Positions 1-45,914 of a DNA stretch of 45,914 bases are shown one piece after another (the first letter of the stretch is position 1; every line of letters starts with the position of its first letter). The stretch covers positions 1 through 45,914 of the forward strand of contig NZ_PVWK01000058.1 of NCBI RefSeq assembly GCF_003003795.1. Direction: 5' to 3'. The position numbers and the translations under genes are program-made. Origin of the DNA: Stenomitos frigidus ULC18 (GTDB taxonomy: Bacteria; Cyanobacteriota; Cyanobacteriia; Leptolyngbyales; Leptolyngbyaceae). The notes beneath the pieces are model-generated. The model was not told where the DNA came from, made no database searches, and worked only from the letters and a program-made list of their open reading frames with translations.

Positions 1-2
1 AT

Positions 3-125
3 CGACACTGTCACGACGCCAAAACACGTGGTGATTTGGAGAAGTATGCCTTGTCAGGGCATTGCATTGTTGAGGAGTTAGAGGAGGGGAAACTCTCACG
101 TCTGGTTTTGAAGACGAGCCGCTGA
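3..125 (+). CDS. Group II intron reverse transcriptase/maturase, C-terminal fragment (cut by window edge)
   Basis: An open frame enters from the left edge and ends at the TGA at 123-125, giving about 40 residues. It starts RHCHDAKT, which matches the end of the HNH endonuclease motif of cyanobacterial group II intron-encoded proteins. It ends SRLVLKTSR, a tail typical of this family where the reading frame runs into intron domain V. The protein would splice and mobilise the intron RNA; only its last residues are visible. Whether the rest is intact lies outside the window. Confidence 0.7.
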   Translation, partial: RHCHDAKTRGDLEKYALSGHCIVEELEEGKLSRLVLKTSR

Positions 126-145
126 GGCGACTTAGCGGCTTAGTC
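75..145 (+). ncRNA. Group II intron 3' end (domain V/VI region)
   Basis: Just inside the end of the maturase frame is a domain-V-like segment (about 75-110) containing GGGGAAACTCTCACG, the usual terminal-loop region of group II domain V. It is followed by a hairpin with arms AGCCGCT (117-123) and AGCGGCT (134-140), placed where domain VI belongs. The intron-exon junction should lie shortly after 140, but I cannot fix the exact base. The downstream exon is intergenic sequence behind the 3' end of the minus-strand STAND gene. Confidence 0.55.
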
Positions 146-260
146 AACTTTTTGACTCCGAAAGCGGTAGTACAGAGGCCAATTTACCCGGTTTGAGCGG
201 CTGAAACCCTGATGCTGTCTTGCACTTCTGCTCTGGGGGCAACTAACCAACGCGATCGCC

Positions 261-3200
261 TTAATGCTCAATTGCCCCTAATGTTTTCAGGGTAGACTTT
301 TGAGCTATTGTCAACCCGGTCGCACCTTGAATATTCATGCCTTCATAGAGGCGATCGATCGTCAATGTGCTGATACAACGTCCTGTTTCCACATCCCATA
401 GTTTAATCGTGCGATCATAACTGCCACTGATTAGGATTTGACCGTTGGAGCTAAACAGGACGGACGTGACCCAACTGGTGTGTTCGCACAATGTTTGCAG
501 GCAGTGTCCCGTTTGCAAATCCCACAAACGGATGGTTTGGTCATCGCTGCCACTGGCTAAGATTCGACCATCTGGACTGATGGCAAGCGTCCAGACCACT
601 CCTGTATGTCCCTGCAATATCTTCAGACACGCGCCAGTTTGCAGATCCCACAAGCGAATGGTTTGGTCATGGCTACCGCTGACCAAGCGTTGACCACTGG
701 GATCAAATGCCAATGCGAAAATGGCACCCGTATGCTCCTGCAACACCCTCAAACATGCCCCAGTTGGCACATCCCATAAGCGAATGGTGTCATCAAAACT
801 ACCACTTGCTAACCATTGACCGCTAGGGTCGAAGGCAATCGCGAGAATACCGCTCTCATGCCCGCGTAACACCTGCAAACAATGATGTGTTTGCACATCC
901 CATAGTCGCACAGTGCAATCATAACTACTGCTTGCTAAAATCTTTCCCCCCGGGCTGAACAGCACTGTCCAGATGGATGCGCTATGTGCCAACCATTGGT
1001 CGAACCGCTCAGCTTGGATATGCCATACAGCGATCGAGTCATCATGTCGATTGATCGCTAGCATTTGACCATCCGGACTAAAGCTGACGTTGCTTAAGGA
1101 TGAAATCTGACGGGTCGGGCTGGAAAATGTTTTGTAGGGATGAAGTTGTGGCAAATTGCTATCGAGCTGCAAACGCCACAGCTGAATCGCTTCATTCTGA
1201 CCACTACTGGCAAGCATTTGATCATCCGCACTGAGGCTCAGGGAGTGAAGCCCGCCGGTATAGCCGCGCAACGTTTTAAGGTTTCGTCCGCTCTGCAAAT
1301 GCCACAGCCGCACCGTATGGTCTTTTCCTGCACTCACCAACAATTGACCGTCGGCACTAATCGCAAGCCCGTGAACATCGTGCGTATGACTGTCGAGCAC
1401 ATAGATGGATTGACCATCCTGGACACTCCAAAGGCGCAGAGTCCCATCGCGACTGGCACTGGCTAACAAGCGTCCATCTGGACTAAAGGCGATGTCCCAA
1501 ACCCAATCGGTGTGTCCCTGTAGCACCTTGAAATTGAGCGTTGACGCTTGATCGCTAGCAAGATAACCGCTCCACAGCCGAATTGACCCATCACGACTGC
1601 CGCTCGCAAGCAGTTGACCATCGGGGCTATATCGCACACACTGAACCCCACAGATATGCCCCTGTAAGACACTCAGGCAGTTCCCGTTGCTCACATCCCA
1701 GATCCGAATGGTCGTATCATGACTGCTGCTGACCAAGGTTTGCTGGTCCGGAGCGAAGTGGGCAGCGTAAACACTCTGGACGTGCCCTTTCAAGACCTGG
1801 AGACACTGCCCTTGCAAATTCCACACGCGCACGGTTTGGTCGGCGCTGCTACTCGCTAATTGCTGACCATCGGCGCTAAAACTCACTGACCAAACACAGC
1901 TTGTATGCTCTGTGAGCACCTGCAAGCATCGTCCACTCTGGATATTCCACAAGCGCACCGAACTATCCGTACTGCCGCTGGCTAACATCGTGCCATCCGG
2001 ACTAAAGGCGACAGACCACACCCAGCCTGTGTGCCCTTCAAAGATGGCTAAGAGTTGGGCTGTGCTGATATTCCAGAGGTAGAGGTTGCCATTGGAAGCT
2101 CCGACTGCAATTGTCTGACCGTCTGGACTCAGGTCGATCGACATCGCATTACTGAGGGTTTCTGAAAAGATAGATTGGGCTAAATTGGCATTCTGAAAAT
2201 TGACTCTGGCTAAATCGATCTGTCTCAAGTCAGCTTGCTGCACGACAAGGTCAGAAAAGTCAGAGCCGCGCAAATCGACCTGAAGCTGCACCAGCAAGTT
2301 AATCAAGTTGCCTGCAGCGTACCCTGGTTTCTTTCCCTGCTGCCTTAATAAATGTTTTGCCTGCGCCTCGATCGCCGCTACACTGCCAAAGCGAGACAGC
2401 AACTGTTCCATCACAGGCTGCATAATGAGGCGCGTCTGAATCTCTCGAATGTAATCTTTTGCTTGGACTCGTAGTAAGGGATGCGTTTGCCAAACGTTAA
2501 GCTGCTGCGTCTCAAATTCGACGCAAATTTGCTGCACGAATCGCTCTGTGATATATTCCATCACCACGGGTTGCAAGAAGAAGAACCCATCTTTTTTTTC
2601 AATGAGCGATCGCCGGAGTAGTGAGTTGACCAGATTGGGTACCCGTTGCTGAGTAGCAAGATCAACCACACTTTCTCGAATATCGGCGATCGAGACTGGC
2701 TCCCGATAAATTGCAAACCAGGATAATGTTTTCTGTTCAGCTTCAGAGAGGCGATCGAACTGACGGTTCAGCAAATCGCGAATGTCTTCAAAAACAGCCA
2801 ATCCCTGACTGAGATAGGGCAACACCTCGGTAATGCGGCCGTTAAACAAATCCTGAATGGCGGCTGCCAGCAATTTTAGTGCCAGGGGATTGCCGCCATA
2901 GTGATGGATCAACGTCTGCCATTCCGCTTCTGACCCTGTAAATGCTCCTTTCTGCCGGAAGATGGCGCGTCCGTCATCAGGGGTTAGCCCACTCAAGGTC
3001 AGCGAAGCGCAAGCGCGACGACCAGTCGTTCGCACCACACTTTCATCCTCTTCCATCAGTACCATTTCGCGTGGCTTTTCTCGACTGGTGAGCAACAAAC
3101 AACTTTGGTGGGACGCTTCGCCAATGTCTCTGAGCAACTGCCCGTAGCCTTCGTAGCCCGATCGCCAGTGTCCCACGGGCTCACGCTGCAAAATGGTTTC

Positions 3201-3899
3201 CGCATTATCCAGAATTAATAAACACCGACGCGATCGCAGGTATTGCATCAGTTTGGAGACCTGCTGAGCCAACGTAGTAGGAATGATGGGATCTTCCCCA
3301 TAGAGTGGCATGAGAAACTTTAGCAGGCTCGACAGAAGTTCCTCCAACGGTGGCGCATTGGCAAGCGATCGCCATACAACAATCTCAAATTCTGCCTGCA
3401 TTTGCAGCGCGGCTTTGACGGCGATCGTACTTTTGCCAATGCCCCCAATGCCCAACAGCCCAACTACACGACAGCGCTCAGCAATGACCCATTGCCACAG
3501 TTGCGTCAGTTCTACCTCACGCCCATAAAATACCGAGGCATCGACCGCCGTATCCCAGTCCTGTTGGGGATTTGTCCAGCGGTTCTCTGTTTCTTCAGAG
3601 GAGGCAGGGGATGTCAGATCTGTCTTCGTCAACTCCAGCCCAAATGCCCGGAAGAGGTACTCCACTGACTGGCGATCCACCCCCAGTTCACGCTTGAAGA
3701 TGCGGGCAAGGGTATTGAGGGAAAGGCTAGTGCGATCGCTGAGATCTTCCTGGGTGAGGTGCTTCCCCCACGTTTCGTCCGCTTCTGTTTGCTGTTTTGC
3801 CGTCTGAAATCTTTGCCATCCCTGGGGCGACAGGATAACTCCTCGCACTCGCCCAGAAGTGGAGCGACCCCGTCCAGATTTTGATGGGTTGGCATCCAT
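261..3899 (-). CDS. NB-ARC STAND ATPase with 14 WD40 repeats
   Basis: This 1212-residue signal-transduction ATPase has three parts. Residues 20-95 form a short helical N-terminal domain of the kind found in cyanobacterial NB-ARC/WD40 proteins (motif [21 protein letters not shown]). The NB-ARC NTPase has Walker [10 protein letters not shown] (150-158), Walker B LLILD (227-231) and a GNPLALK motif (336-342). A pentapeptide-like stretch (541-582) leads into 14 WD40 repeats (about 588-1185), enough for two seven-bladed propellers. The WD40 part should be the sensor, with nucleotide exchange driving oligomerisation. Targets and effector are unknown; such proteins act in regulation, programmed death or phage defence. 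Its NB-ARC region is clearly homologous to the shorter STAND protein at 30792-32174. It is monocistronic as far as seen. Confidence 0.9.
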
Positions 3900-4086
3900 A
3901 GTTTAGCCAATGCCGTAAAGGACAGAGTGAGTCTTTCCTCAACATACCGGGCGTTTCTTCAATCAAGGTTTGGCAAAGAGTTTCAGCAGCATAAATTGAC
4001 AGGCAAATGATTTCGTCTTGGCTGAAGTATATCAGGTTTAATGGCTCCTGGCTCACTTCCTGCGGCGTTCCTCAACTGCAAAATGA

Positions 4087-4150
4087 TTTAAGTTGCGTTT
4101 TAACTCAAAGAACTTGAGTGGTGTGCATGGAGCGATCGCAGAAGAATGAA
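4087..4150 (+). promoter_or_regulatory. Shared upstream block, copy 1 (dyad ACTCAA-N5-TTGAGT)
   Basis: The perfect inverted repeat ACTCAA-N5-TTGAGT lies at 4103-4119, preceded by TTTAAGTTGCGTTTTA and followed by GGTGTGCATGG and a GCGATCG...GAAGAATGAA block. Near-identical blocks occur at 7683-7749 and 8874-8938, each ahead of a redox gene. The dyad ends 77 bp before the VOC gene start. The size and symmetry fit a dimeric repressor or activator operator; no regulator gene is nearby to assign it to. Confidence 0.6.
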
Positions 4151-4196
4151 GTTAATCGAGGTGGGCAGCAAACTCACCAAGCTAAAGGAGAACAAG

Positions 4197-4664
4197 ATGA
4201 GTAGCAATCCTGTAAACAGTCAAAACATGAAACTCGAAGTTGTGGTAATTCCCATTGCGGATGTTGATCGAGCCAAGCAGTTCTATGAGGCGTTGGGATG
4301 GCGGCTGGATGCTGATTTTGTCACCAGTGAGGACTTCCGAGTAGTGCAGTTGACCCCTCCTGGATCGGAAGCCTCGATCATCTTTGGTAAAGGAGTTTCG
4401 TCAGCCACGCCAGGTTCAGTTCAGGGTCTGCACCTGATCGTTTACGACATCGAGGCAGCCCGTGCCGAACTCGTCGATCGGGGTGTCGAGGTAAGTGAAG
4501 TGTTCCACGACATCGGCGGGATCTTTCACCATGCCGGAACCGAGGGACGGGTACCGGGTCCCGATCCGAAGCGTCGCGACTATGCCTCCTTTGCTTCGTT
4601 TAGTGATCCAGATGGCAATGGTTGGGTGCTCCAGGAAGTGAAAACCCGTGCTCCCGGACGGTAA
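4197..4664 (+). CDS. VOC (glyoxalase/bleomycin-resistance fold) family protein
   Basis: The protein has 155 residues. I chose the ATG at 4197 because AAAGGAG lies 6 bases upstream and because its paralogue at 8985 starts with the same MSSNPVNS. An in-frame ATG at 4146 exists but lacks this site. The fold reads as a glyoxalase domain: KLEVVVIPIADVDRAKQFYEALGW at the start, FRVVQLTPPGSEASIIFG in the middle, and a second half ending FSDPDGNGWVLQEV, with His and Glu residues able to bind metal. Such proteins act as lyases, isomerases or drug-binding proteins on small electrophiles; the substrate cannot be read. It is first in a likely operon with the two SDR genes that follow. Confidence 0.85.
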   Translation: MSSNPVNSQNMKLEVVVIPIADVDRAKQFYEALGWRLDADFVTSEDFRVVQLTPPGSEASIIFGKGVSSATPGSVQGLHLIVYDIEAARAELVDRGVEVSEVFHDIGGIFHHAGTEGRVPGPDPKRRDYASFASFSDPDGNGWVLQEVKTRAPGR

Positions 4665-4708
4665 CAGGACATCAACACACTAAACAACACTTAAAACAAG
4701 GACACATG

Positions 4709-5563
4709 ATGAAAACGCAGAAAGTATGGTTCATTACCGGAGCATCCAGGGGCTTTGGGTTAGAAATTGCTAAAGCAGCCCTGGCAGAGGGCGATCGGGT
4801 CGTAGCAACGGTTCGCAGTCAGCCCGCACAACTCGCCGCCATTTTGGACAACCACCCGGATTTGTCCGTTGTGCCGATGGATGTCACCCAGGAAGCCCAG
4901 GTACAGGCCGCTGTCCAGCAAGGCATTACCCGGTTTGGTCGGATTGATGTCTTGGTCAATAATGCCGGGTATGGCATGGTGACGGCGATCGAAGAAGCCA
5001 CGGATGCTGAAACTCGCAAACAGTATGACACCAACGTCTTTGGATTACTCAACGTGACTCGTGCTGTGTTGCCGTACCTGCGCCAGCAAAAGTCCGGGCG
5101 GGTGATCAATATCTCGTCGCTGTTTAGCTACGATGCCGTTCCGGGCTGGGGCTTGTATGGGTCCACCAAGTTTGCGGTTGAAGGGATCTCGAAAGGGCTA
5201 GCGATCGAACTGGCACCGCTCGGCATCCACGTCACGGCAGTAGCTCCCGGTCTTTTCAGTACTGACTTCCTCAGCACTGACTCCTATGTTGCCGCGAAAA
5301 CCATCATTAACGATTACCAGGCAACGGTAGGACCGATGCGGAGCGGAGCCGATGCGCTACACGGGAACCAGCCCGGTGATCCGAAAAAGTTTGCCCAGGT
5401 GGTTCTTCAATTAGCTAATACAGAGCATCCGCCGCTACATTTGCCCGTCGGGAAGGACACGATCGCGATGTACCAAAACAATGCCGCAAGAATGGCAGAG
5501 GAAATTGAAGCATGGCTACCAGTCGCGACCAGCACCGACCATGACCACCACATAGCGGCTTAG
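4709..5563 (+). CDS. Short-chain dehydrogenase/reductase (SDR)
   Basis: A classical SDR of about 284 residues. The start is set at the second of two adjacent ATGs (4706 and 4709) because AAGGA lies 6 bases before 4709; the frame stays open further upstream without a ribosome site. It shows the nucleotide-binding motif TGASRGFG, the structural NNAG, an active-site Ser in NISSLF and Tyr/Lys in YGSTK. It should oxidise or reduce an alcohol/carbonyl with NAD(P)H; the substrate is unknown. The C-terminal part (TDFLSTDSY and after) resembles SDRs annotated as oxidoreductases acting on short ketones. It follows the VOC gene by 44 bases and precedes another SDR by 49 bases. Confidence 0.88.
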   Translation: MKTQKVWFITGASRGFGLEIAKAALAEGDRVVATVRSQPAQLAAILDNHPDLSVVPMDVTQEAQVQAAVQQGITRFGRIDVLVNNAGYGMVTAIEEATDAETRKQYDTNVFGLLNVTRAVLPYLRQQKSGRVINISSLFSYDAVPGWGLYGSTKFAVEGISKGLAIELAPLGIHVTAVAPGLFSTDFLSTDSYVAAKTIINDYQATVGPMRSGADALHGNQPGDPKKFAQVVLQLANTEHPPLHLPVGKDTIAMYQNNAARMAEEIEAWLPVATSTDHDHHIAA

Positions 5564-5612
5564 ACCATCGTCTGATCTACAACATTCACACATGATTGCC
5601 AAAGGAGATGTC

Positions 5613-6389
5613 ATGAAACTGGAAGGGAAGAAGGCACTGATTACTGGGGGAAATAGCGGTATTGGCTTTGCCACCGCTCGACTCTTCATTCGCGAAGGCG
5701 CTGAGGTCGCAATCACGGGTCGAGATCAGAAGACGCTCGATGCTGCCCTCGCAGAACTGGGTTCAAAAGCCGTTGCCTATCGTGCAGATGTGACGGACTC
5801 CCACGCCCGCGCCGACCTTTTCAGCAAAATTGGTCAGCGGTTCGGCAGTCTGGATATCGTCTTCGCCAACGCGGGTATTCCTGGAGTCACGCCTATGGGA
5901 AGCACTGACGAAACAGTGTTTGAGCACATCATTCGCGTCAATCTCACCAGCGTTTTCTTTACCGTACAAGCCGCACTACCGCTGCTCAATGATGGCTCCT
6001 CAATCATCTTGAACAGTTCAGTGCTTGGCTCGCTGGGACATCCAGGACAGGCAGCTTACGCCGCAAGCAAAGCAGGTGTTCGCGGCATGGCAAGAACGAT
6101 CGCATCTGAGCTTTCTCCTCGCAACATTCGGGTCAACGTCGTTGCACCGGGAGCCACAAAAACTCCCATCTGGAGCCGTGATTCTACTCCGTCTCAAGCG
6201 GATGAAGAACTGGCGGCAAAAATGGCAGCAACGATTCCCCTGGGTCGTTGGGGAGAAGCGGATGAGATTGCCAAAGCCGTCCTTTTTCTTGCTTCAGACG
6301 ATTCGTCCTACGTCCAGTCGGTTGAGCTTTTCGTCGATGGCGGCAACGTTGGTTCCCCAAACGGTGGAGTAGCTTTCCGCAGTGCATAA
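5613..6389 (+). CDS. Short-chain dehydrogenase/reductase (SDR), FabG-like
   Basis: A 258-residue SDR. The ATG at 5613 is chosen because AAAGGAG (5601-5607) sits 5 bases upstream; an earlier ATG at 5592 contains that site inside the frame. Motifs are TGGNSGIG (cofactor), ANAG, Ser in LNSSVLG and YAASK (catalytic Tyr/Lys), and a C-terminal FVDGG typical of FabG-like SDRs. It would reduce a ketone or oxidise an alcohol with NAD(P). Third gene of the plus-strand run starting with the VOC protein at 4197. It is not obviously a duplicate of the preceding SDR, from which it diverges throughout. Confidence 0.88.
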   Translation: MKLEGKKALITGGNSGIGFATARLFIREGAEVAITGRDQKTLDAALAELGSKAVAYRADVTDSHARADLFSKIGQRFGSLDIVFANAGIPGVTPMGSTDETVFEHIIRVNLTSVFFTVQAALPLLNDGSSIILNSSVLGSLGHPGQAAYAASKAGVRGMARTIASELSPRNIRVNVVAPGATKTPIWSRDSTPSQADEELAAKMAATIPLGRWGEADEIAKAVLFLASDDSSYVQSVELFVDGGNVGSPNGGVAFRSA

Positions 6390-6463
6390 ATTGTTTGCCC
6401 CATCCGAACGATCGCTAGCTGCTTCCTTTTCCCCTGCGCTTCTTGCAAATCTCTATTTAATCA

Positions 6464-7354
6464 ATGGTAATAACGATGACGACACCAGAGACAATGATAG
6501 GAACAGTCAGCCCTCAAGCACTGACTGAAAGCAGACTGCAATTACACTATGCCGTTCAATATATTGCTGCAACAGGTGCGGCATTAGCGGAGCCTCTACC
6601 AGACCACAGTCACACCAGCTTTGGATGGAATCCAGCTTTAGAAGCGTTTGTTGGCTCAACGATTCCAGCGACTCAGCCCTTTCAAGTTGCAGTCGAACCC
6701 ATCAGCCTCACCTTAATCCTGGTAGCTGATCAGAATGACACGATCGCCTCTTTGCCATTACATGGAAAGACCATGCGAGAAGGACTGGACTGGCTCCAGC
6801 AAGCGCTTGCTAAACTCGGTGCCGATGCCAGCAAGATTGTGTTTTTAGATTATCCACCGAATGACTTTCCCGATCATCCCCTGGCTCATGATGCAGCCTT
6901 TGATGCCAGTCCGGGGTTTGCATTGCGTGAATTAGCAGACACTTACATCATCACTGATCAACTACTTCAGACGATCATTACCACTAACGAGAATGCTTCA
7001 GCAATTCACATTTGGCCCCATCACCTTGATATCGCAACGCTGATTACGCTTCCTGACACCAAAAATGGGCATCCACTGACAGTCGGGATTGGATTTTCGC
7101 CCGGAGATGCGAGCTATCCAGAACCCTACTGGTATGTCTCTCCTTATCCCTATCCAGACATCGCCAATCTTCCTACTCTGGAGGGGCAAGCGTTTTGGCA
7201 TACCCAACACTGGGTTGGGGCTGTGCTGCGATCGTCCCAATTGAGTGAGAATGCCACTGCTGAAACCCAACAACAGCAGGTTGGGACATTCTTGAATGCT
7301 GCCCTGAACGCATCAATCACCCTACTCAAATCCGAGGCTTCTGCTGGGGTTTGA
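6464..7354 (+). CDS. Conserved protein of unknown function (WPHH motif)
   Basis: This 296-residue soluble protein has no signal peptide or membrane segment. A striking conserved-looking block is HIWPHHLDIATLITL, followed by GIGFSPGDASYPEPYWYV and a C-terminal Trp-rich FWHTQHWVGAVL. The WPHH-D-A pattern reminds me of DUF5996-type proteins, but I could not confirm this. The His-rich core could bind metal. The start is uncertain: ATG 6464 has no clear ribosome site and ATG 6476 is an alternative. It lies 74 bases after the SDR gene, so it may belong to the same transcript, and it is followed by a palindromic repeat that may end transcription. Confidence 0.75.
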   Translation: MVITMTTPETMIGTVSPQALTESRLQLHYAVQYIAATGAALAEPLPDHSHTSFGWNPALEAFVGSTIPATQPFQVAVEPISLTLILVADQNDTIASLPLHGKTMREGLDWLQQALAKLGADASKIVFLDYPPNDFPDHPLAHDAAFDASPGFALRELADTYIITDQLLQTIITTNENASAIHIWPHHLDIATLITLPDTKNGHPLTVGIGFSPGDASYPEPYWYVSPYPYPDIANLPTLEGQAFWHTQHWVGAVLRSSQLSENATAETQQQQVGTFLNAALNASITLLKSEASAGV

Positions 7355-7383
7355 TGATCAATATTTTGACCAACCGAGGATTC

Positions 7384-7476
7384 ATACCAATTCAATATGA
7401 GCCTGCACATAAACAAGGGGCTTAAGCCCCTTGTTTCAGAGGTTTCGTTCTGTGCAGCTTTAAAGAAAATTGGTAT
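7384..7476. repeat. Palindromic MITE-like element
   Basis: Terminal inverted repeats ATACCAATT (7384-7392) and AATTGGTAT (7468-7476) enclose a second imperfect inverted pair (GCCTGCACA / TGTGCAGC) and a perfect 26-bp palindrome at 7411-7436 centred on CTTAAG. The whole 93 bp can fold into one long hairpin. ACCAATT-ended elements of this kind are common between cyanobacterial genes. It may also act as a terminator for the 4197-7354 gene run. The rest of the 7355-7823 gap holds only the regulatory block at 7683. Confidence 0.7.
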
Positions 7477-7682
7477 CAGATCTTAAGTAATCTTTCTCAT
7501 AGAGGTTGATTAAACATGTTCTTGCAGGGGAATAAGCTGCAACTGTGAACACGTAAATGTTCCATCAGTATATGAGCAGTCGTACAGAAACGAAACCTAC
7601 GCTAAATTCGTTCAATTCATCCTACCCCTTGGTACACCAAAGCTAAATTCACTGGAATGTTGAAAGTCCAGGAAAACACCCG

Positions 7683-7749
7683 TTTAAGTTGCGGCTTAAC
7701 TCAACTAACTTGAGTGGTCTAAATAAGAGCGATCGCTGAAGAATAAAGC
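7683..7749 (+). promoter_or_regulatory. Shared upstream block, copy 2 (dyad ACTCAA-N5-TTGAGT)
   Basis: Second copy of the block at 4087. It carries the perfect dyad at 7699-7715 inside TTTAAGTTGCGGCTTA...GTGGT, followed by GCGATCG and GAAGAATAAAG. It ends about 75 bases before the SDR gene at 7824. The flanks differ from copies 1 and 3 (CTAAATAAGA instead of GTGCATGG), so the conserved dyad suggests selection rather than a very recent duplication. Confidence 0.6.
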
Positions 7750-7823
7750 GTAATGGCACTCTGCCATTCAACCGATTCAACCCTCATTCCACCAACCCCC
7801 AAAACGCATAAAGGAGTTTTACT

Positions 7824-8534
7824 ATGAGCACTGAACAGAAAGTTGCTGTGATTACCGGCGCATCACAGGGCATCGGCGCAGCCCTTGTCAAGGCATACCG
7901 CGATCGCAACTATCGGGTGGTTGCCATCTCACGCTCAATTCGACCATCGGATGATGATGCCATTCTGGCAGTATCAGGCGACCTCGCTGATCGAAAAACT
8001 GCCGAACGGGCAATCATCGAAGGCGTGACCCGCTTCGGGCGCATCGACACACTGATCAACAACGCTGGCATCTTCATCGCCAAGCCCTTCACCCAATACA
8101 CTCAAGCTGATTACGACGCTTACCTGGGCACTAACATCGCTGGCTTCTTTCACATGACGCAACTCGCCATCGCCGAGATGGCAAAGCAGGGCAGTGGTCA
8201 TATCGTGCAGATATCCACAAGCCTGGTTGACAACCCGATCGCGGGCGTACCGTCTGTACTCGCATCACTGACGAAGGGCGGACTGAATAGCGCGACTCGA
8301 TCGCTGGCGATCGAGTATGCCAAGCGCGGTATCCGGGTGAACGCGATCGCGCTGGGTAACATCAAGACGCCCATGCACCCTGCCGAGACCCATGCACAGC
8401 TCGCTGCCATGCACCCAATTGATCGGATGGGCGAGATCTCTGACATCGTTGATGCAATCCTCTACCTCGAATCAGCCAACTTTGTGACAGGCGAAATCCT
8501 TCACGTTGATGGCGGTCAGAGTGCGGGGCACTGA
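7824..8534 (+). CDS. SDR-family protein with catalytic Tyr replaced by Ala
   Basis: A 236-residue SDR; AAAGGAG ends 8 bases before ATG 7824. It has a good cofactor motif (TGASQGIG) and NNAG, Ser in QISTSL, and the C-terminal VDGG. In the place of the YxxxK motif it reads ASLTK, with Ala147 and Lys151, so the usual proton-donor Tyr is missing. It may therefore be non-catalytic, use another residue, or bind NAD(P) in a regulatory way; SDRs with related LTKGG segments seem to exist as a subgroup. It is followed after 4 bases by the NIPSNAP gene, so the two are probably co-translated. Confidence 0.85.
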   Translation: MSTEQKVAVITGASQGIGAALVKAYRDRNYRVVAISRSIRPSDDDAILAVSGDLADRKTAERAIIEGVTRFGRIDTLINNAGIFIAKPFTQYTQADYDAYLGTNIAGFFHMTQLAIAEMAKQGSGHIVQISTSLVDNPIAGVPSVLASLTKGGLNSATRSLAIEYAKRGIRVNAIALGNIKTPMHPAETHAQLAAMHPIDRMGEISDIVDAILYLESANFVTGEILHVDGGQSAGH

Positions 8535-8538
8535 AGGC

Positions 8539-8865
8539 ATGATCTACGAATTACGCATTTATCACGCCATCCCCGGACGACTACCTGCGCTGCTTGCGCG
8601 CTTCCAGAACCACACGCTGCGGATTTGGGAAAAGCATGGTATCCATCAGGCTGGATTCTGGACAACGCTAATCGGCGAGAGCAACCAACAACTCACCTAC
8701 CTGCTCGCCTGGGACAGCATGGCTGAACGCGAGGATCGCTGGAACGCCTTCCTTGCTGACCCCGAATGGATTGCAATCAGCACCGAAACCGAGAAGGGCG
8801 GTCAACTCATCCAGAACATCAGCAGCGAGTTGCTGGCACCAACCACCTTTTCCTCGGTGAAGTGA
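8539..8865 (+). CDS. NIPSNAP family protein
   Basis: A 108-residue protein starting MIYELRIYHAIPGRLPALLARF and containing WEKHGIHQAGFW and AWDSMAEREDRW. This pattern is typical of the NIPSNAP family, which has a dimeric alpha-beta barrel fold. The biochemical role of bacterial NIPSNAPs is poorly known; they often lie beside SDRs and other small-molecule enzymes. ATG 8539 begins just 4 bases after the preceding SDR stop, and the ribosome site (GAAGG) overlaps that stop, so translational coupling is likely. The longer frame from 8506 lies inside the SDR gene and is not preferred. Confidence 0.82.
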   Translation: MIYELRIYHAIPGRLPALLARFQNHTLRIWEKHGIHQAGFWTTLIGESNQQLTYLLAWDSMAEREDRWNAFLADPEWIAISTETEKGGQLIQNISSELLAPTTFSSVK

Positions 8866-8873
8866 GTGTCCCA

Positions 8874-8938
8874 TTTAAGTCGCGTTTTAACTCAACGAAC
8901 TTGCGTGGTGTGCATGGGGCGATCGTAGAAGAATGAAA
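8874..8938 (+). promoter_or_regulatory. Shared upstream block, copy 3
   Basis: Third copy of the block. The dyad at 8890-8906 is ACTCAA-N5-TTGCGT, with one base changed in the right arm. It begins 8 bases after the NIPSNAP stop and the dyad ends 78 bases before the VOC gene at 8985, almost the same spacing as copy 1 to its VOC gene (77). Copies 1 and 3 also share GTGTGCATGG and GAAGAATGAA, so this block was probably duplicated with the VOC gene. Confidence 0.55.
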
Positions 8939-8984
8939 CGTAACCAATTTGAACATCAAATCCATCAATTTAAAGGAGATCAAG

Positions 8985-9656
8985 ATGAGTAGCAATCCTG
9001 TAAACAGTCCAGACATGAAGCTCGAAGTTGTATTGTTCAGCGTTTCCGACGTCGATCGCGCGAAGGCATTCTATGAGAATCTCGGCTGGCGGCTCGACAT
9101 TGACATCGCGGTGGGCGACTTCCGCGGCGTGCAGATGACACCGCCCAACTCAGAAGCCTCGATCATCTTCGGCAATGGAGACGGGTCCGGCTCGGTGCAG
9201 AACTTGGTTCTCGCCGTGGATGACCTCGATGCTGCTCGTAAAGACTTGATCGATCGCGGTGTCAACGTGAGTGAGATCTTCCACTACGCGGGTGGACCCT
9301 TCAACAACGCGGTGGAGAACCCACGCGTCAACGGGCGCGACCCAGAAGGTCGTTCCTATTTCTCCTTTGCCTCATTTGAAGATCCAGACGGAAACCTCTG
9401 GCTACTTCAGGAAATCACAACGCGGTTTCCTGATCGGCTGTGGGATTCTCCTCGAACAGACGTTGCAACTCTTGCAACCTTGCTGCGTGAGACGGCAGAG
9501 CACCACGACTCCTACGAGAAAACTCACGCTGAGCATCACTGGTGGGACTGGTACGCGCCCTATCTGAGTGCGCGTCAGAATGGCAGCAGTCCAGAAGAAG
9601 CCGCCGTCGCCGCTGATCGTTACATGGAGGAGGTTGTTCCTGTTCTTTCTAGATGA
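8985..9656 (+). CDS. VOC family protein with extra C-terminal domain
   Basis: The protein has 223 residues. ATG 8985 follows TAAAGGAG at good spacing, and the protein opens MSSNPVNS exactly as its paralogue at 4197. The VOC domain (about 1-150) shows DVDRAKAFYENLGWRLD, PPNSEASIIFG, and FEDPDGNLWLLQEI. Unlike the paralogue it continues for about 70 residues with AEHHDSYEKTHAEHHWWDWYAPYL and EEAAVAADRYMEEV, a His/Trp-rich helical tail also known on some actinobacterial VOC proteins. Substrate unknown; a role with small electrophiles or aldehydes is inferred from its neighbours. The remnant of an epoxide hydrolase lies immediately downstream. Confidence 0.85.
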   Translation: MSSNPVNSPDMKLEVVLFSVSDVDRAKAFYENLGWRLDIDIAVGDFRGVQMTPPNSEASIIFGNGDGSGSVQNLVLAVDDLDAARKDLIDRGVNVSEIFHYAGGPFNNAVENPRVNGRDPEGRSYFSFASFEDPDGNLWLLQEITTRFPDRLWDSPRTDVATLATLLRETAEHHDSYEKTHAEHHWWDWYAPYLSARQNGSSPEEAAVAADRYMEEVVPVLSR

Positions 9657-9670
9657 TACGGTCAGAATGA

Positions 9671-10093
9671 CATCCGCCAAGTTGGGTTCTGGATCATAGC
9701 AATGCTGACGGGCAGCCAGCGGCAGCGGCCGTTTCAGCTCTCAACCGCACCACGAGCGCCACGGGCGAACTGACGCGGGATGAGATCCTCGACAACATCC
9801 CGCTGTATTGGCTGACGAATACGGGGATCTCTGCATCTCGGCTCTATTGGAAATACAAGGGTGGCTTTTTCAACACCAAGGGCGTCTCTATTCCGGTGGC
9901 AGTGAGTGTCTTCCCCGGCGAGCAATATGAGGCCCCGCGAAGCTGGACTGAGCGGGCCGATCCCAAGCTCATTCATTACAACAAGCTCGACAAGGGCGAT
10001 CACTTCGCGACATGGGAGCAGCAAACGATTTTTGCTCAGGAACTCAGGGTGTCGTTTCGGTCGCTGCGTTATGCCATCGCTGAGCCATCTTGA
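9671..10093 (+). pseudogene. Epoxide hydrolase remnant, C-terminal third only
   Basis: The frame opens after the in-frame TGA at 9668 and gives about 140 residues without a plausible start. It aligns along its length with the last third of the intact epoxide hydrolase at 12405: [46 protein letters not shown] and VSFRSLR. The acid (FPGE) and His (GDHF) regions are kept, but the N-terminal EHN domain, HGWPG oxyanion motif and Asp nucleophile are gone, so it cannot be active alone. It differs at many positions from the intact copy, so it is an older, separate gene truncated at its 5' side, probably by a deletion joining it to the VOC gene. Confidence 0.8.
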
Positions 10094-10277
10094 CTTTGCC
10101 CAGATCGACGCCCGCAAGCGGCTCATGGATGTGCGCGGTCATTACAGCCGCCCCGAACTACTCAGTCTGCTGATTGATCGGACACCCACGTCACACTTTC
10201 ATGAGCGCCCTGCACACCCAAAGACCGAGGCTATGCGTGCGGTCGTCAAGGAGGAGAAGGTCGTCGAGGTTCTCTAA
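10071..10277 (+). CDS. Unrecognised 68-residue ORF or gene fragment
   Basis: The frame from ATG 10071 overlaps the end of the epoxide hydrolase remnant by 23 bases and reads [20 protein letters not shown], then [18 protein letters not shown] and [20 protein letters not shown]. Its composition looks like real protein and it keeps the codon style of its neighbours, but I recognise no family. It may be the tail of another gene lost in the same deletion that truncated the epoxide hydrolase. No ribosome site is visible. Confidence 0.35.
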
Positions 10278-10320
10278 TTTCACCGAATCTATCGGAGCGC
10301 AGCGACAGGGAGGTCAGCGC

Positions 10321-11406
10321 GTGTCAATCAATTACAATCGCCGCTACTTTTTGACAACCATGCTTACAACTATTGCTGCCACCCAGCTTGGCATGCTCGG
10401 CTGCACCACACAGCACGCTACATCGACAACGGCTGAGTTACCCATTGAAGGTGAATTGCCGCCTCTGGTTGGTGCGATCGCGTGGCTCAGTTCACAGCCA
10501 TTAACAGTTGACGAACTGCGTGGAAAAGTCGTGCTGATCAACTTCTGCACGTATACCTGCATCAATTGGCTGCGCCAACTCCCGTATGTGCGTGCGTGGG
10601 CCGAGAAGTATCAGGACCAGGGGCTAGTCGTCATTGGTGTGCATACGCCCGAGTTTGAATTCGAGAAGAATACTGATAATGTCCGTCGAGCCTTGACGGC
10701 GATGAGAATTGACTATCCGATCGCTGTAGATAACGATTACGCGGTGTGGCAGGCTTTCGGGAACCATTACTGGCCAGCCCTTTATTTTATCGACAGGCAA
10801 GGACGCATTCGGCATCACCACTTCGGCGAGGGTGAGTACGAGCGATCGGAACGGGTCATTCAACAGCTCCTGTCTGAGTCAGGAACTGCTCGTGTTGGTC
10901 AGGAACTGGTCAAAGTTGACGCTCGCGGTTTAGAGGCTGCCGCCGATTGGGGCAGCCTGAAATCGCCTGAAAACTACCTCGGCTATGAAAGAACGGAGAA
11001 TTTTGCGTCTCCTGGCGGCGCGTTGTTAAACAAGCCTCGTTCATATGCCAATCCCGCGCCATTGAACCGTAATCAATGGGCACTTTCCGGCGATTGGACG
11101 ATCGGAAGACAAGCCATTGTCCTAAACCAATCTGGTGGGCGGATTGCGTACCGCTTCCACGCCCGCGACCTTCACCTCGTCATGGGACCAGTCGAGCGAG
11201 GAACATCCGTGCGGTTTCGCGTGCTTGTGGACGGACAGCCAGCAGTTACGGCTCGCGGACTTGATATCGATGAGCGAGGCGAAGGCACGGTGACTGAACA
11301 GCGGTTGTACCAACTGATTCGACAACCGCAGACCGTTAGCGATCGCCAGTTCGAGATCGAGTTTCTGGATACCGGGGTGGAGGCGTTTGCATTCACGTTT
11401 GGTTGA
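10321..11406 (+). CDS. Tat-exported thioredoxin-like lipoprotein, DipZ C-terminal type
   Basis: The protein has 361 residues. GTG 10321 is chosen because AGGGAGGT lies 6 bases before it and because it puts a Tat-like motif NRRYFLT at residues 6-12 and a lipobox-like MLGC with Cys28. The longer frame from 10174 overlaps unrelated sequence. A TlpA/redoxin domain follows: LRGKVVLINF, CTYTCINWLRQLPYVRAW, VVIGVHTPEFEFEKN and WPALYFID. The C-terminal half (GYERTENFASPGG, YANPAPLNRNQWALSGDW, FHARDLHLVMGP) matches the domain fused to DipZ-type thioredoxins. It has two Cys in CxxxC spacing (76 and 80), where relatives usually show WTYTC or CxxC. Probably a periplasmic redox protein. Confidence 0.8.
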   Translation: MSINYNRRYFLTTMLTTIAATQLGMLGCTTQHATSTTAELPIEGELPPLVGAIAWLSSQPLTVDELRGKVVLINFCTYTCINWLRQLPYVRAWAEKYQDQGLVVIGVHTPEFEFEKNTDNVRRALTAMRIDYPIAVDNDYAVWQAFGNHYWPALYFIDRQGRIRHHHFGEGEYERSERVIQQLLSESGTARVGQELVKVDARGLEAAADWGSLKSPENYLGYERTENFASPGGALLNKPRSYANPAPLNRNQWALSGDWTIGRQAIVLNQSGGRIAYRFHARDLHLVMGPVERGTSVRFRVLVDGQPAVTARGLDIDERGEGTVTEQRLYQLIRQPQTVSDRQFEIEFLDTGVEAFAFTFG

Positions 11407-11466
11407 TCACGCAAACAGATACACCTTCGCAACAAGCAACAGGAAAGTGAACGCGAGGTAAATGAT

Positions 11467-12408
11467 ATGACAATGAAATCTACACATGACAGCCCCATCC
11501 TCGTAACTGGAGCGGCTGGTGATATCGGTGCGATCGGTCGCAACCTCACCGCAATGCTACTCGCCAAAGGGCATAAGGTGCGTGCTTTGGTTCGGCGGGA
11601 GGATGAACGTGCTGAGGCACTGCGCCAGCTTGGAGCTGAGGTTGTGCAGGGCAATCTGACCGATTTGGACTCGATGCATCGCGCGATCGCAGGCGTTGCC
11701 CGCATCTATTTCGGCATGTCGGTTTCGCCAGCGTATCTTGAAGCCACAGTCAACACCGCTGCGGTGGCGCGTCACCACGAAGTCAAAGCTTTCGTGAACA
11801 TGTCTCAAATGACAGTGACGCAAATGAGCATCACCGAGACCACGGACAGTCCACAGCACAAGCTGCACTGGCTTGCGGAACAGGCATTAGCGTGGTCGGG
11901 GCTACCGATCGTCACGGTGCGGCCAACGGTCTTCCTCGAGAGTTTCTTCCTGCGTCTCGCCGCTGCTGGAGTCCGGGACAACGACGAACTGGTGCTGCCG
12001 CTGGGTGACAGCAAGACCTCGCCGATCTCGGCGGTTGATGTGGCGCGTGCTGTTTCCGTGATCCTCGATGACCCTGCCCCACACATTGGTCAGGTTTACA
12101 ATCTGACCGGCTTTGAGTCAGCGGATCTGAACCACTACGCGCGCGTCTTTTCCGAGGCGATCGGCCGAACGATCCGCTATCGTGACGTGCCGCTCTCCGT
12201 ATGGACTGAGACGCTTCGTGAGTTTGGGGTGCCTACGCACCTCCTCAACCACCTCGTGGTGATGGCCGAACTTCACAAGCAAGGACGGTATGACCGTATG
12301 ACGGATGACCTGTTCAAGCTCACTGGCAAGACACCGACGAGCATGTCCGACTTCGTGAAATTGTACTCCACTGAATTCACGCGGAGTGAAGCCGAGAAAA
12401 CACTATGA
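11467..12408 (+). CDS. NmrA-like NAD(P)-binding protein
   Basis: A 313-residue atypical SDR. The Rossmann start is PILVTGAAGDIGAIGRNLTAMLL, with NAD(P) contacts suggested by ALVRR and GNLTD. The middle reads FVNMSQMTVTQMS and the back half WLAEQALAWSGLPIVTVRPTVFLE, the usual pattern for NmrA/azoreductase-like proteins that sense or use NADP(H). There is no YxxxK catalytic pair in the normal position, so it may be a redox sensor or quinone reductase rather than a dehydrogenase. Its last codons overlap the first codons of the epoxide hydrolase by 4 bases (ATGA), so the two are co-translated. Confidence 0.85.
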   Translation: MTMKSTHDSPILVTGAAGDIGAIGRNLTAMLLAKGHKVRALVRREDERAEALRQLGAEVVQGNLTDLDSMHRAIAGVARIYFGMSVSPAYLEATVNTAAVARHHEVKAFVNMSQMTVTQMSITETTDSPQHKLHWLAEQALAWSGLPIVTVRPTVFLESFFLRLAAAGVRDNDELVLPLGDSKTSPISAVDVARAVSVILDDPAPHIGQVYNLTGFESADLNHYARVFSEAIGRTIRYRDVPLSVWTETLREFGVPTHLLNHLVVMAELHKQGRYDRMTDDLFKLTGKTPTSMSDFVKLYSTEFTRSEAEKTL

Positions 12409-13778
12409 CCAAATTGAAAAAAGTACATTACAAAATCAAAGCCCGCGCCTGCGGTGCCTTCGTCCTGTCGCGACTCCTCGTTGCGCTCTTTGCAGCAATG
12501 ATGTTTCTGGCACCGTCCATTCGCGTGCTGGCACAGCAATCCGTCCAGGCTAGCGCACAATCCCAGGACGCGGCCCAGGCTAGCGTGACTGAAAACAACG
12601 CCATCCGCCCCTTCCGCGCCCACGTTCCGCAAGTGGCGATCGACGATCTCCGCAGGCGCATTGCAGCAACTCGTTGGCCCGACAAGGAGACAGTCACCGA
12701 CCAGTCACAGGGCGTGCAACTAGCAACACTGAAGGAACTTGTCCGCCACTGGGGAGCGGAGTACAACTGGCGGAAAGCCAAGGCGAAGCTGAATGCCTTA
12801 CCGCAGTTCGTCACGAACATCGACGGCCTGGACATTCACTTTATCCACGTCCGCTCTAAACATCCGAACGCGTTGCCGTTGCTCATCACGCACGGATGGC
12901 CCGGCTCGGTATTTGAACAGCTCAAGATCATTGGTCCGCTGACCGACCCGACAGCTTACGGGGGGCGATCGGAAGATGCCTTCGACCTGGTCATCCCGTC
13001 AATTCCTGGCTTCGGCTTCTCCAGCAAGCCGACGGGCACTGGTTGGAACCCTGACCACATCGCGCAAGCCTGGGCTGAGCTGATGCAGCGCCTCAGGTAC
13101 ACCCGTTACGTTGCTCAGGGCGGCGATTGGGGGTCTCCCATCTCCAGCGCAATGGCGCGCCAGGCACCGGCAGGATTACTTGGCATCCACATCAACTTGC
13201 CAGCGACGGTACCGCCCGACGTGGCTGCGGTGCTTGCCAGCGGCGGACCCGCGCCAGCAGAACTCTCCGAGAAAGAACGCGCAGCGTTCGACTCACTCGA
13301 CGCATTGTATAAGAAGAAACGGGCCTACGCCGCGATGATGGGCACACGACCGCAGACGATCGGGTACGGACTGACGGACTCGCCAATCGGACTTGCGGCG
13401 TGGCTGCTTGGGCATCCAGGTTTCGCGCAGTGGACAAGCAGCAGCGATTCCGACAAGTCCCCGACGAAAGACGAGGTGCTGGATGACATCACGCTGTACT
13501 GGCTGACGAACAGCGCGGTCTCGTCAGCGCGGCTGTATTGGGAGAACAAGACCAGCCTCTTAAACGCGGCGGCTCAAAAGACCACCGAGATCTCGCTCCC
13601 TGTGGCCATCACGGTATTTCCAGGGGAGATCTATCGAGCTCCAGAGACGTGGGCTCGGCGCGCCTATCGCAATCTTATCTACTTCAATGAGGTCGCCAAG
13701 GGCGGCCACTTCGCAGCGTGGGAGCAGCCGCAGCTTTTCTCTGAGGAGATCCGCGCGGCGTTCAGGTCACTGCGTTAA
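12405..13778 (+). CDS. Epoxide hydrolase (EHN-domain alpha/beta hydrolase), exported
   Basis: This 457-residue enzyme opens epoxides to diols by a covalent ester mechanism. An N-terminal signal segment (about 14-44, ending VLAQ) suggests export, unusual for the family. The EHN domain follows (IRPFRAHVPQVAIDDLRRRI), then HGWPGS (163-168, oxyanion hole), nucleophile Asp241 in GGDWGS, acid candidate Glu408 in FPGE and catalytic His435 in KGGHF. It keeps all catalytic positions, unlike the remnant at 9671. The gene is visibly GC-rich and poor in GCGATCGC compared with the cyanobacterial genes around, which suggests transfer from another phylum. It ends the NmrA-epoxide hydrolase transcript. Confidence 0.9.
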   Translation: MTKLKKVHYKIKARACGAFVLSRLLVALFAAMMFLAPSIRVLAQQSVQASAQSQDAAQASVTENNAIRPFRAHVPQVAIDDLRRRIAATRWPDKETVTDQSQGVQLATLKELVRHWGAEYNWRKAKAKLNALPQFVTNIDGLDIHFIHVRSKHPNALPLLITHGWPGSVFEQLKIIGPLTDPTAYGGRSEDAFDLVIPSIPGFGFSSKPTGTGWNPDHIAQAWAELMQRLRYTRYVAQGGDWGSPISSAMARQAPAGLLGIHINLPATVPPDVAAVLASGGPAPAELSEKERAAFDSLDALYKKKRAYAAMMGTRPQTIGYGLTDSPIGLAAWLLGHPGFAQWTSSSDSDKSPTKDEVLDDITLYWLTNSAVSSARLYWENKTSLLNAAAQKTTEISLPVAITVFPGEIYRAPETWARRAYRNLIYFNEVAKGGHFAAWEQPQLFSEEIRAAFRSLR

Positions 13779-13901
13779 TTAGTGCGCGCAGGTCTGGATC
13801 AATCGGACATGTAAAAACACCAGACAAAGTTGAACGCCCAAATTTTACAGCAAGACCAATGGATTGACAGGACAAACAGATGACCAGCTATCCATAGCAA
13901 C

Positions 13902-14316
13902 CTGCAAACAGGATCTCTTCAACCTGCAAACAGCATCCCTTTGAAACCAGATTAGCTGTCACTAAAACCGGCTCCAAAACCAGACTAGCTGCCACTGAAC
14001 CTGCATTAGCTGATACGAAACTGCAAACAGCCGGTTGAAACCACATTCTTTGCAACCAAGCCTGATGTGCTGTTCAGCAGGCACTTGACCTACATGGGGG
14101 GTTGCGGTGCCCAGATTTAAGAATGGTTTTGCCTAAACGTATATGCCCAAGTTTCATGTTTAAGTTGAACGGTATGCGACCAAATAAAAGCCTAGAGTGG
14201 TTTTCACCGAAAGCCAAGTTTAGGTGCAGGTAATGTGGTTTGAGGGCTACTTCTATTTGCAAATAAGGTGGGCAGAAAATTCCCTTGTTTGCAGTTCGAG
14301 CTGTTTGTGTTTGCAG
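13902..14316. repeat. Dispersed CTGCAAACAG repeats beside a recombinase gene
   Basis: CTGCAAACAG occurs in forward orientation at 13902, 13924 and 14021, and GTTTGCAG in reverse at 14287 and 14309. Between them, ACCAGATTAGCTGTCACT (from 13946) is repeated as ACCAGACTAGCTGCCACT (from 13979). The 548-bp gap 13779-14326 contains these and no convincing gene. The reverse copies lie just behind the 3' end of the serine recombinase. They may be recombination or regulatory sites, or a decayed repeat array. Confidence 0.55.
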
Positions 14317-14326
14317 TTCGCTACAC

Positions 14327-14920
14327 CTATGTTGTCTTCGTCGTTGGTTCTGGCGCTACCTTGAGAGCCAAGTTGGGATTGATATAGCGATAGTAAGTCG
14401 GACGGCTAATGTTCAGATGGTTACAGATGGACGACACACTCTGTTTGGGGTCTGCTGCCAGCGATCGCCCAATGGCAATTTGCTGTGGCGTTAACTTCTG
14501 CTGCCGTCCCCCTTTGCGTCCCCTCGCTCTCGCTGCTTGCAAGCCAGCCTGAGTGCGCTCCCGAATCAGGTTACGCTCAAACTCCGCCAATGCCCCGAAC
14601 ATATGAAAGATTAACTTTCCGCTGCTACTCGTAGTATCAATACTTTCCTGCAGCGAGCGAAACCCAATCTTACGCTGCTCCAATCCCTCGACCAATGCCA
14701 TCAGGTCTTTGAGCGATCGCCCTAAGCGATCGAGTCTCCAAACGACCAGCGTGTCTCCTTTCCTGGCAAACGCAAAGGCTTCTTTTAATCCAGGGCGATC
14801 GGCTTTCGCTCCACTCATTTTGTCAGCGAAGATTTTTTCGCACCCTGCGGCTTGCAGCGCATCATGTTGCAACGCCAAATTTTGGTCGTCGGTTGAAATG
14901 CGTTCGTACCCAATGAGCAT
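14327..14920 (-). CDS. Serine recombinase (resolvase/invertase family)
   Basis: This 197-residue enzyme cuts and rejoins DNA through a covalent serine link. It has the catalytic Ser9 in YERISTDDQN, arginines in WRLDRLGRSL (Arg65 and Arg68), and FHMFGALAEFERNLIRERT leading into the E-helix. A C-terminal helix-turn-helix (about 145-180, SVSSICNHLNISRPTYYRYI) would bind the site. It is full length for a Tn3-type resolvase or Hin-like invertase. No transposase is adjacent, so it is a solitary resolvase, either a remnant of a Tn3-family element or a local inversion/resolution system. No Shine-Dalgarno site is seen. Confidence 0.92.
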   Translation of the reverse strand: MLIGYERISTDDQNLALQHDALQAAGCEKIFADKMSGAKADRPGLKEAFAFARKGDTLVVWRLDRLGRSLKDLMALVEGLEQRKIGFRSLQESIDTTSSSGKLIFHMFGALAEFERNLIRERTQAGLQAARARGRKGGRQQKLTPQQIAIGRSLAADPKQSVSSICNHLNISRPTYYRYINPNLALKVAPEPTTKTT

Positions 14921-14958
14921 AAGGAGAGTTCTAATGTACTGTTATTGTCTCAGAACTC

Positions 14959-14980
14959 ATCAAAGTTACACTATTTTGAT
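14959..14980. promoter_or_regulatory. Possible res subsite or operator of the recombinase
   Basis: The dyad ATCAAA-N10-TTTGAT lies 39 bases upstream of the recombinase start. Resolvases commonly bind such dyads in a res site that overlaps their own promoter. I could not identify the further subsites expected of a complete res site. The rest of the gap to 15453 contains the two repeats listed separately and no clear gene. Confidence 0.35.
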
Positions 14981-15156
14981 ACATAGATTCATTAACGACT
15001 TGATTTACACTCTGAGCACCCTAAAAGACCCCTTTTGTGTCGTTTTAGGCAAAAGGCGAAAACTGTCAATTAAACGACCGGATACCGTTGGCGAACTCTG
15101 ATCGAGATGGCAAAGCTTAATTCTCAAATGGCTTAGGTGCCTTATTCATAGAAGGA

Positions 15157-15194
15157 ATGTTTGATAATCGCTGAAGGGATGTTTGATAATCGCT
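15157..15194. repeat. Tandem 22-bp-period repeat
   Basis: ATGTTTGATAATCGCT occurs twice (15157-15172 and 15179-15194), separated by GAAGGG and followed by CTTCAG, the period being 22 bp. This is two turns of the helix, so it could be a double protein-binding site; it may equally be a short duplication. Confidence 0.5.
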
Positions 15195-15318
15195 CTTCAG
15201 TAGTTGTGCACACTCGACGTACCAGCACGACTGCTAGAAAAGCCATTCGCTGGGTCAATTGGGACATCGATCCAGAGGCTTTCGCAGTGCAGCCCTGAGC
15301 AATATTGCTTATCGAAAC

Positions 15319-15374
15319 GATCGCGCAGCCTAGGAGGATGGATGGGTGAGCAAAACTGCGATCAATCGCACTAC
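15319..15374 (+). repeat. Direct repeat flanking the hicAB module, left copy
   Basis: GATCGCGCAGCCTAGGAGGA and the following bases (GGATGGGTGAGCAAA-ACTGCGATC-AATC) recur at 16024-16080 with a few changes. The right copy lies directly before sat, so the left copy looks like a duplicated sat upstream region. The HicAB genes lie between the two copies. Confidence 0.65.
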
Positions 15375-15453
15375 ATTCGATCGCGATCGCATAATCTCCT
15401 CCTGGAGGATTGCTTCTGATCGCGCCGCAAGTTCAGTCCATGAAGTGCAACGA

Positions 15454-15678
15454 TTAAGCGACTTGTGAAACCTCAATCTGGCGTGGTTCTGGTAAGGGTT
15501 GGTTGTTGGCTTGAAGGACTTCGATTAAACCCTCAAGTGCTTCTTGTCCATTTTGAGCAGCTTCTTGGTACGTTTTGCCGTGTGTGACAAATTGCTGCCA
15601 GGGAAATTCGGGGAGATGCACCAGATAGAGCTGATCGGCGTCTGACCACTGAATCACCATTGTATATCTGTAGCTCAT
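15454..15678 (-). CDS. hicB: HicB-family antitoxin
   Basis: A 74-residue protein with the partly degraded RNase-H-like fold of HicB: YTMVIQWSDADQLYLVHLPEFP, then FVTHGKTYQEAAQNGQEALEGLIEVLQ. HicB binds and blocks the HicA toxin and usually represses the operon; this short form has no obvious C-terminal DNA-binding domain. The start overlaps the hicA stop by 4 bases (ATGA), giving coupled toxin-first translation, the usual order in such pairs. Confidence 0.88.
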   Translation of the reverse strand: MSYRYTMVIQWSDADQLYLVHLPEFPWQQFVTHGKTYQEAAQNGQEALEGLIEVLQANNQPLPEPRQIEVSQVA

Positions 15679-15899
15679 TCGCTCTCATCCTCCAATACTT
15701 TCAGGGCTTGCAGTGCTCGTAAGATTTGCGGCTCAAGGTATCTGGGAGCATAATCGCCATCTTTGCCTGGAATGGTTAGTGGCATTGATAGCATTTTAGG
15801 ATGCACCCAATAACTATGACTTCCTTTGCCTCGTCTCTTTTGCAAAATAAAGCCTGCTTGACTCACGATTTGCTTAAGTTCTCGAATTTTCTTAGGCAT
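15675..15899 (-). CDS. hicA: HicA-family mRNA interferase toxin
   Basis: A 74-residue protein with the dsRBD-like fold of HicA: IRELKQIVSQAGFILQKRRG, then KGSHSYWVHP with the catalytic His28, and PGKDGDYAPRYL toward the C terminus. HicA cleaves mRNA when free of HicB. Upstream gene of the two-gene minus-strand module, which lies between two direct repeats and next to a recombinase, so it is likely a mobile or recently inserted cassette. Confidence 0.88.
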   Translation of the reverse strand: MPKKIRELKQIVSQAGFILQKRRGKGSHSYWVHPKMLSMPLTIPGKDGDYAPRYLEPQILRALQALKVLEDESE

Positions 15900-16023
15900 A
15901 CGCTGATTTTAACCCAGGCTTAATGACCCTAAGCGGTCGCGCCCCCATCACATGATGGGCGATCGCAGCAGCCATCAACACTTTAACGAGTGTGGGGTGT
16001 AGTTTCTAAACAGCTAGAGGAAT

Positions 16024-16080
16024 GATCGCGCAGCCTAGTAGGATGGATGGGTGAGCAAACTCTGCGATCGATACACTGCA
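16024..16080 (+). repeat. Direct repeat flanking the hicAB module, right copy
   Basis: Second copy of the 15319 repeat, ending 13 bases before the sat start. It differs by single changes (CCTAGTAGG for CCTAGGAGG, CTCTGCG for ACTGCG). It may hold part of the sat promoter. Confidence 0.65.
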
Positions 16081-16093
16081 ATCCACAATTCCC

Positions 16094-17281
16094 ATGAGCC
16101 AGCATTCTGACAGCATTGCTCCCCACGGTGGGCAACTGATTAACCGCATCGCCACGCCTGAACAACGCGCCGAATTTCTCGACAAAGCCGACTTTTTGCC
16201 CAGAGTGAAACTGGAAGCACGAGCGGTTTCAGATCTAGAGATGATTGCGATCGGTGGCTTTAGTCCCCTCACGGGCTTCATGAACGAGGCAGACTATAAC
16301 GGGGTCGTCAATGATATGCACCTGGCAAACGGTTTGCCCTGGTCGATCCCCATCACGCTGCCTGTATCCGAAGAGGTCGCGGCACCGCTCAAAGAAGGGA
16401 GCCTGATCCGGTTAGACAATCCCTACGGTACGTTCGTCGGCGTGTTGCAACTAACCCAAAAATATCGTTACGACAAACGCCATGAAGCGCTGCTGGTCTA
16501 CCGCACAAACGAAGAAAAGCATCCCGGAGTGTCGGTGGTTTACAAGCAGGGTGTCGTGAATCTAGCAGGTGATGTTTGGTTGCTAGAGCGCAATCCTCAC
16601 ACATTGTTTCCTACGTATCAAATTGATCCGCTGGAATCACGATCGCTCTTTCGGGGCAAAGGCTGGAAGTCGATCGTGGGCTTCCAGACCCGTAACCCGA
16701 TCCATCGCGCCCATGAATACATCATCAAGTGTGCGCTCGAAACCGTTGATGGGCTCTTTCTACATCCCTTAGTCGGTGCCACCAAGGAAGACGACATTCC
16801 CGCTGATGTGCGGATGCGCTGCTACGAAATTATGCTGGAACACTACTTCCCCAGGGATCGGGTGATTCTAGCCATCAATCCTGCTGCCATGCGCTATGCC
16901 GGGCCACGCGAGGCAATCTTCCACGCCCTTGTTCGCAAAAACTATGGCTGTACGCACTTTATCGTCGGGCGAGATCACGCTGGCGTGGGCGACTACTACG
17001 GCACCTACGACGCGCAATACATCTTCGACGAATTTGCACCCGGCGAGTTGGGCATCACGCCGATGAAGTTTGAACACGCCTTTTACTGCCTGCGCACCCA
17101 GTCGATGGCAACCACGAAGACCAGCCCCAGTACTCGCGAAGAGCGCATTCATCTGTCGGGAACGAAGGTGCGGGAACTCCTCCGCAAAGGCGAACTGCCA
17201 CCACCCGAATTTTCCCGTCCCGAAGTGGCTGCTGAACTGTCGAGGGCTATGCAAGCACCAGAGATTTCGTATGAGATTTAG
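16094..17281 (+). CDS. sat: Sulfate adenylyltransferase (ATP sulfurylase)
   Basis: This 395-residue enzyme joins sulfate and ATP to adenosine 5'-phosphosulfate and pyrophosphate, the first step of sulfate assimilation. The signature [12 protein letters not shown] (196-207) contains the QxRN and HxxH motifs that bind ATP and sulfate; [12 protein letters not shown] and MKFEHAFYC are also family-typical. Length matches single-domain bacterial/archaeal Sat; there is no fused APS kinase. ATG 16094 gives the full N terminus, but no ribosome site is visible. It is monocistronic; the following hairpin at 17362 probably ends its transcript. Confidence 0.95.
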
Positions 17282-17361
17282 AGAGAAGGCTAAAGGCTAA
17301 AGGATTTGTTAGAAGATTTCTAGCAAACAAAATACCCCTAGGGGCCAGCTTGACACCAAAG

Positions 17362-17386
17362 GTTGGGTTTCATACTTCAACCCAAC
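17362..17386 (+). terminator. Hairpin behind sat
   Basis: Stem GTTGGGTT (17362-17369) and AACCCAAC (17379-17386) with a 9-base loop. The sequence is the common cyanobacterial GTTGGGTTTC...AACCCAAC repeat. It lacks a clear T run, so termination is only probable. It lies between the convergent sat and metallophosphoesterase genes. Confidence 0.5.
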
Positions 17387-17458
17387 GTGTCCTAAAAGTA
17401 ATTAGGCTTATCTGTTGAGTCAGTAGTCAGTAATAGGCGTTTGGCTGAGCGCTGTCAC

Positions 17459-18643
17459 TTAACTGCTAGGCGTGAAGGTGAGCGATCGCTCTGCTGCGGT
17501 GAGGTCACTTTCCTGTATATCCAGGCGCAGTACTCTGCCAGTCGGTCCCACAATGAGACGGGGCAGGGTTTTGTGATCAACAACCTGGAGCGTCGTCATG
17601 TTGTACGTTGTGTAGCGAGTAGATGCAGTGCCCCAATCTACATCAATTACCGTCAGAGTTTTAAATGGGGGCAGTTTGCTATTCAGTAGGGGACGCGGTC
17701 CTGCACCTAAAGCACTGGTATGCAGCAGTTCTAGCTTGCCACTGTGGGCGGGGTAATACGCATGGTCATGCCCGCTGACATAGGTATGCACGTCATATTT
17801 CTCAAGCATCGCCTGCAATTTATCCGCACCAGCAATAATTTCACCCAGTTCATCACGCCCAACAGCAACGGCGTAGAGAGGCAGGTGACCAATCACAAAC
17901 CGCATTTTGGCGGACTGGGCGATCGAGCTTGCCAGACTTTTTTCCGCCCAGGCAATTTGTTCCGGTGGAATGCGAGAGGTGGAAGCATCCCAGACCAGAT
18001 AGAAAATACCTTTGTGCTGGAAGGTGTAATAAAAGGGAAAGCCTGCACGATCGACAAACTGAAGGTTTGGATTATGGCCAGGCGCATTCCAGTATGCAGC
18101 TGTCAGTTCGCGATCGTGGTTGAACAGAAACTTGCCCCCAACCGATAACGCGCCTGAAGCATCATGATTGCCGATCGTAAACCCAAAGGGCACCCCAGTT
18201 TTGCGAAGCGGTGCGCCAATATGTCGCTCAAAGCCATCCCACATGGCTTGAATTTGTTCGCGACCTAATGATGGCGATTGCCCTGCCACCATATCGCCAC
18301 CACCCAACACCACATCCGGTTCCCAGTCTGGAATGAGCGCGATCGCCTTGTGTACTTCTGCTTCGTAGTCTGTGGAACCATAGGCACTGTTCAGGTCGCT
18401 GATGACGGCTATGCGAACATCACCGCGAACAGGCGCAAACAGGCCTTTGGGCGCGATCGCCGTGTTTGCTGCCACCACGGTCTGACCAGATGCTGCCGCT
18501 ACAGGCGATGACGAGCTTGCTGCTGGAGTCGCTAGCGGGCGATTAGTAGCGCCACCCGTCAGCACTTGATGCACCAGAGTGGCGACACCAACGCCACCGA
18601 CGACTCCGCCTAAAACCAAAAATTGACGACGGCTGAGACTCAT
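17459..18643 (-). CDS. Tat-exported metallophosphoesterase
   Basis: A protein of about 394 residues from the ATG at 18643; the frame extends to 18709, but starting at 18643 puts the twin-arginine signal SRRQFLVLGG at the N terminus. The calcineurin-like phosphoesterase domain has the metal-binding motifs ISDLN (ordinary DxH is replaced by DLN), GGGDMV, GNHD, a His in FVIGHLPLYA and GHDHAYY. It would hydrolyse phosphate esters outside the cytoplasmic membrane with two metals. The His-to-Asn change in the first motif is worth noting, though some family members tolerate it. It is convergent with sat and divergent from the gene at 18841. Confidence 0.85.
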   Translation of the reverse strand: MSLSRRQFLVLGGVVGGVGVATLVHQVLTGGATNRPLATPAASSSSPVAAASGQTVVAANTAIAPKGLFAPVRGDVRIAVISDLNSAYGSTDYEAEVHKAIALIPDWEPDVVLGGGDMVAGQSPSLGREQIQAMWDGFERHIGAPLRKTGVPFGFTIGNHDASGALSVGGKFLFNHDRELTAAYWNAPGHNPNLQFVDRAGFPFYYTFQHKGIFYLVWDASTSRIPPEQIAWAEKSLASSIAQSAKMRFVIGHLPLYAVAVGRDELGEIIAGADKLQAMLEKYDVHTYVSGHDHAYYPAHSGKLELLHTSALGAGPRPLLNSKLPPFKTLTVIDVDWGTASTRYTTYNMTTLQVVDHKTLPRLIVGPTGRVLRLDIQESDLTAAERSLTFTPSS

Positions 18644-18723
18644 AGACGCTGGAGATCCATAAACTGGGCGGGAAGGGCGAAAGGCTAAAAGTTTTGAGTT
18701 GAAACTCATTCTGACCGTTGCCA

Positions 18724-18765
18724 GCTGATGGCTGACCGCTGAAAGCTGACCGCTAACTGCTAAGA
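18724..18765. repeat. Heptamer tandem repeat (STRR type)
   Basis: Six head-to-tail heptamers: GCTGATG, GCTGACC, GCTGAAA, GCTGACC, GCTAACT, GCTAAGA. Short tandemly repeated heptamers between genes are a known feature of filamentous cyanobacteria. The same family in opposite orientation is found at 42333-42367. Confidence 0.7.
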
Positions 18766-18840
18766 TGGTTCCTGCTAAGGTAGCACCCGTAAGAATCTAC
18801 CGCGTTTGAGCCTGTTTGTGCTGCCTGGGAGAGAAATTTT

Positions 18841-20058
18841 ATGTCACAGGATCAGCCACCATTATCAGAGCCAACTAGCCACGAAGCCTCTGAAACGTCA
18901 TCAGAATCGACACTAGACGCTCCACTTAACGAAGTAGAACGTCTAACAGACGCAGCGATCGCAGAAGCTGCGCAGACAGAAGCAGCTCAAAAGAATGTAA
19001 GTATAACAGAAGCAGACGCCGCTCAGACAGAGGCAAAGCCATCCCGTCGGGCAGCAAGCAATGAACGATCGACCCGTGCGCGCAGACCAGCCCCAGCGAA
19101 TGATGAAATCCTTCCGCAAACCCTGCTGCGGTTGTTGGGTGAAGCGGTTGTAGCCGCACAACCACCGCTTAAGAAACAGGGCATTAAAACCTTAAGGGGT
19201 ACCATTCAGCTTTTAGAAAAAGCAGTTGAGCGACTGGAAGCTGAACCGACTCCCAAACAGGTGAGAAGAAGGGTACCAGTGCCAGGTCAAGCTTCTGAGG
19301 ACGCTTTGCCCCCGTCCTCACAAACTCCTACTGGCAAACTGGTACCGCCTTTTTCGACTGCTGCACTAAGGGAGAAGTTCCGCACGCTCCGGCAGCAGGC
19401 ATGGCGATCGTGGCGGCCGCTGCTGAGGCAAATTCGCGATCGCCTACCTACAGCCATTAACCGCAATTTTTCGGATCAAGCTCTGACAGGAGCGATTGCA
19501 GGTATTTTAGTCATTCTTTTGTGGACAGTATCCTCTCTACTGCCCGCGAAACCACAGCCAACCACGATCGCGAAAGCGCCTCCCACTGAGACGGTTGCAC
19601 CACCAACGCCAGCGCTCACGCCAACACCTGCGCCGGCGCCGATTCCACCGCTTGTCAAAGCACCAGAGGGTCCCAAGCCTGTGGAAATTAGCCCTGCGCC
19701 CAGCAAACCAGCTATCCCCCCTCCGCCCCTCAAATTGACTCCAGAACAAACATTAATCGCCCGCATTCAGGATCAGGTTGCCGCGATCAGCAACCAATAT
19801 GCCAGCGGTCTGGTGCAATCGGTGCAGGCAAACTTTCGTGGCAGCCGCCTGATTGTCAACATCAGTGATGGGTGGTATAGCTTGAGTCGATCGCAGCAAG
19901 ACAACTTAGCAGGCGAAATTTCGCGCCGCACCGAAAACCTGGACTTCATCAAGCTAGAACTGGTTGATGCTACGGGAAAGCTGCTTGCCCGTAGTCCGAT
20001 CGTTGGTTCTGAGATGATTATCTTGAAGCGCTCAAACGCAGTGACAGAGGCTGCTTAA
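18841..20058 (+). CDS. Conserved membrane-anchored protein of unknown function
   Basis: A 405-residue protein. Residues 1-90 are acidic and low in complexity, then comes a helical segment (PQTLLRLLGEAVVAAQPPLKKQGIK), a basic stretch, one membrane helix (about 220-240, GAIAGILVILLWTVSSLLP), a Pro-rich linker and a C-terminal domain of about 100 residues (LIARIQDQVAAISNQYASGL ... VDATGKLLARSPIVGSEMII). The layout suggests a cytoplasmic N terminus and an outer globular domain. I do not recognise a named family but the pattern is seen in cyanobacterial hypothetical proteins. Its end overlaps the convergent nanE gene by 4 bases. Confidence 0.75.
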   Translation: MSQDQPPLSEPTSHEASETSSESTLDAPLNEVERLTDAAIAEAAQTEAAQKNVSITEADAAQTEAKPSRRAASNERSTRARRPAPANDEILPQTLLRLLGEAVVAAQPPLKKQGIKTLRGTIQLLEKAVERLEAEPTPKQVRRRVPVPGQASEDALPPSSQTPTGKLVPPFSTAALREKFRTLRQQAWRSWRPLLRQIRDRLPTAINRNFSDQALTGAIAGILVILLWTVSSLLPAKPQPTTIAKAPPTETVAPPTPALTPTPAPAPIPPLVKAPEGPKPVEISPAPSKPAIPPPPLKLTPEQTLIARIQDQVAAISNQYASGLVQSVQANFRGSRLIVNISDGWYSLSRSQQDNLAGEISRRTENLDFIKLELVDATGKLLARSPIVGSEMIILKRSNAVTEAA

Positions 20059-20756
20059 GACAACGCTGTTTGTAGTGCCACGTTGTACGCTTTGACCTGG
20101 AGATCGACTCCAGTGATCGCAGTACCCACGACTACGGCATAAGCCCCAAGCGTCATCGCCTGTCGTGCCATGTTTGGGGACGCAATGCCACCTTCGCAGA
20201 TGATGGGGTTGTCGATCGCGGCGACCATCTGAGCCAGCAGATCAAAACCGGGAGGGGTTTGATGCTGTGTTGCAGCAGTGTAGCCATATAATGTGGTGCC
20301 AATTAGATCAGCCCCAGCCCTAGAAGCGGCGATCGCGGCGTCTAACGTATCGACATCTGCCATGACAGGTTTGCCCAGTTCGGTCTGAATACGGGCAATC
20401 AGTGACTCTAGCGTTTCGCTACCTGGACGATCGCGGAGGGTCGCGTCGATCGCGATGATGTCTGCACCGGCCTGCGCGATCGCCAGTGCATGGTGAAACT
20501 GCGGCGTAATGTAGACATCGAACTCTGGGATTTGCTGCTTCCACAGCCCAATGATGGGTGCTGTGATTTGGCCGCTAACAGCCTGCACGTGCGCTGGTGT
20601 ATCCAGCCTGATGGCAACGGCTCCTTGATTGATCGATGCCTGAGCCATTGCTGCAATGACAACAGGGTGATGCATTGGTGAATCGACTGGAGCCTGACAA
20701 GACACGATCAAGCCGTTTTGGAGGCGTTGCACCAGGTTGATGAATGCTGCTGACAT
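20055..20756 (-). CDS. nanE: Putative N-acetylmannosamine-6-phosphate 2-epimerase
   Basis: A 233-residue TIM-barrel protein that would interconvert N-acetylmannosamine-6-P and N-acetylglucosamine-6-P. Motifs typical of NanE include LIVSCQAPVDSPM near the N terminus, IGLWKQQIPEFDVYITP, IIAIDAT, MADVDTLDAAIAASRAGADLIGTTLYGYT, and ICEGGIASPNMARQAMTLGAYAVVVGTAIT. No sialic-acid transporter, lyase or kinase is nearby, so it probably serves amino-sugar recycling rather than sialate use. It is downstream of devA on the same strand after 66 bases and could share its transcript. Confidence 0.9.
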   Translation of the reverse strand: MSAAFINLVQRLQNGLIVSCQAPVDSPMHHPVVIAAMAQASINQGAVAIRLDTPAHVQAVSGQITAPIIGLWKQQIPEFDVYITPQFHHALAIAQAGADIIAIDATLRDRPGSETLESLIARIQTELGKPVMADVDTLDAAIAASRAGADLIGTTLYGYTAATQHQTPPGFDLLAQMVAAIDNPIICEGGIASPNMARQAMTLGAYAVVVGTAITGVDLQVKAYNVALQTALS

Positions 20757-20822
20757 AAGTAGAAAGGGTTGTCTGCTAGTGTTACGGTCTGATCCTTACC
20801 AACAGCAGCGAACAACTTCGAA

Positions 20823-21584
20823 TCATTGCCGCAAAATGCCATCTTCCAACGTAGAAACCCGATCGGCGACATCAATCAAGCGTGGATCGTGCGTGACAAT
20901 CAGAACCGTGCGATTGCTCTGCTTGGCGAGTTGGCGTAAGAGCTCGATTACAGCGTGACCGCTATGGGAATCGAGTGCCGCTGTTGGTTCATCAGCCATA
21001 ATAATCTGTGGATCGCCTGCGAGGGCACGAGCGATCGCCACCCGTTGCTTTTGCCCACCCGACAAATCGCGCGGCAGATGGTTGATGCGATCGTCCAGTT
21101 TTACTTGTGCTAGCAGTTCGTGCGCCATCCGACGACGGTTAGTAGCACCACGAACGCCTTTTACTTTTAAGGCCACTTCCACATTCTCGGAAGCAGTCAA
21201 GGCTGGGAATAAATTAAAGCCCTGAAAAATGAAGCCAATATTCTGCAGCCGAAAATGCGCTAACTGAGCACGCGACATTTTCGTAATCTCCTGGCCCAGC
21301 AGCTTGACGCTGCCCGCCGTTGGAGTGAGAATACCAGCCAGGATTGAGAGTAATGTCGTTTTACCGGAACCGGATGGTCCCATCAGGAGATGAATATCGC
21401 CCTGTTGAATCGTTAAGTCCACTCCACGTAGCACGGGGTAAACCTGTGAACCAGAGCGGTACACCATTTCAACACCCGTCGCTACGATAGCCTGCTCCTT
21501 AAACCGTTCCACAACAACTGAGGTAGACGCAGCTCGATCGCGCGCTTGAATAAAACTAGCAAAATTAACTTGAGAAGCAGTCAT
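20823..21584 (-). CDS. devA: DevA-type ABC exporter ATPase
   Basis: A protein of about 253 residues. I use the ATG at 21584 (MTASQVNF); a TTG 11 codons earlier is less likely. It has Walker A GPSGSGKTT, the signature LSGGQKQRVAIARAL, and Walker B IIMADEPTAALD. This is the MacB/LolD-like ATPase subgroup that pairs with FtsX-type permeases. In heterocyst formers DevBCA exports glycolipids through TolC; here the partner permease lies 253 bases upstream. No membrane-fusion DevB gene is in the window. Confidence 0.88.
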   Translation of the reverse strand: MTASQVNFASFIQARDRAASTSVVVERFKEQAIVATGVEMVYRSGSQVYPVLRGVDLTIQQGDIHLLMGPSGSGKTTLLSILAGILTPTAGSVKLLGQEITKMSRAQLAHFRLQNIGFIFQGFNLFPALTASENVEVALKVKGVRGATNRRRMAHELLAQVKLDDRINHLPRDLSGGQKQRVAIARALAGDPQIIMADEPTAALDSHSGHAVIELLRQLAKQSNRTVLIVTHDPRLIDVADRVSTLEDGILRQ

Positions 21585-21836
21585 TTTTTTAACATCAATC
21601 GATAGGTAGAGTCGCAACGGTGAGAAGCAAGAGAAGAGCGAAGAAAACTAAGGATAAATAATCACGGTCAGATTAACTTCACCCAGCTGGACCCTTTTCC
21701 CCAAAGAGCAAAGTAACTTAGTTAATTTGTTAGAGGTTAAGCAGCTATTAGGGGTTAAGCAGCAGCTAATTTACATAGTGTAACGAACCAGCACACCCAT
21801 CCGCATCGCACCTTTCGGCAAATTTTATGATGAAAA

Positions 21837-23093
21837 CTACGCCTTAAAGACGATGGCAGGATCAACTTTAGTCACTTTTTGAATCGCAAACATGGCCGAG
21901 CTAACGCACATAACGACTGTAATACAGAACACACCGGTAGCCGTCATTGGGCTAATCAAAATCATGATGCCCTTAGCGGCCATAGTCCACGAACCCAAGC
22001 CGATGCAGAGCACCATACTGGGCAAGTAACCCAAAACTGCCATCCACAGGGCTTGCTCTGTAATGACGCGGTAAATAATCCAGTCAGACGCACCCATTGC
22101 TTTGAGTGTGCCGTACTCCTTGATATGGTCTGCGACTGAGGAGTAAAGGATTTGACTCACCACGACCATGCCAACCACGAAACCGACGGCTGCGCCCAGA
22201 CCTAAAATAAAGCCCACTCCAGTCCGTTTTTCCCAATAGTCACGGGTTTGTTGTGCCATTTCGGCTCGGGTTAACGTGCGTGTGCCAGGAAGAGCGGCTT
22301 CTAAGCGCTTGCGTAACGTCGGTAAATCCTGACCGGGTTTTGCCTGGATCAGGATGAACGTAATGGAGTCAGACAAAGAGAGCTTTCGGGGTGCTGGGGG
22401 CGGTGCATCTGAAGGCGATCGTGCAGGCGCCGCATCAACATTGTTGAGAACTTGAACCTCCCCATTTTGGATGCGAATATTAGCTGTAGAACTAAGGCCA
22501 GAGGTTGAGAAGGCGTTTGCCGTTTCAAGCGATGTGAAGACGGCAGCGCTGGATGCCATTGATTGGGTATCTTGGACTAAACCGACCAGTTTTGCTGGCA
22601 AGGAACCGATCGACCCAGAATCCCCAACCTGCTTCAAGTCGATCGCGGACAGTTGAGCCTTATCAATCACCATCGTATATGGCGTACTCAAGGCGTTTAG
22701 TTCGCCTTGAGCCACTTTCCAATTTGCGAATAACTGTCCCTTCGGATCAAAGCCATAGAGACGAATCGGCGCGATACGACGATCAGCCGATCGCCAGAGT
22801 GCAGCTCGGATCATCAAGGCTTCTGCACGCTGTACCCCTTCGACCTTCCGTGCCTTGACCATGTGGTCTAACGGCAGCGGCGATGTGACTTCCAGATGCA
22901 CCATATCTTCAGATGCAACCCAAATGTCGGCACTGGACTGGTCAATGAGTAACCCCGTTGATCGCGTAAAGCCGTTCAGAATGCCAATCTGGATGGTGAC
23001 CAGGCTGACCGCGAACATGATTCCTGCCTGGGCAACCAAAAAGCGAGGTATGTCCTCAAATAAGTTCTTACGGGCAATGGATGCCATAGTCAA
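21837..23093 (-). CDS. devC: DevC-type ABC exporter permease
   Basis: A 418-residue FtsX/MacB-type permease. One membrane helix near the N terminus (about 18-40), a large external domain (about 45-290), then three C-terminal helices starting at VGFILGLGAAVGFVVGMVVV. The sequence SIARKNLFEDIPRFLVAQAGIMFAVSLVTIQIGILNGF is characteristic of cyanobacterial DevC. It should form the export pore with DevA for a lipid or related hydrophobic compound. Being next to a possible lipid-synthesis locus, it could export one of its products; that is only inference. Confidence 0.88.
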   Translation of the reverse strand: MTMASIARKNLFEDIPRFLVAQAGIMFAVSLVTIQIGILNGFTRSTGLLIDQSSADIWVASEDMVHLEVTSPLPLDHMVKARKVEGVQRAEALMIRAALWRSADRRIAPIRLYGFDPKGQLFANWKVAQGELNALSTPYTMVIDKAQLSAIDLKQVGDSGSIGSLPAKLVGLVQDTQSMASSAAVFTSLETANAFSTSGLSSTANIRIQNGEVQVLNNVDAAPARSPSDAPPPAPRKLSLSDSITFILIQAKPGQDLPTLRKRLEAALPGTRTLTRAEMAQQTRDYWEKRTGVGFILGLGAAVGFVVGMVVVSQILYSSVADHIKEYGTLKAMGASDWIIYRVITEQALWMAVLGYLPSMVLCIGLGSWTMAAKGIMILISPMTATGVFCITVVMCVSSAMFAIQKVTKVDPAIVFKA

Positions 23094-23261
23094 TGTGTTT
23101 GAGAATGCGACTTAGACATCGGTCGCACTGCGCCCCACGTCAAGCAACTGGTCTTGAGAAGACTAAATTTTAGTACATGTGAGAGTCGCCAGCGGCTTGA
23201 AGTGGCAGTTAACCCATTGAGACATCTGTTGTAAGAAGCTGTTGGATCAGCAAGACAGCTA

Positions 23262-23300
23262 AACCTTCAGAACAAGAGGCTTACCCTTGTTCTGAAGGTT
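23262..23300 (-). terminator. Strong hairpin downstream of the amidohydrolase gene
   Basis: Perfect 15-bp stem: 23262-23276 (AACCTTCAGAACAAG) and 23286-23300, loop 9 bases. It lies between the end of the amidohydrolase gene and the start of devC, both on the minus strand. There is no T run after it, so it may be a processing or factor-dependent site. The rest of the 23094-23385 gap holds no gene. Confidence 0.55.
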
Positions 23301-23385
23301 ATGGTGACAAGGCTATCAATGATTGTTACACGACGTCTCAATCAAACCTCAAACCGGCTGCTCATTGCTAGTGAGTCGAACGGCG

Positions 23386-24792
23386 TTAGAGAGTAGAACT
23401 GCTCAAGCTAGGTTTGGCCGTGACGTAAGCTGGGAGCGATTGGCGTAGACGATCGCCATACAGTGCTAGTGCGTTGCCACTCAACAACAGTTCAAGATAG
23501 TCGCGATCGTAGTCTGAGCCCGTTGCGGCATCCTTCACGCAATCCTTCAGCACACCATCCCAGTGGCCGTAGTCACCAGAGAAACAGGTGAGATGTTTCC
23601 CTGCTTCGCCCAAGCCGATCGGCAAGTAAGACGGGCCGGGATCATCCGACTCAAAGGAGGTGAAGATCTGCCCGCGCTTGAAGTAATCCAGAGGATCACG
23701 ATGGCGCAGGTCGTAATGCTCGTAGAGGCTGGCGTCGTCAATCTTCGTGGGATCGTTCTCCTTCGTCCACATCAGATCAAAAATGCTTTTCGCCTGACTG
23801 ATGATGTTGGTGTTGTTGTGCGTGCCGCGCTCTTGGATCATCAACTTGGTGAAGTCCATCAACGACGGGCGGTACGGATGCTTGGGGTCAAAGTCGCGAA
23901 TCCGCTTTTCCCAATGTTCGTGCATGGCATGAGCAAGGTCGGGCACCCAGCCACAGCCGCCTTCCAAAAAGCCAACCCGTAGAGTCGGAAACTGCTCAAA
24001 CGCACCATCAAACACCATGCGGGTCATCGCGTGCTGCTGCTGATTGCGCTGCACGAAGATGTGGTTCAGCACAAAGGTTTCCATGTGGTCAGAAATCCCG
24101 CCCATCATGTAGGAGCCGGGGCCACCATGAATCCCCAGAGCAATGTCGAGATCGACGGCTGCTTGCAGGATAGGGCGGAAGTCAGGATGGCTGATTGCCT
24201 TACAGGTGCGGATTTCGGGGAAGGCATCCGGTGCTTTAGGATGAGGGATGGGCATGTTGGGTGCAACGGCCACCGCAATTAGTCCCAATTCGTTGACGCA
24301 GCGGTGCATTTCGGCAACAGCAGCCGTCACATCTTGGAGGGGCAGAACACCGATCGGCTTGAGGCGATTGTCATAGCCCCGGCAGTCGTCAGCAATGTAA
24401 GTGTTGTATGCCTTGCAGAGCGCGATCGCCAGGTCTTTGTCCAACAGGCTGGAGAAAATCAGGTTTAAGGTGCCGTAGATGACCTGTACATCAACCCCTT
24501 CCTGATCCATATGCTGAATCCGTACTTTGTTGAACATTGCACCCAGCGTTGTATCAGGGTGGAGGTTACGGAAACCGCCTTTACCCAAGCCCTGTGGCTG
24601 AGGAAACATGCGGAGATAGTCGGCTTTACCTGTCGCGGGATTTGCATCAATCACTTTCGCGCGTTGGTCGCCCAGGCTGTCTACAACCAGGCCAATGCGA
24701 TCGCGATATTCTGGCTCGATGTAGTCCCGTAGTACCAGAGGATTCTCTAGCTTGTGGGCATCGGCGTCAACAACCAGTAAACCTTCGTACAT
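23386..24792 (-). CDS. Amidohydrolase-2 family metal-dependent hydrolase
   Basis: A 468-residue TIM-barrel hydrolase or decarboxylase of the ACMSD-like amidohydrolase-2 group. AAGGAG lies 7 bases before the ATG at 24792. Metal-site candidates are DADAH (10-14), a His in LGIHGGPGS, the His residues of FVLNHIF and HAMHEHWEKR, and Asp in FSGDYGHWDG. The substrate is unknown; relatives act on aromatic acids and on metabolites of natural-product pathways. It lies 450 bases downstream of the Mpo1-like/hydroxylase pair on the same strand. That gap has no gene. Confidence 0.85.
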   Translation of the reverse strand: MYEGLLVVDADAHKLENPLVLRDYIEPEYRDRIGLVVDSLGDQRAKVIDANPATGKADYLRMFPQPQGLGKGGFRNLHPDTTLGAMFNKVRIQHMDQEGVDVQVIYGTLNLIFSSLLDKDLAIALCKAYNTYIADDCRGYDNRLKPIGVLPLQDVTAAVAEMHRCVNELGLIAVAVAPNMPIPHPKAPDAFPEIRTCKAISHPDFRPILQAAVDLDIALGIHGGPGSYMMGGISDHMETFVLNHIFVQRNQQQHAMTRMVFDGAFEQFPTLRVGFLEGGCGWVPDLAHAMHEHWEKRIRDFDPKHPYRPSLMDFTKLMIQERGTHNNTNIISQAKSIFDLMWTKENDPTKIDDASLYEHYDLRHRDPLDYFKRGQIFTSFESDDPGPSYLPIGLGEAGKHLTCFSGDYGHWDGVLKDCVKDAATGSDYDRDYLELLLSGNALALYGDRLRQSLPAYVTAKPSLSSSTL

Positions 24793-25243
24793 GCCGTTCT
24801 CCTTTCGGTTCGGGGGTTAAAAACTAATGAAAGTGAATGAAACGCTGAGGATCGATCGCTTGCATCCAACCATCAGCCGGTTCTGACAGCTCAAACGCAG
24901 CCTTGACAGAGCTCTATACGTATCGCTCCAGTAGCCTTTCCTTGAGCAAGCAACGCTTGAGGATGCTCATGTCTTCGCTTGAGTGAGACGTGAACAACTG
25001 GGCTGGATAGAGTCAATAGAGCGTTGAGCAGTCAAGGTCATAGAACCACTTAAGTCAAGGCACAAGTTTGCTCACTGGAAAGAACCAAGCGAGCTCGGCG
25101 CCACCTTAATCAACACTCTGAGCAAGGGAGCCTGAGTTACTGAAACTCGCTCTCACACTGCAGAGAGGAAAAAGGCGATGAGATGCAAGCGGGTTTGTCA
25201 AACTCAAGCAAAGAGACTCAGGTGCGTTGCTCCAACGTTTCAA
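24793..25243. other. 451-bp intergenic stretch
   Basis: No coding region, tRNA or named repeat was found here apart from the amidohydrolase ribosome site at the left end. The stretch contains several TTGAG/CTCAA-type words (for example CTTGAGCAAGCAACGCTTGAG at 24952-24972), which might be an operator, but no clear dyad like the one at 4103. Confidence 0.4.
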
Positions 25244-25573
25244 TCAACTGGATTTTTCGACTTTGGCGACACGGCTGAAATAATGCAGCACTTGACGTAG
25301 ACCAAACCAGTTCTCAAACGACCAGGACATGGCTGCCAGAATCGTAATGCCGGGATACTTAACAAACGCTGGTTCATTTTTTTCAAACACAGCATGTCCA
25401 CCCAGTGCAAAGACTTGGGTCAGCACCAGGCAGAGTAGAGTCACTCGCCAGTCGAAAAACAGAAAAACCACAGCCGCAATCGCCAGAAGATTGGTGAGAT
25501 GATGCAATGCCTGGTTGATTGGGTTCTGATGACTTGCAATAAAATGTGCCTTAGCGTCTTGGAAGTAGCTCAA
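25244..25573 (-). CDS. Mpo1-like (DUF962) membrane protein
   Basis: A protein of about 109 residues. I choose the TTG at 25573 because GGAGGAG lies 5 bases before it; the frame is open to 25642 but has no site there. The core SHQNPINQALHHL and the later GGHAVFEKNEPAFVKYP, with two or more membrane helices between, match the Mpo1/YGL010w family. Yeast Mpo1 is an iron(II)-dependent dioxygenase that shortens 2-hydroxy fatty acids in long-chain-base breakdown; the His residues here fit its metal site. It follows the fatty-acid hydroxylase gene by 99 bases, so a hydroxylation/alpha-oxidation pair is plausible. Confidence 0.7.
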   Translation of the reverse strand: MSYFQDAKAHFIASHQNPINQALHHLTNLLAIAAVVFLFFDWRVTLLCLVLTQVFALGGHAVFEKNEPAFVKYPGITILAAMSWSFENWFGLRQVLHYFSRVAKVEKSS

Positions 25574-25672
25574 AGCGCCTCCTCCGGGGTAGTTTGTAGT
25601 CGGGTTATGGAACGATACCACAGACAATTCCTGAGCGTACAAGAGCGATCGAAAGTTTTTGGATTTGAGCCG

Positions 25673-26176
25673 CTACCACCAGCGCAACTCAGCATAGCCC
25701 CGCGCTGGTCGGCTCAGTTCTTCGTCAGTCAGCCAGTCTACGAGCTTATAAGTACCAAACACGTGATCCCACCAGTCCACCGCCAACCCAAAATTGTGAT
25801 GCCACATACCGTACTTGTGGTGAACGTAATGGACAGGCATCTTCATCCAAAAGCACTTGGTTGGGTTTTCATGCTGCAATTGATGCGCATAGGACGAAAA
25901 TGCAGCAAAGGCTAGACCACCAAGACACCAACCCAGACCCGCTTCTAGCGAATAGAAGAACAACAGAGACATGACGATGAATGTTCCCTTCACATAGTCA
26001 ACAAATTCCCACACAACGCCCTGTCCTTCGTTGCGACGGTGGTGGTCACGATGACGTTCACCGAGACGGTGCGATGCGTGCATTAAGCGATGAACCCAGT
26101 ACTCCACTAAGCTGGCAAGCACAAAGGCGGTCGTAAAGCAGACCAACCCTATAGCCACTTTTGTCAGGTCAGGCAT
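25673..26176 (-). CDS. Fatty-acid hydroxylase/sterol desaturase-type di-iron membrane enzyme
   Basis: A 167-residue protein with several membrane helices. GAGGAG lies before the ATG at 26176. The histidine clusters that bind two irons are H29xxxH33, H42xxHH46, H98xxxH102, H116xxHH120 and HH126-127, near the pattern of the superfamily that contains CrtZ carotenoid hydroxylases, fatty-acid 2-hydroxylases and sterol desaturases. The WWDHVFGTYK C terminus is typical of the fatty-acid hydroxylase branch. It probably hydroxylates a lipid chain using oxygen and electrons from a reductase elsewhere. It is divergent from the Rieske oxygenase and followed by the Mpo1-like gene. CrtZ-like carotenoid hydroxylation is the main alternative. 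Confidence 0.85.
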   Translation of the reverse strand: MPDLTKVAIGLVCFTTAFVLASLVEYWVHRLMHASHRLGERHRDHHRRNEGQGVVWEFVDYVKGTFIVMSLLFFYSLEAGLGWCLGGLAFAAFSSYAHQLQHENPTKCFWMKMPVHYVHHKYGMWHHNFGLAVDWWDHVFGTYKLVDWLTDEELSRPARGYAELRWW

Positions 26177-26361
26177 CTATTTTCTCCTCACTCCTACCCT
26201 AGATTGAAGCGTACCGAATATTTTGAGTTTTTGCTAGTTGATGGGATGCTGCCCCTCGTGCCAGACCCCAGTTAGTCAATGGGCTTTTGTAAACAAAGAT
26301 TAAGTGCTATCATTCAGTCCAAAGTCAGGCATCGTTAGGGCTTTAGTACGTAGCCGTAATA

Positions 26362-26389
26362 TATTGACAGGAATGATAACGTATTGACA
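26362..26389 (+). promoter_or_regulatory. Repeated TATTGACA, probable promoter region of the Rieske gene
   Basis: TATTGACA occurs at 26362-26369 and again at 26382-26389, exactly 20 bp apart, in the divergent gap between the hydroxylase and Rieske genes. Each holds a consensus -35 hexamer TTGACA. No convincing -10 follows either at ideal spacing, so the repeat may instead be an activator site. Confidence 0.35.
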
Positions 26390-26444
26390 AAACACCGTTT
26401 GACGTGAGTACAGTGGCGAGGCGACCTAGCGTGAGGAGAGGAGA

Positions 26445-27611
26445 ATGGAACTGGCTACGGCCCTAAAAAGTCAGACCGTTCGGGCGGGTGTGCGAGAAGT
26501 TGGGATCAATCCAAACCACTGGTATGCGGTCGGTTGGGCAAAGCAACTGCAACCCTGTCAGGTCACGCAGGTGACGGTTTGGCAGCAGCCGATCGCGGTT
26601 TATCGCGATACCGAAGGAAGTCTACATGCACTAGCTGATGCCTGTCCGCACAAAGGTGTTGAGCTACACCGAGGCAAAGTTCACGGGCAACATTTAGCAT
26701 GTCGCTACCACGGGTGGGAATTTGATGCTGAGGGCCGCTGTGTCAGCGTGCCATACTTACCACAAGGACAAAAATTACCTTGTGCCCAGGCACGGAGCTA
26801 TCCCATTCAAGAAAAGTATGGCCTGCTTTGGGTGTTCCCGGGTGATGCCACGATCGCGTCAGACCACCAACCGCCACAGATACTGGAAGACACAGAGTCA
26901 GGCTGGCTTAAAGTTCCCGTTACCGGGCATTTTAAGGCGCACTTCTCAATCTGCAACGAAAACTCAATGGATGTGTTTCATGGCTTTTTGCACGAGAATT
27001 TGCAAGGCTGGTTTGATCCACGCCTGCTGAGCCTGCGAGAAACAGAGGATGCGGTCTGTGCAGAATATCAGGTATCTTACAAAGGCCACATGGCAAAGTT
27101 TCTGGGCTTAAGTGAACGGGCCGATCAGGTAACAACCTTGCCAATTACGGTGCAGTATTGCTATCCCCACTATCAAAGCAGCCTGGAAGGGGTTTCGGCA
27201 CTGTATCTCATGCGGTTACCCGTGAGTCCAGTTGAAAGTCGTTCGTTTGCCCTCTTCTTCTTTAAAATCCGTTTACCGCAATGGTTACTCAAGCGCCTTG
27301 AGCCACTGCTGCAGTCATTGTTAGAGCGCTTTGTTTTGATGCGGTTTTTGGCGCAGGACATTGAGATGATGGAAAGTGAGCAACGCCAGTATCTGGCTGA
27401 GCCAACGCGGCGCTATGTGGAGATTAATCCTGCTATCATTGCTGTCCAACGGTTGATCATGCGGCAATATGAACAGTTTATGCGGAGTTCTAGTCCAACT
27501 CAAACGAACAGGCACAAAGCTTTGAATGCAGCCGTCTCTAGCTCTGTAGAAGGCCAACCCGACAGCCCCACGCATGAACGGTGGCTGCCTGACCACGCTG
27601 ACTCTACATAA
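26445..27611 (+). CDS. Rieske non-heme iron oxygenase
   Basis: A 388-residue oxygenase; GAGGAGAGGAG lies just before the ATG. The Rieske [2Fe-2S] ligands are C67-P-H69 and C86-x2-H89 (CPHKG, CRYHGW). The catalytic iron site is NENSMDVFHGFLH with Asp176, His179 and His183. A C-terminal region (about 250-300) is hydrophobic and may touch the membrane, as in pheophorbide a oxygenase/chlorophyllide oxygenase-like proteins. The substrate is probably hydrophobic. Its divergent neighbour is a lipid hydroxylase and the next gene an alpha-oxoamine synthase, so I infer oxidation of a lipid intermediate, but a pigment or aromatic compound is possible. Confidence 0.88.
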   Translation: MELATALKSQTVRAGVREVGINPNHWYAVGWAKQLQPCQVTQVTVWQQPIAVYRDTEGSLHALADACPHKGVELHRGKVHGQHLACRYHGWEFDAEGRCVSVPYLPQGQKLPCAQARSYPIQEKYGLLWVFPGDATIASDHQPPQILEDTESGWLKVPVTGHFKAHFSICNENSMDVFHGFLHENLQGWFDPRLLSLRETEDAVCAEYQVSYKGHMAKFLGLSERADQVTTLPITVQYCYPHYQSSLEGVSALYLMRLPVSPVESRSFALFFFKIRLPQWLLKRLEPLLQSLLERFVLMRFLAQDIEMMESEQRQYLAEPTRRYVEINPAIIAVQRLIMRQYEQFMRSSSPTQTNRHKALNAAVSSSVEGQPDSPTHERWLPDHADST

Positions 27612-27831
27612 ACATTTACGAACAGATGTATTTCCGGGCGCACAAATGACTGTTATCGTGTCTGCGATCGAAGTAAGTTGGCATTATATAGGTTTATGCA
27701 ATTAGTTGATACGGTTCAAACCGGCATGAGTGCAAAATTCTGCCGGGCTGGATAGCCAATAACTTGCTAGGCAAATATACTGTTGAGCGAGAGGCGATTC
27801 GGCTGTCTACAAAAGGTGAGAGGAGTTTACT

Positions 27832-29109
27832 GTGCAAGTTGTTAAGGAGTACATCCAGCGTTGGTACGAAAGCGGGCTCGATCCCGATATCTACGTTTGC
27901 CATAAAAAGCAAGGCAATGTTGTCGAGATTGAAGAAGAAGCGACTGGCAAACGTCGAACGGTTCTCACGTTTTGTACCAATGATGTGCTGGGATTGAATC
28001 AGGAAGACGCCGTAAAGCAGGCAGCAATCGACGCTATTTTGCAATACGGCACTTCCAACAGCTCAGTTTCGGCATTGAGTGGTCGTATCGATCTACATCG
28101 ACAATTGGAGCAAGAAATTTCGGCATTTAAAGACTTGCCCCATACCCAGCTTTTCTTAAATGCATGGATGGCAATGCAGGCACTCATTGATGCCTTTTGT
28201 CATTTAGCCATTCCGGTACCCAATTTTCAGCACACTCGCGAAACGTTGATTTTGACCGATGTGTTGAATCACGGCTGCATTGTGTCAGCTCTTGCACATT
28301 CAGGCACTCGTTCTGGTAAGTTGTTTGGTCATAATCCTCGGGTGCGTGTTCGCGCCTACCGTCACTGTGATACAGAGGATCTCGCCCGCAGGCTACAGCG
28401 TTATGCCCGCCCCGACGATCGCATTATGGTTATTTCTGATGCGGTCTTCTCGATGGATGGTGACATTGCTCCCTTACCCGGCATGCTGGATGTGATGAGT
28501 CACTACGAAGGCAGTGTGCTGGTGATGGATGAAGCCCACGCCAGCGGATCGATCGGGCCTACGGGTCGCGGTATTTACGAGCACTTTGGCTTGCGACCGC
28601 AGCAAGCTATCGAACGAGGCGTTGTGCCGCTGATTATGACGACTTTTTCCAAGTTCGCCGCGTCAGCTGGAGCCGCTATCAGTAGCCACGTGGCGGAACT
28701 TAAGCCCTTGCTGGATGTGTCGCCAACCTCGATCGGCACTATTTCTTTACCGCCGCCAACAACCGCCGCTGCGCTGGAAAGCATTCGCATTGTTCGGCGA
28801 GAACCAGAACGCGTGAAGCAACTGCAGGAAAACAATCTTTACTTGCGATCGCGCCTCGAAGAAAACGACTTTATGGCGATCGGCGAAACCAACGTTGTGC
28901 CTGTCATTTTACCTGCCGAAATCAACCCCAAAATGTACGCCAGACAACTCATGGAGTATGGCATTTGGGTTTCGCCCATCTGGTTTATCGCCAAGCCGCG
29001 TATCCGTGTAACCGTCAATGCGCTGCATACCAAAGAGGAAATGGATCGCCTTGTGGCTGCAATGGTTAAAGTACGCGACCTGGTTTATAAACCAACGATT
29101 AGTGCCTGA
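27832..29109 (+). CDS. Alpha-oxoamine synthase, probable serine palmitoyltransferase (Spt-like)
   Basis: A 425-residue PLP enzyme that condenses an amino acid with an acyl thioester, releasing CO2. GTG 27832 has AGGAG 6 bases upstream. Family motifs are NHGC (His147 stacking on PLP), DEAHASGSIGPTGRGIYEHFG (Asp233, His236) and TFSKF with the PLP lysine Lys274. EHFG and the length fit serine palmitoyltransferase or CqsA/KBL-like enzymes; BioF is less likely because no bio genes are near. With the acyltransferase and reductase at 34428-36673 it gives a complete ceramide-type set. Alternatives are sulfonolipid (capnine-type) or aminoketone synthesis. Confidence 0.85.
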   Translation: MQVVKEYIQRWYESGLDPDIYVCHKKQGNVVEIEEEATGKRRTVLTFCTNDVLGLNQEDAVKQAAIDAILQYGTSNSSVSALSGRIDLHRQLEQEISAFKDLPHTQLFLNAWMAMQALIDAFCHLAIPVPNFQHTRETLILTDVLNHGCIVSALAHSGTRSGKLFGHNPRVRVRAYRHCDTEDLARRLQRYARPDDRIMVISDAVFSMDGDIAPLPGMLDVMSHYEGSVLVMDEAHASGSIGPTGRGIYEHFGLRPQQAIERGVVPLIMTTFSKFAASAGAAISSHVAELKPLLDVSPTSIGTISLPPPTTAAALESIRIVRREPERVKQLQENNLYLRSRLEENDFMAIGETNVVPVILPAEINPKMYARQLMEYGIWVSPIWFIAKPRIRVTVNALHTKEEMDRLVAAMVKVRDLVYKPTISA

Positions 29110-29117
29110 ACGCCGTT

Positions 29118-29210
29118 ATTAGTTGTTGGTTGTTAGTTGTTAGAAGTCAGCAAGGCGTCTTTTCGAACGTCAGATAACGTTGATCTAACTGCCAGCAACC
29201 AACAACTAAT
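29118..29210. terminator. Inverted repeat between convergent genes
   Basis: A perfect 15-bp inverted repeat at 29118-29132 (ATTAGTTGTTGGTTG) and 29196-29210 encloses 63 bases, between the Spt-like gene and the convergent unknown gene at 29213. It could end transcription from both sides, or be a small mobile palindrome. Confidence 0.5.
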
Positions 29211-29212
29211 CA

Positions 29213-30499
29213 CTACATTAGGTTGACCCAAGAATAGTCTGCCTGACCAAAGTGGATGCCAAAGGCAATCATCAGATTTTCAAGGCATTCTACTAGCCAC
29301 GACATTTCGCCTCTCACCTTCGTTTCGTAATGTTTAAGGACGACTGCAAACCGCTTAGCCAAATACGCTTTGACTGCATCCAAATTGGCTTTTGTTTCGC
29401 GGCAAAGCAAAACGATTTTCAGTAGCAATCCGATCGTAAAGGTCGCACCTAAATTAGTGGTTAAATCGACAAAAACGCCATGATTGTTAGGTTGTTGCTT
29501 AGGATTGGCAACTAAGCAATCAATCAATTGACCGCAGGTTTGCACAAGCAAGCCGCCGTTCGGTCTGAGCGTATCATTTTGCGGCAAAGTTGCCTCTAAC
29601 TGGTTTGTCAACCAGCGGTTGAAATGGTGTTTGCCATAGTCTCGACAGTCAGAATAAGTGATGGAAGCGGTTAGATAATCATACATCTGCCGCTTCACCA
29701 CGCGATAAGAAGGCGCTTGACGACTAGAGCTGACAAATTGTTTGGCAAGCTCTTGATAGGTTTTTGAGCCCTCTGCTTTGCCTGCAAATCTGCGAATCGA
29801 TGTTTCTAATTGTTGGTTACTGAGCAGCGTTGGGTTGCTGATTTCAGGTGCAGTCTTTGTGGGAGGTGCTTTCGGCCGCAATAAATGAGTTGTGTAGCGA
29901 TGTAAATCTTGCTCAAATTGCTGCTCTTTTTTAACCTGCAATTGACTGATCACCTGGTGTCCTAAATCGCTACTATCCCAATTCATTAAGCAGTGGGGAT
30001 AGAGATATGGATAGCGAGGCACTAAATCTTTGATGGGCTGACTGCGTTCGTCATCCGTTTGAGGCGTTTGAGGCGCTAATTCTGCTGCTTCTACCCGTTG
30101 TCTCAGTTCGAGGTACTGATTGCTCTGGACAAACAACTTTACCAGTTCGCGTAAACGTCTCGTAGCGACAAAGCTAGCAGACGTATAAGGTGACGCTTGG
30201 AACAGTTCAACCAGATCAACAGCGGGCGACTCACAGCCTAAATGCGACCACCAATAATTCATCAAAATATGGCAGCAACGATTAAGAATGGCATTGAATT
30301 CTTGATCGGCCCATTTTGAAAACACAATGCGGTTCAGAGCCACTAAGACCTCAGGCTTATCGTAATCTTGTCCTTCAACAAAGAGGTTGTGGAGGCGTTC
30401 AAGCAATTGATAGGGCTGTTCAATCTTTCTGTGATTCAGTAGGTGAGTATATAGAACTTCAGTATCACATTGAAAATCGCGGTAGGAGTAGCCTGACAT
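29213..30499 (-). CDS. Conserved protein of unknown function (helical, ~428 aa)
   Basis: The ATG at 30499 (MSGYSYRDF) is preferred because AAGGAAGG lies 8 bases before it; the frame extends to 30571. The protein is soluble and mostly helical. The N-terminal part (EVLYTHLLNHRKIEQPYQLLERLHNLFVEG) and the block CRDYGKHHFNRWL look conserved-type. The C-terminal GVFVDLTTNLGATFTIGLLLKIVLLC is hydrophobic enough to bury in a core. I recognise no named domain; I have the impression of a cyanobacterial lineage-specific family. It runs tail-to-tail with the Spt-like gene and lies 292 bases downstream of the STAND gene on the same strand. Confidence 0.7.
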   Translation of the reverse strand: MSGYSYRDFQCDTEVLYTHLLNHRKIEQPYQLLERLHNLFVEGQDYDKPEVLVALNRIVFSKWADQEFNAILNRCCHILMNYWWSHLGCESPAVDLVELFQASPYTSASFVATRRLRELVKLFVQSNQYLELRQRVEAAELAPQTPQTDDERSQPIKDLVPRYPYLYPHCLMNWDSSDLGHQVISQLQVKKEQQFEQDLHRYTTHLLRPKAPPTKTAPEISNPTLLSNQQLETSIRRFAGKAEGSKTYQELAKQFVSSSRQAPSYRVVKRQMYDYLTASITYSDCRDYGKHHFNRWLTNQLEATLPQNDTLRPNGGLLVQTCGQLIDCLVANPKQQPNNHGVFVDLTTNLGATFTIGLLLKIVLLCRETKANLDAVKAYLAKRFAVVLKHYETKVRGEMSWLVECLENLMIAFGIHFGQADYSWVNLM

Positions 30500-30791
30500 G
30501 GGAAAAGCCTTCCTTAGAGTGCACCGGTTGTAGAGTTTAGACGCAGCGATCGTTAGTCCTCGAGCAAACAATTCAGCTAGCCATTCATCACACAGCGATC
30601 GACGAGCAATGCCCTTCTAGTGACTGTGAATGAAGTCAAGAAGAAAAAGGAACTTAACGCTTGCTGAAGCTGTCTATAATTGTACGGTCAGTCTATTCTA
30701 CCAGTAAGGAGAATCAGGACACTTGGCTAACTGGCCACTGTTTTTGATTCAGAAAGCACCGTTAAGCCTCTGCCCTAAGTCACAAAAAGCT

Positions 30792-32174
30792 TCAAGTCCG
30801 CTGCTCAATAGCGCGATGTACCATGTATTCAGTCATAAGTGCCTGTAAAGAATAGCGGGCGGCCGTGCCTTCGATAAGCGATCGCCGCAGCAACGATTGC
30901 AAAACCTCTTGAACCTCTACATTGGTGATCGGGCGCGTTACGGATTGAATAATTTCAGTGATTGTCAGGGGTTCATGATGCTTCACCAGACATTCAACAA
31001 TGGCACGCTCTAGATCTGACAAGCGGTTAAATTGGCGATCGAGCAGCGAGCGAATGTCCTCAAACAAGGCAGTGCCCTGCTGCAACTCTTCCAAAAAGTT
31101 TTTGACATCGCCATCGAAGACTTCTCGGACATTGGTAGCGATCGCATTCAACGCCGATGGATTGCCCTCATAGCGTTGGATAATCAACCGCCAGTCGCTA
31201 TCCGCGCAAGAGAACGCTCCTTTGGCATTCAAAAATTCTCGTGCTGCTAGCTCTCCTAACCCTTCTAGCTTTAAGGCAAAAACACGCTGATTTCCACCTT
31301 CCATACGGGCAACGTCTTTCGGCTTTTCCGCACTGGTAAAGACCAAACAACTTTGATGCACGGTCTGCCCCACTTGCTTCAGCAGTTCACCATACTCTTC
31401 ATAGCCTTCTTGGTATGACCCGTTATGCACGCCACCGCGTAACACTGACTCTAAGCCGTCCAAAACAATCAAACACGATTGATTGCGCAGGTAATACAGT
31501 AAGCGCGTCAACTCGGTGCTGGTCTCCTGCCCGTTAGAGAGAAACTGGACGAGATCGGCAACCAGTGAGGTTAGCGATGGCGCGGGCTGAAGCGATCGCC
31601 AGATCAGGAAGTCGAACTGATCTTTGACCTGATGTGCTAGTTTCGCTGCCAGCGTTGTTTTGCCAATACCCGGCGCACCAAACAGAACAATCAAACGGCA
31701 GCCATTGAAGCTAAAGCGCTCCTCTAGCTGTTCGAGTTCTTTGATGCGCCCAAAGACGGATGACACCGCCGGAATGTTGCCCCAATCTTCCCATTGTGGC
31801 TTGTGTTCCTCCCAAAGTAGATTGGACTCTGGCTCTAATCTAAGGTTGGGTTCGGGCTGTGACCGCTCAGAAGTGGTAGATGTGCCGTTGCGATCGCGCC
31901 TGGATCGCAGCTCTTTTGCTCGTTCGATCGGTCCTTGCAGATTGCGTTTACTCACTCGATCGTCCACAACATCGGAAAGCAGTCGCCATAGTTCTGGTCC
32001 AACGTTCTGAATCAAGTGCTGATAAGTACAGCGACTAGAGCATTCCTGGTAAATCTTCCTAGAACTTTTGCCCTCCCACGCTCCTCGGAACATGACTCGT
32101 TGGAGATCATTGAGCCGTTTTTCCTGCTCTGAAAGTAGCTGCTCGACAAACTTGAGTGCTTCGTCAGCGTCCAT
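30792..32174 (-). CDS. NB-ARC STAND ATPase with short N-terminal domain, no sensor repeats
   Basis: A 460-residue protein. The N-terminal domain (1-75, LNDLQRVMFRGAWEGKSSRKIYQECS) is the vMAP-type effector/adaptor helix-turn-helix domain known from ternary conflict systems. A low-complexity charged linker follows, then NB-ARC with Walker A GAPGIGKTT (166-174), Walker B LIVLD (235-239) and a winged-helix tail to the end. It is homologous to residues 130-450 of the STAND protein at 261-3899 (shared HQSCL, EKP and FEDIR..LLxRQFxRLS patterns) but has no WD40 or other repeats, so its sensor is missing or supplied by a partner. Divergent small membrane genes start 235 bases away. Confidence 0.85.
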   Translation of the reverse strand: MDADEALKFVEQLLSEQEKRLNDLQRVMFRGAWEGKSSRKIYQECSSRCTYQHLIQNVGPELWRLLSDVVDDRVSKRNLQGPIERAKELRSRRDRNGTSTTSERSQPEPNLRLEPESNLLWEEHKPQWEDWGNIPAVSSVFGRIKELEQLEERFSFNGCRLIVLFGAPGIGKTTLAAKLAHQVKDQFDFLIWRSLQPAPSLTSLVADLVQFLSNGQETSTELTRLLYYLRNQSCLIVLDGLESVLRGGVHNGSYQEGYEEYGELLKQVGQTVHQSCLVFTSAEKPKDVARMEGGNQRVFALKLEGLGELAAREFLNAKGAFSCADSDWRLIIQRYEGNPSALNAIATNVREVFDGDVKNFLEELQQGTALFEDIRSLLDRQFNRLSDLERAIVECLVKHHEPLTITEIIQSVTRPITNVEVQEVLQSLLRRSLIEGTAARYSLQALMTEYMVHRAIEQRT

Positions 32175-32214
32175 TTACCAAACCTAAAGTAGATGCCTGT
32201 GCTCTAGTGTAAGG

Positions 32215-32244
32215 CTGAACTATCCTGAACTATCCTGAACTTTA
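32215..32244. repeat. 10-bp tandem repeat CTGAACTATC
   Basis: CTGAACTATC occurs twice in tandem and a third time as CTGAACTTTA (32215-32244), about 40 bases upstream of the STAND start in the divergent gap. The period is close to one helical turn, so it may be a stacked operator. Confidence 0.55.
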
Positions 32245-32408
32245 CCCAAATTTCAGGTTTTTTCTTTTATGAAATAGTCTGGAATTACCTGTATTGAAAG
32301 CTATAAGACTGCTTGCGAAAGTAGAGACATCACAGACCAGGGCAGATGCCGCCATCCGAGTTGAGTGACATCCGCCGCTTCGTCACTACCTAAACAAGGA
32401 GAAAGACT

Positions 32409-32696
32409 ATGTTCAGCCTGATTGCTTTTGTGAAGACGGTGATTGGAATTGAAGGACTGACCAATCATCAACCCCAGGTTTCCACGTGCAACTCAACGTC
32501 TGCCATTGAGGCGATCGTCACTCGAACCATTGCACCCGGAAGAAGGGGGCAGGTGCAATGTCAGGGCTCTTGGTGGACGGCCAAATCAGTGCAAGGGTTG
32601 ACGCTGCTTCCAGGCAAAGTTGTTTACGTCATCAGTCGTCAGAATATAACGCTGTACGTTGAGCCAGGTTTCATTAATTCTATACAAGGACGTTAA
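32409..32696 (+). CDS. Small NfeD-like protein
   Basis: A 95-residue protein; AAGGAG lies 7 bases before the ATG. Residues 30-92 (EAIVTRTIAPGRRGQVQCQGSWWTAKS ... LLPGKVVYVISRQNITLYVEP) match the OB-fold C-terminal domain of NfeD proteins, here without the usual membrane helices and serine-protease half. NfeD domains are linked to membrane proteases and stomatin-like scaffolds. The first 20 residues contain a short hydrophobic stretch. First gene of a plus-strand set that starts divergently from the STAND gene; 5 bases separate it from the next small gene. Confidence 0.7.
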   Translation: MFSLIAFVKTVIGIEGLTNHQPQVSTCNSTSAIEAIVTRTIAPGRRGQVQCQGSWWTAKSVQGLTLLPGKVVYVISRQNITLYVEPGFINSIQGR

Positions 32697-32701
32697 CGAA
32701 T

Positions 32702-32869
32702 ATGGCATTTGCGATCGCGATTTTTACGGGATTAGTTTTCGTGACGCTTGTGGATTTTCTTGCTCAGCTCAAACGGCCCAAAACACTAGAAGAAGAGATT
32801 GGTGAGGCCGTCACAAAGTACCTTGCCGAGAACAAAAAGAAGCGAGAAGAAGAGAAAAACAAGCCATAA
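32702..32869 (+). CDS. 55-residue membrane peptide
   Basis: The ORF starts 5 bases after the NfeD-like stop. The first 20 residues (MAFAIAIFTGLVFVTLVDFL) form a probable membrane helix, followed by a highly charged Lys/Glu tail (EEEIGEAVTKYLAENKKKREEEKNK) that could form a coiled coil. No family recognised. The position suggests it is co-transcribed with the NfeD-like gene. Confidence 0.6.
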   Translation: MAFAIAIFTGLVFVTLVDFLAQLKRPKTLEEEIGEAVTKYLAENKKKREEEKNKP

Positions 32870-33017
32870 AACAAGACGTTGGATCTTTCAAAAACCGCAT
32901 TTCAGCGCCAGTCTAACCAGTTAAACGTATTGCTTAAAATCGACCAATTTTGAGCAACTCGATCGTTGGGCATGTTGTGTACGCCACATCACTAACCGCT
33001 ATCGCTAAACCAACCCT

Positions 33018-34094
33018 ATGAAATCAACAAACTACTCTCAAACATCAGTGTTTCCTACCGCCTCATCTCAAATCAGTGAATCTCAAACCAGCGAATCTCA
33101 AGCTGCTAGATCTCAGGACGATCTTTCAGTGCTATCGATCCCTGAACTACCGTCTCAAGAGACATCGATTACCGATCTCAAGTCGTGTCCATCAACCGAG
33201 CCATCGCGCCCAAACCGTATGATTCAAGCTGTGGTGATTGTTGTTGCGATCGCGATGGGCTTGACGGTCTTTTCAGGCGTTGTTTATGTCATCCTGGCAA
33301 AACTGGAGGTTCTGCAACGATCGCAGCCGTCTACCGTTGAGTCAACGCAACCAAGATTAAATCAAGACGAACAGAGCATTCCAAAGGCTGAAAGTCCAAC
33401 GGATACGCAAAACGGCAACGAAATGCAAGCGAAAATGCTGCTTGATCGTGCTAGACGACTGGCAGTAGGTAATAGATTTGAGGACGCGATCGCGGAAGCA
33501 AGCAAAATTCCTGTTAACAGTCTGCTCTATCAGCAAGCGCAGCAAGCGATTAATCAATGGTCAGGGCAATCGCTTCAGCAAGAAGAAGAACAAAGAGCCC
33601 TACAGCAAAAGCTAGAGGCAATGCATGAAAGTAATCAAAAACACTTGCAATTGACCCAACAAGCATTAGACCAAAATGACTGGGAAACAGCTCTACAGGA
33701 GGTAAATCAAATCAATGCCAATCAAACAAATCAAAATTCTCTCTGGCAACAGCGGAGAGACGATATGGTGCAAAAAATAGAGCCCTATCAGCATGAGCAC
33801 AAAGCACAAGATTTTCTCGATGATGGCGAATTGGAAAATGCTATGTATGAAGCGAATCAGCTTCCCAAAGTCGCGCCTTGGAAAGAAAAGACGGATATTA
33901 TCACTGACCAAGTTAAGCAAAAGCTCGCCGATAAAGAGGTTGCTAAAAAATGGAACATGCGCTGCCAGACGTTGACCCAAAACAACATCAGCAGGTGCCC
34001 TAACTTAGACGAGTTGAAGGAACTTGTAGACTTTCTGCCTCCTGCCCGTTGGCTACCGAGATTAAACTCTCCAGGTCGTAAATCAAAGCATTAA
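33018..34094 (+). CDS. Single-pass membrane protein with long helical outer region
   Basis: This 358-residue protein has a Ser/Thr/Gln-rich cytoplasmic part (1-66), a membrane helix (67-93, MIQAVVIVVAIAMGLTVFSGVVYVI), then a long Gln/Glu-rich helical region (about 125-330) with TPR-like units: ARRLAVGNRFEDAIAEASKI, QQALDQNDWETALQEVNQIN and DFLDDGELENAMYEANQL. It resembles cyanobacterial IMS-like/TPR membrane proteins of unknown role. No clear ribosome site is seen at ATG 33018. Third gene of the divergent set beside the STAND gene. Confidence 0.7.
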   Translation: MKSTNYSQTSVFPTASSQISESQTSESQAARSQDDLSVLSIPELPSQETSITDLKSCPSTEPSRPNRMIQAVVIVVAIAMGLTVFSGVVYVILAKLEVLQRSQPSTVESTQPRLNQDEQSIPKAESPTDTQNGNEMQAKMLLDRARRLAVGNRFEDAIAEASKIPVNSLLYQQAQQAINQWSGQSLQQEEEQRALQQKLEAMHESNQKHLQLTQQALDQNDWETALQEVNQINANQTNQNSLWQQRRDDMVQKIEPYQHEHKAQDFLDDGELENAMYEANQLPKVAPWKEKTDIITDQVKQKLADKEVAKKWNMRCQTLTQNNISRCPNLDELKELVDFLPPARWLPRLNSPGRKSKH

Positions 34095-34109
34095 AAGGAG
34101 AGGAAGGCT

Positions 34110-34147
34110 GATATAGTGCTTTCTAGCGGTGGAGTAAGCACTATATC
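34110..34147 (+). terminator. Hairpin downstream of the membrane protein gene
   Basis: Inverted repeat GATATAGTGCT (34110-34120) and AGCACTATATC (34137-34147), 11-bp stem with 16-base loop, 16 bases after the stop codon. There is a short pyrimidine run (GCCCTTCTTCT) after it. Confidence 0.55.
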
Positions 34148-34170
34148 GCCCTTCTTCTGAAAGTGAGATA

Positions 34171-34351
34171 CAACCTTTGAGGCAGGATCTGGTTAACTGA
34201 CAAAACTGTGGCATCATTGCCCGAACGGCCATCACCTTAGCCCTCTCCCAAATTGGGAGAGGGAAGCGGAACAAGATCGCTCCAAAGCCTTCTCTCAGAG
34301 GAGGATAGGTGAGGGCAAGAGAGTTTGGTCAGTCAACCTTTGAGGTCAGGA
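34171..34351. repeat. MITE-like element with flanking direct repeats
   Basis: Imperfect 19-bp terminal inverted repeats (34191-34209 and 34320-34338, 16 of 19 matching) enclose an internal palindrome CCCTCTCCCAA-A-TTGGGAGAGGG (34241-34263), the widespread cyanobacterial CCCTCTCCC repeat. CAACCTTTGAGGCAGGA (34171-34187) recurs as CAACCTTTGAGGTCAGGA (34334-34351). The element fills the gap before the GNAT gene. Confidence 0.6.
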
Positions 34352-34427
34352 CTTATAGTTCAGTGCATTGGAGTGATCACCGCTGTATCTGTAAAGCAAG
34401 ATGAGAAAGAACAAGAGGTAAGCATCT

Positions 34428-35678
34428 GTGGAATCCTCTATGCCTGCTAATCCCAGCACAACGACTAAGCCCCAAGGCTCGATCGCCATCCAGATTATCC
34501 CAGTGAAAACTGCGGTAGAGCAGGAATGGTTTTTCGACGTTCCGGCGGTTGTGTATGCGAACGATCCCAATTGGGTGCCTCCCTTACGCAGCAGTATTGC
34601 CAAGCAGTTAGCGTCCACAAACCCATTTTTTCAGTACGGGCGCTTGCAGCAGTTTGTGGCAGTGAGGGGTGAGGAGATAGGAGAGAGGGGTAAAGAAGCA
34701 AAACCTTCACTTCTCGGTCGGATTGTGGCGGTGGTGAACGATCGGCTCATCGATCGCGAAGGTCAAAAAGTTGGGCTCTTTGGCTACTTTGAATGCGTGC
34801 CCGATTTTACTGTCGCGAAGGCATTGTTGGATGCAGCGTGTCAGTGGTTGCGGGAACAGGGCATGACAATCGTGCGGGGGCCGATCGACCTTTCCACTCA
34901 TAACAATTGTCTGTTCTTAGTGGATGGGTTTGACTCGCCACCGATGATGATGATGCCCTACAACCCGCCCTACTACCCGCAATTTGTGGAGCAGGACGGT
35001 TGGCAAAAGGCAAAGGATGCCTATGCGTATAACTTTCCGTTGGATAAACCGCTGTCGCCAGAGTTTGAAAAGGGTTACCGCATTGCGTTGAAATCGGGTG
35101 TTACTTTCCGTCCCTTGCGCACTAAAGGTGAGGGCTTTGAGCAGGATTGCATTAGTTTGTATAACCTGTTTACGAAAGCCTTTTCAAATAACTGGAGTTC
35201 CACACCACGTACACAAGAAGAGTTTCTGGAGGAAGCGAAAGATTTGCAGAGTTTAGTTGATCCAGATGTGTTTCCGATCGCTGAATACAACGGAGAAATG
35301 ATTGGTTTCTGGATGGGTTTACCGGATTACAACATTCCGCTCAAACATGTGAATGGCAAGCTGAATTGGCTTGGCATCCTCAAGTTTCTCTGGTATCGCC
35401 GCCAGATTGATCAGGGACGAGTAATTGCCATTTGTTCACTGCCAGAGTTCCGCCGCAAAATGGTGCCGTTGGGACTGATCTACTTGGGTATGCAAGGTGG
35501 TATTCAAAAAGGTAAACCCTACAAACGCGCGGAACTTTCCTGGGTTTATGAGGACAATTTCCCCTCTCGTAAACTCATAGAAGCCTCTGGCGGCACAATT
35601 TATAAAACCTACCGCATTTATGAAAAGGCGCTTGTTGATCAAGTTGTGAATCAACTACCTTCAGCTTCTCGACCCTGA
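34428..35678 (+). CDS. GNAT-fold acyltransferase, probable bacterial ceramide synthase type
   Basis: A 416-residue protein of the family with the pattern VYANDPNWVPPLRSS, NPFFQYGRLQQF, GLFGYFECVPDF, GMTIVRGPIDLSTHN, LVDGFDSPPMMMMPYNPPYY and DAYAYNF, which databases usually call N-acetyltransferase. The Caulobacter ceramide synthase bCerS is also described as a GNAT-type acyltransferase. I infer N-acylation of a 3-keto long-chain base because the next gene (24 bases on) is a CerR-type reductase and an Spt-like gene lies upstream. GTG 34428 has AGAGG 9 bases before; ATG 34440 is an alternative. Nothing in the sequence alone proves the substrate. Confidence 0.75.
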   Translation: MESSMPANPSTTTKPQGSIAIQIIPVKTAVEQEWFFDVPAVVYANDPNWVPPLRSSIAKQLASTNPFFQYGRLQQFVAVRGEEIGERGKEAKPSLLGRIVAVVNDRLIDREGQKVGLFGYFECVPDFTVAKALLDAACQWLREQGMTIVRGPIDLSTHNNCLFLVDGFDSPPMMMMPYNPPYYPQFVEQDGWQKAKDAYAYNFPLDKPLSPEFEKGYRIALKSGVTFRPLRTKGEGFEQDCISLYNLFTKAFSNNWSSTPRTQEEFLEEAKDLQSLVDPDVFPIAEYNGEMIGFWMGLPDYNIPLKHVNGKLNWLGILKFLWYRRQIDQGRVIAICSLPEFRRKMVPLGLIYLGMQGGIQKGKPYKRAELSWVYEDNFPSRKLIEASGGTIYKTYRIYEKALVDQVVNQLPSASRP

Positions 35679-35701
35679 GTAAAGTGGCTATTGTTTGATC
35701 T

Positions 35702-36673
35702 ATGAAAGCATTCGTAACTGGGGCAAATGGCTTTTCGGCATCCCATCTGATCAAAGCATTAGAACAACGTGGTGATTTCGTTGTGGGTTTGGTGCGACAG
35801 TCCAGCGATCGCTCACGACTGGAGGGATGCCACGTTGAGCTAGTGTACGCGGATTTGTGCGACGTTGAAGCTCTGAAAACAGCCATGACGGGTGTGGATG
35901 TGGTCTTCCACGTTGCTGCTTATGTGGAATTGGGTCTTGTCAACGCGGCAGAAATGGCGCGTGTCAATGTAGAAGGTACGCGTGCAGTGCTGACAGCGGC
36001 GCAGGCAGTGGGAGTTCCCAAGATGGTGTATTGCAGCACGATCGGTATTTTTGGCGATACACAAGGGCGTGTGATTGATGAAACGTTTGAGCGCACCCAG
36101 AAGGATTTTTCGTCGGCCTACGATCGCACTAAGTACGACGCCCAGCAACTGGTTGATCAAGCTGCGGATCAAGGATTCCATGTCGTTAGCGTCTTACCAT
36201 CGGGAATTTTTGGTGCCGACGATCCACACTTTGGGCCTGTCGTGAAGCAGTTTCTCAAAGGCAGGCTCAAGCTGTGGGCAGGGGGCGATCGAGTCACGGG
36301 TATTGTGCATGTGGATGATTTAGCAACAGCGATGCTCTTGGCAGCCGAAAAAGGTCGGCGGGGAGACCGTTACATCATTTCGGCTGGCGACATGACAACG
36401 CGTGAAATGTTTGCGCTACTGAGCAAGGAATCTGGTGTGCCTGCCCCAGCCGAAACGCCAGAAGCTGTAGTGCGGTTGGTGGGTAATCTACTTGACCCGA
36501 TCGGGCGTCTCTTTTCTTGGCAACCACCGCTGAGTCGAGAGCGTGTGCATTATGTGTACGATCGCTGTGTGCGTGTGGATGGCAGCAAGGCTCGCCGAGA
36601 GCTCGGTTGGGCACCGCGATCGGTGGAAAAGACGATTAGAGAGTTGGTGACGGGGACGCGAAATGCGGAATGA
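35702..36673 (+). CDS. NAD(P)-dependent epimerase/reductase, probable ceramide reductase (CerR-like)
   Basis: A 323-residue extended SDR. The Rossmann motif is TGANGFSASHL, in place of the usual GxxGFIG; Ser in YCSTIGIFG and YDRTK give the catalytic Ser, Tyr and Lys. It resembles dihydroflavonol-reductase-like and 3-beta-HSD-like enzymes that reduce ketones with NADPH. In the described bacterial route an enzyme of this class (CerR) reduces the 3-keto group after acylation. Here it follows the GNAT gene by 24 bases on the same strand, fitting that order. UDP-sugar or hopanoid-type substrates are alternatives. Confidence 0.8.
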   Translation: MKAFVTGANGFSASHLIKALEQRGDFVVGLVRQSSDRSRLEGCHVELVYADLCDVEALKTAMTGVDVVFHVAAYVELGLVNAAEMARVNVEGTRAVLTAAQAVGVPKMVYCSTIGIFGDTQGRVIDETFERTQKDFSSAYDRTKYDAQQLVDQAADQGFHVVSVLPSGIFGADDPHFGPVVKQFLKGRLKLWAGGDRVTGIVHVDDLATAMLLAAEKGRRGDRYIISAGDMTTREMFALLSKESGVPAPAETPEAVVRLVGNLLDPIGRLFSWQPPLSRERVHYVYDRCVRVDGSKARRELGWAPRSVEKTIRELVTGTRNAE

Positions 36674-36749
36674 GGCCTTCACTCTTAGCTACTGTCTTGA
36701 CCTAGCGACTGTCTTAACCGCTGAGGCCCCACTGTTTATCCACTAAACT

Positions 36750-38540
36750 CTATTTCTGTTCTTTTGCCAGTTGCCGTTTGTTTTTTCTGCTCTCTCCCAC
36801 CAGGGCTGCAACCTGATCTAACAGTGGATACGGCTCGATCGGTTTGGTGAGGTAGGCATCCGCTCCTGCTTCTAAGTGATCGCCTGATGTGTTTTGTTCG
36901 ACAAGCATTAGAATTTTAGTGGCTTGCAGAGCAGGGTGCTGATGTACAAAGTAGAGGATGTCATCACTCTGCATATCGGGCAAGTGCCGATTGATGATGA
37001 TGAGGCAAGGATGCAACAGTTCAATTTGTCGCATGGCTGTCGATCCATCAATCATCCAAACAACCTGGCAATCTGTGGCAGTGAGCAAATCACAGATCAA
37101 CATGGCGGTTTCATCGTGATCTTCAATCAACACAATGCGTTCGCCAACGGGTAGAGGGTGAGTGGCTGCGTCGGTTTCCAGAAGATTGGCCGTGATCGCC
37201 GGTAAAGTCTTGCTATTGCTTTTGGTCGACTGGGCGATCGGCTGGGCAGGCAACCATACAGTAAAGGTTGATCCAACACCAACGGTAGAGTGAACTTCAA
37301 TACGACCGTTGTGAAGTTCAACCAGCTGTTTGGTTAGGGCCAGTCCCAAACCTGTCCCCTCATAGGTGCGATTTAAGGCGCTGTCAAGCTGCTGAAACAT
37401 TTGAAATAGCAGAGGACGCTGGCTTTCTGAAATACCGATGCCTGTATCTTCAACCTGAAACATGGCAATGTTCTGCTTGTTGCCAAACCGCAGCGTCACA
37501 TGCCCACCTTCAGGCGTAAATTTAATAGCGTTAGTGAGTAGATTCAACAAAATTTGGCTGACTCGACGTGGATCGGCTGTGAAAGCATCATCTTCAGGGT
37601 GATTGCTGCCTGAGACTGAGCTTTGGGAGTCGCGCTGTAGCGTTCTCAGGGTGAGCTCAACCCCCTTAGAGCGTGCCCGTTCTTGAAGCATTTGCAGGCT
37701 TTGATGTGCAATCTGAGACAACGAGAACGATCGGACATTCAGTACCGCTCTGCCTGCCTCTACTTGCGACACATCCAAAATGTCATTAATGAGTTCCAAT
37801 AGATGCTCACCGCTGCGTTTGATCAGTTTGAGATACCCCTCCTGCTTTTGGAGTTGCAGGAAGTGTACCTCTGGTTTCAACGTCATGAAGCGCAGCAGGG
37901 TGTCTGCCATACCGATGACGCAGGTGAGGGGTGTTCGCAGTTCATGGCTCATGGCAGCCAGAAACTCAGTTTTGGTACGGCTGGCAGCTTGAGCCGCTAG
38001 AAGTGCATCCTGTACCTGGAGGCGTTCCATCGCATGCTGTTCTAGTAAGGACTCCTGTTGCTGGATCTGAGTCTGCAGTTGAGTCTGAGGGGCAATGAGA
38101 ACGTCTGTCAGTCGCAGCGTAAACTCGCTCTGCACAGCTGGATCATTTGCCTGTAGCTGTTCACGGGCTTCCTGCAAACGGCGAACGGAGACAGGCTCAT
38201 CCTGAAGTTGGCTGCTGAGCGTTGCCATAAACGCTGCGATCGCGTCTGGCACAAAGGTGAGCTCAACCTGATACTGCAATGGTTCCGTGCACAGTGGCAC
38301 AGCCTCTGCTAGCAGCAAACCACTAAATTGACGCGAGACAACGAGCAGGAAACGCTTAGGCTGCTCAGTGGTTGCGTGATCAACAGGCATCATTGCTTCC
38401 GTGAACCTCCACACGGTTTCATCAAAGGCTTGGGCTGTTTGGTTCAAGACACTGCCAAGCTGATCAAACATCTGGTGTGGAAGCACTCGACTCAGACTAA
38501 CGCTTCGGTTGGAAGGCATTTCACGGACTGACAAGGACAA
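36750..38540 (-). CDS. Hybrid histidine kinase with DICT-like sensor and degenerate receiver
   Basis: A 596-residue soluble kinase. Residues 55-112 (RFLLVVSRQFSGLLLAEA, YQVELTFVPDAIAAFM) resemble the DICT sensory domain. A coiled coil follows (about 120-190), then HisKA with phospho-acceptor His199 (SHELRTP), HATPase with NLLTNAIKF, DTGIGI and GTGLGLALTK. The C-terminal receiver (468-585) has the acidic pair Glu473/Asp474 and Lys566 but reads IIIN where the Asp should be, so Asn517 replaces the phosphorylated Asp (codon at 36990-36992). The receiver is probably a pseudo-receiver acting by protein contact. The input and target regulator are unknown. Confidence 0.9.
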   Translation of the reverse strand: MSLSVREMPSNRSVSLSRVLPHQMFDQLGSVLNQTAQAFDETVWRFTEAMMPVDHATTEQPKRFLLVVSRQFSGLLLAEAVPLCTEPLQYQVELTFVPDAIAAFMATLSSQLQDEPVSVRRLQEAREQLQANDPAVQSEFTLRLTDVLIAPQTQLQTQIQQQESLLEQHAMERLQVQDALLAAQAASRTKTEFLAAMSHELRTPLTCVIGMADTLLRFMTLKPEVHFLQLQKQEGYLKLIKRSGEHLLELINDILDVSQVEAGRAVLNVRSFSLSQIAHQSLQMLQERARSKGVELTLRTLQRDSQSSVSGSNHPEDDAFTADPRRVSQILLNLLTNAIKFTPEGGHVTLRFGNKQNIAMFQVEDTGIGISESQRPLLFQMFQQLDSALNRTYEGTGLGLALTKQLVELHNGRIEVHSTVGVGSTFTVWLPAQPIAQSTKSNSKTLPAITANLLETDAATHPLPVGERIVLIEDHDETAMLICDLLTATDCQVVWMIDGSTAMRQIELLHPCLIIINRHLPDMQSDDILYFVHQHPALQATKILMLVEQNTSGDHLEAGADAYLTKPIEPYPLLDQVAALVGESRKNKRQLAKEQK

Positions 38541-38661
38541 AGGCTGGAATGCTCAAGCCTACTATAGCGGGTATCAACGTGATGAAAAACGCAAACATTG
38601 TAAAGGGAATGTAGCCTCTGAACGCCACCCTTCTGTTTGATCGGCTGGCAGAGAGGCGCGC

Positions 38662-39753
38662 TCACTGCTGCTGCGCTTGCTGCTCCTGACGTTTGATCAG
38701 CGCGCCGTTGGTGGTCGGTGTAGAGAGGGGTTGTGATTGGCTTGAACGCGATCGACGTGAGAGCGATCGTCCACTGCCACCCCGATAGACGGTAATCAAC
38801 TCGGCGCAGATGCTGACAGCAATTTCTGCGGGTGTCAAAGCACCTAAATCGAGACCGATCGGCGCGTAAACCGCTTGTAGTTGAGATGCGACTGAGGCCT
38901 CTTCTACGCCGGGAATGCTCTCTTGTTGGAGCGCTTGTAAAACCGTTCTGACTCGCTTTTCGCTACCAATCATGCCAATGTATTGGGGCGATCGGGGCAG
39001 CAGTACTTTCAATGCTGCTAGATCATGCTGATAACCGCGTGTCACCAGTGCGACGTAAAGCTGTGGGCTCGCGTTCACTGTGGCAATGGCGGTAGCAATT
39101 GGTTGAGCCAGGATGGTGGCGTCAGGAAACCGCTGGACATTGGCAAACTCCGGGCGATCGTCCTGTACCGCGACATGAAAATCAAGCAGATGTGCCATTT
39201 GCGCCAGAGGCACTGCTACGTGACCCGCTCCAATGATGAGTAGTGTGGGTGGTGGGAGGAGAGGCAGGGTGAAGGTGGGGAAGTGGGCTTCGACGTGAGC
39301 GCTCAGCCGAACGGGTGTGGGGTGTGGGGTGTGGGGTGTGGAGAGGTAGGGCGATCGCTCTGGTGCCATGGGGATGACCAAACAGCCGGATTGTCCAGTG
39401 TGTAGAAGGGCTACGATTTGGTTCGCAAGGGCGATCGCGCCGTCACCCTGCCAGCGTTCCAACCAAACCTGCATCATGCCACCGCAAATACCCTGCTTGG
39501 TGTGCTCCAGATTGCCCGATAGGTCGATATCAACCAGTTGCTTCTGGCCTGTTACTAAGACGTGCCTGGCTCGCTCGATGACGCTGGCTTCACCTGCACC
39601 ACCACCGATCGTACCAATCGTGCTGCCATCACAACAAAGCAGGATCATTGCACCTACTTCTCTAGGTACCGAGCCCTTCACATCAACGACCGCTGCCAGT
39701 ACAACCGATCCTTTCTGAAGTTCGGTGGCAAGCTGTTGATAGATGTTAAGCAT
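38662..39753 (-). CDS. XdhC family molybdenum-enzyme maturation protein
   Basis: A 363-residue protein of the XdhC/CoxI type, which supplies the sulfurated molybdenum cofactor to xanthine-dehydrogenase-type enzymes. N-terminal CoxI domain: VDVKGSVPREVGAMILL, GTIGGGAGEASVI, LEHTKQGICGGMMQVWLE. C-terminal Rossmann domain: LIIGAGHVAVPLAQMAHLL, VTRGYQHDLAAL, YIGMIGSEKR and GLDLGALTPAEIAVSICAEL. The linker is Pro/His-rich and partly encoded by a tandem heptamer repeat (39313-39340). No molybdenum hydroxylase gene is in view. Confidence 0.9.
   Translation of the reverse strand: MLNIYQQLATELQKGSVVLAAVVDVKGSVPREVGAMILLCCDGSTIGTIGGGAGEASVIERARHVLVTGQKQLVDIDLSGNLEHTKQGICGGMMQVWLERWQGDGAIALANQIVALLHTGQSGCLVIPMAPERSPYLSTPHTPHPTPVRLSAHVEAHFPTFTLPLLPPPTLLIIGAGHVAVPLAQMAHLLDFHVAVQDDRPEFANVQRFPDATILAQPIATAIATVNASPQLYVALVTRGYQHDLAALKVLLPRSPQYIGMIGSEKRVRTVLQALQQESIPGVEEASVASQLQAVYAPIGLDLGALTPAEIAVSICAELITVYRGGSGRSLSRRSRSSQSQPLSTPTTNGALIKRQEQQAQQQ
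39313..39340. repeat. Four tandem GGGTGTG heptamers inside the XdhC gene
   Basis: GGGTGTG is repeated four times without change and encodes the TPHTPHPTP stretch in the XdhC linker on the other strand. Copy-number changes by one unit would shift the frame. The same heptamer appears twice at 45399-45412 between genes. Confidence 0.8.
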
Positions 39754-39850
39754 GAGCTATGGCAGGTGAAACGATCGTTCGCATTGTAAGAGATGCGCGA
39801 TCGTGGTTCAGTATCGCTTGTGTTCAGCAGCGGCTTGTTAATCTATATGA

Positions 39851-42262
39851 TCAACGTGTATGCGGTTGTGCTGTGACAAGATCTTGTGTCAAGCGAACTT
39901 GCACAATTTGACCTGGCTGGATGATGGCAGGTTTAGGCGCAGTCAGAAGGGTGGTCGCTGCTCCAGCTGCCGCTCCGCCCAGTGCCCCCAAGCCTACGGA
40001 ACCGCTCAGCGCCCCTAGCACGCCGCCTGCTAGCACTCCAATACCAGAATTACGTGCCAGATTGTTACCCTCAACCTTACGGGCACCGTCTAGCGCCTCA
40101 GACTGTGCGGCCAGTGGTACGGTGCGCCCTGCCACGACGATCGCCTGTGTAACAAACTGACTGCCTGACGCTGTAGTCTCAAACCGTCCCGTGACGGTAC
40201 TACCTGCGGGTGCTAGAAGGTTTCCAGAGACATCTCGTAGTTCTGTCAGTAGAACGAGTATTTCTTGCTGCGGACTCTCTGCCTTCAACGTTAAGGTGGA
40301 GTTGCCAGGATAACGCAGGTTCAGAGTGCTGCCAGCAGGTAGTAAAACGTTGGGTGCGGCAGGCTTGAAGGCTTGGCGAACGCCAGCTGATGCGTTTGGC
40401 AGACTGTTGAGTGGCTGACCAACTCCAGCAGTGCGAGACGTTGGCGGTAGTGGTTGTCCAAAATCTACAACTGACGTCGGTGCTGGATCGGTAGGCGGCT
40501 GCCTGACGGTAGTGGCGTCGTAACCGGGAGTCACCGACACAGTGGTGGTTGGCGACTGTAGCGGCGCTTGCAGTGGCACTATGTTCAGCGGTGGAGCGAG
40601 ATTTGCGCTTGAGGTTGGCTGTCTCACCGTATTAGCATCGTAGGATGGTTGCACGACTGCTGGCTGGACGATCGTCGGTGGAGTCTGTTGCAGCAACGGG
40701 AGCACCTCAACGGGTGGGGTCAGCGTCGCATTGGGAGCGAAAACAGAAGTCGGCGGCGTTGGTTCAACTGCTGGTGCGACTCTTGTGGGCAGACCTAAGC
40801 TTGGTGACCCAACCCGGATCAAGGGTGGCACACTCACGCTTGGCTGAGCCTTAGAACTGGGTTGAACATTGAAACTAGAACTGGCAGGTACACTATCGGG
40901 CGGAGCCTCTATGGGAGCGTCAGGTTGCCTGAATTGAGCTGGAGCAGGGCTGGGTGATACACCAGGAGCGCTTAATGGTGGCACACTCACACTCGGTGTC
41001 GGTGCTAAGGACGCTGCTGCCAACGTCGTTGGGATCTCTAACGGCGACAGACTTAGTGTTGGAGCAGCCTGTGTTGTCATGATCTGTGGAGTCGAACGGC
41101 TAGTAACTTTAGCAGGAGGCTTAACAGCCGGTGTACTGCTAAGACTGGTAGCCGATCGTGGCACTGAAGCGGCAGCCGAGCGTGGGGTTGGATCGGCAGC
41201 CGACTGTGGGATTGGCTCAACAGGCTTCGTCGGAGTCGGTACGGATGGCTGAAGGGCTGTCTTGTTGAAGGGAGGCGTAGCAGTGGAAGAACGAGTAGTG
41301 GGCGTTGGAACCGCGATCGTGACCCCGCTTTGAGTATCCACAGCGACATTTGGATCGATTGGAGGCGCAGCTACGGGCGACAGCGGTGTCTCTGCCTGTG
41401 TGCCAGCCTGTGTAGCGGGTGTCGGCGAGGGCGGTAAAGCAGGAGCAAGCGCTACAGGTGTGGTTGGAGGAGCAGTGAGGTTAGGCACGACAACAGAAGG
41501 CTTACTATTAGCTCTACCAGCCGTAGTGGGGTTGGTAGCGGTTGAAAATTGACTGCTTGCTGTGGGCTGTGAGGGGATATTGCTGGCTGCGGCTGGCTGC
41601 GACTTGGCGATCGGTGCCTTCGTAACAGCAGCACCTGGAACAGTCGCAGTGGATGCGATCGGTGTCAGTCGAGCTGTCGCTGGCTTAGCAGCTGACTCAG
41701 TGGGAGCAGTCACACTGGTACGCGGCTGGACGGAGGTTGACGGTTTGACCGCTACTGCATTAGCGGAGAGCGACTTGGTGACGAGAGGTTGCAGCATCCA
41801 TCGAGTATTGCCCGCTCGTGCCGCATCATTCCCCACTTTTTGCAGTTTAACTTGACCAGGCGCGAGCGAAACACCGGGTGAAATTTCCATCACGATGCGG
41901 GTGAGACCCGGTTCAAACTGGGATACCCGAATCTGACGCACCGCGCCAGAGTAGGTTTTTTGTGCGCTTACAGCACCGATCGCGGTATCAGGAAGGTCAA
42001 CCACAATGCGAGCCGGTTGAGCCATCAAAAAATAGCGTGGAGTTGTGCCATCTTTCACCGTAATTTCGAGCTGATTTGCCGCCGGATCAAAATTCCAGCT
42101 CGTTAAGGATGCCGCTTGCACGGAAATGAGGTGTGCTTCTGCCGCGATCGTACTCATCATCATGATCGATGCCGCTAGCAACCGCTTTACGACAGACGAC
42201 TGCGTCGATCGCTGGGTGCTTTCAGGCTTGAATTCTGATTCGAATGTTTGGCTTTGCATCAC
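39851..42262 (-). CDS. AMIN-domain secreted Pro-rich protein
   Basis: An 803-residue protein with an N-terminal membrane/signal segment (about 24-50, VVKRLLAASIMMMSTIAAEAHLISVQAA) and an AMIN domain at about 52-145 (LTSWNFDPAANQLEITVKDG, RIVVDLPDTAIG, VRQIRVSQFEPGLTRIVMEI). AMIN domains target proteins to the periplasm or septum by binding peptidoglycan. A 450-residue Pro/Thr/Ser/Ala-rich linker follows with YDANTVRQP/YDATTVRQP repeats, then a C-terminal domain (LPAGSTLNLRYPGNSTLTL ... GSTVTGRFET) and a glycine-rich zipper (GVLAGGVLGALSGSVGLGALGG). A role at the cell wall is likely; no amidase or secretin domain is present. Confidence 0.85.
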   Translation of the reverse strand: MMQSQTFESEFKPESTQRSTQSSVVKRLLAASIMMMSTIAAEAHLISVQAASLTSWNFDPAANQLEITVKDGTTPRYFLMAQPARIVVDLPDTAIGAVSAQKTYSGAVRQIRVSQFEPGLTRIVMEISPGVSLAPGQVKLQKVGNDAARAGNTRWMLQPLVTKSLSANAVAVKPSTSVQPRTSVTAPTESAAKPATARLTPIASTATVPGAAVTKAPIAKSQPAAASNIPSQPTASSQFSTATNPTTAGRANSKPSVVVPNLTAPPTTPVALAPALPPSPTPATQAGTQAETPLSPVAAPPIDPNVAVDTQSGVTIAVPTPTTRSSTATPPFNKTALQPSVPTPTKPVEPIPQSAADPTPRSAAASVPRSATSLSSTPAVKPPAKVTSRSTPQIMTTQAAPTLSLSPLEIPTTLAAASLAPTPSVSVPPLSAPGVSPSPAPAQFRQPDAPIEAPPDSVPASSSFNVQPSSKAQPSVSVPPLIRVGSPSLGLPTRVAPAVEPTPPTSVFAPNATLTPPVEVLPLLQQTPPTIVQPAVVQPSYDANTVRQPTSSANLAPPLNIVPLQAPLQSPTTTVSVTPGYDATTVRQPPTDPAPTSVVDFGQPLPPTSRTAGVGQPLNSLPNASAGVRQAFKPAAPNVLLPAGSTLNLRYPGNSTLTLKAESPQQEILVLLTELRDVSGNLLAPAGSTVTGRFETTASGSQFVTQAIVVAGRTVPLAAQSEALDGARKVEGNNLARNSGIGVLAGGVLGALSGSVGLGALGGAAAGAATTLLTAPKPAIIQPGQIVQVRLTQDLVTAQPHTR

Positions 42263-42332
42263 TTTGTGCTGAACACGTCCACAAATCGGGCTTTTTAATC
42301 TGGCTATAAGGATAGTCGCAACTGAAGCATTT

Positions 42333-42367
42333 AGCCATCAGCTTTCAGCCACCAGCTTTCAGCGTTG
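42333..42367. repeat. Heptamer tandem repeat (STRR type), opposite orientation
   Basis: AGCCATC, AGCTTTC, AGCCACC, AGCTTTC, AGCGTTG lie in tandem in the 330-bp gap between the AMIN gene and the DUF1802 gene. They are the complement of the GCTGATG/GCTGAAA family at 18724-18765. The remainder of this gap contains no gene. Confidence 0.65.
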
Positions 42368-42592
42368 AACCCTTTTGACGTGTAGGTTACGTTAAGGCGC
42401 AACGAGCTGCGTTCCACCAGTGTTAGCTGATCGATAAGGGGCTGATGACTGAGCGGGATGGCTTTTGCTCAAACTACAGGCTGAAAACACACGACTGACC
42501 TCTACCCTATTTAGGGACTGCACCCCTACTCCATCCCATGATGGCACCAGATATAGGGTTTGAATGATTTGTCCGTTAAATTTTGTTGCGTC

Positions 42593-43207
42593 TTACTCTA
42601 GCAAACGGGAAATGTCAGGTGCTTGCTGTGACACGATCGCCCGAATTTGGTCGCAACGCTCACGGTAGTCTCGGTCCTCTAGGGCTGGTGTACTGCCATC
42701 CAGGGGGATCGCCTGGGTTAAGTCAAGCCATGACTTGCAGCCCCCATACGTCGAGTCATAAGGGATCAGTTGCGGTTGAGGAAGGGTGTAGACCCTTAGC
42801 AACAACACCTCAATCGGTTGAGTCGCTTTCCATTGCCGCCGTTCCGCGACAAACGTTTCATTCCAAATGTGAAAGGGGAGTAATGCGGCCACTGTAGCGG
42901 CATCGCTGGTTTGAAGCCGATCAGTAATTATCGCCCATGATCCAAGGCGAACCGTTTCAGGATGCCAACCTGGCTCTACAGGTGTAATCGCATCGGCATA
43001 TTGCTGTTTGACCAGGTGCGATCGCTGGTGCTCATAGGTGGGATATAGTAAAATGCGATCGTGCATGACCGTAAATCTACCGCCAGTCTCACGCAAACCA
43101 CCCTTTCGCAGCAGCACGATCATCTCACCCTGTTCCAGTGCTTTGACCGCTACCTGCCATTCTTTTAAGGCATGCGTCAGTATCTGCGTCACTTGCTCGA
43201 TCGCCAT
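42593..43207 (-). CDS. DUF1802 family protein
   Basis: A 204-residue protein from the ATG at 43207, chosen because AAAGGAA lies just upstream; the frame continues to 43387 without support. The start KEWQVAVKALEQGEMIVLLRKGGLRE and later RFTVMHDRILLYPTYEHQRSHLV are typical of DUF1802, found across cyanobacteria. The C-terminal part ends YRERCDQIRAIVSQ. Function unknown in the whole family; no membrane segments. It appears monocistronic. Confidence 0.85.
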   Translation of the reverse strand: MAIEQVTQILTHALKEWQVAVKALEQGEMIVLLRKGGLRETGGRFTVMHDRILLYPTYEHQRSHLVKQQYADAITPVEPGWHPETVRLGSWAIITDRLQTSDAATVAALLPFHIWNETFVAERRQWKATQPIEVLLLRVYTLPQPQLIPYDSTYGGCKSWLDLTQAIPLDGSTPALEDRDYRERCDQIRAIVSQQAPDISRLLE

Positions 43208-43551
43208 TTCCTTTCCCTCTCTATCGCCTTGTCTTAAGGAGATTTCCAAGAAAAAATTCACCGTTGGGTACGGGCAGGTTTTGCTAGAGTCTTGTGATCT
43301 AGCTGTTAGGCTTGTGGTCAAACCTGCCACTACGGGTATTTTGTTGACTAGAAATCTCTTACAGCAATTGTCGTTTGAATCAGCCACATCAACTGAGTAT
43401 GAGCGTCTCGCTTATGCCCGCGAGCAAGACGTAAGTGCAAAGCACTCGCTCTGCGTTTCTTGTATGCCGCAAGGCTTTACGCACTGTGGCTGACTCATTT
43501 GCAAACGGCTGTAAGTGCAAGGACACTGTTGTCTCTCCCTACTCCCCAACC
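43208..43551. other. 344-bp intergenic stretch with a hairpin
   Basis: No gene is supported. A hairpin with arms CGTCTCGCT (43404-43412) and AGCAAGACG (43423-43431, one mismatch) is followed by GTAAGTGCAA, which recurs about 80 bases later near 43511; this resembles dispersed cyanobacterial palindromic repeats. Confidence 0.45.
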
Positions 43552-43905
43552 CTACTTATCAAAAATCTTGGCAAGAAACTCGCCTGCTGCCATCACAAAG
43601 GGAAAGAGAATCCCTGCAATCCCGATCGAGCCGCCAAACTGCCCTAGAAGACTCAACAACGTTTTGCTGCCGCTAGCAGCACGCTCATTCGTGATGGCGA
43701 CGAAGCGGGAACTACCACCCAATAGTATTGCCCCACCAATCCCTAGTGGAATACTAAGACCAAACCAAAGCTTCAGCCGATCGCTCTGTTGAATGGCTCC
43801 CAAACCGGGTAACACAAGAAAACTCACAATCTCAATGACGATCCAAAGAATCAGCCCCTTGAGAAAGTCCTTCCGCCACAGGTCATCAAAAGAAAAGTTG
43901 CTCAT
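43552..43905 (-). CDS. Small membrane protein of unknown function
   Basis: A 117-residue protein from the ATG at 43905; the frame extends 16 codons further up, without support. Three probable membrane helices: LKGLILWIVIEIVSFLVLPGL, LWFGLSIPLGIGGAILLGG and SIGIAGILFPFVMAAGEFLAK. The start FSFDDLWRKDF is short and charged. No named family recognised. Its neighbours (DUF1802 and the 31-aa ORF) give no hint about function. Confidence 0.65.
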   Translation of the reverse strand: MSNFSFDDLWRKDFLKGLILWIVIEIVSFLVLPGLGAIQQSDRLKLWFGLSIPLGIGGAILLGGSSRFVAITNERAASGSKTLLSLLGQFGGSIGIAGILFPFVMAAGEFLAKIFDK

Positions 43906-44213
43906 AGTTGACTCAAGATTAGACTCAAACACTAAAGCAAGACGCTTGAACAATTAATATTAAGACTTTATGGTCAAGCGTATATCATCAGTGCAGAACT
44001 GACACATACAGGTTTACAGGTATGCATCCTGCGATGCTGCCGCCCTCATTACCTTACGTCCAAAAGCAGTTTAGCGAGCAACACAATCTTCAGCATTTCT
44101 CAATGCTTTAAGGCTGAGCTGTGAGCATTGTTCACTAGGAGGCAGGTTACGATCGAACCAACGCCAGCCAATTTGGGCTAAGTAACGCAAAATCCCCATT
44201 CCAAGAGGCAACG

Positions 44214-44309
44214 ATGACAACCCACGATCTCCTGATGCTAGTACTGATGCTGTCTCCTGGCATTATCCTTTCGGTGGCAGTAATGGTGACTTTTTCTGCG
44301 GGCGGCTGA
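44214..44309 (+). CDS. Possible 31-residue membrane peptide
   Basis: The short ORF MTTHDLLMLVLMLSPGIILS (then VAVMVTFSAGG) has AAGAGG 5 bases before its ATG and encodes one membrane helix spanning nearly its whole length. This is the size and shape of the small subunits of photosystems, cytochrome b6f or NDH-1, but I could not match it to PsaM, PsaI, PetN, PsbX, Psb30 or NdhP. It stands alone in the gap 43906-44420, the rest of which shows no gene. Confidence 0.45.
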   Translation: MTTHDLLMLVLMLSPGIILSVAVMVTFSAGG

Positions 44310-44420
44310 AGGCTCAGAAAATTTTGAGTTTTGAGTTGTAAGAAAGTTCTGAGGAGTCAGCGTTTTGGGTTTTAGCCACAACCTTACTACCGCCTCTGCC
44401 CCCTCACGTCCTCTGCCTCT

Positions 44421-45368
44421 TTACACCACCAGCCCAATCTCTCTCAACCGTTGTTGCAGGTATGCGCCAGCGGTAATGCTGGGAAACCTTTGCCCTCCGG
44501 TTTTAGCAAAGCAGCTTTGAAGAGGCGTGAGATCGACTTCAGCACGAGGGTGAGCGAAGAACGGCATCGAGAATCGTCGTGCTCGACTGTCAGTGGGATT
44601 GACCACGCGATGAGTGGTGCTTTTGAGTAACCCGTTCGTCAATTGTTGAAGCATGTCGCCACTATCGACAATGATCTGCCCGGGTAGTGCGCGAATCGAT
44701 CGCCAGGTGCCATCTCGCTGCAATAATTCCAACCCGTCATCTGTTGCCTCGCACAAGAGCGTGATCAAATTAATATCTTCATGCGGTGCTGCCCGGAGGC
44801 TGGCAGGATGAACGTCAGGCGCGATCGGGGGATAGTGCAGCACGCGGAGAATGGTGTCACTATCGCGTGTCATGTCGCTCAACAAGTTCTCTGGTGCGCC
44901 CAGGTAAAGGGCGCAAGCTTTTAATAAATCTTTGGCACATGCATCCAGTTGCGCGTAAAGCTGATTCATCACTGCGGCAAATGCAGGCACTTCTACAGGC
45001 GATATGTTTGCCGGATAGCTAGCGGTCAAAGGATGATCGGGTGGAAGGTCTCGACCAACATGCCAAAATTCTTTGAGATCAGAGACGGGATGATCTTTTG
45101 CATGTTCACGCCCAAAGACCGTAAAACCACGCTGACCATGTAAGGCTGGATCGTCATAGCGGCGTTTAACGTCTTCAGGCAGGGTAAAAAACGCTTGAGC
45201 CGCCTGGTATGCCGCTTGAATTAAGGTTGCTTCAACGCCATGATGCGTGATGGCAAAAAAGCCGATGTCCTCTAAAGCGCTTCCCAGTTGTCTGACAAAG
45301 GCTTGGCGACGATCGTCTGCATAAAAGTCGCGTAAATCTAGTACGGGGATGGTCTGTGTGAAAAGCAT
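44421..45368 (-). CDS. 2-oxoglutarate/Fe(II) oxygenase, isopenicillin-N-synthase-like
   Basis: A 315-residue oxygenase of the plant-type DIOX/2OG-FeII family. Iron ligands are His196 and Asp198 (APHEDIN) and His253 (STTHRVVNP), and the co-substrate RxS-type motif is RRFSMPFF (265 onward). The N-terminal DIOX_N part (IPVLDLRDFYADDRRQAF, GFFAITHHGV) is complete. It would hydroxylate or desaturate a small molecule with oxygen and 2-oxoglutarate; the substrate is unknown. It is divergent from the TMEM14 gene with a 70-base gap. Confidence 0.9.
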   Translation of the reverse strand: MLFTQTIPVLDLRDFYADDRRQAFVRQLGSALEDIGFFAITHHGVEATLIQAAYQAAQAFFTLPEDVKRRYDDPALHGQRGFTVFGREHAKDHPVSDLKEFWHVGRDLPPDHPLTASYPANISPVEVPAFAAVMNQLYAQLDACAKDLLKACALYLGAPENLLSDMTRDSDTILRVLHYPPIAPDVHPASLRAAPHEDINLITLLCEATDDGLELLQRDGTWRSIRALPGQIIVDSGDMLQQLTNGLLKSTTHRVVNPTDSRARRFSMPFFAHPRAEVDLTPLQSCFAKTGGQRFPSITAGAYLQQRLREIGLVV

Positions 45369-45438
45369 TATGACGACCAGAGGCTAATGACCAGAATAGG
45401 GTGTAGGGTGTGGAACGTAGGCAAAAAGGAGACACACC

Positions 45439-45762
45439 TTGGCAACTATTATCTGGCTCATTCTAATCTACGCGCTGCTTGTGGCGATCGGTGGCATCAT
45501 TGGGTACGTCAAAGCGAAAAGCAACCAATCACTCCTTTCAGGGTTGGGTAGCGGTGCAGCATTGGCGATCGCCTGGTACGTCAGCTTGCAAAATCCGACG
45601 ATCGGATTGATCTTGGCAACTGTGATTGCTGTCGCGTTGGTGATTGTTTTTGCCCTTCGTTTTCGGGCAACGAGCAAGTTCATGCCTGCGGGATTACTGG
45701 CACTTGTGAGTCTGGCGGCGACAGGGCTGTTTGCAATCGCCCTTTTCCTCCCACAAGCCTAG
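45439..45762 (+). CDS. TMEM14 family small membrane protein
   Basis: A 107-residue protein starting at TTG 45439, with AAGGAG 7 bases upstream. Four hydrophobic helices with the patterns GGIIGYVKAKSNQSLLSGLGSGAALAIAWY, IGLILATVIAVALVIVFALRF and FMPAGLLALVSLAATGLFA. This is the TMEM14/FAX1-like fold; the plastid relative FAX1 exports fatty acids from the inner envelope. A transport role for fatty acids in cyanobacteria is therefore possible but inferred. The remaining 150 bases of the window show no gene. Confidence 0.85.
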   Translation: MATIIWLILIYALLVAIGGIIGYVKAKSNQSLLSGLGSGAALAIAWYVSLQNPTIGLILATVIAVALVIVFALRFRATSKFMPAGLLALVSLAATGLFAIALFLPQA

Positions 45763-45914
45763 ACTGCAATTGCTTTGGCAAAACACACTCTTGTCCGTTT
45801 GTCAGAGACGATCGGGTAAAACCACATTGCTCACTTTAGGATACCGTTGGCGAAACATTGCTTAACACCACAAGGACAATGTCACCGATGCTCATTGGCA
45901 ACAAGGGGAGAGGC

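Follow-up and report, generated by a model that had tools for sequence, protein, structure and literature searches.

A shared operator-promoter block before detoxification genes in Stenomitos frigidus, with a neighbouring STAND protein as its candidate regulator

The window analysed here is the whole 45,914-nucleotide stretch of contig NZ_PVWK01000058.1 from Stenomitos frigidus ULC18. Three copies of one block lie in it on the forward strand, at positions 4087, 7683, and 8874, as a first-pass annotation had reported, and a separate run of genes on the same strand follows each of them. Behind block 1 stand a VOC gene of the glyoxalase/bleomycin-resistance family (4197–4664; Pfam Glyoxalase, 2.8e-9), two SDR oxidoreductase genes (4709–5563, above the NF004824/PRK06180 cut-off, and 5613–6389, from the domain search), and a gene for a DUF5996 protein, the last before block 2 (6464–7354; domain search). 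Block 2 precedes an SDR oxidoreductase gene (7824–8534; domain search) and a NIPSNAP-family gene (8539–8865; Pfam NIPSNAP, 9.2e-28), and block 3 a VOC-family gene (8985–9656; domain search). Each run would form a single transcription unit. Divergent to block 1, on the reverse strand, lies the gene for a 1212-residue STAND protein (261–3899), the start of which is 187 bp from the block; Pfam domains and linkage mark this protein as a candidate regulator.

Comparison within the window places the three blocks in one repeat family (D7; 4086–4150, 7682–7746, and 8873–8937, forward strand). Blocks 1 and 2 carry the dyad ACTCAA-N5-TTGAGT unaltered and block 3 departs from it at one base, in agreement with the earlier description. 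Aligned without gaps, blocks 1 and 3 agree at 92% of positions, and block 2 scores 60% in an ungapped comparison, mainly because it carries one extra base after position 42. Related VOC genes follow both block 1 and block 3, so that part of the likeness between these two copies comes from gene duplication; the sequence downstream of them is less alike than the blocks (75% and 78%; D4, D8).

As a search motif the dyad alone was useless: with at most one mismatch it hits 32 genome sites, and its reversed control hits 41. When three mismatches are allowed, the long pattern TTTAAGTYGCGNNTTAACTCAANNNNNTTGNGT occurs at exactly three sites in the genome, all in the window, and its control at none. 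A sequence-only profile scores the three blocks at 61–78 bits and the rest of the genome at no more than 22.7 bits (150 of 8827 first-look candidates scored). The genome-wide motif scan that had been proposed found no strong copy in the 7-Mb genome besides the three blocks, all of which stand before genes; a dispersed repeat present hundreds of times away from promoters is excluded for this genome. A phage or mobile repeat was also rejected: the core has zero exact matches in IMG/VR and one plasmid match. The own-genome match next after the C104 site scores 18.6 bits (C80:37566); it is a hairpin of terminator type behind a superoxide-dismutase-like gene (named by eye) and was set aside as a chance match.

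Read from relatives, each block is an operator joined to a predicted core promoter. Alignment of upstream regions yields the half-sites TTAAGT and ACTCAA-N5-TTGAGT, a non-consensus -35 element TGGTNT, about 17 bp, and a -10 element AANAAT. Block positions 1–33, with half-sites TTAAGT, ACTCAA, and TTGAGT, form the putative binding site, and positions 33–61 the predicted core promoter, with the -35-like element at 33–38. Across 103 blocks, an offset test for the -10 element gives a clear single peak at position 56, with the key A and T present in 90% of them; A69, the probable transcription start, is conserved in 87%, and no consensus -35 stands at 16–18 bp from the -10. With the dyad centre 44 bp before A69, the fixed -10, poor -35, and operator centred near -40 fit the geometry predicted for a sigma-70 promoter under class II activation.

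In the window, the operator of block 1, TTTAAGTTGCGTTTTAACTCAAAGAACTTGAGT, occupies 4087–4119 on the forward strand (pattern search and relatives). The offset test puts its -35-like TGGTGT at 4119–4124, 17 bp from the -10 AAGAAT at 4142–4147, with a predicted start at A4155. Pattern search places the operator of block 2 at 7683–7715 and that of block 3, in which the right arm has one changed base, at 8874–8906, both on the forward strand. Block 2 then has TGGTCT at 7715–7720, an 18-bp spacer, AAGAAT at 7739–7744, and a predicted start at A7752; block 3 has TGGTGT at 8906–8911, AAGAAT at 8929–8934, and a predicted start at A8942.

Several other readings of the block were discarded. A canonical -10 directly behind GGTNTNNAT was dropped in view of the peak at position 56. 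Translation of a leader peptide from the ATG in AGAAGAATGAA was rejected, since TAA replaces this ATG in many blocks and the codon overlaps the -10. By eye, the arm TTGCGT goes with N in the recognition helix and TTGAGT with K, but no one-to-one pairing of arm and residue is claimed, because block 3 and locus L209 break the pattern and the groups are single clades.

It is highly improbable that the block, instead of being a DNA control site, is a dispersed repeat or a leader transcribed into RNA. The dyad could fold as a 6-bp hairpin, but folding energies are ordinary (z of +0.66, -0.70, and +0.40), a search of Rfam up to E 1 returned no match, the -10 lies at a fixed place behind the dyad, and the genome holds only the three strong copies described above.

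The block recurs in many cyanobacterial genera. In relatives it stands ahead of VOC, SDR, hydrolase, NmrA, efflux, and other redox or detoxification genes, and the proposal of a shared operator-promoter before a redox/detoxification gene set therefore holds. From these targets, a regulator responding to a reactive compound is plausible.

The order of domains in the STAND protein, all encoded on the reverse strand, is an N-terminal HTH-like domain, an NB-ARC NTPase, a pentapeptide stretch, and WD40 repeats. The HTH-like domain (residues about 21–98; 3606–3839) is a tentative assignment from sub-threshold Pfam matches (HTH_31, E 0.012; HTH_3, E 0.019) and from a structure model with pLDDT of about 79–91 over residues 21–90. 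This model resembles XRE-type domains at modest scores (best Foldseek E 0.06, best Z 6.9), and none of its Foldseek matches reached E 0.001 or better. The enzymes MPnS and HEPD also occur among its structure matches. The NB-ARC/nSTAND1 region (residues about 119–393; 2721–3545; NB-ARC E 1.7e-13) scores 50.8 bits against a cut-off of 23.5, as a STAND NTPase of the NB-ARC class, and contains a Walker A motif GIGGIGKS at residue 150, a Walker B-like CLLILDN at 226, and GNPLA at 336. Simple patterns for Walker A, Walker B-like, and GNPLA-like motifs are kept in all 61 of the homologues examined that have at least 400 residues. The WD40 region (residues about 580–1200; 300–2162; Pfam WD40, 477 bits in 11 stretches) provides the C-terminal repeats typical of the STAND class and is the putative sensor. 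A search of this genome with the HTH-NB-ARC part gave 13 matches at E<=1e-20.

Association of the block with this gene was surveyed in 388 cyanobacterial genomes. Close homologues were defined by at least 70% identity over STAND residues 1–563; the best three or fewer STAND candidates and the best 13 or fewer profile candidates were scored per genome. Of the 31 close homologues listed, 28 have an oppositely oriented block-profile match no more than 500 bp upstream, its near edge 120–419 bp from the gene, versus 1 of 41 listed at lower identity. Three close STAND genes (in G221, in G180, and at G039:C265) are without a divergent match among those listed. Counted by genome, and among the matches listed, a block match is present in 24 of 25 genomes with a close STAND gene versus 19 of 363 without (Fisher p 2e-25, genomes counted as independent). 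Clade-B STAND genes have a match, again among those listed, in 13 of 14 cases although the profile contained no clade-B operator, and the best own-genome match apart from the three blocks of the window, at 22.7 bits, falls in the divergent region upstream of a STAND paralogue at 55–56%. The linked target gene varies while block and STAND gene remain paired: the first genes beside the pair fall into about 10 sequence clusters in clade A (12 before one locus without a gene and one misframed reading were excluded) and 5 in clade B. At one homologous locus, L087, both arms have changed in a way that preserves the dyad (ACGCAA-N5-TTGCGT); the STAND gene there carries a single in-frame stop. A close STAND gene usually has a block beside it, which makes the STAND protein the likely regulator and the best candidate in a window where the first-pass annotation had seen none. 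Common inheritance of one segment could account in part for the tight linkage.

Block matches also occur apart from this gene. The 19 such genomes among the 43 with a listed match comprise ten with strong matches (G002, G004, G011, G015, G041, G079, G174, G204, G333, and G374) and nine with weak ones; among named block-bearing genomes the count is 12 of 38. G015 is a complete genome. An intact -10 was found in 10 of 14 blocks from genomes without the STAND gene versus 54 of 61 others (p 0.20), a trend only, and decay of the block in such genomes was not adopted as a conclusion. These 19 genomes are what would be expected if another, unlinked transcription factor bound the block, but the block follows the STAND clade, and by eye the only recurrent DNA-binding genes noticed near blocks encode the STAND protein and a NarL-type response regulator; in the 75 of 110 gene clusters covered, no HxlR, MarR, MerR, or LysR gene was recognized. 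An unlinked factor is accordingly rated very unlikely.

The second of these genes suggests a different assignment, in which the NarL/LuxR-type response regulator, with a sensor of about 2000 residues (kinase/AAA), binds the dyad and controls the blocks, and the STAND gene is a chance fellow traveller. LuxR-type HTH proteins bind dyads. The response regulator adjoins several detoxification islands: of up to 84 loci, 8 have the regulator and 10 the sensor cluster. Some of these islands belong to genomes that lack a close STAND gene (regulator at 89% in G174, 75% in G204 and G079), and one lies on plasmid pNsp_a, for which the plasmid sequence was covered. A block-profile match is present in all eight genomes with this regulator at 85% or more, and a partial match (C1:2933142) lies beside it in G015. 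However, the stretches around the regulator at G113:C5 (L251, with VOC and SDR genes) and G168:C91 (L254) contain no block, no profile match is listed on either contig, and no block precedes the sensor gene in the seven loci with a visible gene start. It was not found at E<=1e-75 among the best seven candidates per genome in block-bearing G036, G004, and G011, and among the 12 named block-bearing genomes that lack a close STAND gene it reaches 85% in none and 76–77% in four. We consider this assignment unlikely.

The model we regard as probable is that the STAND protein is a MalT-like ATP switch that activates the block promoters for detoxification genes. At rest, the protein would be an ADP-bound monomer. 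Its WD40 repeats would sense a compound that is foreign or causes damage, or else a protein altered by it, upon which ATP-bound copies would assemble and their HTH domains jointly fill the half-sites beside the -35. The assembly would then bring in RNA polymerase and so induce the detoxification genes (VOC, SDR, NIPSNAP, and related ones), and perhaps also the STAND gene itself. Of the one dimeric regulator proposed earlier, the shared control element stands, but "dimeric" is too narrow for at least three half-sites; a STAND protein, if it works like MalT, would be expected to do so in oligomeric form. Alternatively, it could bind the block as a repressor that an inducer releases. The dyad touches the -35 region, also a workable position for a repressor, but the -35 is far from consensus at 16–18 bp, as expected of a promoter needing help, and MalT, a known STAND transcription factor, is an activator in the available sections of PMC4381067 and PMC6468293. 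Repression is distinctly unlikely.

In the openly licensed literature, no published work was found on the function of HTH-bearing cyanobacterial proteins of the NB-ARC-WD40 kind, and none of the literature searched, including the sections available of PMC11119718 and PMC10907252, describes this regulon or HTH-NB-ARC-WD40 regulators in cyanobacteria. NB-ARC or WD40 does appear in the available part of PMC11119718 as an accessory domain of some sigma factors. More tentatively, the abundant cyanobacterial HTH-NB-ARC-WD40 proteins may be NLR-like one-component switches with clade-own operators, together a sensor family for reactive or foreign compounds. If so, each clade's operator would sit in a promoter shared with a divergent stress gene, the regulons of the family would be readable directly from genome sequence, the blocks of clades A, B, and C, with their different arms and different redox/detoxification targets, would form one series, and an immune-receptor-like architecture would be in control of metabolism genes. 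One clade with a 64-bp operator-promoter and a compact target set makes an orphan NLR-like family testable.

The locus shares features with several known systems. The SoxR/MerR regulons likewise place a similar-looking dyad near a core promoter of a redox/detoxification gene set; here, in contrast, no MerR gene was noticed at the loci, and in the proposed promoter a normally spaced -35 has the operator directly on its upstream side instead of within the -35 to -10 spacer. AfsR (SARP-NB-ARC-TPR) also has an N-terminal DNA-binding domain followed by NB-ARC, and NCBIfam NF053617 matches STAND residues 66–238 weakly, at 32.6 bits against a cut-off of 1430, outside AfsR membership and with another DNA-binding domain and sensor. 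Apaf-1 combines NB-ARC with WD40, and plant NLRs and bacterial NLR-like defence proteins contain NB-ARC; unlike these, the present protein has an HTH-like domain in the effector position, and a promoter element accompanies its gene; both features suggest gene control and not cell death or defence. MalT carries a C-terminal LuxR-type HTH, whereas the HTH-like domain here is N-terminal and XRE-like, the putative sensor is WD40 and not TPR, and the targets are detoxification genes. What the protein would have in common with bacterial STAND transcription factors such as MalT, as presented in the available sections of PMC4381067 and PMC6468293, is a STAND NTPase core, a large repeat sensor, an HTH or HTH-like domain, and the proposed ATP-driven assembly at the promoter.

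The three blocks at 4087, 7683 and 8874 (+) lie where the first-pass annotation had placed them, and the genome-wide motif scan for which it had called separates the long block from the short dyad. A 33-base pattern allowing up to three mismatches matches only these three sites in 6.98 Mb, with no match for its control. In contrast, the short palindrome, ACTCAA-N5-TTGAGT, with at most one mismatch occurs at 32 sites in the genome versus 41 for the reversed control, and by itself is therefore uninformative as a search motif. A profile derived from sequence alone, with 42 blocks of which the window contributed three, scores the window blocks at 61–78 bits and the next best genome site at 22.7 bits (150 of 8827 first-look candidates scored). 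Elsewhere in the window, a 39-bp direct repeat (15316–15354 and 16021–16059; 95% identical, spaced 705 bp) is found near a serine-recombinase-like gene (14327–14920) and lies upstream of a gene resembling sulfate adenylyltransferase; both genes were identified by eye.

The block combines an operator with a core promoter. Its consensus, drawn from 104 distinct contexts, reads wtTAAgTcGCGttTTAACTCAAagAACTTGAGT and continues with GGTnTgnATtgggCGATCGCAGAAGAATGAA; the latter part lay outside the search pattern, and its conservation is therefore no product of how the contexts were chosen. The best −10 offset is position 56, where the key A and T are found in 90% of 103 blocks and the hexamer is AAGAAT or AACAAT in 83 of the 103. 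TGGTNT, 17 bp upstream of the −10, is a poor −35 (mean 2.3 of 6 matches); TTGAGT fits better (mean 3.9 of 6), yet its spacing to the −10 is 22 bp. In the window, the spacer measures 17 bp in blocks 1 and 3 and 18 bp in block 2. A69, eight bases past the −10, is kept in 87% and is the predicted start, with the dyad centered 44 bp upstream; class II activator sites sit near that distance. Tests of RNA explanations of the block gave no support.

Of the 139 distinct blocks scoring above 15 bits in the loci examined, 134 are followed by an open frame; about six of these frames look misframed. With family names assigned partly by domain scan and otherwise by eye, the largest groups of first genes are VOC (61), SDR (14), alpha/beta hydrolases (11) and NmrA-like (6 and 3); smaller groups comprise YbjQ-like, HlyD efflux, zinc-type dehydrogenase, GMC oxidoreductase, SnoaL-like and cupin genes. 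Epoxide hydrolase, NIPSNAP, carbon-nitrogen hydrolase, nitronate monooxygenase and DsbA-like genes also recur at distances of up to 4 kb from strong blocks.

The long pattern is present in 10 of 42 genomes of the order and in 26 of 388 of the class; in the class, the reversed control has three matches in total. The exact 22-base core occurs in 70 stretches of the genome_contigs collection, 69 with cyanobacterial titles (including Nostoc, Calothrix, Scytonema, Fischerella and Leptolyngbya) and one from a Verrucomicrobia MAG (L113); no exact core match was found in IMG/VR. The core matches in L113 and in another locus, L164, are probably due to chance, because their flanks differ from those of the block. 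In Nostoc sp. ATCC 53789, a conjugative plasmid (L248/L249, NZ_CP046704.1) carries one block, broken after the −35, and around it are genes for DsbA, SDR, NIPSNAP, GMC oxidoreductase, VOC, nitronate monooxygenase and epoxide hydrolase. This detoxification island also holds a sensor kinase and a response regulator, and its location on a conjugative plasmid makes it transferable from cell to cell.

The block travels with the STAND gene at 261–3899 (−), which is divergent to block 1. STAND homologues (E ≤ 1e-130, up to three candidates scored per genome) were compared across 388 genomes with the 129 listed profile matches, which were obtained at E ≤ 0.001 under stricter filters from 13 scored candidates in each genome. 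Among the STAND genes listed, 28 of 31 with at least 70% identity to the window's have an opposite-strand match within 500 bp upstream, leaving three without, whereas only 1 of 41 at lower identity has a divergent match, the one in the window's own genome. A match occurs in 24 of 25 genomes with a close STAND gene and in 19 of 363 without, a co-occurrence for which Fisher values ignore genome relatedness. The profile included blocks linked to genes of one group of close homologues, clade A, and none linked to those of the other, clade B; the matches at 13 of 14 clade B genes are therefore not circular. In separate scoring with a weight matrix, an upstream block above 15 bits is present at 22 of 24 clade A genes (median distance from residue 1, 187 bp) and at 13 of 14 clade B genes (median 144 bp).

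The first block-driven gene falls into about 10 sequence clusters in clade A and 5 in clade B. A constant promoter beside the STAND gene with changing cargo is the pattern that would be expected for a regulator and its site. Thus, a candidate regulator gene preceded by the same dyad, for which the first-pass annotation had proposed a search, is found in the STAND genes, a family absent from its list. Most blocks lie away from STAND genes (28 clade A/B genes with a linked match versus 129 profile matches listed).

Several variants of this arrangement were observed. A related, diverged block at G000:C104:7494–7556 (own genome; L088, L239) has direct TTAAGTTGA repeats with the core TGGTCT-N17-AAGAAT unchanged, and lies divergent to a 55–56% STAND paralogue, ahead of an NmrA-like gene. 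At L151:6645–7196, two divergent STAND genes, 86% and 47% identical to the one in the window, flank a block whose promoter part is broken. Degenerate blocks with 4–6 mismatches (L044:4619, L047:14787(−), L050:4812) sit at the STAND gene's 3′ end in three genomes; the transaldolase-like gene that follows them, identified by eye, is a possible further target.

Among the 19 genomes with a profile match and no close STAND gene, ten have strong matches, among them the complete genome G015, where two blocks are good and a third is partial. The close STAND gene is likewise absent from 12 of 38 named block-bearing genomes; these 12 carry 1.17 exact-core blocks each versus 2.35 in those with the gene, and broken promoters are slightly commoner in them (not significant, p 0.20). 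At L259, L260 and L261, from genomes lacking a close STAND gene, block-like sites occur; in G041 they precede nitronate-monooxygenase-like and hydrolase-like genes, and in G333 an FAD-oxidoreductase-like gene, all named by eye.

A NarL-type response regulator, paired with a very large sensor kinase, could instead control the block; both are located in several of the same islands. The regulator is present at ≥85% identity in 8 of 388 genomes, all with a profile match; the partial match in G015 adjoins it, and a 76–77% copy occurs in four of the 12 STAND-less named genomes. However, none of the 12 has it at ≥85%, it was not found in block-bearing genomes such as G036 (E ≤ 1e-75, seven candidates scored per genome), loci L251 and L254 have it without the block, and the block precedes the sensor gene in none of the seven loci where that gene's start is visible. 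The response regulator is therefore ranked second to the STAND protein.

The STAND protein has an NB-ARC domain, which scores 50.8 bits against a cut-off of 23.5, together with WD40 repeats. Its N-terminal domain, aligned in 60 homologues (37–91% identity to the window's), is modeled as four helices with a mean pLDDT of 72, higher across residues 21–90. Most of the closest matches to this model among solved structures are XRE-type HTH proteins (HipB, MBF1/EDF1, C.Esp1396I, SinR, RodZ/YmfM). DNA binding by this domain is likely rather than proven, because its HTH matches are weak, the structural matches are all modest (Foldseek E 0.06 and Z 6.9 at best) and the enzymes MPnS/HEPD are also among them. 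The window holds one more STAND-like gene, a short one (30792–32174 (−), 460 aa), which is 39% identical over residues 111–462 and, given its length, is without the WD40 part.

The genome comparisons show the element together with its conservation, promoter geometry, targets and linkage to the STAND gene; from these we infer DNA binding, the direction of control and the signal. For the STAND protein, we propose a cycle resembling that of MalT, in which the HTH is N-terminal and XRE-like. The WD40 repeats would sense the signal and ATP would drive assembly, whereupon the assembled protein would bind beside the weak −35 and activate. Membership in a named family of such activators is not claimed; the STAND protein failed the AfsR model. 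If the proposed mechanism is right, it would work like that of known STAND activators.
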